A DNA stretch of 64,000 nucleotides from Corbicula japonica (Eukaryota; Mollusca; Bivalvia; Venerida; Cyrenidae). A model generated the notes under the pieces. That model was not told where the DNA came from, ran no database searches, and saw nothing but the letters and a program-made list of their open reading frames with translations. This document shows, piece after piece, positions 1 to 64,000 of the stretch. The first letter of the stretch is position 1. The number at the start of each line of letters is the position of its first letter. A program made the translations under genes and the position numbers. The stretch is taken from contig JAZAYU010000008.1 of assembly GCA_038501625.1 (NCBI GenBank), positions 12,550,620 through 12,614,619 of the forward strand, in the 5' to 3' direction.

Positions 1-670
1 GTTTTCATCCTGCCAGGTTTCCACTTCCTCTCCACGGCTGTCCAAGTGGTCATATCCCCAGTTTGTGAGTGACTATTTAAGTCTCCAACAACCATAAAGT
101 TTGTTGCCTCTGTTGGAATATGGTCTAAGGATAGAGCTTTGTCGTTTGGAGAGTACATGTTCACAAGAGTCAGTTCGAAGTCATTCTTTCTGAGGCTCAG
201 TACTTGGAATTCTGAGTCATCCATATGCGTTTTAGTCTGGATAGCATTGATGTTGTTCCTGACTAATGTCATGATGCCTCCTTTCTTTCTACCAGCCCTG
301 TCGCTTCGGAAGCACTGGTATCCTCTGACCTTAAAGGATTTCGCTGGTTGCAGGTGTGTTTCCTGAATGCAACAGACATTAATGTCATTCTCATGAAGGA
401 AGTGCTGTAGTTCAGTCTTTTTGTTGAAGACTCTTTCTGCGTTCCAATGACTTTGAAGTGTTGCTGTTGGATTTTCCTCCTCCTTGGCTTGTTGTAGCCC
501 TTTGTTCTCCTCTTGGTATGATAGAAGGAGTGATCCCCAGAAGCTTTGGGTGGATTCTGTCGAGACTCAGAGCCCGGCACTGTATCTCCCTGGAGGGATT
601 CCAAAGATCCAGCACCACATCGATGAATACCATATGATCGTGTAGTCATAGCGTAGTTACGTGATGCCAT
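1..670 (-). pseudogene. LINE ORF2 5' part, APE endonuclease, runs off the left edge
   Basis: This is the N-terminal part of a non-LTR retrotransposon ORF2. Read on the minus strand from an ATG at 670, an open frame continues to about 450, then one frame shift leads into an apurinic-endonuclease-like domain. That domain shows the family landmarks WNAERVFNKKTEL, CCIQETHL, GGIMTLV, LVNMYSPND and FMVVGDLNSH in the expected order. APE endonucleases nick genomic DNA to prime reverse transcription. A second frame shift lies near 58, after SHSQ, where the reading continues as WGYDHLDSRGEE. The reverse transcriptase would lie to the left of the window. Two frame shifts in about 670 bases mark it as dead. 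The exact LINE clade cannot be decided from this fragment. It differs in sequence from the plus-strand LINE at 19.7-29.4 kb. Confidence 0.72.
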
Positions 671-1500
671 GGTTTGTTAGAGAGTGCCAATGGCCCAGCA
701 TCTCCGATTTTAACTCTCTAGGTTGATTAGGGTTATCTCTCCCAAAAGCCTTTGTCGACCCAACGACTGACCACAAGGCAGTGGTGTTTTTGGAAGGGTT
801 ATCTCCCTTGGTTTGGAATAAGAGTTTTCCTTCTCCTAGACAGACTGCCTTCCCTGGCTAACGAGCTCCATCTACCCGAAGCAGTGGTTATGGCGCCACA
901 GGTCCGCCTTCGCCCCTTCTCCTGTTAGTAGTAGCAGGTCCGCCGGGCTAGTTACAAGCCACGCGTGCAGGCCAGGAGCTGGACTTGGTAGTCAGACGTT
1001 ATATTTTACGCAAGCCATTGGGAGCACTTTTTAAGCAATGGGAGCTTATCCAACATTGCCACCCCCGGCGATGACAACCCTTGGAACCCATTTTCGAGTA
1101 GGTACGCAAATATTTCATGGATTTGAAACAGGTTAAACGAGAGTAAATGCGACGTCCATTGATCAGTACCCTAATAAACAAGATGCTGAATATTAATAAA
1201 GGTTGACTCTAAGATATTCTAGGTTAAGAGAAAGTATTGAATGTACGAATGTGAAATCCGTAGATGGTCATGAATATATTTTATTTCCGAGATAAACTAT
1301 TGTGCTTATACCTATAATATGTTTGTTTATAACTAGTTACATGTATTAGTATGGACCTCGAAAGAACACTGGTTAATTTGATTAAATGAAGGTTTTTGGT
1401 ATTTCCTATCACGTAAAAAATTTGATTAAACGTCAATTGCAAAGATAAAAGGGAAGGTTGATAGGAACTGAAATTGAAAAAGGTTAAAAACAAGCCTCAA
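671..1500. other. probable LINE 5' leader, then unassigned AT-rich DNA
   Basis: About 671-990 is more GC-rich than its surroundings and lies directly upstream of the LINE start, so it is probably the element's 5' untranslated leader (inference). From about 1000 to 1500 I see only AT-rich sequence with short chance ORFs and no convincing exon. Confidence 0.3.
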
Positions 1501-1521
1501 ACACAATTACAGGGCTGAAGT

Positions 1522-1649
1522 TTATAAAACTGAGCATGGAAACCAGTCTCAAATCTCAAGCATCTGATTGGCTCAAATGGCGACTGGTCGCCATTTCTGC
1601 AAATCAGATGCTTGAGATTTGAGACTGGTTTCCATGCTCAGTTTTATAA
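1522..1649. repeat. near-perfect fold-back element (nested palindromes)
   Basis: The left arm, starting TTATAAAACTGAGCATGG at 1522 and ending near 1568, is repeated as its exact reverse complement at about 1602-1649. The spacer contains a second palindrome, AAATGGCGAC-TG-GTCGCCATTT, at about 1575-1596. The whole 128 bp can fold into one hairpin. A diverged sibling lies at 52355-52473 with the same ends. No coding capacity; likely a non-autonomous fold-back MITE. Confidence 0.85.
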
Positions 1650-3340
1650 CCTTTGGCACTGACCTAGTCACGTAGACCAGCAGAAAATGATCTGTCTATA
1701 TATATCTACATATACAGATTGCATGCCCTTTTTATTGACATGTTTAATGGAAGTACTGTAAGTGCAAAACAATTACCCAATCTGCCTCGCCTTACTCAAT
1801 ATAAAAGCATGCAATGGTACACATTTTATCCATCTCAATATGAAAAAGGTTTAATGTAACCACATGAACAATAAAACAACTTTTTACCTAGACCAGTAGT
1901 ATGGCAGGTGTTAATACAATGCTACAAATCACCATCAAAGAAAAACGACAGGGACAACACAAACAATACTTGTGAAACATGGATTTTAGGATGCCGCCGT
2001 GGAGTGGCAAAAAGACCACTGGGTGATAATACCAGATTTATCAAAGCAACTTATCCTATTCGAAATTCAACAAAAGATGAACGAATTGCTTTTTATGACA
2101 ATGTACCAAACGACATGCTATTTAGTAGATCGTAAATCCCATAACTGTTTTATAGAATGTATATGTTCGTAGATGGAAAAATGATAATCTTCTTTATATT
2201 TCTCATTCCTTGTTGATGCAAAACTAAATCCAATGATCGCTGCATTAGATGTTATCATGTTTATATACTATTTCAATATGGCTATATATAATATCTACTT
2301 CATGGTGTCTGTCTTTTCTAAATATGGGTTCACCAAATAAGCTTATTCAATTTTTTATCTGTAAAATTGCTCCTGTTCATTTATTGTTTTGTTGCAATAA
2401 CATTTAAGTTGCAAGTCATACGCTGTAAACCCGCATTTGACAAACATTATTTTGCTATATTTATGTATTATCACTTTCAAATGACAAAATGTGTGCTAAA
2501 GAATTAGTCATGCTTAAACAAGTGATTATGTAACTCAAAAACAAAAACTCGATTAAATCGCTTTAAATTAAAATCAACATATTTGTAGTGTGCTTTTAGA
2601 CTTGTTTGGTACTGTAGATAATTGATGAATAATCTGTTGTCAAGCCTTGTTGATTTCATATTTCACAGTGCTAAAGTCAAGAGAACGGGTTTATACTTGA
2701 CATAAATCCATTCATTCACCATCGTGCTGTGAGCTGAAGATGAAGTGAAGCTAGTACAAATTATAAAAGTAATTTTAAAAGCAAATTTTAATAAAAGAAA
2801 TATTACTTCATATATCATCTTTGAATCATATTTAAAAAGTGCACAATATTACTTACGTCATTGCACAATTATGAAAAAAACCAGTCTGACTGTATAACGA
2901 AAAATAACTGTATTACTTCAGTAAACTCTTTTAATTTCACTCAATATTTCTTAAAGTATTCTGGTAAATCAAAATTATATGAGCTTTCATTTTCAAAAAC
3001 CTGTGAAACGAGCATAGCGTTGACAAAATTATGTTCTTTATGACATTAATACTTCTGATTTATAGAAAAAAATATTTATTAATTCTTATGAGTTGACAAA
3101 TTTAAACGTGAAGCAGACTGTATTTAGGCTGCCTAGAGAAGAATTTGATCAAATACCTGCAACCAATAAAATATGCCCCAATGGCCCATAATTAAATTTG
3201 ACATTCTCTAGATATATATATTTATTATAGCGTTAATATTATTTATTTCATTTGATACTTGTTTAGGTAGATTAAACTTCAGGTGTTCATTTCTCATTTA
3301 GTTCATCGAGTACATCCTTTAGTCTGACTTACAGTACAAT
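1650..3340. other. no gene seen
   Basis: AT-rich intergenic or intronic sequence with short chance ORFs (for example 1908-2135 on the plus strand and 2861-3043). None shows recognisable domain signatures, splice-consistent ends or repeat structure. I see nothing supportable here. Confidence 0.4.
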
Positions 3341-3418
3341 AAAAAAGGGAAAATATGCATATCAGGAATTGCCTCATTCAGAAAAAACAGCATCCCCACA
3401 CAGTCAAGGAGAAAGAGA

Positions 3419-3476
<58 letters not shown>

Positions 3477-3890
3477 GAGAGAGGGAGAGAGAGAGAGGGA
3501 GAGAGAGAGATAGAGAGATAGGGAGAGGAGAGAGAGAGAGATAGGAGAGAAAGAGAGAGAAAAAGAGAGAGAGAGCATGGTTAATAAAATGATCAGTTTC
3601 GATTAAGACACCACAAACAGTTAACAGAAATAAGAAACCGAGGGGTTATCGCATTGGAACGGTCAGTGGCAAATCAAATTGCCACCACTGGGGGGGGGGG
3701 GGGTTAAACCAGGTTCTAGGGTGCACCAACCTCACACTTGCCCAAACAGGTTCTCATATCACAAAACAACTACAAGTTGTCTTGGTGAAATAACTCCAAC
3801 CCACCCATCAGCTCAACAATGTTGCATGCAAAAGCACATATAAAATATAAGAAGCTGATAACATTGCAAAGCAAAAGGGGCGGGTACTGA
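3341..3890 (-). mobile_element. Penelope-like (Naiad) terminal/3' UTR copy
   Basis: The sequence matches the untranslated end of the intact element at 22315-22883 through shared blocks: ATATGCATATCAGGAAT, the purine tract, GCATGGTTAATAAAAT, AACGGTCAGTGGCAAATC, CCAGGTTCTAGGGTGCACC and GTTGCATGCAAAAGCACA. It is continuous with the decayed coding part at 4016-5225. The purine tract has expanded to about 160 bp, and a G-run has grown after the hairpin near 3690. Confidence 0.85.
3418..3575. repeat. (GA)n microsatellite inside the Naiad UTR
   Basis: Almost pure GA dinucleotides with occasional T or GG interruptions. It sits exactly where other copies of the same UTR carry a short GAAGAAGAGAG tract, so it is an expansion of an element-borne seed. 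The translated Leu/Ser-rich ORF on the minus strand here is an artefact. Confidence 0.95.
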
Positions 3891-3963
3891 ATGTTCTTAC
3901 CAAGACCAGAGCTCCCGGAGTAAATTCAGCAAGAACAGGTGACAGGGACAAAAGAAACAAATC

Positions 3964-4015
3964 GAGCTTCTAGTTTCTTAAAAGAAATTATTTCCCCATT
4001 AACCTTCATAAACTC
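3964..4015 (-). promoter_or_regulatory. SECIS-like hairpin in a decayed Naiad copy
   Basis: This is the homologue of the candidate SECIS at 22832-22883. Read on the minus strand it keeps the GAGTTT-ATGA-AGGTT start, an AAA apical block and a distal AGAA followed by GCTC. The base of the stem still pairs, with a G-U replacing an A-U pair relative to the other copy. The upper stem is weaker. It lies just after the position of the reverse-transcriptase stop. Confidence 0.4.
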
Positions 4016-5225
4016 TTAAACCCCTGCCACCGCCGTGCAACCAAAGAGGTAAGCGTAATAAACAACTGTAGATTGGTTAATTACCAATTTACCAGGCCTG
4101 CAGAGCGCTAGAAATTATAATGTTGGTAACTTTTTCATTTAGAATTTACAAAGGTCAATGAAATATATTTCTTCATTAAAATAAAAAATTTAAGGAAATA
4201 TCTTTGATGGTTCGATTCCAAGTCAATGTGTGGCCTGAGAACATGCCGATGGTTACACTGAATAAGTCTTGCAACCTCGTAAAATGGATGGGTTCTTACG
4301 ACGAGATCGTCGGCTTCCTCATCCAGTTTCTGCAGACTAGATATAGAGAAGCCAAACTTGATAGCATAGCGTGTCTGCCAGATTGTTTTAAAATAATATG
4401 TAGGTCATGAATAGAACAACGAATACGTGTTTCCGTGCGACCTCGATTTTCTTTTACGTATTGCAAGCAATTCAACGACGTCATAATCAGGATTTTTAGG
4501 AATGTTGCCGTCCTGAAAATTATTGTCATTTAAACCAAGTGGGTAAGGCGTTTGAAGTGTTTGTATCAATTTATGTTCCGAAATGAGCCTGTTCCTGATT
4601 TTAAATGGTCTTAATACAGCGCTGTGAAATGTAAATTTTTATACTGGTCGAATGAAAATATTAGGTAAACGATGTCATGAATGTTTAAAATGTTGTTATA
4701 AAATGTTTTAAATTTGCTGTTGTTTCGAATTTTAGAACAATGTTGACCAAAACGTGTTTTTAAGTGCGTCCGGTTTGTCCCACATATTGAATTTCACAGT
4801 GATTAGAATTTCAAGTTAACACGTGAACCACATTTTAAGTTCGTCAGTCTATATCACAATTAGTGTTAACAGAGAATGTTCTGCCGTTAGAAGTATAAGA
4901 TCTGCGTCTTCTTTCATTCAATTTAATTGGTGTAGCAATATTGTACTTTCGGAAGAATATGAGATTTTAATGGTGATAGTGTAATTTTTAAATTGTTTTT
5001 AAATAAATTAGTACAATGAACCCTCTACAGAACTGTCATATTAAAAGAGCTCGCCGAAGAAAAATTTTTACTCGATAAACGAACTGATGGCCACAGACTG
5101 TTAAAAGATTTTATTTTATACGGTGTTTGGACACAAAACGCAGAAGATTGCCTTAAAGTAGCTAACAAGCTACATTTTCTTTGTAAATGGCCGACGAGTT
5201 GGGTAGAAAAAAGTTGATTCACCAA
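4016..5225 (-). pseudogene. internally deleted Naiad copy (endonuclease half, RT missing)
   Basis: On the minus strand this retains pieces of the same protein encoded at 22884-26087. An N-terminal piece (5025-5225, with SVQTPYKIKSF-like text) is followed by the GIY-YIG core (GRTFSVN, IQYVGQTGR around 4750-4890) and a middle piece (about 4200-4530, with RIRCSIHDLHIILKQSGRHA). The sequence then jumps from about 4135, near the RT 3' end, to text equivalent to about 24950 in the full element. Most of the reverse transcriptase has therefore been deleted. Stop codons and frame shifts are present, including a TAA inside the endonuclease. Two UGA codons at 4844-4846 and 4811-4813 occupy exactly the positions of two in-frame UGAs in the intact element. 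The copy is non-autonomous and dead. Confidence 0.85.
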
Positions 5226-5239
5226 GGCAACTTATAAAT

Positions 5240-5545
5240 ATTGTGCTCATAAGAATTTGTTTGTGTGTTTTTGCCTACAAGGTTGTCAAGTTGACTGATG
5301 GGCTTTAGCTACTTCGCCAAAACAACATTTACTTGTTAGTTTATATGACCGTTTGACCATTGGGTCAAGTCTGAGGTTGGTGCACCCCAGAAACTGGCTG
5401 TTCTTTTTTTTTTCGTTAAATGTTCATGAAGTCTTATTTTAAATTGTTCATTTTCTATTTTCCTCTCTTCTTTTTTTGGTGTTTTGGAGGCTGTCTTTTT
5501 TCAGAATGTGGTAATTTCTGAAATGCATGTTTCTCTTTTCTGCAA
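5240..5545 (+). mobile_element. Naiad terminal repeat copy, inverted
   Basis: Plus-strand sense copy of the same UTR. It carries the GTTTTTGCCTACAAGGTTGTC block, GTCTGAGGTTGGTGCACC, and a tract of C/T-rich sequence followed by the diverged end AATTTCTGAAATGCATGT. It points opposite to the element at 3341-5225, giving the inverted arrangement typical of Penelope-like insertions. Confidence 0.7.
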
Positions 5546-7140
5546 AGTATCACTATTTTAGAGAACCACTTTAATTTGTTTCGAAATCTTTCAAACTGAC
5601 GTTCTCTCACGAAACTTTAAAATAAGATCGCATGTGTCTTTTTCCTCCTACACCAAGAAAGCAATTTCACGACGCCAATAATCACTTCATAGAAGTCACA
5701 AACACACACTCATATCATATAATGCTATTAAAATTCCACATAATTGGTTCATTTTATTGCTCTCGAAATGTACGACTTTCATTTTCATAATACACGTTGC
5801 TTTATGTAATCTATTTTTGTGGATGGATTAATCTTGCGTTATTTGGTTTTGGTTTTGTTAACAATATTTTTATTAAGGCAAATCTTGTAGAAAAGTAACA
5901 TAAATAGCAATAAACAAACTAGATAAAATCAATTATCTATAAATATTTGAAGTAACAGTCACCTCGACTCCCACGGCCTCATTTCTAATGACAAGGGTCG
6001 TCTCCGCATTTTCTACTTAAATAGCAGGTTTCATCATACTATCTCGATCCTAACTTAAATTAATAGCGGAAAAGTTGTTTCCATTTTTGTAATAGTGACC
6101 TTCTTCCAACAATAACTTTTTGTAATCCTAAACGTCGTCTTCACCGGGGCCACTTACACTGCAATCCCTTATTAAAGTTATTGTGAAAAACGGGTTTTCA
6201 TTTTTTTATTTTTTACTATTTGTAACAGCGACCTTAATCCCACTAGTCGCATTTTCAATTTGAAACGTCGTTTTCACTGAAACTATCAATAAATAAAGTT
6301 CCATCTAAAGTTACTGAGCTGAAACAGTATATATATTTTGAGTAACAGTTACCGTAACCTCGACCTTACTAGTGCATCTCAGAGTGTTTAGAAGCTACCT
6401 ATACATCAAGTTCATTCATTTCTAACTAAAGTCATCGAACGGAAACGTTTCTCTTTATTTTTAGAAACAGAGAGCTTGACCTTAACTCCACCAATTCCAG
6501 TCAAACTTAGCCCGTATTTTGTGATGTTACAACACTGTTTAACTCTGAGAAGCTTCTCATGTGGAATCATCTGGAAACCGTATTAAAATGTTTTAATTTG
6601 TTATGCCTTTTATTGGTAATTGCCCGGAAATCATGAAACCGACAGACCAAACGACCGACACGTTTACTCCATTATATACCCGAAGAAAAAAATAAACCCC
6701 GAATTATTAGGAAGAAAACTCAATATTTTATAAAAATCATTTCATTTAACATACTTTTAATTTGTTCCATTTTATATGGGTAAACAAGTTGAAGAGAGGT
6801 CATTTAAGAACACCTATAAAGTTGAATAAACGTATTTACAATAAATACGCAAAATATCATCAATTGTGTGTGATTTATTCAACTTAACTGGTTTTGTTGA
6901 GTGTTTCTAAACCACCTACACAGTAATTCCTTATTAAAGTTATTGAGAAAAAAGGGTTTTCATTCTTTTGCAGATTCTATTTTTCTTTGTAATCTTATAC
7001 CAGCCTGGTTTTCTTTTAATTAAATCAGGTAAAGCTTACCTCAGATAATAATCGGGCGTCTTCTTTGTCTACTTGTTATTGTTTACTTCACATTTTCATA
7101 CTTTAATAGGACACAAAAGAGACAGTCACATCGTAGAAAA
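5546..7140. other. degenerate tandem-like DNA, no gene
   Basis: No exon or transposon ORF seen. About 5940-6500 has a loose recurring motif (GTAACAGTNACC followed by a short Thr/Leu-like AT-rich block, and TTATTAAAGTTATTGTGAAAAA recurring near 6170 and 6932). This suggests an old, decayed tandem family related to the GTAACAGTGACC repeats at 57.5-58.1 kb. Confidence 0.35.
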
Positions 7141-7170
7141 CGTTTGCAACCAGATAATGAATTCTTATCT

Positions 7171-7690
7171 TACCTTAAGGTTTATGAAGAAATCTTTTCT
7201 GAAAAGAACCTAGAAGCTCGATTTGTCTCTTTTATCCCTGCTATCGTGTTTTGGTGATTTGACCTCAGGACCTCTGGTCTAGGTAAGATCATTGAGTACC
7301 CTCCCCTTTTGCATTGCAATGCTATAAACTTCTTGTGTTTATATGTTTGTGTGATTTTGCATACAACATTGTTGAGCTAATGGGTGGGTTGGAGTTATTT
7401 CACCAAGACAAATCGTACTTGTTTTGTGATACGAGAACCTGTTGGGGCAAGTGTGAGGTTGGTGCACCCTAGAACCTGGTTTAAGCCCCAAGTGGCAATT
7501 TGATTTGCAACTGGCCGTTCCAAGGTGGTATCCCCAAAGGTTCTCTTTTCGTTAATTGTTTATGGCGTCCTATTTGAATTGACATACTTATAACAACATG
7601 CTCTCTTTTCCTCTCTTCTTTTTCTCTGCTTGAGAAGGATGTGTTTTGTGAGTTTGGCGATTCCTGATATGCATATTTCAATTTTCTATT
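7171..7690 (+). mobile_element. Naiad 3' UTR/terminal repeat copy
   Basis: Plus-strand sense copy. It begins with a shortened SECIS-like block (TTTATGAAG...AACCTAGAAGCTCG, 7181-7220, upper stem partly deleted). It continues through GTGAGGTTGGTGCACC, the hairpin AAGTGGCAATTTGATTTG, the CT-rich tract and the end GATTCCTGATATGCATATTTC. It lies immediately before an RT fragment in the same orientation, as in tandem Penelope-like insertions. Confidence 0.8.
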
Positions 7691-7959
7691 GTTTGTTATG
7701 AATATAGAGCATTTTTATAGATGGTTTTTATGATATTTATACTTTATAGACTTGTCATGACCCGAAAGATTTTCTCTCTACTGGATAATATTTATGTAAG
7801 ATTTGGCACCTCTATTTATAAAAAAGTAATCGACATCCCGATGGGTACTAATTGTGCATCCTTTTTTGCTGATTTGTTTTTTTCTGTTATGAAAGAGACT
7901 ATGTTTTCTCTATCTACCAAACATCTCCTTCAGATGCCTTGATGACGTATCACAGTAGA

Positions 7960-8085
7960 TTTGTCTGTACTGTGTGGCCGTAAAACCTCTCCCCGTACTT
8001 TCAATCAATACTGTTATCGTTTCATCCCTCAGGGATTGTATATTACAGTCATTTTTCACATCCCTCCCCACTCAATGAAATACTC
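7960..8085 (+). repeat. SINE-like core copy
   Basis: Shares TGTGTGGCCGTAAAACCTC, CTCCCCGTAC, CAATACTGTTATCGTTTCATC and CCTCAGGGAT with the inverted copy at 26409-26532, and a shorter core with 43428-43490 and 49745-49800. It is probably the 3' domain of a tRNA-derived SINE family (inference from the tRNA-like heads next to the 43.4 kb copies). Confidence 0.6.
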
Positions 8086-8089
8086 TTAT

Positions 8090-8112
8090 GTACCATACTT
8101 ATAACAAACATG

Positions 8113-8159
<47 letters not shown>

Positions 8160-8250
8160 TCTCTTCTTTTTCGCTGCGGGAGGCTGTGTTTTTTGGGGTT
8201 TTTTTTGCGATTTCTGATAAGCATATACATGTATTACTTTTTTATAATCA
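8090..8250 (+). mobile_element. Naiad terminal repeat fragment with (CT)n
   Basis: The blocks ATAACAAACATGCTCTC, a (CT)n run of about 50 bp and GCGATTTCTGATAAGCATAT match the outer end of the Naiad UTR in plus-strand sense. The CT run is the complement of the GA tract seen in minus-strand copies. Confidence 0.75.
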
Positions 8251-8665
8251 TTTTCCATCTCGTGTTCCTATCATTTATCGTAATGAAATCCAGCTTATAA
8301 CACAAACAAAGAAAAGCAAGCAAACGTTATCGATTTAAATCTTTCTATTGAAATTGTTAAGATACTACTTAAATGTATGATAAAAAAGATGGTTTTATTT
8401 TTTTAAGTTTTAAATTATCTGTTTTTAGACAGGGATATTCCTCTTGCAATATTTTACGGGGATCATATCTCAAAACTGGTAGGCTTTTCTAGGGCTTGTA
8501 TTGATGTTAAAGAATTATCGGTATCACAAAGGAAGAAAACCCCTTTTATAGTTGTATTGTCGATACCCATATTTAATTCAAAAATACAGGTGCAGTTAAA
8601 AAAATCCCCATTTCATTAAAGTATTTCACAGCCAGTCTTTGATGACGAGATCCCGACTCATTTGG

Positions 8666-9790
8666 CTTATTGTAGTCATTTTAAATTCTGCCCTAGGCAG
8701 AAAGCCAATGGCGTATATAGCTGCCTGAGGCCCAATAACACGGCCAATATGAATTCAATTCATTAATGAAAATTTTATTAAATAAAAATTATCCACATTT
8801 CTTGATTTTACATTTTCTTCCTGTAGAGATGAGGTGTTGACTCTATCTAATCTTCAATCAGGCTACATAAGAAAACCAGGCTGGTATAAGATTACAAAGA
8901 AAATGCAGAAATGCAAGTTTTTTCGTTATGAATACAACGATTATAGATATTCAGAACACTTGGTATTTACTTTTAAATTCAAACAAGTTAACGTGTTTAA
9001 CATATATATTTTGACACTGGTCATTGTAGTATCATGCTCTCTTCTCCTCTCTATTTTTGGCAGTGTGGGCAGGTTGTGTCTGCTGGATGTGGCTAATACT
9101 GATATACATATTTCGCTTTTTTAAGCTTAAAGCGTCTGAAAGTAGTGTAATTCAAATATTCGCATCATTACGGCTGTGTTTTTTTGCTTTATTTTTTTTT
9201 AAATTTTTGTTTAGATAGTTTCTTACTTTTTCGTTTTCTGCATAGAATCGCGTTGTTGTACTATTGATTTAAAGATTTTAATCGCACAGAAAAATATTAC
9301 CAAAACGTTTCTAGGAAACTTACCCTCTGCGCCTTTTTGAGTTTTTTGTGAGTGCTTCTCCACAGTTTTTCATTTAGTCATTTTTGTAATATTTTATTTC
9401 TTATTTTTAAAATGGCGGCATGTTTACATTATAAAATTTAGCCCTCGGTATTGATCTAGATTGTTAGCAAATTAGGATCCTTGAATCTAATGTTGGCCTA
9501 GCATTTCTCATATTGGCCCAGCCATTCTCGTTTTGGCCCAGTCTGGAATTCATATGGATTTGATGTGGTTCATATGAGGTGCGCAGATGTGTACATATAA
9601 TGACAAATAAAATTTAAAAAAAATGAAAAATGCAACATGTTATCGTAGCAGACTTCAGTTTCAATAAAACTTTCACGATGATGCTATCATAAAAACGTGA
9701 ATGCTGTTAGAAAAAAATACCAATGTATTTTCGAATACAATTTATTTCACCAAGTTTCTTTTTTATATTTTGAAAGATTATGGTTACCTT
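8666..9790 (+). mobile_element. intergenic DNA with one short Naiad end (about 9030-9122)
   Basis: The only recognisable piece is 9030-9122: ATGCTCTCTTCTCC, a G/T-rich stretch and CTGATATACATATTTCGC, a degraded outer end of the Naiad UTR. A stretch near 8866-8910 (AAACCAGGCTGGTATAAG) is inverted relative to 6985-7015, so these may be the flanks of an old inverted duplication. No gene seen. Confidence 0.4.
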
Positions 9791-9794
9791 AACC

Positions 9795-9876
9795 GCTCTA
9801 CTTTTTGACTGTGTGTGGTTGCTGTTTTTTTTTTCTGTTTGTGGCAATTTCTATTATGCATATTTCATTTTTGTAT
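9795..9876 (+). mobile_element. very short degraded Naiad end
   Basis: A T/G-rich tract followed by GCAATTTCTATTATGCATATTTC matches the outer end of the Naiad UTR. It is too short to say more. Confidence 0.45.
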
Positions 9877-10614
9877 TAATTCGCCTAAGTATCGCAAAAC
9901 TATTTTGAAAAAATCAGATTAAAACCAAATAACCATGATTATGCATTAATAAATAAATGGCTTGGGGTTTTACTTAAAACATATTTGGATGATAAATTTA
10001 ATGCTAAAACTAATGTCGGATCTATTTTAAGTATTCGATATAACATCAAATTTTATTGCATTAAATAATAAACATGCATTAATTTGTATAAAAATACTGT
10101 GAAATAAAACTAAAATGGTTCTATCTCAGACTTTTAAATGATATATAAAATATTAATAAAATGTGATTTTATACGACGGGAAAGCATTGAAACAGAAAAA
10201 CGTTATTTATCAATTTAAATTTCGTCCATTAAATATTCAAAGCTTTCTTCAGCATTTTATTGTGCATTAGCTTTTAGTTTTAGTGCTTAATCTAATTTAA
10301 TATACATTTTATTGACACCAACAGTTTTTATTGTTTTATTTACAACTTTCCAATTCATAAGCAGAATCGTGCAAAACAATGAAAACAACACAGTTTATAA
10401 GAGTAAACCTGAGATCGTCAAATCTACTGTGGCCACTTCCCAGCCCCTTTACGAATACGGTCCAGCATAAAAAGTTAACGCATCCCCGTGTACATTAGCT
10501 CTAAAATATGGATATTTTTACACTTCACCAGGACTGTACGACAATGTTTTTGTATTTGGTTAAAGTAATGATTTAATAAAGAATTACATCTGAATAATGT
10601 TTTAGAAATTCCTT
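9877..10614. other. no gene seen
   Basis: AT-rich sequence without recognisable coding or repeat structure. Confidence 0.4.
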
Positions 10615-11017
10615 TTGTACATTATTCGATTTGTTTCTTTTATCCCTGTCATCGTGTTCTTGCTGATTTTACTCCAGGAGCTCTTGTCTCGGTAAGATCA
10701 TTGAGTACCCGCCCCTTCGGCTTTGCAATGCTCTTAGCTTCTTATGTTTTATATTTTTGTGTGCTTTTGCATGCAACATTGTTGAGCCGATAAGTGGGTT
10801 GGAGTTTTTTCACCAAGACAACTTGTACTTGTTTTGTGATATGAGAACCTGTTTGGGCAAGTGTGAGGTTGGTGCACCCTAGAACCTGGTTTAAACCCCC
10901 AGTGGCAATTTGATTTGCCACTGACCGTTCCAAGGCGGTAACCCCTCGGGTTCTCTTTTTTTGTTTATTGTTAGTGGTGTCTGTTTTGTAACTGATCATC
11001 TTATTAACCATGCTCTC
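10615..11017 (+). mobile_element. Naiad terminal repeat, left arm of an inverted pair
   Basis: Plus-strand sense UTR copy: CTTTTATCCCTGTCATCGTG, TTTGCATGCAACATTGTTG, GTGAGGTTGGTGCACCC, CAGTGGCAATTTGATTTGCC and ATTAACCATGCTCTC. It ends abruptly at 11017, where a copy in the opposite orientation begins. Confidence 0.85.
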
Positions 11018-11234
11018 GAATCGCCACATTCAGAAAAAACAGCCTCCCAACACAGTCAAGAAGAAGAGAGTGAGAGAGCATGGTTAATAAAATGATCAGT
11101 TTCAAAAGAGACACCACTAACAATAAACAAAAATGAGAACCCGAGGGGTTACCGCCTTGGAACGGTCAGTGGCAAATCAAATTGCCACTGAGGGTATAAA
11201 CCAGGTTCTAGGGTGCACCAACCTCACACTTGCC
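11018..11234 (-). mobile_element. Naiad terminal repeat, right arm of an inverted pair
   Basis: Opposite-orientation copy starting GAATCGCCACATTCAG. It passes through GCATGGTTAATAAAATGATC and AACGGTCAGTGGCAAATC and ends after CACACTTGCC. With the preceding copy it makes an inverted repeat (arms about 10866-11017 and 11074-11234, spacer about 56 bp). Confidence 0.85.
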
Positions 11235-11294
11235 GAACTTACTGAAAATAAACTTTTACAAGAAAAATAATGAAAAAAGACTCGAAGGTGTTTT

Positions 11295-11460
11295 AAAAGA
11301 GTGAAATATGCATATCAGTAATTGCCACACTCACAAAACACAGAGAAGGAGAATGCTTGTTATAAATATTTCAATTCAAATAAGTGGCCATAAATAATTA
11401 ACGAAAACGAGAACGCTAAGGGTTAAAGCCTTGGAACGGTCAGTGGCAAAACAAATTGCA
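11295..11460 (-). mobile_element. Naiad terminal repeat fragment
   Basis: Starts GTGAAATATGCATATCAG and ends AACGGTCAGTGGCAAAAC. A more diverged copy that lacks the purine expansion. Confidence 0.75.
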
Positions 11461-12170
11461 TTTTAAAACTGTATATAAATATATAATTAATATACATGTA
11501 ATCATCCAGTCGAAAATGCCACATAAAAAAGAGTTGAAAATAAGTAATCTAAGACAGTATGGTAATAAATAAGTCGTAAAATGAATTCTGCTAACATAAA
11601 AAATGCTATAGGTTGTTTACTTATATCAAGAAAAAAACACATCCAGAAAACACTGCTTCCATAGCTAGGCAGCAATAAAAGTTAAAAAAAAAACCGGAAA
11701 ACACAACTTCCTTAAATAGCTTAAACTAAAGCGAAAGAGATCAGCAATTTTTAATGTGGCCAAATAAAAAACGCAGCCATTGAACGAAAAATTGACCCAT
11801 GATCAAATTACATACAAACATACCCAACAAAAAAATTCTGCACACAAGTGTTCTTTTGCGATTTTTTAATGAATCAAATGACTGGTATACATACTTGCAT
11901 TTGTCCGAAGACTAATTGTTTGAAAACGGAATAAAAAATTGGTTGGTAAATAACCAAAAATATCAGTTTGAGTATGAAAGGGGTATACCGTCAAAAGTTG
12001 CAAAATCTGATGTATCAAGTTAGAGGTGTGAAATCTATGCAATCATCTGTTTAAAAGCAATTATAAGCATGTACTGTGATGATGGCAAAGGGTATTAATC
12101 AAAAGTCGATGCCACACTAACCAACTGGACGTATTTCAATAACAAGACATAACACGTGCAGTTGGTCAGC
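11461..12170. other. no gene seen
   Basis: AT-rich, with the possible upstream remains of the Tc1-like relic that follows. Nothing else supportable. Confidence 0.35.
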
Positions 12171-12172
12171 TA

Positions 12173-12304
12173 GTTGATCTACCTGGTATTCTTGTTAACG
12201 AATGGAAACTTATTCCAAAATTGAAAATGCATCGACTCAAGAACTCCGTGAGACGGCGCTTGGAAGAATGCCGGATTCATCGTGGTGGATTTAATCACAA
12301 TTAG
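12173..12304 (+). pseudogene. Tc1/mariner-like transposase C-terminal relic
   Basis: A 43-codon open stretch ends at TAG with the pattern L..EW..IP...........SVRRRLEEC...RGG. This is the shape of the extreme C-terminus of Tc1-like transposases, where the usual pattern is EW..IP..L...SM.RR......GG.T.Y. The catalytic DDE region is not recognisable upstream, and I did not identify terminal repeats. A short relic, identified by pattern only. Confidence 0.42.
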
Positions 12305-13326
12305 TGTAGTGATTTTTACAACTTTTGTGCAGTAACCCCCAATAACTTTATTACTGAATTGCTTATAAAGTAGTAATCAAATTTTATTTCTGACTTTTTA
12401 CATTTTTAAGTTTGAATTGCTGTTTTATTTTATATGTATCATTTTGTTGTGTTTGGTGAAATTAAAAAGATATTTTATAAAATGTCCAAGTGTGCAAAAC
12501 TTATTTTGCGGAGTATATATTCAGCAGATCGTTGTGGTCGCAGTATTCAATTGAGCTTGAATAAAATGATATTTGAAACACATGCTTGGCTACGATGCCA
12601 TTTATCAACAGTGATTGCTCTCTTAAAGCGATAAATCATTTACTATCTTCACGTTTAATTGGTGTCTTAAAAAAGGGTCTAAACATTTCTAGATTTATAG
12701 TTTTTCAGTGAAAAAAAAACTTAGAAGGGAAGCTTGTGGTTTTAAATATTTATTATATCGACTCGTATGGGCGAAAGATCTCAAAACTCAAATCAGTTAC
12801 TTATACTGTATATCGTTTTAACTGTGGTCCATGTATGTGTACGTGTGTCCAATTCAAATATCAGGACAAGTTAAGTTATTTTCGGACTTTTTAAATAACT
12901 ACCAAAATTAACCGAACGGTTTTCAATACATCGCAGATCTTCCCAGAATAATGAAAATTAATCATAATTACAACCTCTTTATCTAAGAACGTCATTAAGG
13001 CATTAAGAACTTGATGAAATTTCTTATATACGTAAAATAAGTAAAAGAAGTTTAAAAATATAAATAAAATATAAACAACAAAAATGTTCTTTATGCAATA
13101 AAATTGTTCATGGACAGTAATGGAAATACATAATACTGTCCATGCCGCCTTGCCCCGGGATGAGCGCAAATCAATATTTACACAAATAAACAGTACAATC
13201 GCCATCCATCCCAAACGATGTATGCATATGGCGGTGAACATGGAACATTCAATGCGGTAATTTTGAATTTAAAACCATTCCATGTTCAGCGGCGAATGGT
13301 TACCAGATAAAAGCATAGGTTTGCCC
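12305..13326. other. no gene seen
   Basis: AT-rich DNA with chance ORFs (12434-12634 plus, 12891-13241 minus). A small imperfect palindrome surrounds GTGAACATGGAA / TTCCATGTTCAGC at about 13212-13305. No supportable gene. Confidence 0.35.
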
Positions 13327-13329
13327 TAA

Positions 13330-13873
13330 AGGGGCCGTCACATTATGACGTTCTGGTCGACGTTCTCTAACCGTTTCAATCGTTCACTTTTTGAGCGTTC
13401 TAGAATGAAGATGACAGATCTGGCGTGTTATTAACGTTTAGTCTAACGCAACACTAGCGTGTGTCTAACGCACTAAGCGTGTAACAGCGACCATGTAAGC
13501 AAACCTTAAAACCAATAGCATGTTCTCACGTGGCATAGGCGATTTCTAACAACCAAGTAACGCTTTAGTAACGACTGACTCGCGATTGCCGAACGCGTGC
13601 AACGCTCGACGAACGTTAGTAAAACGTTCCACGAACGTTCTTAAACGTTCTTCAGCGTTTTAAATTATACCTTGAAGAACGCTGGTCTCAGTGGAAATTT
13701 GTTCAAAATTTGTTTTCCGGACCAGCGTTCTCCGCCGTTTCCCGGCGATCAACGACGTTCACTAGCGTTCACACAACGCACTTCCGGCACAATCCAAGCA
13801 ACCATGGACGACTAACAACGTTTCCTCAAACGTCGTAGAACGCTGGCCAGATCGTCATGGTGTGACGGCCCCA
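13330..13873. mobile_element. Harbinger-like MITE with TAA target duplication, AACGTT-rich
   Basis: The ends are imperfect inverted repeats: GGGGCCGTCACA..ATGACG on the left, and its complement CGTCAT..TGTGACGGCCCC on the right. TAA flanks both sides (13327-13329 and 13874-13876). A 3-bp TWA duplication is the hallmark of PIF/Harbinger insertion. The interior is non-coding and unusually rich in CG and in AACG/CGTT words (AACGTTC, CGTTCT, AACGCT in many places), unlike the AT-rich surroundings. It is probably a non-autonomous derivative mobilised in trans. Confidence 0.7.
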
Positions 13874-13876
13874 TAA

Positions 13877-14416
13877 ACAAGTAAACAATGGGCAAAACTA
13901 AACAGACTTGAATTTTACAGGGGATCGAGAATATAAATCCTACATATCACAGACAACGCCAAAGGCAAATTAAACAAGCAGGATATACATCTCGGCGTGA
14001 CTGAACAATAAAAAATGGAAAAAAAATTGTATAACCTTTTTTCGACTTTCTTCTGAATATAGATACATTCGGAAGAGTATTGATTATATTTTTTATTAAT
14101 TTATGAATTCATTTATGCAGAAGTATGTTTTTCTTGTATAGGTCAAAAGCCCTTTTGAGGTCTTTAAATAATGTTCCGACAATTTTTTTCCGAGTGATCA
14201 TCTTTTTAACTAAGAATCTAATGTTCTCACTTATATTTAATAAATTTTATGCTTGGTGACACTAATACTGTTTCTTTAAATCAAGATTGTGTGATTTAAA
14301 TCATACAGCTGCCTTGACAACATGTAGATACCCGGATTCTATCACCGGTTCCTCAATTAAATCGAGCTTGTTTGCTTAATAATAATTATGGCTTTGTTTG
14401 TGCGAGATTTAAATCT
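13877..14416. other. no gene seen
   Basis: AT-rich sequence without recognisable features. Confidence 0.4.
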
Positions 14417-14657
14417 TACAAAAAGTGAAATATGCACATCAGGAATGGCCACATCCAGCTGACACAGCCTCCCCACACAGCAAAAAAGGTAGAGAGGAAA
14501 ATAGAGTATGGTTTTACAATAATCAGTTTCAATATGGACGCCCCAAACAAATAACGAAAGTGAGAACCCGAGGGGTTACCGCCTTGGAACGGTAAGTGGC
14601 CAAATAATTTGCCACTGGGGGTTTAAACCAGGTTCTATGGTGCATCAACCTCACTAA
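14417..14657 (-). mobile_element. Naiad terminal repeat fragment
   Basis: Runs from AAAAAGTGAAATATGCACAT through GAGAACCCGAGGGGTTACC and the diverged hairpin AAGTGGCCAAATAATTTGCC to GGTGCATCAACCTCAC. No GA expansion. Confidence 0.8.
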
Positions 14658-15504
14658 ACAATCATGCATCTTATAAGATAAATTGCAGTGTTAAATCATG
14701 TGCAAAAACGTATGGGACAAAGTACCCAGAAAAACCGACAAATCAAAAGACAGTCTGCAATGTGCATAGAACTATAACCTGCAGTAACATACCTAATTAG
14801 TTGGGGTCAGTTCATTCCTTGTTTATAGTTAAAATATCTTTTGAAACCTGTATACATCAGGTGTATGCAAATGACAAGGGATCTGAAATCAAATTTTGTA
14901 TATCAGTTCACACTGAAGGCAAAATATGGGCTTGTGTACAAATGTTTTATTTTGTAATACAATCTGTCTATAATTCGATTTATTCGTCTGTCGTCTGAGA
15001 AATAACAAAGAAACAAACACAAACGTATTACGTGATATTTTTTTAAATACATATTCAATTACTTCTTGGCTATAAAAATAAGTTTGATAATATTCTCAGA
15101 ACTACTGGCAAAATGTTACTTTATTTAGTTTGGTTTTCTCGTTTAGGGCAAACACATTCTTTTATCTGGCGACCTTCCGCTTCTGAACATGGAATGGTGT
15201 TAATCTGAAAATACCGCAAGGAAGGTTCCATATTCACCATCTTATGCATACCATCGTCTGGGATGGATTAAAATTGTAATGTTTATTGGTTCGCGTGGCA
15301 AGCGAGTTCCGGACATATACGCTACGCCATCATAAGAATATAATAACCAAAATTTCATAAGCCCTAAAATAACCTCTCTGCATGTCTGGTGATTAACCCA
15401 TCGAGATTTGATTTTTATGCTTACCACTTTGTTTACCCGACTATGCCGGTGGTTCAAGGGTTTATAAAAGGTTTTCATGAAAATCTTGAACATAGAATCT
15501 AGAT
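14658..15504. other. no gene seen
   Basis: AT-rich; short ORFs at 14801-14998 (plus) and 15242-15529 (minus) show no family signature. Confidence 0.35.
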
Positions 15505-15948
15505 CTGTACCTCTTGTCACTACCATCATGTTCTTGCTGATTAGACTTCAGGGGCTCTGGTCTTAGTAAGTGACACTGAGTACCCACCTGTTGGCTTAAT
15601 AATAATATTGGCTTCATATGCTTTATGATGTGTGTGCTTTTGCATGCAACATTGTCCAGTTGATCGGTGGGTTAGAGCTTATTTACCAAGACATCTTGTA
15701 CTTGTTTGTTCACGTGAGAAACTGTTGGGGCAATTGTGAAGTTGGTGCTCCATAGGACCTGATTTAAATCCTAAGAAAATTATTTTGCGCCTGATCGCTG
15801 TAATGCGGTAACCTCTCGGACTCAACTTTCCGTTAATTGTTTGTGGTGTCTTTTTGGAATTGGTCGATTCCCATGCTTATTTTCCTTTCTGTGGCTGTGT
15901 CTTCTGGATGTTGGCATTCCTGATATACATATGTCACTTTTTCCAGTA
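15505..15948 (+). mobile_element. Naiad terminal repeat, diverged copy
   Basis: Plus-strand sense blocks include ATCATGTTCTTGCTGATTAG, TTTTGCATGCAACATTGTCC, AGTTGGTGCTCCATAGGACC and ATTCCTGATATACATATGTC. Many substitutions, and the hairpin has been lost, so this is an older copy. Confidence 0.75.
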
Positions 15949-17152
15949 CCTCACATGTAAGGGGAAGTAATCATATGGAAAGTACATGATATACCGAGTT
16001 TGGGATTATCTTTCTTGTTACAACACTTGAAAGAAGGGAGATTACCGAAGCGTTGATTCGATATAAAACGCTACCATTACACTTTCTTGTTCGGAATCAA
16101 TAAGTTCACGTCTTTCTTAAGCATTACAGTTTACATAGTTAGATTTCGACCCGTGATCTGTGACCTTTCGGACAAATCACTGTTATCGTATTCTTAACAG
16201 GTAAAGTGCGTCAATTTTTGTGAGTGACCTATTCAGTTTACATAACTTACAAGATAAAGATACACATTGCGATTTTTAAATCATTTTATGTCCATTAATG
16301 ATGCAATAGCTAAGTGGTTAAGATCTGATACAAAAGATAACGAGTTAAATTCCAACCGTGTTTGTTTTGTTATTGTTTGTTTTTCCTTTGCCTTTTGTTA
16401 TATACACTACATGAATATTATTAACTTATAATTATTTATTTAAGTTGTTTTATGTTTATACTTTATTCAATTGCTTTATGCATGTTTTTTCAATTTAATA
16501 TTAACGGTCTCTTGTCTTCCATTAAAACTCCTCTGTTCGGAGTGCAGCTTTGTAGTTAAATCCCATAGGTTTCAACTCTTTCCGTAGGTAAGATTTGCTT
16601 CATGTAAACCCTATTTGTTCTTCCAAGGCGGTATTCTTCAGAGTCGGTAGTACCTTTTGGTGCGTTTATATTGAGATTATAGTTCTGCGAACTTCCGTCA
16701 AAACTGTCAATCTTCATACTGTTTTGACTGATTCAGCACTTCATTAAAGAGTCACTGTCGCCTGTGAGCGCTGACATTCCGTCGACCGTTCAAGATAATG
16801 AAATCTAAATTTCATTCTATTTCTCCAATTTACAAATGTATCTCTTACTCATTCGATGGATATCTAAAAATTGATGAAGACATTCATTTAAAACACATAT
16901 GTTCTGGAGACACAGTTGTGTAAAGGGTTTCGCTAGTAGAATGTGTGACCTATTACATTTACATACAGATTATTCGCTGAAGAAAAAGAACTGAACCTTC
17001 TATTTCACCTGCAGGGAAGACAGTTTTCAATCACCATACTTAGTCATGTGACATACAGCCCGTGGAAAGTTTTTTTTTAATTTCCAATTAATAAATAAAA
17101 TTTTAAGTGAATAATCTGTGTATTATCATTTTTTAATGAAAAATAACTAACT
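15949..17152. other. mostly featureless flank
   Basis: Apart from the small ORF at 16556-16717, I see no gene or repeat here. It ends at the target site of the Harbinger-like element. Confidence 0.35.
16556..16717 (-). CDS. small uncharacterised ORF (53 aa), possible exon
   Basis: I do not recognise this. On the minus strand an ATG at 16717 opens 53 codons ending at TAA 16556, beginning MKIDSFDGSSQNYNLNIN and rich in polar residues. A second frame over the same DNA reads LRKELKPMGFNYKAALRTE before a stop, so the amino-acid composition looks protein-like in two frames. There is an AG shortly before the ATG that could act as a splice acceptor. It may be the terminal exon of a host or transposon gene, or chance. 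Confidence 0.2.
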   Translation of the reverse strand: MKIDSFDGSSQNYNLNINAPKGTTDSEEYRLGRTNRVYMKQILPTERVETYGI

Positions 17153-18049
17153 TAAAGGCCTCCTCACACATAGGCAAATCCATTCAGCGCAGCCCGACGA
17201 ATGGGGTAAATTTGTCAATACTTGCGAATTTTGAACGAAACTTTTCGAAAATTTATTACATAATTTGAAATATAACGAAAGGCAAACGTAGTTTTGCGCA
17301 CGCTTCCGATGCAGTCCGTTGCTTTACGAAAGAGTATTTCCGCATCCGACCGTTAACGGACGCTAAACAAGACTGAAGAAAACCAAGTGGGTCAAATTTC
17401 AGTTCTTTTCTTAAATTAAAATTCGTGAGTATAATTTCTTGTATTAGTATAATTACGTCTCTTGTAGGCATATTTTTTTTTAAATTTTCCATTTCTTTGC
17501 TTGCTGTGCTGTAGCGCCTGATAATGATAGTCATTGTATCCTCTAAGCTGCGACCTCTCCTCCATCTCCCAGGTCTCCTCATCTATCCTAATTGTCAACC
17601 AGTGCTTTCTGCATAATGGAGTACCTCATCCTTATGTTGTCCAGAATACAGATCTTGACAATCAGCTTCTCTGTAAATGAACTGTGGTTCTTCTTTGAGA
17701 TGAATATCATAAATAACCGAAAACAAATTTTACTATGCGTAGAAATCTAACGTGAACATATTTCTTTTAAAAATGAAATTAAAGTCAGACTGCGATAGGT
17801 CGAACTCGGTTGTTGTGGTTGAATTTATCCTTTTCGAACAATTTTAATGTACCGAGAAATAATGATCTGTGCTCTGTAAGTAAATATTCTTGTTTAAGGG
17901 AGTATTTAGATTGAAATTTTTATTACCGGAAAAGAAACTGGAACATCTGGCAATTAAAACAAATAACAGTCCCTGCAACAGTCAGTGAAGTTTGACTGTA
18001 TGTTTTGTTTCGCCAAATAACGAAAATAATCCAGAATCAGCTTCCTACC

Positions 18050-18125
18050 GTGACCACACACCGTGAACTTATAAATATAGACTGTGTCGACAAAGCCAGT
18101 AAGATGATGCTAAAAAGCCATAATG

Positions 18126-18165
<40 letters not shown>

Positions 18166-18480
18166 GTAGAAAAAGAATAATAAGTAGAAGAAGAATAAGA
18201 ATATCAGATAGCAGAGCTGGCAGGCTTTCTGGTGGTTATGTGTTTGCAATCAATGGCAGCAACACAACTCATTAGATCAACTTCTTATTGAAACCATCAA
18301 CCACTTGTTTCCGTTCTTCAGGTGTAAAGGGAGCTGTTATAGTCTCATCAACATGTTCCCGTCAAATACCTTTGCGTAATAAAAAAAATTCCTCTGACTA
18401 CTTCAGAGGGTTTTCTCAGCAACCGGCCTGCTGCAGTTTTCTCCAGATGGGACGAGCTCAGGCTCCACGTCTACACGGCC
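18050..18480 (-). pseudogene. Harbinger DDE transposase relic
   Basis: On the minus strand, DETITAPFTPEERKQVVDGFNK is followed after a frame shift by AAIDCKHITTRKPASSA. This matches the Harbinger arrangement TPEEW..V..GF....NFP.C.GAIDGKHI..P..SGS around the first catalytic Asp. The segment that should read YNYKG..S is replaced by a (ATT)n expansion, after which LLAL and DVG-like text (18050-18115) is frame-shifted. Several stops are present, so no active enzyme is made. Confidence 0.65.
18123..18165. repeat. (AAT)n microsatellite
   Basis: About 14 uninterrupted AAT units (plus-strand sense) at the position of the transposase NYK codons. Confidence 0.95.
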
Positions 18481-19211
18481 TCTAATAAACCTGTAAATGT
18501 TTATTTGTTTTGGGGAGACTTATTGGCGAGCCACAGCAGCTACATACTTTATCGTCAAGCGATGTATAACTTCCATTCTGAAGAAGGAATAACTTTAAAT
18601 ATCGGCATTTTGCATCATCGTTTTACTTATGAAAATAAACTGTTCATATACTTAAAACTACTCAAGATGCGTTATGATTCGTATGTCTTATTTACCCTTA
18701 GTAAAAATTCGTATGCCAGCGTGTGTCGTTCGTTTTAAGAACGTCAACCAATCGCTACAATTTGCTTTCATTCGCCATGAAATTTCGAATTCAGTTAGCT
18801 GCAATACGTTATTATTCGCTAGGTTTCGCAAACTGTCGCAAAGATTCGTCATGAGATCGCTCTCGATCGCTTGATATGCAAATTAGTTGATCCGGCACGG
18901 ATAACTTGCGAACTCTAACGCAAGTTGACGAAAGCTATGCGAAGGCTTTGCGATTGTTTAACGTATTGAAACGAATGTAATACGAATCACAGACGAAACT
19001 TTTATTCGCCACAATTTTTTGAACATGTTCAAAATTTTCTGACGAACTAGCCTAATCGCAACCATTGGTAACGCTCATAAACGCACTCATACGAACACTA
19101 CCAACGATGTACAACGTACATATACGAATATGAACGAATACTGCTCAAGTACTATTCGCCAGAATACGCAAGTTGACGTTGGGGGGCTTTCGCCTATGTG
19201 TGAGGAGGCCT

Positions 19212-19709
19212 TAAAGGCTGGGAAAAAACGAAACAGTTTCCATGGGGTAAAACCTTCATCTAATACAAAAAATCAACAATTAATACATTGACCTAAAAAT
19301 TGATTGAGGTATCATATCACCAAAACCCATTATTTCATCTCAACAATGCCGAATGACATTGAGTACAATGCTTTTAGTGCATCGTTTCAACTGAAGACTA
19401 AGCCCTTCTTGATCTCGCACTTGTATTCCACACCAAACGTAATAAACATTATATCATATTTTCCATCAATACATACAAAGAAAGTACATAAATTCATCGA
19501 TAAATTTCAAAATAAGTTTGTTGGTTGGTCGGTCGGTCGGTTGGTTGATTGGCATACTTAATTTTACATGGAAAATCTTCTGTCACGTGACATGTTGATT
19601 ATGACCGCTAAATTTTTACCTCGAATCGTTTTGAGATAATTTTATGGAAATTAAATAATAAACTGTCAGTTTCAAGGGGAATTTTGTGCGAAAAGTGTAG
19701 TATTATATT
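19212..19709. other. flank and probable LINE 5' leader
   Basis: 19212-19560 shows nothing recognisable. About 19560-19709 precedes the LINE ORF1 start and is probably its untranslated leader; the exact 5' end is not visible. A short GGTTGGTTGGTCGGTCGG run lies at 19519-19537. Confidence 0.35.
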
Positions 19710-21506
19710 ATGCCAAAGAGTAAACGTTATGAGAGATGGAGTAGTGGTAGTGAAAACGATGATAAATTGAACAATAGCAAATTTTCAAGGCGGGATTTAA
19801 GGGATTGCCACAGTCCTCCCAATCCTATTCATCGATAAAATAAAAATCACCAAATCTCAGTAATGGCAAAATGCCATTCAATGAAACTTTGCATAAATGA
19901 AGGTTACTAATGTATCTTTATTTTGCATACAGTAAGACAACTTAGAAAAGTAAAGAAACAAAGCTAGACCTAAAAATTCCTTGAATTCTATTTACATTAA
20001 TTCACACAAACTAGGCAATGCAGAACATAATTTTAAATTCCCTCGTGAGCGCAATGATACTGACAAGAAAATGTTGTGTACTTTGTAAAAAACGTTCAAC
20101 TATTTAAAGAGAAATCAGTGATTGTCATCCGTTTACGCGACCAGGAAATTGAAGGTCAAACACACTTTTACTAATATCTCGTAAAGTTTACATAAGTAAA
20201 TCATGAGGACACAATAAATTGTTGTCAGTGTTATATTACTCATGTGGGCATTTAAAATGATGTTTTGTGTTCTTTAGTTTTTGTGAATTTATGTAAATAG
20301 AAGTTAAGGGAATTTTTAGATCTCGCTATTTTTCTTTACTTTTCTAATATGTCTTACCATCTGTAAAATAAAGATACATTAATAACATACACTTGTGCAA
20401 AGTTTCATTTAACAGCATTTTGCCGTTATTGAGATTTTGATAATTTTCTTTTTATCGATGAATAGAATTGGGAGGAGTGTGGCAGGCCCTTAACAAAGAA
20501 TGGACAAAGATCTACCTGTGAGGTACCAGTAAGTGAGATTCTAAGTCAGACTTACTCAATATTATATAGTGATCAAACAGACCAAGCCGTTGATAAAAAC
20601 TGCACTAGCTCCCCGAAAATGAAAGGTTCGGCGGTAACACAGAAAGTTCCGACCCCACCGAGGGCTGGTGTGCCTAATACAGAAAGCCAATCAGCGGCAG
20701 GAAGTGACAAAATTGCGTTAGACTTATCAAAGAAACTAGATTCGTTAATAAGTGCAGTTGCTGACTTAAAAAAGGGCCAAGATAGCATGAGATGCAGCTT
20801 TGAGGCAAAAATTGATAATCTTCGCACCGAACTCATTGCAAATATTGACAGTAAGGTGAGAAATTTACGTGACGAGTTGTCAATAGACCTAAATAAAGAG
20901 AACTGTCGAATTGATAGGGTCTTAACTACTATTGAATCATTGCAAACACGCATTGATGCGGTCGAGAGATCACGTATCCCTTCGGGTGATGAAAGTGGAG
21001 CACCTAGTGTAAATACTGGTTTACGTCACCGCCGAGACGATCACCGCGGTTACCAGGGTAATCCGCTAGACGACCCAGATATCACAATTACTGTAAACGG
21101 GGTTCCTGTCACAGAAAACGAGGATTTGATCATAACGGCAAATGAAATAATTGACGCCCTCGGAGATGAGGTTTCATCAAATGTTCTTGTAACAGCATCC
21201 AGGCTAAAAACACGTTTACCCAACAGGCCGGGTCTAGTGAAAATAAGTTTTCAAAATGTGCACGAAAAAATTCTTGTCCTACGAAACAAAATGAATGTAA
21301 AAGATTCCGTTAAATACAAAAATTGTTTCTTGAAGAGCAGTAAATCACACGTAGAGCGTTTAATTGAATTAAATGCCCGTACCATTCTGAGAAATCTACC
21401 TGACGGCAAATCTCTACGAGTGGATGCAAACGGACGCATCAAACAACGTATACAGCATGATCAACAAGATGCCCATCAACAAGATGCCCATCAACAGATG
21501 GAATAG
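19710..21506 (+). pseudogene. LINE ORF1 (coiled-coil RNA-binding protein) split by a MITE
   Basis: ORF1 of a non-LTR retrotransposon. It starts at ATG 19710 (MPKSKRYERWSS), is interrupted after 29 codons by a 689-bp insertion plus a TTAA duplication, and continues from 20494 to a TAG at 21504-21506. Taking out the insertion and one TTAA restores the frame exactly. The protein has a heptad-rich coiled coil (LDSLISAVADLKKGQDSM onward, about 20720-20970). A basic RNA-binding-like domain follows (ASRLKTRLPNRPGLVKISF, about 21190-21430), as in transposase_22/L1-type ORF1 proteins. It ends in a short repeat (HQQDAHQQDAHQQ). ORF1 coats the RNA in the retrotransposition particle. The rest of ORF1 is open, so the MITE may be its only lesion. 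Confidence 0.75.
19801..20489. mobile_element. fold-back MITE with about 220-bp TIRs and TTAA duplication
   Basis: The left arm (GGGATTGCCACAGTCCTCCC onward, to about 20015) is repeated as a diverged reverse complement at about 20275-20489. TTAA lies at 19797-19800 and again at 20490-20493. No ORF. TTAA is the piggyBac-type target, but the end bases GGG...CCC are not the usual piggyBac ones, so the superfamily stays open. Confidence 0.82.
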
Positions 21507-21524
21507 GAATTTTCCCGATCCGAT

Positions 21525-22142
21525 GAAATTTTGAAAGTCGCTCAACTTAATATTTGCGGCTGGACTAGAGAAAATAATGAATTACGCGCAGCAATTATTC
21601 GTTCTATTGACGTCGATATATTTTGTTTATGTGAAACACATCTCGAAGGCCAAGAGTCAATTGATGTGCCTGGGTATGTTTCATAAGGATTTAACCGAGT
21701 GCAGTTACACAGAAATGCCCCAAAACCTTCTGGAGGTGTAGGGATACTTGTTAAACAGAACATTGCTGAGAATTACGCTATTACAATATGTGATAAGAGT
21801 TATGATGGAATACTGGGTATTAAATTCGTATATGAACCAAGTAACTATGAATTTATTTTGTTCAGTGTTTATTTACCCCCTGATAACTCCTCTAGGGGCA
21901 GAGACGCACAAGGATTCTTTACTCATTTACTTTCGCAAATGTATATACATGGTGAGGCGGATGATATCCTAATTTCGGGTGATTTTAACTCACGGATAGG
22001 ATCATTAAGTGACAGTTCTTGTGATATAGATACTTTGCCGGTTAGAAATGTACTAGATAAAAGTATAAATAGCCATGGTCATGACTTTTTGGAATTTCTG
22101 AATGACTCTCGACTCTGTGTACTCAATGGTAGATTTTCCCCT
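21525..22142 (+). pseudogene. LINE ORF2 5' half: APE endonuclease, N-terminal part
   Basis: In the same frame as ORF1 and beginning a few codons after its TAG, this reads KVAQLNICGW, FCLCETHLEG, GGVGILVKQN, LFSVYLPPDN and ILISGDFNSR, the ordered landmarks of an APE-type endonuclease. A TAA at 21684-21686 interrupts it. There is no in-frame ATG between the ORF1 stop and the first conserved motif, so translation would need readthrough or reinitiation at an upstream overlapping codon. The domain is cut at NGRFSPVK by the Naiad insertion and resumes at about 26595. Confidence 0.8.
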
Positions 22143-22314
22143 GTAAAAAGGTGAAATATGCATATCAGGAATCGCCACATTCAGAAAAAACAGCCTCCCC
22201 ACACAGTCAAGAAGAAGAGAGGGGGAGAGAGCATGGTTAATAAAATAATCAGTTTCAAAAAAGACACCACTAACAATAAACAAAAATGAGAACCCGAGGG
22301 GTTACCGCCTTGGA
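22143..22314 (-). repeat. outer, truncated Naiad terminal repeat (pseudo-LTR)
   Basis: Reads AAAAAGGTGAAATATGCATA through GCATGGTTAATAAAATAATC to TTACCGCCTTGG, then stops at the start of a second copy. The purine tract is short (GAAGAAGAGAGGGGGAGAGA). Confidence 0.85.
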
Positions 22315-22389
22315 AAAAAAAGCAACATATGCATATCAGGAATCGCCACACTCAAAAAACACAGCCTCCCCACGCAGCGAAAAAGAAGA

Positions 22390-22391
22390 GA

Positions 22392-22447
<56 letters not shown>
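22390..22447. repeat. (GA)n microsatellite within the Naiad UTR
   Basis: About 28 GA units. The neighbouring outer copy of the same UTR has only a short purine seed at this place. Confidence 0.95.
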
Positions 22448-22831
22448 ATGTTTTATATATGTATGTCAATTCAAATAGGACGCCACAAACAATTAATAAA
22501 CAAGAGAACCTTTGGGGATACCGCCTTGGAACGGTCAGTGGCAAATCAAATTGCCACTGGGGGTTTAAACCAGGTTCTAGGGTGCACCAACCTCACACTT
22601 GCCCCAACAGGTTCTCATATCACAAAACAAGTACAAGTTGTCTTGGTGAAAAGACTCCAACCCACTTATCTGCTTAACAATGTTGCATGCAAAAGCACAC
22701 AAACATATAAAACATAAGAAGCTACTAAGAGCATTGCAAAGCCGAAAGGGGTACTCAATGATCTTACCGAGACCAGAGCTCCTGGAGTAAAATCAGCAAG
22801 AACACGATGACAGGGATAAAAGAAACAAATC

Positions 22832-22883
22832 GAGTTTCTAGGTTCTTTTAAGAAAAGATTTCCCCAATAACCTTCATAAACTC
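22832..22883 (-). promoter_or_regulatory. candidate SECIS element, directly after the stop codon
   Basis: In coding sense the TAA is followed by GAGTTT-ATGA-AGGTTATTGGGG-AAA, about 19 further bases ending AACCT, and then AG-AAACTC. This gives a lower stem (GAGTTT/AAACTC), the ATGA...GA non-Watson-Crick core, an upper stem starting AGGTT/AACCT, and unpaired A residues 12 nt after the core. These are the spacings expected of a eukaryotic SECIS. The lower stem is short and the upper stem needs bulges, so folding should be computed. A SECIS would recruit SBP2 and the Sec-specific elongation factor to decode the five UGAs. Related sequences are at 3964-4015 and 7181-7220. Confidence 0.5.
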
Positions 22884-25800
22884 TTAAACCCCTGCCACCG
22901 TCGTGCAACCAAAGAGGTAAGCATAATGATCAACTGTAGAAGGGTTAATCACCAGGCCTGCAGAGCGCTGTAAAATATCATGTTGGTAACCTTTCTTTTT
23001 AAATTTACAGATGGTTTTTACGAATAACCGGGAGAAATTAACACTGCCTTTAATCTTTTTAAGTTTATAAATGAAATCTCCATAAAAAACTGGTTGTGAA
23101 ATACCTTGTTGCAAAAGTGATTTTAAACTGCATTTGTATTTATGAATTAAATCTGGGTATCGGCGATAAAACTTGCAAAAGGTTTTCCTTAATTTGTGAT
23201 ACCGATAACCTTGTTTTAAGAGTTTTTCTGTAATGCAAAGATTACGTTCATTGAAATCATTAACATTGTTGCAAGCTCTTGAAAAGCGAACAAGCTGTGA
23301 GATATAAACCCCATAAGATATTGCACGGGGAACATCGCCGTCTAAAAACGGAAAATTTACTATATTAAAATTAAAATCATCTCTTTTATCATAACTTTTA
23401 GTAGTGACATAACCATTTTCAATGGATAGATTTAGATCGAGAAAGTTTGCTTGCTTTTCTGAAGTGTTCGCTTTGTTAAGTTGTAGTTCTTTGGGATAAA
23501 TCTTATTAACCAGTAATGGAAAATGGTTATTGTCTATATTTAATAAATCATCAAGGTACCTCGATGTGTTGTTAAAAGCTGTAATTATATCATCTTGATG
23601 TTCAGTAGAAAGAGATAACATAAAGTCTCTTTCATAACAGTATAAAAACAGATCAGCAACAAGGGGTGCACAATTAGTACCCATTGGGATGCCTATTACT
23701 TGTTTATAAATAGAGGTACCGAATCGAACATAAATATTATCCAGTAAGAAAGTTAGCGACTCTATAAGGTCTTGACAAGTCCATAACGTATAATTATCAT
23801 AAGAACAATCTGTAAAAAATGCCCTATGTTCATTACAAGCGATGAAGGTTTGATTTTCTCTAGCAAACGTTTTTTCAATGAGACTGGTTAGTTTGTCTCT
23901 TATTAAATTATGAGGGAGCGAAGTGTATAATGTTGAGAAATCATAAGTAGACAAACAGAACGCCCGAAAATTATTTGATTTAAGCTTTTTCAAAACGTCA
24001 TTTGAATTTTTAATCGACCAAAATAAATTTTTGCCAGAAGTTTCAAAAACCTTATCACAATACCTAATTACGTGTTCTTTTATAGCTGTAAGACAAGATG
24101 TTAAGAGCACGGATAATTTAGTAGTAGTGCAAGAACTAGAGTTAGCAATAAATCTTGCTTTATACGGTGTTTTATGCATTTTAGGTAACCAATACATAGT
24201 AGGTACTTTGTCTTGTTTCGGCTCAATACTGATTCTAAATTTTGTAATTTGTAGAGTGTGTGCAGTAACAATATCACTCTCAGATGAAGAAGTCAGTATA
24301 TAAGCATTAGTGCTGTTCAGTTCTTCAGTTTGAATATTAATATAGTGTATTCGTCACACTATAATTACATTATTAGAAGCCTTATCAGCAGGTGTTAAAA
24401 CAAATCTGTTATGAAAGTCTTGAATTCCTTTTTTCAAATGACGAAAGTTAAAACGAGGTCGAGGTGGTAATAAAGCAATGTTTCTTTCATAAAATGATAT
24501 ACGGGTGTCAATTATTTTGAATATGTGCTTTTTCCAGTTAGAAAGTGCATTAGGCTCGGCATGTTCTCTTTTGCACCATTTATTGCAAAATAAGTTCAAA
24601 GACTCAGCAATTTCTGCACGGCATGCATTAAAGTCAATTTTGGATGATATTCTATATTTGGGACCTTTAGAAATTAAATTACGAATTCTAGAGTCTTTGA
24701 TTAAATTAAGATCACCGGTAACAATATGACCGGCAGGCTTATAGCAATATTTAGAAGTTAAACACTCTCAAGATTTTGGTGTATTTTCAATGATCTGTAA
24801 ATCCGATGTAATTTTATTGTAATTAAAAATAATATTTCTAGTTGGTTTGTTGTATTTATAACAAACCATAGGCGATTCAGTATTCTTAAAATAAATAGGA
24901 ACAGCCGATTGAACTCTTTTATCTTTAAATATACTAGGAAGGTCAATAAAATCTATTCCTTTATTTAAAAAAGAAATTTTAAGGAAATGTCTTTGATGGT
25001 CCGATTCCAAGTCAATATGCGGCCTGAGAACATGCCGAGTATAACACTGAATAAGACTAGCAACCTCGTAAAATGGATGGGTTCTAATGACGATGTCGTC
25101 GGCTTCCTCATCCAGATTCTGCAGACTTGATAAAGAAAGAGAAGCCAACCTAGATAGCATAGCGTGTCTGCCAGATTGTTTTAAAATAATATGTAGGTCA
25201 TGAATAGAACAACGAATACGTGATTTTCTTTTTATGTTTCTATTAGTTCTGCTTCCGTGCGACCTCGATTTTCTTTTACGTATTTCAAGTAATTCAAAGA
25301 CGTCATAATTAGGATTTTTAGAAATGTTGCCTTCTTGATAAATATTATCATTTAAACCAAGTGGGTAAGGAGTTTGTAATTTTTTAATCCATTTCTGCTC
25401 CGAAACGAGCCTGGCCCTGATTTTAAATGCTCTTGAAGCAGTGCTGTCAAATGTAAGATTTTCTACTGGTTGAACGGAAATATTTTGTAAACGGTGTCCT
25501 GAATGCTTAAAGTGTTGGTATAAAAATGTTTTAAATTTGCTGTTGTTTCGAATTTTAGAACAATGTTGTCCAAAACGTGTTTTTAAAGGGCGACCTGTTT
25601 GTCCCACATATTGAATACCACAGTTATTAGAATTTCAAGTTAAAACGTAAACAATATTATCAGTTCGTCAGTCTATATCATTATTAATGTTAACTGAGAA
25701 AGTTCTGCCGTTAACTGTGGATTTAATGATAGAATTACAATTCAAATAATCACAGCATCTGCACCTCTTAGAATTTCACTTGAAAATAGAAGGATAAGGT

Positions 25801-26087
25801 CTGCGTCTTCCGTCATTCAATTTATTTGTTGTAGAAATATCATACTTTCGAAGAATAGGCGATTTTAAAGGTGAAAGAGTAATTTTTAAATTGTTTTTAA
25901 ATAAATTAGTACAATGAACCCTCTGCAGACCTGTCATATTGATTGCCGAAGATAAATTGCGTGATAAACGAACCGAAGGCTGCAGACTTTTAAAAGATTT
26001 AATTTTATGCGGTGTTTGGACAGAAGACGCAGAAGATAGCCTTATTGGAGAAAGATTGATTTTCAATATTTTATTTTGTGCTGCCAT
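22884..26087 (-). CDS. Naiad-type retroelement protein: GIY-YIG endonuclease + reverse transcriptase, with five in-frame UGA (putative Sec)
   Basis: One frame of 1067 codons runs from ATG 26087 (MAAQNKILK) to TAA 22884, with no TAA or TAG inside. Order: a basic N-terminus; a Cys-rich segment (CRCCDYLNC, about residues 107-115); GIY-YIG endonuclease (VYVLT 146-150, GIQYVG 157-162, then GRPLKTRFGQH); a helical middle (CSIHDLHIILKQSGRHA); a linker with the C-x-C motif (440-442); then RT with YWLPKMHKTPYKARFI from 632, motif A YDFSTLYT (715), motif B GIPMGTN (799) and catalytic YLDD (844-847). N-terminal endonuclease plus C-terminal RT is the permuted Naiad order, not the canonical Penelope one. 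UGA codons fall at residues 104, 140, 151, 440 and 578 (25776, 25668, 25635, 24768, 24354). Their contexts FK-U-NSK, DID-U-RTD, VLT-U-NSNNC, KS-U-EC and IIV-U-RR are sites where Cys is expected. If UGA meant stop, the protein would end at residue 103. Multi-Sec Naiads have been reported from clams. Confidence 0.87.
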
Positions 26088-26408
26088 AATGAAATATGTA
26101 GAAAGAATACCATTATATGATCAGCGACTTTAGGTTGCATTGAATTTGTCAAGTGACGTCACAACGTAATACGTGTATAGACAGTAAAGCGCGCTAAACA
26201 CTATATTCTATAAATAGCACGCTGATCAATGTCCATAAATATTAACGTCCTGAATCACTGATCCCAAAGGAATGGGACTGTAAAAAGAGTACTAAAATAC
26301 ACCAAAATGACCAATTCTGGTTCCAGAAAGCGTATAATAATAAATCAATTTAAACGCAACAGAAAGTCGGTGAAAATATAACCTTCAATGTGGTATATAA
26401 TAGTAAAT
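26088..26408 (-). other. Naiad 5' leader
   Basis: Region upstream of the ATG in coding sense. No ORF. Contains AAGTGACGTCAC near 26150 (a CRE-like palindrome, TGACGTCA) and AT-rich DNA. Its boundary with the SINE-like core at 26409 is approximate. Confidence 0.45.
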
Positions 26409-26532
26409 GAGTGAGTGGGGAGGGGGTGTGGAAAGTGAATGTCAAATGTAGTCCCTGAGGGATGAAAAGATAACAGTATTGAATGTAAGTACGGGGAATT
26501 GTTTTACGGCCGCCACACAGCACATACACAAC
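26409..26532 (-). repeat. SINE-like core copy, inverted
   Basis: Reads GAGTGGGGAGGGGG, CCCTGAGGGATGAAAAGATA, ACAGTATTGAATG, GTACGGGGA and TTTTACGGCCGCCACACAG, the reverse complement of the block at 7960-8085. In both places it adjoins a Naiad terminal repeat. Confidence 0.6.
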
Positions 26533-26540
26533 TACTGTGA

Positions 26541-26594
26541 TTATAAAAAGGTGAAATATGCATATCAGGAATCGCCACATTCAGAAAAAACAGC
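26541..26594 (-). repeat. Naiad terminal repeat fragment at the far end
   Basis: AAAAAGGTGAAATATGCATA and the following text to AAAAAACAGC are identical to 22143-22191. This is the other boundary of the nested insertion. Confidence 0.85.
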
Positions 26595-29443
26595 ATCAGT
26601 ATCGCGAAAAGGGAAATCGGTAGTAGACTATATTTGCATACCTCATGACAATTTAAAAAAGTACAAAGACTTTGCGGTATTAACAGTTAGTTCTATAGTT
26701 GATCAGCATAACTTGCATGGATATATTGGTGAGCGGTCCAGGCTACCCGCTCACAATGTACTATTAACCGAGTTTACGATGACGTCAGTTGAACATAACG
26801 GTTTAAATGGCCATTCTAGTCGGGATAGTACTCGCCATAGATTTAAATTGAATAGAATACCTGCCGATTTTATGGAAAGTGAGCTTTCTAGGTACGCAAT
26901 TCATGAAATAATAGAGCGCATTGAACAATGTAGGGAAACATAAAATTATATTGACTCAATATATGAGAAACTATGTGACGTCATTCTTAATGAAATGAAT
27001 GTTAAACTTTCAAAATATAGTTCTTCACATTCAACTAATAAACGCTAAAAAATAGAAAACCCTATTGGGACGAGAACTTATCTGAGCTTTGGAACGATAT
27101 GCGTAAAAAAGAGCAGGATTTCATTAAATGCAGTGGAAGTAGACGCTTAAAATTGAGGTTGCACGAAAAATATACGCATGCAAGGGATATTTTTGACAAA
27201 ACGTTGAAAAATTATGAACGTAAATATAGACAAAACGTTTGTGCAGAAATCGAAGAAATGTCTACTGATAACCCGAAGGATTTCTGGGATAAAATTAAAA
27301 CACTGGGCCCGAGAAAGAGCAATACTATACCCGTCGAAATTATAGATAACCAGGGTAATATAACAAGAAATGAAAATGAAGTCTTCGAGCGATGGAAAAC
27401 TGATTTTGAAAAACTGTATAATTGTACAGATCAGGGTGAATTTGACCAGAGATTTTATAATGATGTAAAAACTCATAAACAATTACTAGAGGAGGCGATG
27501 CTTGACCCTTGATATGAAACAAACACTTATTTAAATATAAATATAAGCATAGAGGAAATAACACGGGTGGTAATGAACGCAAAATCGCATTCGGCCAGTG
27601 GATACGACCAAATCCCGTACACTGTGTTAAAATTTCCTGCGGTTATATGTGCTATTCATCAGCTGTTTCAACTGATATTTGACTCATCTTTGATTCCGTC
27701 TGTGTGGAGGAAGTCAGTCATATGCCCGATCCTTAAAGACAGTTCATCTGACCCAAGAATTCCCATGAACTATCGCGGCATTAGTCTCCTCTCGTGTCTT
27801 AATAAACTGTACACTTCCTTTATGAACAAACGTCTCATTAAATATCTCGAAAATGAGCACATTCTTGCTGATGAGCAAAATGGATTTCGGCCTGACCGAT
27901 CTTGTCAAGACCACATTTTTACATTGAACAGTGTTATAAGAAATAATTCACAAGTGTTCACCAGTTTCATAGACCTACGGAAATGCTTTGATTTTATCGA
28001 TAGATATATCATGTTATACAAACTCTTGTTAAATAAAGTAGACGGGAAAATGTATAAGTCAATTAAAACTATTTATCAACATACCTCTTCATGTGTGAGA
28101 ATTAATGGGAAATACACCGAGTGGTTCAACTGTAAATCCGGGGTGAAACAAGGGGATAATATTTCGCCGACAATATTTTCCATTTTCGTAAACGACCTTG
28201 TACAAGAAGTGAATGATCTCAACCTGGGAGTTGACATCGGGGGCTCGAAACTATCGATACTGCTTTATGCGGATGACATCGTTCTGATCTCCAGCTCAGC
28301 GCAAGATTTGCAACAAATGCTCAACGTATTGCATAACTGGTGTAAAAAATGGAAAGTTCTTATAAATACAGACAAATCAAAATGTGTCCATTTTCGCAAT
28401 AAATACCACAGACTGATCATCAGTTTTTAATTGGTTTAAATGTCCTAGAAACCGTTAAAACATATAAATATTTAGGTGTTATTTTTCATTGTAATGGAGA
28501 TTTCTCCGCTTACTGCGATGTGCTGTCGAAAGCTGCAGGTAGAGCGCTGGGAAAAATTATATCAAAACTACATTCACTGAAAGACTTTGGATTTAAATCG
28601 TTTGAAAAACTGTTCAACGCATGTGTTGTCCCGATCTTAGATTACAGTGCAGGGGTCTGGGGCCTTAAAAGGTACCAATCGATTGACAATGTTCAAAACC
28701 GTGCCATGCGTTATTTTTTAGGGGTCCATAGGTTCGCACCTACTCTTGCGATAATTGGAGATACTGGTTGGATTCCCGCATATTACCGTCGGTGGATATC
28801 CGTTATTCGCCTCTGGAATAGACTGTGTACTCTCAACGATAACAGAATAACTAAGAAAGCTTTTAATCTTGATTATCAAAATCAACCACTTATTAAAAAT
28901 TGGTGCACTGATTTTAAAGCAATACTTCAAATACTAGACTTAAGTATACATTTTGACAATAAATCAGTTATAAGTATGGTTACCGCGAATAGTAAAATAA
29001 CAGATCATTATTCTAGTATTTGGAGTGCTGATATTACTAAAGTGTCAAAACTTAGAACATATGTGACATTTAAAAGTATATTTAAAACAGAAGATTATTT
29101 ACTAATCAATCTTAAGAAAAATGATCGCTCTTTGTTAGCTCAATTTAGATGTGGAGTCCTCCCATTGAGAATTGAAACTGGACGATATGTAGGTGAGGCT
29201 GTGGAAAATAGACTGTGTTTATTATGTGATGAACATCTAGTTGAAAATGAAAGTCACTTTTTAATATCCTAGAAATATTATGAAAACCTGAGAAGAGACT
29301 GTTTGATAAATATATTATATAACCATGCTAACCAACCTGCAGATAGACAGTTGTGTGTTTTAGTACAAAATCACCCAAGGCAACTTGCAAAATATCTTAC
29401 AAAAGCCTACTTAAAAAGAAGAAATTATTTGTTTAGAAACTGA
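26595..29443 (+). pseudogene. LINE ORF2 3' part: end of APE domain, reverse transcriptase, C-terminal zinc-knuckle region
   Basis: Resumes the interrupted ORF2 with SVSRKGKSVVDYICIP and LPAHN (the final APE motif is usually PDH). It passes through a spacer and gives an RT with PVWRKS-type fingers (27700), NYRGISLLS, FTSFIDLRKCFDF (motif A), GVKQGDNISPTIFSIF (motif B) and LLYADDIVLIS (motif C, 28263-28295). A thumb/connection region (YKYLGVIF, LSKAAGRALGK) and a C-terminal RCGVLPLRIE...CLLC...ESHF knuckle follow. Lesions: TAA 26941, TAA near 27046 with a frame shift, TGA 27510, a frame shift near 28420, and TAG 29270 replacing a knuckle Cys. The frame ends at TGA 29441-29443. It is an APE-type LINE, clade not determined. 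RT copies the element's RNA into nicked DNA. Confidence 0.85.
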
Positions 29444-29665
29444 CTGATTTGATTTTATTTTTATTGATTTGTTTAATTTCCAAATTTAAATATAAAATCT
29501 TGAAAATTCTAATTTAACTGTCATGTGAAGAGAATACAAATTAATGTTTTCAGAAAGTGACTTATAGACCCATTGGGTCGGGTGTCTTTTATATTTTGTA
29601 TTATTGCATTACATGTATATGTTGCTTGTACACATGTCACTATAATAAAAGAATACTTAAATACA
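29444..29665 (+). mobile_element. LINE 3' untranslated tail
   Basis: AT-rich tail with GACCCATTGGGTC and AATAAAAG near 29645. The precise 3' end is not obvious; there is no long poly-A. Confidence 0.4.
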
Positions 29666-29688
29666 AGTGTTAGCCAAATCATGAAAAA

Positions 29689-29957
29689 TGCCTATCATTT
29701 TATTTTCTAAAGATTTTTTTCAGATTTTCCCTTCTAGATTTTACGGAAGGAATTTGAGAATGTTTGGAGTTTAAGCGAAACCAAAAAGGTTTACTTCATT
29801 GTCCTGATCAACCAACGAATGTCTTATGCCTATCATTATATTTTCTAGAAAAACATTTCTAATTTACCTTGATAGCTTTTACGGAAGGAAGTTGAGGGTG
29901 TTTCGAATTTTAAAAAGTTTTAATTCATTGTCCTGATCAACCAACGAATGTCTTAAA
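29689..29957. repeat. two tandem copies of a roughly 140-bp unit
   Basis: GCCTATCATTTTATTTTCTA ... GTCCTGATCAACCAACGAAT is repeated from about 29829, ending with the same CCTGATCAACCAACGAATGT. Copies differ by substitutions and a small indel. Confidence 0.8.
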
Positions 29958-31537
29958 ACTACAATTTCTCTCCTAAAATCATGCAAAACGATTTCTTTTA
30001 ATTCATCATAAAGGATTCGTTTTTTGTTCAGGTTACACAATGGGACCTTACGTGCGTGTAATTATTGTTCCGATACAATTTGGAGTACTCTTTTATTTGA
30101 TCATTTCATAATTCACCTATTTCAACAATGTTGTCCTGAAAACAGGTCAACTTATGCAGATTTTCAATATCATTTAACCTTTATGTAACTGATGCACTTG
30201 AAATTTAGTACTTATGTTACTCTTTGCTTAACTATTTTTGTTCTTGAGTGCAAAAGTTTGTAGTTCGAAATTTATTAACATCAATCAAAATTTTCAGATT
30301 TGTTTAAATACCTTCATACTTTTACACTCTTGTATTACACGATTACGATAACCCCATGTTTGCCTAAAAGATTAATTTTATTATATAATAACAATTAATT
30401 AATTGCATTTAGATTCTGACATGTAATCGACAGAATACGGTCACTTTTGAAAATTCAAGAACATTTAATCGCAAGTGTAGCAACTGATACATGCCATAAA
30501 AAATCTGTTATCGTCGTTTACTTTTCTATTACACATCGATTACTTTGATGGAAATATATAACTTGGCGATTTGTGCCGCCTTTCTCCTGATCTGTCTCCC
30601 AAGCGCAGAAAGGTGTTAATCCTTTTGAAAAAGTTACAAACCATATTCTTTTCAGCACGAGGCTTGAGCTAAAATGTTTAATTGTGTGAAAATTCAATAG
30701 TTAATTTACGATAAGCATGGTTTAATACCTTGCACTTATCAGTTCGCCATTCTCATTTATTTATTTGTTTATTAAATTTTCAGTCTGCACATTAGTAGTA
30801 ATAATGTGGGATAAAAGGTTTTTAGAAGGTTTTAGAATACCACCGGATTCTCTTATCCAAAGAAAGACAGTCAAAGGCAGCGTTCATCCGAAGAATCTGA
30901 AGACACAACCTAAATTTCTTTGATTATTGTTTGAATTACAAAATTTATAAACGTTTTCTGATATATTTTGTTAAAAAACGTATGTATTAATTTGCCCTTT
31001 GTATATATCGTAAATTCTTTATTATAAACACGTGCGCATCAATTGCTCACATGAAAGTGACTTATCAATAAACGAGATACCCAAAGTACACAAAATCTTA
31101 CGATTTATTTTGTAACAATTTAAACGTTTAATTTGTCATCTAGAAATAAGCGAGCCCTGTTTTGATGCATGGCACACAATCGGTTTTTACAAAGTATTTT
31201 GATCTGAAGATTCAAGAAGCGCAAAACGGTAAGAACACGCTGAACTTTTCACGAGGAGTGTCACTGGCGTTTTTGCAATGAATAGTGAAAATAAAAAGTT
31301 CGCATTGCTAAAATGCTTAGTTCTTATAAACTTTGATACGAAAATAAATAGAGAATCAACAACAAAAACTAAAGAAAACATATGTACTTTGTTTTAATCG
31401 ACGAGATGCCTAGATCGTAATTGCATTATGTTTTGAGGATTAAGTAGGATTTCAATTGCTAATTCACGCATTTATCCGAACCTGCATATTTTGGGGACAT
31501 TTTCTGATGTTCTTCTTCTTCCTATTATTTTTAATAC

Positions 31538-31577
<40 letters not shown>

Positions 31578-31890
31578 GTTATTATAACTGGTTAAACAAA
31601 AGAGCGACTGAGCGACTTATATTTAGCACTATTTTATTTGATGATTAGAATCCGATGTGAGCTTCTGTCTTTCTTAAATGACAAAAATAATAATAATAAT
31701 TGACTTTGACAAATTCGGTAAAGATGTACAGAGAAACTACAAGTTCATTCTTGATCAATCGCTTTCATAATAATATCATGCTAAGTGCGTGCAAAAGGAA
31801 GTGCTTTTTTATTGGTTTAGGGAAGGAGGATAGGTATTTGGGTGTTTAAATTAAAAAGCATATATCTTCAGTCATAAGGAGTACACTCAG
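29958..31890. other. upstream of tyrosinase gene; no other gene seen
   Basis: AT-rich intergenic DNA. An (ATT)n microsatellite lies at about 31539-31576 and a short AAT run at 31686. No TATA box can be assigned with confidence. The bases just before the tyrosinase ATG (ACACTCAG) could be a splice acceptor, so a non-coding first exon may lie here. Confidence 0.4.
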
Positions 31891-32010
31891 ATGGCGTGTT
31901 TAGAGTACTGCAGCCTTCTGCTTTTGTATTTGCCCATTTCTTGGGCTTCAACTTTTATTTATGAGCAGAGATTACCTCTTTCGGTTAGGGAATGCTTTGA
32001 TAAGGCAAAG
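31891..32010 (+). CDS. tyrosinase exon 1 (signal peptide)
   Basis: Forty codons beginning MACLEYCSLLLLYLPIS, then PLSVRECFDK, the start of the molluscan tyrosinase N-terminal region. Donor AAG|GTAGGA. The 4.5-kb intron that follows carries the 33.6-36.5 kb minisatellite. Confidence 0.75.
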
Positions 32011-35000
32011 GTAGGAATTGTATTGTTAAATAAATATTGTTATCAATGTTGTATTTTAATTATCGACTCGTTTTGATAACAAGTATCTTCATATGGGACA
32101 CCTCTTAGAAAAATTTCACTTCGGTCACATTTTTGTTTGAATTGAATAAATCTTGGAATGTTCCGTTTATGCTCAAACAAAATGTCCGTATAAATATTGA
32201 GAATAAGTATTGCATATTTTATGTATACTGGTTTTTGGCATTTGTTTTTATATTATTTTGGTTATCTATATATGCTTTAAAGTGAACATTATAGTGTTCT
32301 GAGGCTGTATTTACGTTTGAAAGTTCAAGTTAGATGGAAGAACGCTTTATTTACCTAGCACAGAATAACTAAACGGAAATAACGTTTGCACCAGGACACT
32401 GGAATCATTTTTGAAACGTCTAGAAAGACGATACTGATGTCGCTCAAACTAAAATGTGGTATGGTCATCTGTTATATTGTAGATTTGTCTATAACTGGTA
32501 CAAATATGTACACGTATTTAGGTATATTTCCCATGAATTCTAGTTCTGACGGACAGGGATTTTCATTTGTTTCAGTACGCGTAAGTTCACAGACATTATA
32601 GCATTATTTTGACTGAACTGACCGTACAAATTCACCCTAAGATAAATACATTTCAAAACATCTAGCTGGCAATAAGTATTTCCTTAAAGTATTTGCAAAG
32701 TTTGTCCCAACTTAATTGATCACTAACTTATGCACCTAGTACTTTCTCTATGGTTTGTATATAATCTGTCTATGCAAAATTGCTTTTCGTGATCCGCCTT
32801 AAACAATATAATAGCTTATGCAAAATTGACACAACATCCGATGATATATTGAATAGTTTAGTAAATATATAATATTCCCAATAATAATAAGGGTTGGGTT
32901 AGTTGCTTGTTGCATTATAATCAGTGTAAAATCGCTTTTGAAACTGTCATCGTAAGTAAGTCTTTGGTGTCACGCAACAGTTCAAGACATATATCTTTTT
33001 AAATCATCATACATCAAGAGTAATCGTAAATATTCAGGCATATCAGCGATACTTAAGCAGATTTTGGTGTAATGTGCACATATGAACTTTTCAATTCACA
33101 GAAAATCCAAATTCATTTATATTGCATTATATTGCATAGGAATGCTGTTACCGGTTAATCAAAGCTATACCTAATGAGATTTTCTACGAGCAAAAACATT
33201 AATCAGTAAGAAAAAGTACTAATAATTATATCGTAGTTTGGAAAGGGCCATTTAAATCTCAATTTCACCTGCTGCGGCACTTTATTATAAATTGCATAAT
33301 TTAACAAAAAATAATCTAAAGTTCAACTTTGAAGGAGAAATACGTATAACTAGATGCAGTACATTGAACTCAATGGCGTTAATAGTATACCACTTATATT
33401 ATAAATCTACACATTATATTATAAATCTACACAATAGTTATTTCATTTGTGTTCAAGTGCAGCGTGGAGAACATAGTGAAATTCCATTTTACGTAAACAA
33501 ATAGTAACATGTGTGTTCAATATAATTACTTTCAAACGATAAAACTGCTTATTGTGCACAAATGCTTTACAATGTGTTAATACTCAGCAACCGTCAGCAG
33601 TATTACCTCTCCTAGGTGTGCATTAATCTTGCCCGTATCAGCGCTTGAATGTATCGCCTAAGGTAACCGGTCATCGTGCCCGTATCAGCGCTTGAATGTA
33701 TCGCCAAAGGTAACCGATCATCTTGCCCGTATCAGCGCTTGAATGTATCGCCAAAGGTAACCGATCATCTTGCCCGTATGAGCGCTTGAATGTATCGCCA
33801 AAGGTAACCGATGTTCTTGCCCGTATGAGCGCTTGAATGTTTCGCCAAAGGTAACCGATCATCTTGCCCGTATCAGCGCTTGAATGTATCGCCAAAGGTA
33901 ACCGATCATCTTGCCCGTATCAGCGCTTGAATGTATCGCCAAAGGTAACCGATCATCGTGCCCGTATGAGCTCTTGAATGTATCGCCAAAGGTAACCGAT
34001 CATCTTGCCCGTATCAGCGCTTGAATGTATCGCCAAAGGTAACCGATCATCTTGCCCGTTTCAGCGCTTGAATGTACCGCCAAAGGTAACCGATCATCTT
34101 GCCCGTATCAGCGCTTGAATGTATCGCCAAAGGTAACCGATCATCTCGCCCGTATCAGCGCGTGAATGTATCTCCAAAGGTAACAGATCATCTTGCCCGT
34201 ATCAGCGCTTGAATGTATCCCAAAAAATAACCGATCATCTTGCCCGTATCAGCGCTTGAATGTATCCCAAAAAATAACCGATCATCTTGCCCGTATCAGC
34301 GCTTGAATGTATCGCAAAAGGTAATCAATCATCTTGCCCGTATCAGCGCTTTAATGTATCCCAAAAAGGAACCGATCATCTTGCCCGCATCAGCGCGTGA
34401 ATGCATCCCCAAATGTAACCGATCATCTTGCCTGTATCAGCACGTAAATGTATCTTCAAAGGTAACCGATCATCTTGCCGGAATCAGCGCGTAAATGTAT
34501 CTCCCCAACATATGAAATGATCTAGCATGTATCAGCGCTTGAATGTATCTCCACAAGTAACCGATCATCTTGCCGGTAACAGCGCAAGAATGCATTTCCC
34601 CCTTAATGTGCAATCAACTTGCAAGTATCAGCGCTTAAATTTATCTCCTCAAGTATGCAATCTTCTAGCCAGTATCAGAGCCTGACTGGATCTCCCCCAA
34701 ATGTGCAACCAACATGCCTGAAACAACGCGTGAATTTATCTCAAGTATGCAATCATCTTGCCTGTATCAGCGCGTGAATGTATCTCCCCCAAGTATGCAA
34801 TCATCTTGCCAATATCAGCGCGTGAATGTATCTCCCCAAGTATGTAACCATCTTGTGTGTATCAGCGCGTGAATAAATCTCCCCAAAGTATGTAACCATC
34901 TTGCCTTTATCAGCGCGTGAATATATCTTCCCTAAGTATGCAATCATTTTGCCTGTATCAGCGCGTAAATGTATCTCCTCCAAGTATGCAACCATCATGC

Positions 35001-38000
35001 CTGTATCAGCGCGGGAATATATCTTCCCTAAGTATGCAATCATTTTGCCTGTATCAGCGCGTAAATGTATCTCCTCCAAGTATGCAACCATCATGCCTGT
35101 ATCAGCGCGGGAATGTATCTCCCCCCAAGTATGCAATCATCTTGCCTGTATCAGCGCGTGAATGTTTGTCCCCCCAAGTAGGCAATCATCTTGCCTGTAT
35201 CAGCGCGTGAATGTATCTCCCCCAAGTATGCAACCATCATGCCTGTATCAGCGCGGGAATGTATCTCCCCCAAGTATGCAATCATCTTGCCTGTATCAGC
35301 GCGTGAATGTTTGTCCCCCAAGTAGGCAATCATCTTGCCTGTATCAGCGCGTGAATGTATCTCCCCCAAGTATGCAACCATCATGCCTGTATCAGCGCGG
35401 GAATGTATCTCCCCCAAGTATGCAATCATCTTGCCTGTATCAGCGCGTGAATGTTTGTCCCCCAAGTAGGCAATCATCTTGCCTGTATCAGCGCGTGAAT
35501 GTATCTCCCTCAAGTATGTAATCATCTTGCCTGTATCGGCGCGTGAATGTTTATCCCCCAAGTATGTAATCATCGTGCCTGTATCGGCGCGTGAATGTAT
35601 CTCCCTCAAGTATGCAATCATCTTGCCTGTATCGGCGCGTGAAAAAAGTATCTCCGTCAAGTATGCAATCATCCTGCCTGTATCAGTGCGTGAAATTATC
35701 TCCCCCAAGTATGCAACCATCTTGCCTGTATCAGCGCGCGAATGTATCTCCCTCAAGTATGCAATCATCCTGCCAGGAACAGCGCGTGAATGTTTCTCCA
35801 CCATGTATGCAATCATCTTGCCAGGAACCGCGCGTGAATGTCTCCCTCAAGTATGCAATCATCTTGCCAGTATTAGCGCGTGAATGTATCTCCCTCATAT
35901 ATGCAATCACCTTGCCTGTATCAGCGCGTGAAATTATCTCTATCAAGTGTGCAATTATCTTGCCTTTACCAGCGCGTAAATGTATCTCCCCCAAGTATGC
36001 AACCATTTTGCTTGCATCAGCGCGTGAATGTATCTCCCTCAAATATGCAATTATCTAACCTGTATTAGCGCATAACTGTTTCTCTCCCAAGTATGCAATC
36101 ACCTTGCCTGTATCAGCGCGTGAAAGGATCTCTCTCAAGTGTGCAATCATCTTGCCTGTATCAGCGCATAAATGTATCTCTACAAGTAACCGATCATCTT
36201 GCCGGAATCAGCGCGTAAATGAAACTCCCCAAGTATGCAATCATCTTGTCTGTATCAGCGCGTGAATGTATATCACGCATGTATGCAATCATCTTTTCTC
36301 CCAAGTATACAGTCATCTTGTTAATTCAGCGAGTAATTATATTTTCCTTAAGTATGTAATCATCCTGCCTGTATCAGCACGTGAATGTATCGCCCCCAAG
36401 TATGCAATCATCTCGCCTTTATATGCACGTGAATATACAATTATCTTGTCTGCATCAGCGCGTGAATGTATCTCATTGGCAAAAAGCCGCTGACCGCTAA
36501 AAAGATCTTTTAGTACATGTATATATTTTAAAATATTTTTACGTATGGATTCAATTAAGAGAGAGCCGGTGGACTACGAGGAGGCTGAGCTTGCATGCAT
36601 ATTGTCATATTACAACCAAGAGTCCGAGCCCCGAGAACTCACGGAAGCAGATGTTACGTTTTTCCAAAGACGCCAGGATCAAAGGTAAGAGCTTCTCATG
36701 TGGCGATGTTTGCACAGAAAATGAAAACATGCATATGATAACAACACAAAATAAGAAAAAAAGATTTCAACGTCTTTAATATTTATTACAATTGGCAACA
36801 TATCGTTCCAGTTTCTTTGATTTTTAGATACCTCTTAAACTCTAATCATGATTGAAATAAAACGCAACGTTTCGCAATTCACGAGACGTTACGAGATGTT
36901 GTAATAAGAGTTTCTTGTCACTACAGCGATAAATTTTTCTCTCACTTTTTTTTAAATTGTAAGAACGTACTTCTTAGCGGTTTCTTAGCCATGTGTACCC
37001 TGTTACTTTACTGCTCATCAGTGAGTCACTGGGGATCCGTGACCACTTTTCATAACCCTGAAAAATTTGTTCAGATTGATTCATTGCAAAGAAAACGGTT
37101 TGTGGATTTAAATTTTGTTTATACACATTCGTCGGCTAAATTTAACAGATAAGCACTGTAAGAACAAAACACTTTTCCCATATTTTATAATTAGCTTATT
37201 TGTTACCATATATATATATTCAAATGTAACCACAAGTGTAATTTTCTATTTAATATTTTATTCCAGATTCGGGTACTTCCCTCCAGAAAGCGGGTTTCGA
37301 ACACGGCGAGAAGTGAGAACGCTGTCAGAGGAGGAATGGGAGCGTTTTGTTACTGTTGTACAAACAATGTATAGGGTACATATACTATTTTAGATCAATC
37401 GAACTGTACAGTATTTAAAAGAAATTACATTAATTGGTGCCCATATCGAAAGAAACTTATAATAAATGTACACTCACGGCGAGAATTCGCTATTCGCTTT
37501 TTTCTTAGCATGTCTTATTCCGCCCGTTCAAGTCATGTCAGTTGTCAAAATGTTGTTAACAACCAGTTTCAGATTCATGTATTCCTTTAAATTATTTATG
37601 CTCTAATGAAAAAGCCTTAATTTCTTTCAATGAAGAACATATCTGAATAAATATTAAAACTAATCAGTCAATAAATTTCAAACCTTGAAAATTTTTGAAG
37701 TCGACTTTTCTAAAACTTATGAAATACCACCTGATAGAAAACGGTTCGTTTTTAGTTTATTATGCTATTTTTGACTAAATAAAGGTAAATATTTTAAGAC
37801 TTACATTAACTTTTAACGTCATTAAACGCTTTTTAAATGTGACTGTCTTAAATATAGGAAGGGACACTGCACCGTTTTGGACGGCTGCATGGACAATGCG
37901 GTAAGAATGTTCATAAAGGGGCCGCATTTCTACCTTGGCATAGAGTTTTCATATTAGAGTAAGTACCTTAGTCATACGTTAAATCATTCTGTTACAGCAT

Positions 38001-41000
38001 TCATTGATTAATTCAGACAGATTGACTTCATAAAAAGTTTATTCCTTCAAATTTTTGCATGATAACTATACTAGTCCATAGTTTTGAAGGAACTATAAAA
38101 CATCTTGCCCGGAATTAGATTCTCAGATACCGATGTTAGGGTGCGTGGAGTCCCGCTGGAGCTTATGTTAGTATCAGCGATTTTATAGATTTCGTCTCAG
38201 AAAATATTACACCCAGACCGGCAACGTATTCTTTACATACCCTGTCAAGAAACCCCAAATAAGCTATATAATCTGAACGATGGACATAAAGTAGACAAGT
38301 CATGAGCTCAATATTATCCTACGTAAACATGCATTGTTTGCCAAAAGGTGCCTTCGGTACATGTGATCTATTTTCGGTTTTCGATATGTTATGAACTGAC
38401 GTTTAATTTACATTTTTCTTCTAAACAGTAAGCGATTTTTTACAATGCTAACCACATTATATACGAAATACAAGGACGCCACCACTGTCCTACCTGTTAT
38501 TTTAAGAGAACAAGAAAAAAAAACGAATTCGATATGCTGTTTCTGAGGGAACTTGCAGTTTTTAATCATTACAAAAAAAATTATAAAAAAAAACAATCGA
38601 AACTACTGAACGGTCAACAGTTCGCGAGCGCGGACGTTTTTAGAATTTTATAAAACTGGTAAAAATACCAAAGTACATTTCTATAATGTATCAGGTAATA
38701 ATAAAATACAAAATTACATTTGTAACATTTGTGTAAGGTATCAGGTAATAAAAAAACTCATTCCTGAAACTAAAAGTATATAATTAACAGCGATATGCTG
38801 ATCAACACTTTGCAATTACCTCCATTCCAATTTCAATAGGATTAAATAACAAAACACTAGTCAAAATTTCCCTCGACAAATGACAATACCTTTATAAAAT
38901 TGGAAACCTTTCAATTTGTCCGAGTATATTCATGAAGTTTATTACCGATACTGCTGCAGTGTCGAAAGATATATATTTTGACATACTTGAATATCCATGA
39001 AAATTTACTCGCTAATCTAGCAAAGGTGATTCCAGAAAGGGTTCAGTGGGGTCGCTCGAAGCCCCCTTTTGGATAGAAATTTTTAATTGTCATAGAGATT
39101 TTGACTAGAAAAGTAAAAAATATTATATAACTACTGCCCTAGTATTCCTCCTAACGAACCCCCTTTCTGAAAATACCGCATCGAACCATGCACTGTTAAA
39201 GCCATCTTGTAGTAACGTTACTTCAAATCTCAGTTTTGAAGAAGAGATGCGGAGAATCGATCAACGAGTCTTCCTGCCTTACTGGGACTACACGATAGAC
39301 AACAACATCACTAGACCCAGCGATTCTGTTCTTTGGTCGGAGTGTTTCTTCGGTAATGGCGTAGGGACTATCCAGACGGGACCTTTCAGGAACATGTATG
39401 GGGGACACAGTATTCAGCTCTTACGAGACTTTGCAAGGGATGGGCAGTGTCCACCAAGACTTATCAATAAAATGGATATATATGGAATTCTTAAAAAATG
39501 TCATTTTAAGGTAAGTTTACAACATTCTGATTTCATATAAAATATCAATATGATACATGGTCTTTTTAGCGTTAATGTTTGTCTCAAATTTTGGGTAAAT
39601 TGCACCATCTTGATTCATATTCAAATAAATACAATTAAAATACAAATTTAAGCACTTTAAAATAAACTAATCCAGACACATTGTCGCCCTCGATTAGCAT
39701 GTCCACATTATATTATTTTACAAAAGAAACTCCATAGTTAAACTTAGGTAGCCTGTACTTTTGTCAGTGCGCACTTAGTGCAAACATTGACTTATTCTGG
39801 GTTTTACTTTCATACTTCCGCATATTTTATGGGTTTTTTGAAAGTATAATAGACACAGATTATTAATTTTTACAATGATATTTTCAATGACAATAGAGAA
39901 AACGCGATATGCATCACGAAGACCAAATGAAAAAATATATGTATTATTAGTATATATTTTACTTAGATCTTATCTTTGAAACTTTATTGTAACGCACTTA
40001 AAGACTTAGTGACGCATTTGTACAAAATTGGTCTGTCACGTGACTGTCAAGTGATCGTTAACTGTCTATAACTCCGGTCCTAATCGCGTTAGATAAAAAA
40101 AATCCAATTTGATTACATCACATAAACGAGTTGTCCAATGTGATTAAAATCATCTCCTGAAAACCGCAACGCTATCAGGTTTGTCAGATCTGACTTTAGT
40201 GAGATTGCGAGTTGTCTTACGATCTAATGTTTTGTGTTTTAACAGGATATAACCACCGGGTCGGCGTCGCTTTTCTCAAACGTACACAATTTGGAACTGT
40301 TACATGATGGCGTTCATGACTGGTTGGGAGGTGATCTAGACGAGCTCCCGTTCTCCGCCTTTGACCCTGTCTTCTATTTACACCATGCTTTTATAGACTA
40401 CATTTGGGAAAAATTTAGACAGCATCAAATCAGTCGGTAATTGCTTTGAAGTTTTTTTCCACGTAGCGCTGATTTCAATATGACACAAATAAATAACTTT
40501 TTTAAACATGAAATATATTTTGCAGTTTTTCACACAGGCGATACCATCAAAACATAATTATACAACTTCAGAAAAATGGGAAAACTTGTAGAAAAAAAAA
40601 CTAAGTTCAGTGCAAAAATAGATATCAAAAAGGCCAACACCGTATTTTCACAATACACAAGCATAAGACTGATTGATGACAGCTTAGACCATAACTCGAA
40701 AATTCTGTCACGGTAAAATGAATACCGAATAACGTTAACCTAAATTTGCAACAAGGGTGGTAATAGCGTCCCTTGATACATGTACATGTCGGGGTTTTTC
40801 TTTGATCGGTGTCCCATGCAAACGACAAATAAAACTTATATCGCACGCTTTTTTATTGAATCTTTAGTTATGTACCTGTATTTTAGGTAACATTAATGAA
40901 GACACAGAGGTATAAACTTGTATGCCGCCGTCAATAATAATTGGAATCTAGATCATTAACGTCTAAATATTTCTGATAATACGTCTTCTTCTTACGGGGT

Positions 41001-44000
41001 TTACAAATTGTTGCGCAAAGCATACATATCGACGATCGAGCATTGAAAAATAATTCTGCAATTATTTTCAACTGAAGTATAATATAAATTGCGACAAAAA
41101 TGATAATTTCGGTAAAAGATTTATCATAACTTTCAAGAAATCGCATCCGAATCGTAACATAAAATCTACTAGCTACGGACGTCGCTCCGATTTTTGCCGA
41201 TTTATTTCAACAAGTTGCGTTTAAAATTAATAGGAGAGTTTTTTATGGAATGAATTATTTTTTTATCGAGTTATATGATAAGCAAAGTCATAAATTGCCG
41301 AAAAAGAAATATATTCTACGTTTAATAATGGAAACTGGTTGATTTGCTTTCATTTTTGTTTGATTTTGTCCGCTAAAATAACACAATATAAAACTCATCA
41401 AACTGTCACAAATGTTTTTAATATATTAGGATCACATAGTTCTATCAATACAATTAATTTGCTGCCGAAAATCTTCATCAACACAGCGAAAATCTTAGTT
41501 GGGGTAAGTGCACATAATTTCGGATAGTCCGAATTTCGGATACGAATTTTAAACACTTATTAAATCTAAAATTAATTAAAGAACCCGAATTTTATGTTTT
41601 ATGTATCTGCAAGACAGCTAATGATGAATCAGTTATATATATAAAATTGAATGAAGAAATATAAAACTGTTTCATTGTCAAAAACATTCCAGTTATGATA
41701 CCCAAATTCCAGTTCGATATCACATATTATGCAGTTTTAGCAGGTTTTCACTATTTTAAGTAATAGCACCTTTTACCAGCTAGATCCCTTAAAATTTAAA
41801 AGGATTAAGCTTATGGCATAATGCATTACTAACTATTGCTTGTGATTTTATTTCTCAAAAAGTTAAAAAAGTGATAAAAATAAAATTTGAAGCAGCGACT
41901 AAATAATCTAAAAGAAAAGCATGTATATAACTTGTACAATAAAATATTTTAAGCATTCTTTTTCGAAACAAAATCACGTTATCGTTATATGCCCTGCCTG
42001 TGAGCACCCTGCCCCTTTTTTGTGCCACCCTGCCCCATTTTGAGGTCTAGAATAATCCCTACGAACATTAGGTGTATGTCGTTTCAGTTGTAACGTAGAC
42101 CCGGAAAGTGATTGGCGCCCAGACGACGATTTGTGTCAGAAAGGTCGAGAAGATCATGGTGCAGACGACACATTATTTGGATACTCACACTTGCGCAATA
42201 TTGACGGTTCTTGGCAGAACTGGACTCGAGTATTCTACAACTACGAGGACCAGCCAACCTGCCCAGACTGCGGCCATTCTAAATATCTGTATTGTGATAA
42301 AAATGTAGATCCTCGATTCCCCGGCGGACTTTGTCTGACAAAAACCTTTGAGGCGTGCGAACAAAAGGACAGATACTACCTCAATTTACTGTCGTTAAAT
42401 TTTGATGATGGCCCACCGGTTTATCCTATGAACTCATCTCCGGTTGGGAAAATTAAGGGTCTGCCAGGGGATGGCCGGTCAAGAAACATGTCTTTAGAAA
42501 ACAGCAAAGAAATTCTTCTAGCAGAAACTGGTAAGTACTATGTAAATAATATTTCTTAGCTGTGACAGAAGTTTTACGAAATAAATAGCTATACTATAAA
42601 CATTTTCGAAGATTTTCGTGCAGGTAGAATTACACATTGAATGAAAAAGGTAAAATTTGCATATCAGGAATCGCCACACTCACAAAACACAGCCTCTCCA
42701 TGCAGCGAAAAGGAAGAGAAGAAGAGATAACAAGAGATAACATGTTTGTTATAAGTATGTCAATTCAAATAAGACGCCACGAACAACTAACGAAAACGAG
42801 AACCCTTGGGGTTACCTCATTGGAACGGTCAGTGTTGAGAGTGAGAGTTTCAGAGAATAAAAAACCATCTCTTTGGTTAGTTCGCCATTTTATTATCAAC
42901 TAATGAATACTTTATTTCGTGCAGCTTAATCACATTTGTTTGGTGAAGAACCTTTGTGAACTAAAGTTTACCCTAAAAATGCTATTCAAATACCTCTTGT
43001 TCACTAGTACTAAATGTATTGCGTATAATAGCTAGTTTTATTTTAATTTTTTCAGCGAGAGGAGGCGTTGAAGCTGTTGATTTCCTTCAAGCATTAAATG
43101 TTGTAGTAAGCGAGAAAATTCCATACACAGTGGAGAACAAAGGTATTATATTACGCTTAACTATTCCATCAATAATTGCAGCCAATCGCCTTTATTTTAA
43201 TTCACTTTTGAACGTTCTTAAATTAGCTGATAAATGCAATATATAAAATAGGACGATAAATAAAATAAATAATACCAGCCTCTATTTAAGTGCCAAGAGG
43301 GCAAAGACATTTTTGCTTTTATGCAATGACAATTAAAAGAATTAAAACGGGATTCCTTAGTGGTGCGGGTTCGCTCCCAGGTAGAGGCAATATCATTTGA
43401 AATTCACGGTAGCGCTATTTCTGCAGTGTGGCGGGCGTAAACGTCTCCCCGTACATATAGTTAGTACTGGTATCAGTAAAATAATCCCTTGCCGAAGTCA
43501 TGCAGATATGATAACGTATAGCAGGGCTATCCGATCAAACTTCTTGGCGATGTCCCGGTCAACTCAGTTGGTTGTGTAGTCGGAATTGCAGGGCTAGGCG
43601 TGTCGCCGTGACGGTGCGGGTTCGGTCCCAGGTAGAGGCAAAACCATTAGCGAACCCGCAGACAAGTTACTCTTCGTTGCACGTGGGCAGACCAGTTAAA
43701 TGTTCAGCAAAAACACAATTATTAAAACCAATATAAGGCTTACCATAAACAGTTTAATATAGGGCTGTGTTTCCACTGTAGAATGCTCCAATGGCTTTCA
43801 CTTAATTTCACGGTGTCAAAAATGCCGCATACCTTTCACAGCATAAAATGTATAATTGTGAGTTGAACTGCTATGTTTTAATACTTGAATTTAAGAATTA
43901 TATTTTTTTATAAACATACCCTTCTCCATGTATGTATGTCTATTGGTTTGTGTATTTCAGAGAAACATCCGCTAGAAGCTAGACAATCCAGCGTCGGCAG

Positions 44001-44070
44001 AGTGACATGTCCACTGCCGTTCTTGACTCTTATAGTGGTCATTGTTTTAGAACTAATATTTCTTCATTAA
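31891..44070 (+). CDS. secreted/anchored tyrosinase, nine coding exons, 520 aa
   Basis: Type-3 copper oxidase (phenol to quinone; in molluscs used for pigment and for cross-linking shell organic matrix). Exons: 31891-32010, 36560-36684, 37267-37375, 37858-37958, 39234-39510, 40246-40436, 42088-42530, 43056-43142 and 43961-44070. All junctions are GT/AG, phases match throughout, and the total is 1563 nt. Domains: signal peptide (residues 1 to about 18, LLLLYLPISWAS), an N-terminal Cys region, CuA His 129, 137 and 146 (RLHGQCG, VHKGAAFLPWHR), PYWDYTID, CuB His 264, 268 and 291 (LLHDGVHDW, FDPVFYLHHAFID), a Cys-rich C-terminal region (CPDCGHSKYLYC), and a hydrophobic tail (FLTLIVVIVLELIFL) at the very end suggesting membrane or GPI anchoring. 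No lesion seen. The least certain boundary is the exon 2 acceptor at 36558-36559, which has a weak pyrimidine tract. Confidence 0.88.
32011..33599. other. tyrosinase intron 1, first part
   Basis: AT-rich; a 21-bp duplication (TTATATTATAAATCTACACA) at about 33394-33434. No exon recognised. Confidence 0.4.
33600..36480. repeat. minisatellite of 47-48 bp units in tyrosinase intron 1
   Basis: About 60 head-to-tail units built on TATCAGCGC..GAATGTATC and ATCTTGCC. The left block (33610-34350) is homogeneous with a 47-bp unit (CGCCAAAGGTAACCGATC). The right block (34700-36200) has a 48-bp unit (CTCCCCCAAGTATGCAATC), and 34350-34700 is transitional. In 35100-35520 three neighbouring variants recur as a 144-bp higher-order unit. 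Because 48 is divisible by 3, the right block gives long but meaningless ORFs on both strands. Confidence 0.95.
37858..37958 (+). CDS. tyrosinase exon 4 (CuA site)
   Basis: Encodes HRFGRLHGQCGK and VHKGAAFLPWHRVFIL, containing the three copper-A histidines. Acceptor TATAG, donor GA|GTAAGT. Confidence 0.9.
37959..39233. other. tyrosinase intron 4
   Basis: AT-rich intron with no repeat or exon recognised. The introns 39511-40245 and 40437-42087 are likewise featureless to my reading. Confidence 0.45.
39234..39510 (+). CDS. tyrosinase exon 5 (between the copper sites)
   Basis: Encodes FEEEMRRIDQRVFLPYWDY, SVLWSECFFGNG and TGPFRNMYGG, the conserved linker between CuA and CuB. Acceptor CTCAG, donor AAG|GTAAGT. 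Confidence 0.9.
40246..40436 (+). CDS. tyrosinase exon 6 (CuB site)
   Basis: Encodes LLHDGVHDWLGG and FDPVFYLHHAFIDYIW with the three copper-B histidines. Acceptor AACAG, donor CG|GTAATT. Confidence 0.92.
42088..42530 (+). CDS. tyrosinase exon 7 (C-terminal Cys-rich region)
   Basis: Begins CNVDPESDW and contains TCPDCGHSKYLYCDK and GGLCLTKTFEAC, the Cys-rich C-terminal extension usual in molluscan tyrosinases. Donor ACTG|GTAAGT. Confidence 0.85.
42645..42836 (-). mobile_element. Naiad terminal repeat fragment in tyrosinase intron 7
   Basis: AAAAAGGTAAAATTTGCATA, TCAGGAATCGCCACACTCAC, then GAGAACCCTTGGGGTTACC and AACGGTCAGTG. It lies in the opposite sense to the gene and is confined to the intron. 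Confidence 0.82.
43345..43500 (+). repeat. SINE-like copy in tyrosinase intron 8
   Basis: GTGCGGGTTCGCTCCCAGG (box-B-like) is followed by GTGTGGCGGGCGTAAACGTC and CTCCCCGTACATA, the core shared with 7960-8085, 26409-26532 and 49745-49800. The box A part is not clear. Confidence 0.55.
43555..43640 (+). repeat. tRNA-like SINE head
   Basis: AACTCAGTTGGTTGTGTAGT (box-A-like) and GCGGGTTCGGTCCCAGG (box B, about 43616-43632) are spaced as in a tRNA-derived pol III promoter. The sequence does not fold as a complete functional tRNA, so I call it a SINE head, not a tRNA gene. Confidence 0.55.
43961..44070 (+). CDS. tyrosinase exon 9 (hydrophobic tail, stop)
   Basis: Encodes EKHPLEARQSSVGRVTC, then a run of about 18 hydrophobic residues to TAA. 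A C-terminal hydrophobic end directly before the stop suggests either a GPI-attachment signal or a tail anchor. Acceptor TTTCAG. Confidence 0.75.
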
Positions 44071-44523
44071 TCAGGCCTATAGTTTTTACCAAGATCCTGA
44101 GTAACTCCTCACAGCCATAAAGCTAGGCTTTACTATTACCTCTGAGCAGGAGCAGATTGCACTTGGCAGCTAATGAATTTACAACGACCACTGTGTAATT
44201 TGATAGTCATTTACCTTTAGCTCATCACAGATGTTTCTATTAATGATTTTTTTAGCCATCATCATTGCAAAGCAGCAAAAGAATTATTTTCACATTTTTA
44301 TTATAAGAACACCATTAACAATTATTATCACTATCATTTATTTCCAATATTAAGTAATATAACATTGAATTTGTATAGCAAATTGATTGCGATTGTTTTA
44401 TGCATTTGTTCGTATGTTTATGTGTGTTGTATGCATCTCCTTGTAGCATCAAGTTTTACAAAATGCTCATTTACTTCGATGCAGATGTTTAGCTAAATAT
44501 ACATTTCGTTATGTTTGTAATTC

Positions 44524-44529
44524 AATAAA
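44524..44529 (+). terminator. AATAAA poly-A signal of the tyrosinase gene
   Basis: First canonical AATAAA in a sensible position, about 455 bases after the TAA stop. Confidence 0.5.
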
Positions 44530-44869
44530 CTCATCAGAAAAATTGTATTGTTGTAGATAAAGTCCTATTTTGCGAACGTTTTATCCCTTTTAATGGCCGC
44601 TGCTGAACTGAGCAATAAATCTTCTCCGCCCAACTGTCTGTCAGTCCATTCGTCCTTTTGTCACATTTTGGTATCTCGATAGGAACTTGCAAATCACTTT
44701 GAATTCTTAACAATATACAGAAACATTTGAATATGTCAACAGAATGTCACTTTATGATTGTTTATACCTTGCCGTTAGAAATAGGTCACAAAGGTCAAAT
44801 TGTGAAAGCGGTCAGTGTCACAATTAAATGGCGTATTTTGATTTCTCTCCGAATAGCTGGTGGTTGTCA

Positions 44870-45830
44870 ATATTGTCTGCCCCGTTTCCAGTCCTCCTTG
44901 GATAATTTTGTGTGCAGCGTTTCCTGTCCTCCTTAGAAAATTTTGTGTACACCGTTTCAAGTCCTTCTTGGATAATTTTGTCTGACCCGTTTCCATTCCT
45001 CCTTGGATAATTTTGTCTGACCCGTTTCCACTCCACCTTGGATAATTTTGTCTGACCCGTTTCCAATGCTCCTTGGATAATTTTGCCTGCTCCGTTTCCA
45101 GTCCTCCTTGGATAATTTTGCCTGCTCCGTTTCCAGTCCTCCTTGGATAATTTTGTCTGACCCGTTTCCAGTCCTCCTTGGATAATTTTGTGTGCAGCGT
45201 TTCCTGTCCTCCTTAGAAAATTATGTGTACACCATTTTAAGTCCTCCTTGGATAATTTTGTCTGTCCCGTTTCCAGTCCTCTTTGGATAATTTTGTCTGT
45301 ACCATTTCCTGACATCTATGCATAATTGTGTCTGACCCGTTTCGAGTCCTCCTTGGATAATTTTGCCTGCTCCGTTTCCAGTCCTCCTTGGATAATTTTG
45401 CCTGCTCCGTTTCCATTCCTCCTTGGATAATTTTGTCTGACCCGTTTCCAGTCCTCTTTGGATAATTTTGTCTGTACCATTTCCTGACATCTATGGATAA
45501 TTGTGTCTGCCCCTTTTCAGTCCTCCTTGAATAATTTGTCTGCTCCGTTTTCAGTCTTCCTTGGATAATTTTGTCTGTCCTGTTTCCAATCCTCCTTTGA
45601 TTATTTTGTCTGCACCATTTCCTGTCCTCCTTGGATATTTGGTCTTTTCCGTTTCCAGTCCTCCTTGGATAATTTTGTCTGTCCTGTTTCCAATCCTCAT
45701 TTGATTATTTTGTCTGCACCATTTTCTGTCCTCCTCGGATATTTTGTATGTCCCGTTTCCAGTCCTCCTTGGATAATTTTGTATGCTCCGTTACAAGTCC
45801 TGCTTTGATAATTTTGTCTGCTCTGTTTCG
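44870..45830. repeat. 35-bp minisatellite, about 27 units
   Basis: Unit CCAGTCCTCCTTGGATAATT followed by TTGTCTG and a variable CCCGTTT/CTCCGTTT segment. Variant blocks recur in order (for example GTGTGCAGCGTTTCC then CCTTAGAAAATT at 44905 and 45190). The minus-strand ORFs here are artefacts of the repeat. Confidence 0.95.
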
Positions 45831-46205
45831 ATAGCAGAATTCCATTAGGCTACTGCCAATGTCTTGTCATTTCCAAAATCATGATTGAATGTAATAAATG
45901 TCCCCGGTATCTTGTCTATTTATTACTTTGTTGAAGCTTGTGCATTTAGTGTAATACGCATGTTAGGAAAATCACATTTAAAACAAGAGGACCAAAATTA
46001 CACAAGGTACAACAAAAAAATGACAAAAATGTTAAATTTAACTTACTGGCCTTATAGCATTGTCGATAACTTGAACTGATAAAAAAACTGACAGAGCTGC
46101 CACCAATGCTATTCAATTATAATATAATGACAGTACAAAACTATTCACTTGCAAGGTTGTGATGAATTATGGTGATGTTAAGGTAGTAGTTATAACCTGC
46201 TGCTG
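45831..46205. other. no gene seen
   Basis: Spacer between the minisatellite and the cysteine-rich ORF; AT-rich with nothing recognised. Confidence 0.4.
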
Positions 46206-46478
46206 ATGTCCAAACAATTTTTGACACTCGTCAAAGTCGTTCAAGAAAAGGCAGGACATAGACCAATTGCCGGAGGGGAGCATGTGACAAAAGAATGTTC
46301 AATGGGACATGCGCCGGTGAGCCGCCGGAGGGGACCTGAAGTAGAACCCGCAGACTCACGTGATATCTGTCCGAGGACATGTATGTTCGGGTGCATCCAG
46401 AAAGCCTGTCGTTGCCTACCAGATAAGTGCAAGACCGATCGACTTCATCGTCAAAATAAAGAAACTTGGTACATGTAG
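46206..46478 (+). CDS. cysteine-rich ORF, 90 aa, unrecognised
   Basis: The C-terminal half reads DICPRTCMFGCIQKACRCLP and DKCKTDRLHRQ, with Cys spacing C-x3-C-x3-C-x4-C-x-C-x4-C, unlike the AT-rich surroundings. The DNA is also more GC-rich here (46260-46440). There is no signal peptide after the ATG at 46206, and a better reading may be a terminal exon beginning further in. It could encode the tail of a small secreted Cys-rich protein. I do not recognise a family and no splice partner was found nearby. Confidence 0.3.
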   Translation: MSKQFLTLVKVVQEKAGHRPIAGGEHVTKECSMGHAPVSRRRGPEVEPADSRDICPRTCMFGCIQKACRCLPDKCKTDRLHRQNKETWYM

Positions 46479-47115
46479 GTAAGTTAGTTATGACAAAAAG
46501 ACGAACTCTTGTTCATTTTGAACAGCTCAACGGAAGAGGTGAACTTTTATGCAAAAGCTTTTTCATATTGATAACTGGGGAACCCTGCCCGTTCAGTAAT
46601 TTGAGAACCCCCTGAGGTCTTACGTACAAGAACTCGGTATCGGTTGTCATTACAAATTAACGGCCTTTATGAACTTTAAATACAACAGGCCATTGCCAAA
46701 GTGACTTTAAATGCAAACATCTTGTCCATTCAATAACAAGGGATGAGTAGGGCCAAGTATCGTCAAACCTGTAGGATGTCTATGTCATTATCAGTAAACG
46801 CAACTTATCGAGTTTTGAGTCGAAAGTCAGTTACCTTAAATGCAAAACAAGAGGGTCATGATGACTCTTTATCGTTCGACCGAGTACAACTGCTTTTAAT
46901 AAAGTTGTTACGGGCCTGGTCAATCTGTGCGAGACTAGGGCTGGGTGAAACTGACTTCCGCTTAATAGGCAGTCGCAGTCGCAAGAGATATAAAAACTCT
47001 GGCCTTACCATAAATAGATCCAAGGTTTGTACAGATTTCAAGACAAATATCATTTATCAATCTGACGCTGTTAAATACTGCAATAAAATTTGCAAATGAG
47101 TTGTTCAATCAACGC
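46479..47115. other. no gene seen
   Basis: A chance ORF at 46743-47099 has no family signature. Loose repeats of CAAAGTGACTTTAAATGC-like text suggest decayed dispersed repeat. Confidence 0.35.
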
Positions 47116-47620
47116 TTTATTAAAACTAGAAATCATCGAAACAACCTTTCTGACAGTTTTTCAGGAAATTTGGGTTAATAAGGTTTTACCATATTTGGGC
47201 TGTGTGACCTAATTTTTGACACCACATAATCCATATTAAAACTTGAGCTAGAAATCATCGAAACAACGTTTTTGAAATATTTCCAGAATATTTGGGCGGA
47301 AAATGTTACCTCTTGAGTGTTAACAAGGTTTTTTTTCACATTTGGGCTGTGTGACCTAGTTTTTAAGCCCAGATGACCCATATTCGAACATGAACTAGAA
47401 ATCTTCCAATTAACCTTTCTGACATATTACATGGATATTTGGGCTGAAAATGTTACCTCTAAAGTGTTCGCAAGGTTTTTCCATATTTGGGCTCTGTGAT
47501 CTAGTTTTATTATCCCAGATGACTCATATTCGAGCTTGAGCTAAAAATCACCGAAACAACCTTTCTGACAAATTTCCAGGATATTCGGGCTGAAAATGTT
47601 ACCTCTACAGTGTTAACTAG
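47116..47620. repeat. tandem repeat of about 150 bp, 3-4 copies
   Basis: Recurring blocks: GAAATCATCGAAACAACCTT, GGATATTTGGGCTGAAAATG, CATATTTGGGCTGTGTGACC and CCCAGATGACCCATATTCG. Copies start near 47120, 47225, 47385 and 47530. Confidence 0.85.
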
Positions 47621-47623
47621 AGC

Positions 47624-49113
47624 TAACACTGAAGGTGATTAATAACCCCTCCACCAGCCCCCAGAACAATGTTCTTAATATTACATAACACAGACCTAAG
47701 CAGGTCATTGACAAGCAACAAGAGCAATGACCAGTATGAATATAGGAATTCTAACTTGGATATTTTCACTCTGCTACTGAAATGTTTGTTTAATCAAATG
47801 TTATCACTGAATAACCAGTTAATGAAATGTTCAGAAAAGACCGAATTTTAAGACAGTAAAACGTTGAGGTCAAAATTTGCTTGGTAAATGTACAAAAAGT
47901 GAAATTAATCACAAAATTTACACTTTATATAGTTATATCCTGCGTCCCTTACGACAATAATGAACTTATTCGTATGAACAATAAAAATGTCAAATCTGGC
48001 AAAATTACAGATGATGCCAAACATATGTTTAAAGTTTCAAGTAAAAAAAATTATGAACTTATCGATATGAAAAATATGTCTACCACATCGACACTTCATG
48101 CTGAACACATGATTTTAGTTTCACGTCAATATCTTGAAAATGTATTAGTTCACATCACAAGATTCTGTTTAATCATTCCCCTACAAAAATAATGGTTTGG
48201 CTCACATGAAAATATGTCACACACATCTACACTTCACGCCGAACATATGTTTTAAGTTTGAAGTAATTATCTTGAAAACTGTACAAGTAGTTCGCGTCAC
48301 AATGTTTTGTTTAATAGTGCTCCCGTCCGAAAAATAATGGACTGATCCAGATGAAACATATGTAATATCATGCCGAATATATGTAAAAAGCTTCAAGTCA
48401 ATATTTAGAAAAGTGGAGAAGTATTTGTGTCATAATATTTAGTTACATAATGCTCCCCTTTCAAAAAATAATGGACTTATGCACAAAAAATATGTCACGT
48501 ACATGCGCACTTCATGCAGGACATATAATTTAAGTTTCAAGTCATTATCTTGAAAATTGTAGAAGTTTGCATAACACAATTTTTTTAAATCATGTTCCTG
48601 CAAAAATTAATGGACTGATCCAAACAAAAAATATGTCAAGCACATCTACACTTCATGCCGAACATATGTTCAAAGTTTCAAGGCAATATCTAAAAGTCTG
48701 TACAAGAAGTTCACGTCACAAGATTTCGTTGAATCATGCTCCCCTCCTAAAAATAATGGACTAATCCACGTGAAAAAATACATGTCGCGCAAATCTTCTC
48801 ACGAACATATTTTTAAAGTTTCAAGTTGGTAGATGTAGTTCATGTTTTCTGAAAATTGCCAGGATATTTGGACTGAAACAGTAGCTACTAGAGCCTTAAC
48901 AAGATTTTTCAATTTTTAGGTCATGTGACCTAGTTTTTGACCCCAGATGACCCATATTTGAAATCGTCCGATAAATTACTGGGACATACATCCTTACCAA
49001 GTTTCGAGACAACCGGCGCAAAAATGTGACCGCTAGAGTGTAAACGAAGTAAGTGTGGACGGACATTCATCGATCCTAATAGCTCACCCTGAGCCAGCTC
49101 AGGTGAACTAAAA
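47624..49113. repeat. composite dispersed repeat with roughly 155-bp internal tandem units
   Basis: Opens with CTAGAGCTAACACTGAAGGT at 47624 and ends in the hairpin-like AATAGCTCACCCTGAGC / GCTCAGGTGAACTAAAA (about 49078-49113). Inside, ATCTACACTTCATGCCGAAC, ATATGTTTAAAGTTTCAAG and AATAATGGACTGATCCAC recur about six times (48060-48830). A second member begins at 63322 and runs off the window. Confidence 0.85.
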
Positions 49114-50699
49114 ATCTTGTCAGAAGAATAGTTGGAAAAAGCTGTAGCCTGGTGGTCTAAACTTGATAGGTGTGTTGGCCATGAAAAGTTGAAGTAGATG
49201 CGCCGTAAAGTACATGGTTACATAAAATGCGGAACATGTGCTCAATAAACAGAACATATCGAGGCCATCAAACTTGGTAGGACATGACAACAATGAGACC
49301 CTCTATTTATTCTGAGGTCAAAAGTAAAGGTTCAATGTCATAGTGACCATCTGCAAGGCTAGTTGGCTGCAGTCAATATGTTTCACAACATCTTATGTTT
49401 TACACTGGGTTGATCTTGGCATTGGTTTTCTTTGCATCAACCTCACATTCGCTACATGTAATTGTTGTCCCGTTTCCAAATTTAATATTAATATTGTTGA
49501 TAAAATCTTACAACCTACTTTTCTTCATCAAACGAACGTTGAGTTTTGAAAGCTTGTTAAGTTACTTTAATTGCTGCCATCATAATAGTCTCCTAAAGAT
49601 CAAACTCCTCGAATACCTGTACACTTTTCTGGACAAGTTTGTTTTGTGTTTTTGCATGCAACACTGTCAGCCATCTGGCCTAGGTGCTCCAGAAATGAAC
49701 GATCATTTTGTAACTAACAAATAAATTCTTGGTTTCCGAGGCCTCCCAGTGCGGCGTCCGTTAAACGCCGTCCCATACATTCGATCAGTGCTGTAATCAA
49801 TTGCGCCCTTTGAAAGCCGAAAGAAGTTTTATGAAAGCAGTTTTATGACGAGAAGCCACTAATCTTAAAATGGTTGAGATCAATGCGAAGAATCTGCAAA
49901 GGTTAAACATAAAACAAAGATTTCAATAAGTTACTTATGTTTATTTTTGGAACTGAGAAATGAGGGTTAAAACAAAACCTGTAACTTAATTTTGTTCGGA
50001 CAACTTTGATCTTAGTATTTTATATGAATATAATTATATCTTCTTAATCTGGATAAGGAATTAAGCTACGTAAATCCTATAAGTGACGACCAGGAGTTTG
50101 ACCAATATAGACCCATATCACCATAATACATGTCTGAACACCATAGTTATTGTCTTTGCTGCATAGTAAGATTTGCCAAAACTATGAAAAATACAACGAA
50201 TGAAATTTCACTATTTTATTTGAAAAGTTCAAAAAGAATGAGATAACTATATGTTTTTTTAAAGGGCATATTTCTCCCCATTTAACATACTAGGAATTGA
50301 AATCATTAATGCCAAGTACAGACATGAGAAAAAATAAGAAGTGTATGACATAAGCTGAATTAACCTTGAACTTAACCTTGAACTTTGGCATAAGACGTGA
50401 TTTTATGTGGGACAAAGGGTGAAATTGTATGTCAGCCTCAACTGTAGTCAATGGTGGGAAATCTTCAATGATGAGAAAGGACGTGATAAAGAAATAAAGA
50501 CAGCAGCTAAAGTGACTTTAAACTTAAGCATTAGACATGTGAATAAATGAATATGTGTGGGATTGGTGCCAAATAGACTGTGAGCTTGAACTGCGGCCTA
50601 GTGAAATTGTCAAGTAGAAATATAATATTACCTAAGAACATGTTAAATTGACATTAACCTTCTATATACTGACTCCAAATTCAGTGATTTCACTAATTC
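49114..50699. other. no gene; one SINE-core fragment at 49745-49800
   Basis: 49745-49800 (AGTGCGGCGTCCGTTAAACG, TCAGTGCTGT) resembles the SINE core at 43428-43490. 49640-49670 (TTTTTGCATGCAACACTGTC) may be a scrap of Naiad UTR. Otherwise nothing supportable. Confidence 0.4.
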
Positions 50700-51450
50700 C
50701 AAATACAATATGAGGCATCTGCTCAAGGATTCCAATCATTTGGTGATATTTGAAGACTCAGGGATAAAGCTTCTTGACTTGTAGTATTTGGTTTGACCTT
50801 TGAGGCCCATGTGACCTGACTTTTGACCTAGTGACACCAAAAACAATAGAAGCCATAGTCAAGACTAAAATCATAATGTGAAGTTTAATGACTCAGTCAA
50901 CTGATAAGATCTTCAAAGCCCCACCTTTACCCAGTGACGCTAAAATTTATAGCATTATCTGTAAGGCTTCCAATCATGCTGTTTAGTTTGAAGACTCTTG
51001 GGGAAAATTAATGTGACTTTTTTAAAGTCCCTGTTACCATGCCCCACTGACCCCAAAATCAACTGCAGACAAAGACTATAATCATACTGTAAAGTTTGAA
51101 GAGTGTCAAAAATGTCTTCCATGAGTAAAACTGGAAATAATGTACAAGCTGCAAGTGACCTTGACCCAGTTACCCCCAAAATAATAGTGGCCATCTATTC
51201 AAGAACTACAATCGTATTTTAAGTAGAGGCTCCAAAAAAGTGGGCAATCTATTAAATGAGTACAATATACTCAAAGACAACAATCATACTTTGAAGTATG
51301 AAGACTGGGTAAAGGGTTCTTCACTTACTGAGCACCAATGGATTTTACCTTTAAGGTCTCTTGTGACCTTGACTTTTGACCCTTAAAACAATAAGGATAG
51401 TCAACTCAGTAGGTCCAATCATCCTATGAAGTTTGAATTGACCTACTGTT
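50700..51450. repeat. degenerate tandem repeat, about 110-130 bp period
   Basis: Recurring CAATCATNCTNTNAAGTTTGAAGA at about 50733, 50971, 51080, 51284 and 51417, separated by TGACCTTGAC..TTGACCCC-type text. Strongly diverged. Confidence 0.6.
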
Positions 51451-52190
51451 ATTGGGAGTAATGTGTAATGGAAATAAGGATAGCAAATAACAATGTCTCT
51501 CTAAGAGGCAGGGAGACATAATAGTTCCTCAGCAACACACTATGGATAACACAGAAATGATGGATTGACCAGTGAATAGATCAAACCCTCAGCAAATCAC
51601 TCAAGCAATCATTTATCATCAACAGCAGCACCTACACTATCTCAACCATAATGAGGATGATAATGATGATGACAATCATCATCATTGTTTTTGACTGACT
51701 TTCTGGATCCTGGCCTGACTGTGGAGTAGCTTTGTTTGTTTTTAAGAGAACCAAGTGGAGAAAGTGTACATATGACACACCCTAGAAAGACCAAAAAACC
51801 AGTACATGCAAGCCTAATACAGCACTTATTAGTCTTTAAAGAACAAATGCAATCTGGAATTGACATCCCTTTAATAGATTCATTCAACAAATAATTAAAT
51901 ATTGAATAATAATAAAGGATAAATGATTTTAAAGCATCTTAAGAAAGTCAAAATTCCCTTTGCAAGTCTGTATACAATCATGATGAAAAGATAATCCTGT
52001 TTCCACAAGGGTTTGGATGATTTTATGTCAAAATATGAGGATTTGAAAATAAATTATTATTTAATTGAAATTTACAAAAAAAATTTACTATTAAAGGACT
52101 TAAACAGTAAAATAAAGTGAACAGAAAATTAATCATGACTTACCTAAAATTTATTGATTAAGATAAGTAAACGAAATTTGGTTGGAATTA
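51451..52190. other. no gene seen
   Basis: AT-rich; a small imperfect ATGATGATGACAATCATCATC palindrome-like run near 51657-51690. The ORF at 51642-51890 (minus) has no family signature. Confidence 0.35.
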
Positions 52191-52310
52191 TTAACCCCTT
52201 ACTTCATCTACATGCATTTAATTGCATGTGTGACAAGTGTAGATCCAGATCAGCTGGCACATTCATGCTGTCTGATCAGTAGCTGTTTTGTTTGCTCTTT
52301 GGGAAACATT
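52191..52310. mobile_element. partial TTAA-type fold-back MITE
   Basis: Begins TTAACCCCTTACTTCATC and contains AGTGTAGATCCAGATCAGC and GCACATTC, the left half of the element seen complete at 54163-54404. Confidence 0.65.
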
Positions 52311-52354
52311 AAGATTTGCCTTAGCTTAGGATGCTTAAGAACCATTAACATCTG

Positions 52355-52473
52355 CCCAAGATTATAAAACTGAGATTGCAGACCAATCTCAAGCATCCAA
52401 CTGGTCTCCATTTCAACAAATCAGATGCTTAAGATATGAGACTGGTCTCCAATGTCAGTTTTATGATCTTGGG
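52355..52473. repeat. fold-back element, diverged sibling of 1522-1649
   Basis: CCCAAGATTATAAAACTGA at the left and TCAGTTTTATGATCTTGGG at the right form inverted ends. The arms contain AATCTCAAGCATCC and AAATCAGATGCTTAAGA, as in the first copy. Confidence 0.82.
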
Positions 52474-54162
52474 ACCTTGACATACAAGTAAAACAAGAAT
52501 GTAAAAGTGCAGTTTAACAAGTGCAGACCAAGTACATATACACTAACAGGAAATAGAAACATAACACTAAAATATACTTTTATATATATATGTCAGTTTT
52601 TTCATATAAGATCAAAGTCTGTATTTGTATATATTTTCAGAAAAAGCTTAAACCTTATGCAAGCCAATACAATTTTTTAAAATTAAACATTTTAATGATT
52701 TAAAAAAAGGAAAACATCTGTTAGCAGAATTTACCAGTATCAAAAATCTATAAATCAATTGTATGGTAATATTTCTCAATTTCAATTATATGGTAATATA
52801 TTTTTATTGTTATGTTCCTTTTTTCTTTTAGCATAAAATATAAACACATGACTGTATAATATTTACTCTACTGAAATAAAATTTCAATAAATCAAATTTC
52901 ATCATCATTTCTATTTGATTGTAACCATTTTAACGTTTCATGTGATATTACGGTAATTACACATTAATTTAAATGAAGGAATTACAAAAATGACAAAATA
53001 AAATCCTAAATTGAAAAAAGTTACTTATAAAATCCACAGAGAATAAATATCGTTCAGTTTTCATTAACAACAATTTACTGGTACAAGTTAGTTCTTATCC
53101 TCCATGGATGATGCTTTTATCCCAAATGCCACAATGTAGATTCAGATCAGCACACAGTCATGCAGTATGATCAGGATTTACACTTGTCACCTACAGATTC
53201 ATTTTGTTATTTTTGACCAAAAAAAGAAGCACACTACATGGATCTGCCAATCGATATTGATCTACACAAGTTGCAAATGGGTTAAAATACATACATATGT
53301 AATAAAGGGTAAAAAACAATGTACAAGCAATTATGATTTCTTAAGAAGTTCCTTAAAATTTAATATCATTTTTTTACAATTTTCATTAATTATTAAGGTA
53401 ATTCAAGTAAAATAAAATTAAATAAAATTATCACAATGAAAAAAGAATTAAATGTATATGTCATTTGACATGCAACTTATGCTGATGATCATCTGAGTAG
53501 CCAAAGCTGCTTTTCTCCGAGGGCCAAAACAATATTCTTATAATAATGACATATGGTGAGAAATTTTAAGACATCATAATCCATTTTTCTTGGAATTTTG
53601 ACCCAATTACTCTTAAAATTCTGTAAAAATAAATGTAAATACCAATAATTTTAATCCTAGTAAAAGCTTTAGTAACATTTATTGCCTTTGTAGACCCATA
53701 TCAGCCTGTGCATCAACAAAGTCTGGTCAAGATCTACACTGTTTGTGAGAAGGTAACACATGTCTGCCAACTCCACACGACATAATGAATGGGTTGGATA
53801 TGCTGGCTTCCACCCCATGTGCAACTAATGAGGAAAGCCAGGACCACTACCCTTATTTAGGGCATGGAAACCTCCATGAACTATAGAACTGTCAGTATAT
53901 ACCATTTAAGGAAAATAAAAACACTCATAAAAAAGATGTTTTACAGAAAACCACAAAATTAAGATCCAAGAAAATTTATAAATGCAAAGCACTTTGAATA
54001 ATTGATTTGACAGGAGAGCATAGACTTTTATCAGACTGACTGATACAGACTTATCTGGGTTAACATGATAGCAAATCATGTATGCCATGTCTATTGTAGG
54101 TAGAAATGTAACTATCTTCTTCAATGTCTGAATTTATCAGGGCAAACTCCGGTTAGCTGGAT
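52474..54162. other. AT-rich DNA with MITE scraps, no gene
   Basis: Fragments of the TTAA MITE (GTAGATTCAGATCAGCAC near 53136, and 53698-53745) are the only recognisable parts. Confidence 0.4.
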
Positions 54163-54404
54163 TTAACCCTTTCCTCCATATATACGCATTTTTACGCATA
54201 TGCGACCAGTGTAGATCCAGATCAGCTGGCACATCTGTGCCATCTAATCAGGATCTGCACTGGTTGCATTTTGGTCAGAAATAACCTAATGAATAAAAAT
54301 GCAAACAGTTTAGATCCTGATCAAACGGAACAGATGTGCCTGCTGATCTGGATCTAAACTGTTCGCCCATGAATTAAAGGTGTATCTATGGAGGCAAGGG
54401 TTAA
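54163..54404. mobile_element. complete TTAA-flanked fold-back MITE
   Basis: TTAA (54163-54166) + CCCTTTCCTCCATA ... TATGGAGGCAAGGG + TTAA (54401-54404). Inside, AGTGTAGATCCAGATCAGC and its complement occur several times in alternating orientation, so nested hairpins form. TTAA plus CCC ends fits a piggyBac-mobilised MITE (inference). Confidence 0.82.
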
Positions 54405-55566
54405 GACTGCCCAGTTACCTCTAAGACGGGACTTCCCAGTAGGAGCAGATTATCTTTGTGTATTAAATTACTTTTTCCTTGCAGAATAGATATCCATTGC
54501 AACCTTTCATATATTTGTTTTAAAGGCAGTCGCTACAGTTTCATAAAAATTTTCCCAATAATAGATTTCATTCAAACTTTGTATATGTCAAGAACATGAT
54601 GTTATGCAATGAAAAACCAAATAAAAATGGGACCTTACCGGGGTTACTTGTTTTTTATTAGATACCGAAGATGTCACATTTTGAACAATTTTTACGATTT
54701 TCATAGACTTCTTTGTTGGCAGAAAATCATAGAATGTATCACAAGAATATCATAAATAATTCTATTTTTCAGTTAAAAACATTCTAAATTACAAATAAAT
54801 TGCTAATTATTGCAATACAAATAATGAAACACTTATAAAAAATTAAGTATTACTTATTTTATTACAAAGAATTTATCGTCAAATCTTTTCATTCTAAGGG
54901 ATGTTTTTAAGTTTACTTAAATTTAACATAATAGAATTTTACCATATACTACCAATATATTCACCAATGTATAACAAACATAAAATAAAAAAGAAAAATG
55001 TAGGTTACCATGTTAATTTGTTCGAAATGGCAATTTCAAAAAGTGGGGGGGTCGTAATTATGTATAAACAAAAAGACTAAAAGGTATATAGTGTTCATCA
55101 TTAATTATTACAGTGGTATCATTTTATTTTGATATGGCTTAATTTTTGCGTATTTCGCGCTCGGACCAGTGCGCGAATTTAAAAACCTAAGCCAAAATTT
55201 AACCAATAATCCACACACATATCCGAAACGAGCTATGTCCGAATAAGTCATGTCTTGGACCGTGAACTGTGTTTTATACATTGACAAAACCCAGATTGGA
55301 CCGTGAACTGTGTTGTATACATTGCATTTAGACGGTGGTACAGTAGTTTAATACTCTTTGAAAAAACTGTAGCGAAGGCCTTTAACTGACTTTTTAAGTT
55401 CTGCCTTCATTTTTCAAACTAAAAAAATAAATTATGAGTTTACATATTCTTGTTTATTTTTATTAGCTCTTTTGATCACATGCCGAGTCCCTTCACCCAC
55501 TGGTAAACACTGATAACTCATAACAATATATCTTCCATCACAGCAGGGCTCAGTGGGTAACATGAG
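54405..55566. other. no gene seen
   Basis: AT-rich with a small repeat near 55253-55325 (TTGGACCGTGAACTGTGTT twice). Confidence 0.4.
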
Positions 55567-55749
55567 TTAACCATTTACTCAATAAATATGCATTTATTTA
55601 CTTCTCTGTTTGCTTCTTGGTCAGAAATAACCTAATGACTCTAAAAGTGAGCAACAAAGATTCTGATCCGATTGCAAAGGTGTGCCAGCTAACTGGATAT
55701 TCACTGATCGCACAGGCTATAAAATCCATATAAATGGATTGATGGTTAA
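55567..55749. mobile_element. TTAA-flanked fold-back MITE, diverged copy
   Basis: TTAACCATTTACTCAATAAA ... AAATGGATTGATGGTTAA. The inner part keeps a degraded GATTCTGATC..GTGCCAGCT block. Confidence 0.68.
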
Positions 55750-55880
55750 CAGTTCCAATTCTGAGTTGGACATTTACTGGTCAGCACTAGTGAAGCCTTT
55801 AGTTTTACACAATGACTAGCTGGTCAACATTGGTCACTATTCAAGCCATGCCATTTAATGGTCAGTATGACTGAAGTCCT

Positions 55881-55886
55881 TTTATT
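55881..55886 (-). terminator. AATAAA close to the stop of the minus-strand gene
   Basis: AATAAA lies 2 bases after the TAG, so cleavage here would give a very short 3' UTR; a downstream signal may be used instead. Confidence 0.35.
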
Positions 55887-55888
55887 CA

Positions 55889-56023
55889 CTAGAGCCTCAG
55901 ACCTTTCAATTTCAACAAAGGTTTGGAAAGCAAGGGCTCTTTTATTTTTGGACGTGGTGGGAAAAGTTCAGCCTCGCTTTGACTACAGGGAAATCGCCGC
56001 ATGTAAATCTCGGGGTAGGTCTT
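55889..56023 (-). CDS. terminal exon of an unrecognised minus-strand gene
   Basis: On the minus strand, ATAGTTTCAG (acceptor) is followed by 44 codons, [20 protein letters not shown] onward, ending at TAG 55889-55891 with AATAAA two bases later. Its phase (0) and its text join naturally to the exon at 61226-61402, giving ...[18 protein letters not shown]. The peptide is Pro/Lys/Leu-rich and looks like a protein C-terminus. I do not recognise the family. It converges tail-to-tail with the tyrosinase gene. Confidence 0.55.
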
Positions 56024-56769
56024 CTGAAACTATAAAAAATAATAATTTATACCATCAATTCCAATAATGATAACAGCATATTGAAGATTATAAAAACAAC
56101 TTGAAGAAAGATCTGTCAATAACAAAAGGTCAACTATCGAAAGTTTAATGACCATGCCTCTAAACATGTATTATGAAAAAAAAATTTCCTTTTCCTTTAT
56201 TAATAAACTCTCAAGCGATTCAATAAGAAAAGTATGTACTTCAAAACAGCCATATGACCTCACACATGGCTGATCTAAAGACTTTTTGAAATGAATTACC
56301 AAACATGTTAATACCATATTGGAATTGAAAAGATCGTAAAAATCTAAGTAATGTAAAAAGTAATTGTTCGGATCAAATTAACTCAGTTTCTTGTTGAAGA
56401 CAATTTGAACTCATGTCATCTTCACACCCCTTTTAAGGCTTATTAACTATTTTAATGAAATTTACAATAACCTTTTAATGTTATCGTATGATATAACAAA
56501 AGTACCGCGAAGCGGGGAAATACACCCCAAGGGTTGTTTCAGGGGATGTGAGCAAAATTTTGACAGTTGAAGCCCATAGGACGGGAACAAGCTTCAAAAT
56601 GGTTCAATTAAAAAAGATTGAAGTTATATAAAGAAATCTAAATCCCCACCCCTAAAATCCTAACCAGGTACAAAAATGTCAAGAAAAAACACCAAACAAT
56701 CGGAGATACCATCCATGGTACCACAGAAAAATGGTCTTAGTTTTTTTGCATACTGCCATTAATAAACAC
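56024..56769. other. intron of the minus-strand gene, no exon seen
   Basis: AT-rich; a common-repeat-like stretch AAGTACCGCGAAGCGGGG lies near 56500. Confidence 0.35.
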
Positions 56770-57479
56770 GAGCTGTCAAAGGAGACAGCATGCTCGACTA
56801 TTCGAATCATTTGAAACAAATGCAATTTGAAGATTAAAACAATAACAACTATGGCCATAAATTCATGTGCAATCAGGAAAAATATTAACAAGTGAATGGT
56901 AAGGGAGAAATTCATTTCAAATAACAGAAATAATTCCTTAATGTACCATAAATATTAAACTGAATAGGAAAATAACTATGAAATATTTCTGAATTTGTTA
57001 GAAAACTTGTTAGTAATTTGTTATTAGAGTCATTTACTTTTAGTCAAATATCAATCACTTCAGTAATGTTATAGAAAAAGAACTGAAATGATAATATAAT
57101 GGAAGTTTGAAGTTGATACCTTAAGTATTTGCCAAGTTATCGATGAAGTGCACTTAAGTGAAAATATAAGTGAAACTAGAAATGTGTATATGGGACACGG
57201 ATGCCCCCGCTATGCATTGTTTTCAGACACTCAAGTGCAATGATGGGAATAATAGCATTTCAAAGACAGTGATGTTCGAGTAATTATAAGAATATGCATA
57301 AACTTGAAGATCAAGTAAATTATTTGTATTTGTGGCACTGTTGTCTTCTCATTACCGAAATGTCTGTGAAGAAGTTGGTGGTAATGCAATGCAATATCAT
57401 AGTGAACATTTGTGCTAAGTTATTTTGAAATCCCTTCATTCATAAAGAAGTTATAGCCCGAACAAGTAAATTCAAGTTT

Positions 57480-58185
57480 TAGTAACTGTGACATTGACCT
57501 TGGACTTACAGTCATGGGTAATGTACGCAACACACCGCCTTGTCATGGTGAACATTTGTGCCAAGTTATTTTGAAAACCCTCCATTCAAAAAAAGTTATA
57601 GCCCGGACAAGAAAATTCTATTTTTAGTAACAGTGACAATGACCTTGGACCTACAGGCATGGACATGGTACACGACTCACCACCTTGTCATGGTGAACAT
57701 TTCTGCCAAGTTATTTTGAAATTACTCTATTCCTTACATAGTTACAACCCTGACAAGAAAATTCTATTTTGGTAACAGTGACCTTGACCTTGGACCTACA
57801 GGCATGGGCATGGTACGGGACACACCACCTTGTCATGAAGAACATTTTTGTCAAGTTATTTTGAAATCACTCTATTCCTAACGAAGTTACAGCCAGGACA
57901 AGAGAATTCTATTTTTAGTAACAGTGACCTTGACCTACAGGCATGGGCATGGTACGCGACACACCGCCCTGTCATGGTGAACATTTGTGTCAAGTTATTT
58001 TGAAATCCCTCCATTCATAACGAAGTTACAGCCTGGACGAGAAGATTCTATTTTTGGTAACAGAGACCTTGACCTTGGATCTACAGGCATGGGTATTGTG
58101 CGGACACACCACCTTGTAATGGTGAACATTTGTGCCAAGTTATTTTGAAATCCCTCCATTCATAACGAAGTTAAGGGCCAAGTGT
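57480..58185. repeat. tandem repeat of about 145 bp, 5 copies, rich in TGACCTTGACCTT
   Basis: Unit blocks: GTAACAGTGACCTTGACCTT, GGACCTACAGGCATGGGCAT, CACACCACCTTGTCATGGTG and AAGTTATTTTGAAATCCCTC. The GACCTTGGAC block recurs at about 57492, 57641, 57785, 57931 (truncated) and 58071. Confidence 0.9.
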
Positions 58186-60200
58186 ATATTTTGCTTAACA
58201 CAAAATGTAAGTGAAAAAGGGGCATAATTTGAAAAATATTGGACACAGGGTCTTGTTGGTCATGATGTAGATTTTGATGGTGAAAATATATTTCAAGTTT
58301 CAAGGCAATATCTCAAGTAGTTTTAAAGTTATGGGCAAAATGCATATTTTGCTTAACACAAAATATAAGACAAAAGAGGCATAACTTGAAATATATTGAC
58401 AGCAGAGTTATGGGTCTTGTTGGTAATGATGTAGAAATTGATGGTGAATATACGCCTTTCCAATAAACAGTTTCGCAGTCCTGTACGAGTTACTTCCCGC
58501 GACCGAAAATCAATCCAAAACGAGGCTCTGCAGGATAGCTGAACAATCGGGCTAATGGCTTAAGCACATAATAGCTAACCTTATCCGCTATATTGCAGGT
58601 CTGCGTTCGTCGCCGGCGGTAAAAAAATTAAGATGCTGGTCTGTTATTCTAACCAGACTTTTTTATGTTTATTATTTGTTAGATATTTAGATTTTTAATG
58701 ATTTAAGAACATGTACCATTCTTGTTGATAGTAGGCAGTATGAAACGCAATTTGGACAAACATAAGCATTAATTTTACCAATTATGTAAAACAATTTCTT
58801 CTTAATATCTTTTCTGCTGAAAATATATTTTACTGGTGTAAATGTTGCAAATTGCTAAGGCTAGTAATGCACTATTATCCTGAAATCGTGATATGTCAAC
58901 ATCTGGTTACATGATCTGAAGACAAAAAAATACAATCTGAATTTGTTGATACTTACACATACAGAATTGTCCTAAAAAATTAAGGCGTTTATGGTCAACG
59001 AATAAATAATTTGAATATTTTAAATGTTACGTATACTTCACACGCAAATATGATTGATTCTGTCTTGAAATAAAACAGGATCGGTAATCTGTTTGTTTGT
59101 TGTAGAAGTATCATTCGTAGAATAAAATCCAAGGATTTAGATGCCGTCTTCCAAAAACATGGGAATATTTATATCACAATATGGTTGCATATCCAATTTA
59201 GATTTCTTTGGTTTGACAGATTGAAATTTTGGCATAAAAGCCCAAACTCTTAATTAAACATATATAAAATGTTTTGACAAGATTTGTTTCTTATTGACGG
59301 CTTTTGTTTTTAAAACGTGTCGTAATGTTGATTAAGAATCCATTTAAGTGCTAAATCAAATACATTTGCTGGAACATCCAGTAGTTAAAGGACTCCGAAA
59401 TACTTAAGAATTGGGAGGTGTAGATACATTGCAAATAGAAATTACACGATCTCTATTGGTCAATGATATCTGCCCCTTTAAGTAATTGACAGATGACCCC
59501 GTGTGCGAGACAGTTTGACATGTTTATGGCATGCCGCCTTCAAAATCAATCGCCGCCGACATTATCACAACATGATGTGAGTAGTTGAATAGACACGCTA
59601 ATCCGGAAACGAGACTCAATTAAGCCGTGAAGAGAACACTGCGACTGTCTGTTAGTTCAAGTCGTTTAGTGTTTAATGCGAGGAATAATGAATTGACACT
59701 TTTAGTCAGAAACCTGATTGTTTTATAAATTATTTTCAAAAATATCATGACACTGATGTATTATTACTAATTCAAAGAGAAAATATATTTTCCAAAAAAG
59801 AATTTTATTATAAAAAAGAAAGTTGTAGGTACATATTCCCTATTACGTCATTACAGCGAGCAATCATTTTTCCTGTAGAGCAGTCACGTGACTGGACAGG
59901 GGAGGTAACCAAATAAATTCATCGAATTATTGGAAAGGCGTATATATTCCAAGTTTCAAGTTGATATCTCAAGTAGTTTATAAGTTATGGACCAAAGTGC
60001 ATATTTTCCTTAATGCAAAATTTAAGTGAAAAAGGGGCATAACTTGAAAATTTGTAGCAGAGTTATGGGTGTTGTTGGTAATGATGTAGAATTTGATGGT
60101 GAATATATATTCCAAGTTTCAAGTTGATATCATAAGTAGTTTTCAAGTTATTTGAAGTGCATTTTTTGTTTAACTCATTTGTTTAACGGACGCTGACGCC
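58186..60200. repeat. tandem repeat (about 130 bp), split by an insertion
   Basis: Blocks AAAAAGGGGCATAATTTGAA, GGTCTTGTTGGTCATGATGT, GATGGTGAATATA and TTTCAAGTTGATATC occur at 58200, 58370, 60030 and 60080. The array is broken between 58452 and 59941 by the TIR element. Confidence 0.8.
58453..59940. mobile_element. 1488-bp non-autonomous TIR element with a clean insertion site
   Basis: CGCCTTTCCAATAA at 58453 and its exact complement at 59927-59940 are flanked by TATA on both sides. The interrupted array reads GGTGAA-TATA | TATA-TATTCC, and the same array gives an uninterrupted GGTGAATATATATTCC at about 60099. Inside there is no ORF of note. A CAGTCACGTGACTG palindrome lies at 59881-59894. 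Superfamily undecided (TA or TATA duplication). Confidence 0.78.
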
Positions 60201-60267
60201 AACACTGACGCCGACACCGGGGCGAGTAGGATAGCTCCCCTATTCTTCGAATAGTCGAGCTAAAAAA

Positions 60268-60418
60268 AGTTACAAAAAATGCTACTGATAGTAACAAACA
60301 AGGGAAGTAATTCAATAAAAAGTAAGCCAACAAAAAGGATCTCACCCCAAAAAACAGAAGCACTGCAATCAAGAGCAAATGCCGAGCAATATACACACAG
60401 TCATATGACACTTAAATC
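60268..60418. other. no gene seen
   Basis: Short AT-rich spacer between repeats. Confidence 0.4.
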
Positions 60419-60800
60419 CAAAGTGTGACCTTGACCTTGAAGTGAGCCATCCGGAATATGTGACCTGCATGTCATCTCAATGTGGTGGACATATGTGTCA
60501 GGTGTCTTCGAAATCCATCAAGGGGTTCAAGAGTTACAGAGTGGAAGGGAAACAAAGCGAACATGGCTTTTGCAGCTTGTCTCAATGTAGTAAACATTTG
60601 TGTCAGGTTTCTTCGAAATCCCTTAAGGGGTTCAGAGCAGAAGGGAAATAAAGTCATATGATCATTGACCCCTAAGTCTGACCTTGACCTTGAAGCGAGC
60701 TATCCCAAACATGGGTTCTGCATGTTGTCTCAATGTGGTAAATATTTGTGGTATTTTCGAAATCCTTCAAGGTGTTCACGAGTCCAGAGCGGAAGGAAAA
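60419..60800. repeat. tandem repeat, about 3 units, TGACCTTGACCTT-containing
   Basis: CTGACCTTGACCTTGAAG, TGTCTCAATGTGGTAAA, TTTGTGTCAGGT and TTCGAAATCCNTCAAGG recur at about 60425, 60560 and 60675. Overlapping short ORFs on both strands are repeat artefacts. Confidence 0.8.
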
Positions 60801-60958
60801 TTACTAATGACAGAGGGACAGCAAGGCGATTACATAAAACGTCCCTTTGGGCGTATAAAAATGTTGTATAGTAAGGAAGAAAACCCTCGTTGTTAAACAT
60901 TGATAATGATGAAATTTTATAACAGCTTGACCAATCTGCTATTTGACTATAAATATAT

Positions 60959-61194
60959 TAACTAGTATTTACTCCATAGATATATCTTGTGTGTGCAAAC
61001 ACTACAGATCCAGATCACCTGGCATATCCATGCCATCTGATCAACACTCGTAGCATTTTGAGTCATTAGGTTGTTTTTAACTTAGATGCAAACAGCATAG
61101 ATCCAGATTAGATGGCATAGATTTGATAGCTGATCTGGATCTACACTGGTTGCAACATGCAATAAAACCAAGTATATATGGAATAAATAGTTAA
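60959..61194. mobile_element. TTAA-flanked fold-back MITE
   Basis: TTAACTAGTATTTACTCCAT ... ATATGGAATAAATAGTTAA, with ACAGATCCAGATCACCTGGC inside. TTAA at 60959-60962 and 61191-61194. Confidence 0.78.
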
Positions 61195-61225
61195 CAGAGT
61201 TACTAAAATGTATTCATTATTGAAC

Positions 61226-61402
61226 CTGTTTTAGTCTTTTTTTCTTTTCCTTTAGTGCCATTGTATTATCTGCAACAATTTCCTCGAGCAGTGAGGCAAG
61301 AGCGAGCTGAGAGGACGTTAGTCTCTGGTTCTCATATTCCTCTAATGACAGGTGCTTACAGAAATGGACCGATGTAGCCGAATCATCCGAAGAATAACGT
61401 AT
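61226..61402 (-). CDS. internal exon of an unrecognised minus-strand gene
   Basis: A 59-codon, phase 0/0 exon: TGTATTTTCAG acceptor, IRYSSDDSATSVHFCKHLSL ... LLEEIVADNTMALKEKKKRL-KQ, donor CAG|GTTCAA. The text is strongly protein-like (an acidic/serine start, then an amphipathic helix ending in a Lys-rich stretch). It lies just right of a MITE and about 5.2 kb from the proposed last exon. I cannot name the family. The GTTCAA donor is weak. Confidence 0.6.
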
Positions 61403-62170
61403 CTGAAAATACACACATCATTAACACAACTCCATGAATTATTGCTGTTATCCTGTAAGTGGGCAGTGTAGATCCAGATCAGCTGGCACATTTGTGCCAA
61501 CCGACTAGTTACACATGATTAAGCATACTATATCTCTGCAGTCTGATCAGGATCTGCACTGTGTGCTTTTTGGTACAAAACAATCTAATAAATATAAAAG
61601 AAACAGTGCAGATCCTGATCAGTCGTCACAAATTGCTTTGTCTGAATAATGTTTATACCAGTGACAGGAACAGGATAGGCTGTATGCCATAGCACAGATT
61701 TTACGAAGAGTTATATCCCAGTTATAGGGGTAGTACAAAGTTTATTAAGTAACATTATAGGTTGTATAACCCATATTATTTCTATGCATTACATTTCATC
61801 CACACCTGTGACAGTCATTTTCTCTTTATATCATAATTACCAACAGTTAATTACCTGTAACTAAAATGTTACTGCAAGATGAGCAGTAAACTGACAGCCA
61901 AGTTTTAAACATTTGACAGAGGGTATGATTTATGAGTACTGTAGGAGTGAACAACTACAAATACAAAAATTTTATTTATAGTGGGTTTTACGCTGCAAGA
62001 GTACTTTAAAAACAGGTTTATTAGAAATTGATTATGCATGGAGACGTTTACTATCTTTTTTCAAATAAAAACTGATGTAATAAATCCCCTCAGCAATACC
62101 ACTTTGTCAGAAAAATGAAAATTGTCTTAGTATTTTCACTGTGTGCTGATCATATCTTAAAATTTTATCT
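61403..62170. mobile_element. partial TTAA-type MITE (61455-61640) and AT-rich flank
   Basis: CAGTGTAGATCCAGATCAGC..GCACATTTGTGCC, TCTGATCAGGATCTGCACTG and CAGTGCAGATCCTGATCAG lie in alternating orientation. Terminal TTAAs are not clear. The rest shows nothing. Confidence 0.55.
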
Positions 62171-62240
62171 TTAACCCTTCACTCCAAATAATGTCCTTTA
62201 TGGCTTGGGAGAACAGTGTAGATCCAGATCAGTCAGTACA
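62171..62240. mobile_element. TTAA-type MITE, left-end fragment
   Basis: TTAACCCTTCACTCCAAATA, then CAGTGTAGATCCAGATCAG. Confidence 0.6.
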
Positions 62241-63317
62241 TCAGTGAAATTTACGTAACAATAATCTCAAGTTCTATTGAATTAATTCAAGCCAGTGGTT
62301 GCTGAGATAGCCTTGACACAAAAGGTCCTACAATATACTAAATATAAATTAAAAGGGCAGTAACTCCATTGAAAAACAAACTTTTGGTTAGACAGATATG
62401 TTGCTATATTATCATTATTGAAATGAAAAATGCGGATATTTATAATGCACATCTCCTGTATGTAAGCTTATCATAAAGTTACCTTCAATTCAAGCCAGTG
62501 GTTGCTGAAAAATAGCCTGTACAAAAAAAAGCCATTATCATTCTATGTATAAATAAAGGACAATAACTCTGTAAATAAATCTGTTAACTGGAGCATGCTG
62601 AAAATTCACATCACATCTTGCATCTTGATAGAGAAGCTTCCAATAAAGTTTAATTGCCAGTGGCTGTGAAGAAAGAACCCAGTCACTTGAGGCACTGACA
62701 ATGCAGTAACTAAAATTATTCAACTGAAATTTTTGGGGGAACAAACGCAAAAATGTCCTGTTAACCTGCAATAAGTCATGTAGTCCTGAAAATTCTGGAC
62801 TTACACAAAATAAGCCTTAAGTTCTTTATATTTGGTGCTTTATGCGATAAAGTCATGCAGTCCTGTAAATTCAGGTCTTAGAAAAAAAGGCCTGAAGTTA
62901 TTTAAATTAAGGGCTTTATTCAAAAAGTCCTGTACATTCACGACTTCAGACAAAAAGCCCTTTCAACACAGGACTCAAATCTCACATCTTGTCTGTAAAC
63001 GATGGTCTTTAATTACTGGATGTTGTGTCATAGACAGGAGAATGACTTGCAGAAAAGAGGAGTGGATGACTTTATAGCGTTTTATTAGTTTGAGCATGCT
63101 GATAACATCTTTAGAATATTGGAGTTAAAACCTTTTATAACTGTCATAAAGCACTGTTTAGATAGTTTGAGCATAAAAGGTCTTGCTTAAAAGTGAGGTG
63201 TACTTTTATCATAATATCAAAAGTTATAAATAATCAGATAAAATCTTTAAGTAAAACATCTTGCCATATTTAGCAAAATAATATTTAACATAGTTTCATA
63301 AGGCATATTCCAGTTCA
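62241..63317. other. decayed tandem text, no gene seen
   Basis: AATTCAAGCCAGTGGTTGCTGA recurs at 62284 and 62485. AGTCATG(T/C)AGTCCTG(A/T)AAATTC recurs near 62773 and 62852. No exon of the minus-strand gene was recognised. Confidence 0.4.
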
Positions 63318-64000
63318 AAACTAGAGCTATCACTGAAGGTGATTAATACCCCCATAATACTGCTTTGTCAGAGTATACAGAAATGATGTTTGCATCTTTC
63401 ATGGGTGAAAGTTGAAAAATAATTGAAAATGAAATCCTGAAAATTTGCTGCAAAAGTTGTGTTTAAAAATAGGAACTTGGGTTTTCACCGGATGTAAACA
63501 AAACTGTAAAAGTAGTTGACGTCAGAAGGTTTTGTTGAATCGTGCTCCCCTTCTAAAAAATAATGGACTGATCCAAATGAAAAAAAATATGTCATGCAAA
63601 TCTAATCACGAACGTATGTTAAAAGTTTGAAAACTGGAGAAGTAGTTTGTGTCATAAAATTTTGTTAAATAATGCTCCCCTCAAACCAAAAATGGACTGA
63701 TCCATAAGAAATATGTCACGTACATGCGCACTTCATGCAGAACATATGATTTCAGTCGATATTTTGAAAACTGTAGAAGTTTGCATAACACGATTTTGTT
63801 AAATCATGTCCCCTACAAAAAATAATGGACTGATCCACACGAAAAATATGTCACGCACATCTACACTTCATGCCGAACATATGTATCAAGTTTCAAGTCA
63901 ATATCTTAAAAACTGTAGAAGTAGTTCACGTCACAAGATTTTGTTAAATCATGCTCCCCTCCGAAAAATAATGGACTGATCTACATGAGAGAAAAAAAAA
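63318..64000. repeat. second copy of the 47.6-kb composite repeat, cut by the window end
   Basis: Opens ACTAGAGCTATCACTGAAGG and then shows AATAATGGACTGATCCA, ATATGTCACG and CATCTACACTTCATGCCG in about four tandem units. Confidence 0.85.

Follow-up and report, generated by a model that had tools for sequence, protein, structure and literature searches.

Naiad-type Penelope-like elements are characterized by an N-terminal GIY-YIG endonuclease, a CxC linker, a C-terminal reverse transcriptase (RT) and a CCHH cluster, by pseudo-LTRs and tandem units, by the lack of a canonical hammerhead ribozyme, by an insertion-in-fingers domain and by an insertion bias towards microsatellites. Animal selenoproteins with more than one selenocysteine (Sec), e.g., selenoprotein P, display several UGA codons in one frame, a SECIS after the stop codon and Cys at the same positions in homologues. 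Selenocysteine-encoding Naiad elements have reportedly been described in clams and spiders, by Craig, Yushenova, Rodriguez and Arkhipova in 2021 in Mol Biol Evol 38:5005. A search of one open-access library, outside which that report lies, returned no paper joining Penelope-like elements with selenocysteine or selenoproteins. Regarding canonical Penelope/Poseidon elements, the excerpted account (PMC11167929) describes RT and a C-terminal GIY-YIG domain in one ORF, a hammerhead ribozyme and tandem units giving rise to pseudo-LTRs.

The element analyzed here is located in the window, i.e., the whole 64-kb stretch of DNA under study, which lies in a host genome of 1.07 Gb (G000). Its features are as follows.

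22150..26597, minus strand: whole insertion, from a BLASTN search of the window with the 4190-bp unit found in tandem on contig C262, and from repeats
22884..26087, minus strand: single ORF of 1067 codons plus TAA, from reading-frame translation
25776..25778, minus strand: UGA codon 104, in the window copy only; a Cys codon in 50 of 52 copies read
25668..25670, minus strand: UGA codon 140, family-wide, in 51 of 52 copies (AGA in L055)
25635..25637, minus strand: UGA codon 151, family-wide, in 52 of 52 copies
25509..25655, minus strand: GIY-YIG endonuclease domain (Pfam PF01541), residues 145-193, with ligand columns U151, C156, H175 and H192 kept in relatives
24768..24770, minus strand: UGA codon 440, first position of CxC, family-wide, in 52 of 52 copies
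24354..24356, minus strand: UGA codon 578, just N-terminal of the RT core, family-wide, in 52 of 52 copies
23547..23945, minus strand: RT motifs from YDFSTLY (715) to YLDD (844-847), from motif positions
22818..22885, minus strand: candidate SECIS, with AUGA at 22877-22874, AAA at 22861-22859, a 6-bp apical hairpin and CGAU at 22832-22829
22150..22883, minus strand: 3' UTR, whose end is duplicated in the window copy and which there contains an (AG)n tract at 22387-22446, from repeats and alignment

On the minus strand, one frame extends from ATG to TAA between window positions 26087 and 22884, with no TAA or TAG inside its 1067 codons and with TGA at codons 104, 140, 151, 440, and 578 in this copy, which confirms the frame given in the preliminary description; stops occur throughout the plus strand over 22884-26087. 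The GIY-YIG domain at residues 145-193 was detected with Pfam at E = 1e-4 and 23.0 bits, barely over the cut-off of 22.6, and the motifs VYVLT and VGQTGR begin at residues 146 and 161. No RT family was matched at E up to 1 in the Pfam search of the 1067-residue protein, therefore the RT is recognized from alignment with relatives and from its motifs, YDFSTLY at 715, GIPMGTN at 799, and YLDD at 844, which are signatures of RTs. A PDB sequence search with the element protein gave no match. The nuclease precedes the RT within the single ORF (GIY-YIG at 145-193, RT motifs at 715-847), in line with the earlier proposal of a permuted, near-intact Penelope-like element that needs UGA as an amino acid.

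It can be observed that this design is that of Naiad: the N-terminal GIY-YIG domain, the CxC linker, the C-terminal RT and the CCHH nuclease cluster are all shared, as are multiple in-frame UGA codons at Cys positions. Tandem pseudo-LTR units are a further likeness. Three head-to-tail units are spaced at 4190 bp on contig C262, and the insertion in the window is composed of a 48-nt piece of its own 3' end (26597-26550, a pseudo-LTR remnant) followed by a unit from 26549 (5') to 22150 (3'). No Rfam hammerhead was matched at E up to 10 between positions 20 and 29 kb of the window, as in Naiad, and the element is not known to differ from Naiad in principle. RT and GIY-YIG in a single ORF and tandem units with pseudo-LTRs are shared with canonical Penelope/Poseidon elements; however, the excerpted account of these gives a C-terminal nuclease together with a hammerhead, whereas the present element has its nuclease at the N-terminus and no hammerhead among the matches listed. 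The likeness to proteins of the selenoprotein P kind lies in several UGA codons per frame, a SECIS form past the stop and Cys in homologues; the element differs in being presumably mobile rather than a host gene, and in a SECIS core only 6 nt from the stop. Since the design is that of Naiad and Sec-encoding Naiads have reportedly been published already, the element is placed in a known kind, of which it is a well-supported new member, with selection measured past each of four UGA codons.

The sequences are best read as those of a young, abundant, multicopy Naiad-type Penelope-like element, nearly intact in the window, that would encode a four-Sec protein. With a probability of roughly 0.88, it is a recently active retrotransposon whose one protein is a selenoprotein, with Sec inserted at UGA140, UGA151, UGA440, and UGA578 by means of a 3' SECIS. 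In the proposed process, the SECIS hairpin beginning 6 nt past the stop would firstly recruit host SECIS-binding factors and tRNA-Sec(UCA). Subsequently, ribosomes would insert Sec at the four UGA codons, yielding the whole 1067-residue protein, in which each Sec would replace one Cys of a conserved cluster: residue 140 in a C4 cluster (104/109/112/140), 151 in the CCHH cluster (151/156/175/192), 440 in CxC (440/442), and 578 ahead of the RT core. Such clusters may act as metal ligands. Finally, the element would copy itself as tandem 4190-bp units.

The state of each UGA codon was compared over genomic copies. Forty-three copies, the best-scoring of 36159 first-look candidates and thus a sample that favours intact copies, were read in G000. 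UGA was present at 140, 151, 440, and 578 in 43 of 43; nine further copies had TGA at 151, 440, and 578 in 9/9 and at 140 in 8/9, L055 carrying AGA. No TAA or TAG occurred before codon 1040 in 35 of the 43, and exactly four TGA with no other stop were found in 30, among them L023, which ends 11 codons early. With a second query (codons about 8-622 only) exactly four TGA were observed at 70 of 73 places, and with a third at 46 of 46, the place lists of both overlapping with that of the 43 copies. This third query was the all-Cys relative P0003, and even so no Cys-type copy appeared among the 46 scored.

Codon 104 behaves differently. Five recoded UGA codons had been proposed, with TGA versus TGC/TGT over genomic copies as the check; the proposal stands for the four family-wide codons and fails for codon 104, which among the 43 copies is TGC in 41, AGC in one and TGA in the window copy only, and TGC in 9/9 of the further copies. 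On the sequence evidence, the number of recoded UGA codons is four, not five. It is very unlikely that all five, including 104, are selected Sec codons: all but one of 21 relatives have Cys at column 104, as such a reading would have it, but TGA104 occurs in one of 52 copies, and the one Cys-to-TGA event seen equals the neutral expectation (1.1 over 43 copies). UGA104 therefore looks like decay, a private mutation of the window copy, and a set of five selected UGA codons was rejected on account of TGC at this position in nearly all other copies. Given a functional SECIS on the transcript, UGA104 might still be read as Sec, but nothing points to selection on it.

Selection on the frame was then evaluated from the variants among the 43 copies, for which the neutral expectation over all variants is 73 synonymous to 233 nonsynonymous to 18.7 stops. 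Single-base codon variants confined to one copy comprised 88 synonymous, 139 nonsynonymous and 15 stops, while those common to several copies comprised 56 synonymous, 28 nonsynonymous and 0 stops. This pattern implies that copies decay once inserted and that self-copying lineages are under purifying selection. The private stops (TAA 7, TAG 3, TGA 5) match the expectation for decay, and the only stops held in common are the four family UGA codons, which is the outcome of the refuting check set in the preliminary description (TAA/TAG as frequent as UGA in genomic copies). It should be noted that UGA conservation in near-identical copies was not taken as proof, as only 1.26 neutral losses of the four TGA are expected over the 43 copies. 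Even at subfamily distance all four TGA were kept in 437 of 2000 simulations; TGA retention alone is thus weak evidence, and the argument is based on the diverged subfamily instead.

This subfamily, L051-L054, has 87-88% amino-acid identity (about 12% different) and the same four UGA codons. Between L010 and L053, Ks is 0.52, Ka 0.060 and Ka/Ks 0.12. The 1062 codons contain no new stop, against an expectation of 15.2 TAA/TAG and 4.3 TGA (19.5) without constraint, and none of 2000 simulated unconstrained frames at this distance was free of TAA/TAG. Upstream, Ka/Ks is 0.25 for codons 1-103 and 0.12 for 104-139; it is then 0.23 for 141-150 (few sites), 0.09 for 152-439, 0.08 for 441-577, 0.05 for 579-800, and 0.05 for 801-1067. 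Low values in every stretch after a UGA indicate that translation must go past each of them. We give next to no credence to a dead or dying family in which the UGA codons are old nonsense mutations propagated by copying. Individual copies do decay, with 15 single-copy stops seen against 18.7 expected, but such a family is contradicted by the 56:28:0 proportions of shared variants, by Ka/Ks of 0.12 at Ks of 0.52 with no further stop and selection beyond each UGA, and by the confinement of UGA to Cys columns. Along the same pair of copies, Ks is about 0.9 over codons 152-439 and only 0.18 over 801-1067, a drop that gives the two subfamilies the look of mosaics with a common younger 3' half.

Selection on every stretch would also be expected if the pieces between the UGA codons were made as separate proteins from internal starts without recoding, and many database proteins do have their start shortly past 578 or their end at 577, although gene callers produce the same ends at a stop. 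Nevertheless, this is scarcely credible: the stretch between UGA140 and UGA151 is only ten codons long, separate proteins would divide both the CxC and the C4 cluster, and full-length relatives with Cys exist as one protein (P0003, 999 aa).

The residues expected at the UGA positions were established by alignment of 32 relatives to the element protein. Cys was found in 20/21 relatives at column 104, 22/24 at 140, 23/24 at 151, 30/32 at 440, and 30/32 at 578, bearing out the prediction of the preliminary description that every UGA sits where Cys is expected. The exceptions are His once (P0023, column 104) and otherwise Trp in P0002, P0010, and P0012. In the CxC linker, column 440, UGA in the element, is accompanied by column 442 with Cys in 32/32, and the other ligand columns of the nuclease next to C151 (23/24) are C156 in 24/24, H175 in 25/25, and H192 in 24/24. 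Nine of the 1067 columns carry Cys in 85% or more of the relatives, counting columns covered by 20 relatives or more; the chance that random codons all fall in these nine is 1.1e-11 for five codons and 2.3e-9 for four. Other Trp residues of P0002 and P0010 are located mostly in Trp or aromatic columns, bar one in P0010; for this reason, their Trp at UGA columns was taken as TGA called with table 4. The Trp of P0012 at column 140, which lies among Cys relatives, may be a true Trp and was left out of the UGA count.

Further relatives reveal the state of position 578. Among relatives of P0010, 18 of 33 stop exactly at residue 577, with Cys at 440. For the RT half, 8000 candidates were scored and 3684 relatives found; among the 120 listed, 102 start after 578 and 18 cross it, with C in 12, W in 5 and L in 1. 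Ends at 577 and starts after 578 are what gene callers halting at UGA578 would produce, thus UGA is presumed there. It should also be noted that these counts are not natural frequencies, since unbroken frames are favoured in the protein database and lengths are bounded by the query. In a tree built from residues 158-577 of 59 rows (midpoint-rooted for drawing only), 26 rows form one clade with support 100/100. Of this clade, 18 rows end at 577, three have W at 578, the window protein has UGA there and 4 rows lack a clear state; the 33 rows outside it have Cys at 578 or no data. W/UGA at 440 is found twice in the clade, in P0001/P0002/P0048 and in P0010/P0037, with Cys rows around both. The occurrence of C, W and UGA at 578 in fairly close relatives suggests that Sec and Cys swap at this site. 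Cys at 578 in some close relatives (12 of the 18 listed that cross it) is also a point against the Sec reading. It is possible, although doubtful, that Sec was adopted site by site, one ligand per cluster at four of the nine invariant Cys, and that selenium supply gates retrotransposition, a stop at 578 giving a nuclease without RT. If so, the full nuclease-RT protein would need four Sec insertions, hence the gating by selenium.

As to the distribution of relatives, seven gene models of Pinctada imbricata with short P0010-like pieces (54-91% identity over 8-22%) were among the matches listed. Two RT-half matches were in MAGs named Candidatus Thiodiazotropha, symbionts of lucinid clams, and the matches presumably represent host DNA. 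No relatives were found in the viral_contigs and genome_contigs collections.

The 3' UTR was inspected for a SECIS. From 6 nt past the stop, a hairpin of SECIS form is present, with AUGA, a helix of 9 standard pairs in 10 positions, AAA, an apical hairpin and CGAU. A strict scan for this form gave a single match over both strands of the 64 kb, 5 matches in 2000 shuffles of the 3' UTR and 1 in 5000 of its first 90 nt, for general SECIS features from the literature and limits that were chosen after this hairpin had been seen. The core letters were preserved in 51 of the 53 matches obtained in the loci (window copy counted twice). The Rfam model SECIS_1 scored 20.2 bits, below the gathering cut-off of 35, and no Rfam family exceeded its cut-off in the window; the E value of 4.9, which refers to 4227 families and 9 kb of sequence, becomes about 0.001 when divided down to one family. 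Scores were 20.2 bits (twice) for L010 and 19.5 for L053, and a match at E up to 10 was listed for one of six other loci (L026). Plain folding of the region was no better than for shuffles (z 0.22), and in the window copy the SECIS form (-7.1 kcal/mol) is not the minimum-energy fold, the best competing fold being at -14.0 kcal/mol. The gap is narrower in the subfamily, with -7.4 kcal/mol for the SECIS form against -9.2. Non-standard pairs of a SECIS core are not counted in such folding energies. In 12 near-identical sequences, with too little variation, covariation gave scores as high in 418 of 500 shuffles. Separately, the 3' end at window positions 22150-22531 is duplicated at 81-85% identity with the (AG)n tract, unlike in 20 other aligned copies, perhaps through template switching to an older relative.

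The low Rfam score and the unfavourable fold leave some room for a near-cognate tRNA, e.g., Trp, Arg or Cys, reading the UGA codons without SECIS or Sec. The bases after UGA140, UGA151, UGA440, and UGA578 are C, A, G, and C, and UGA-C is a leaky readthrough context. This reading is nonetheless improbable: four such events in series would be reasoned to yield very little full protein, and the position of all four UGA codons in invariant Cys columns is predicted by Sec, not by Trp or Arg. Moreover, the SECIS form adjoins the stop, and Sec machinery is encoded in the genome.

As to that machinery, tRNA-Sec was detected in G000 at four places at 78.8 bits (cut-off 47), with anticodon UCA in the one place read; 5 of 14 control genomes were over the cut-off. 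SepSecS gave seven exon-like matches in an 8.4-kb stretch of contig C7, each above the cut-off, and matched in 3 of 14 controls. At G000:C6:5707433-5733948, weak matches to the tRNA-Sec model recur every ~2403 bp below the cut-off, a series that is probably a tandem array with another tRNA.

A high-copy, putatively Sec-dependent element of this kind offers tens of near-identical copies together with diverged subfamilies for studying the decoding of multiple UGA codons, and allows one to ask why mobile DNA keeps Sec at Cys sites resembling metal ligands. It is also a warning for gene finders, which cut such an element apart at every UGA, to judge from the database fragments with an end at 577 or a start past 578.

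Regarding the neighbourhood, and with it the insertion bias of Naiad towards microsatellites, this copy interrupts a LINE (labelled as such by inspection) with plus-strand reading frames at 20466-29272. The coding sequence of the LINE is broken into several frames. A relative of the element on the minus strand at window positions 5165-4019 is decayed, with frame shifts as well as TAA and TAG, but TGA still occupies both columns 140 and 151, and its C-terminus is followed by a SECIS-like stretch. More relic pieces of the same family are located on the plus strand at 7177-7240, 7688-8596, and 10626-10651. Finally, an open frame of 231 codons on the minus strand at 35151-35846, in which one motif recurs (HSRADTGKMIAYLGE...), is probably a tandem repeat.
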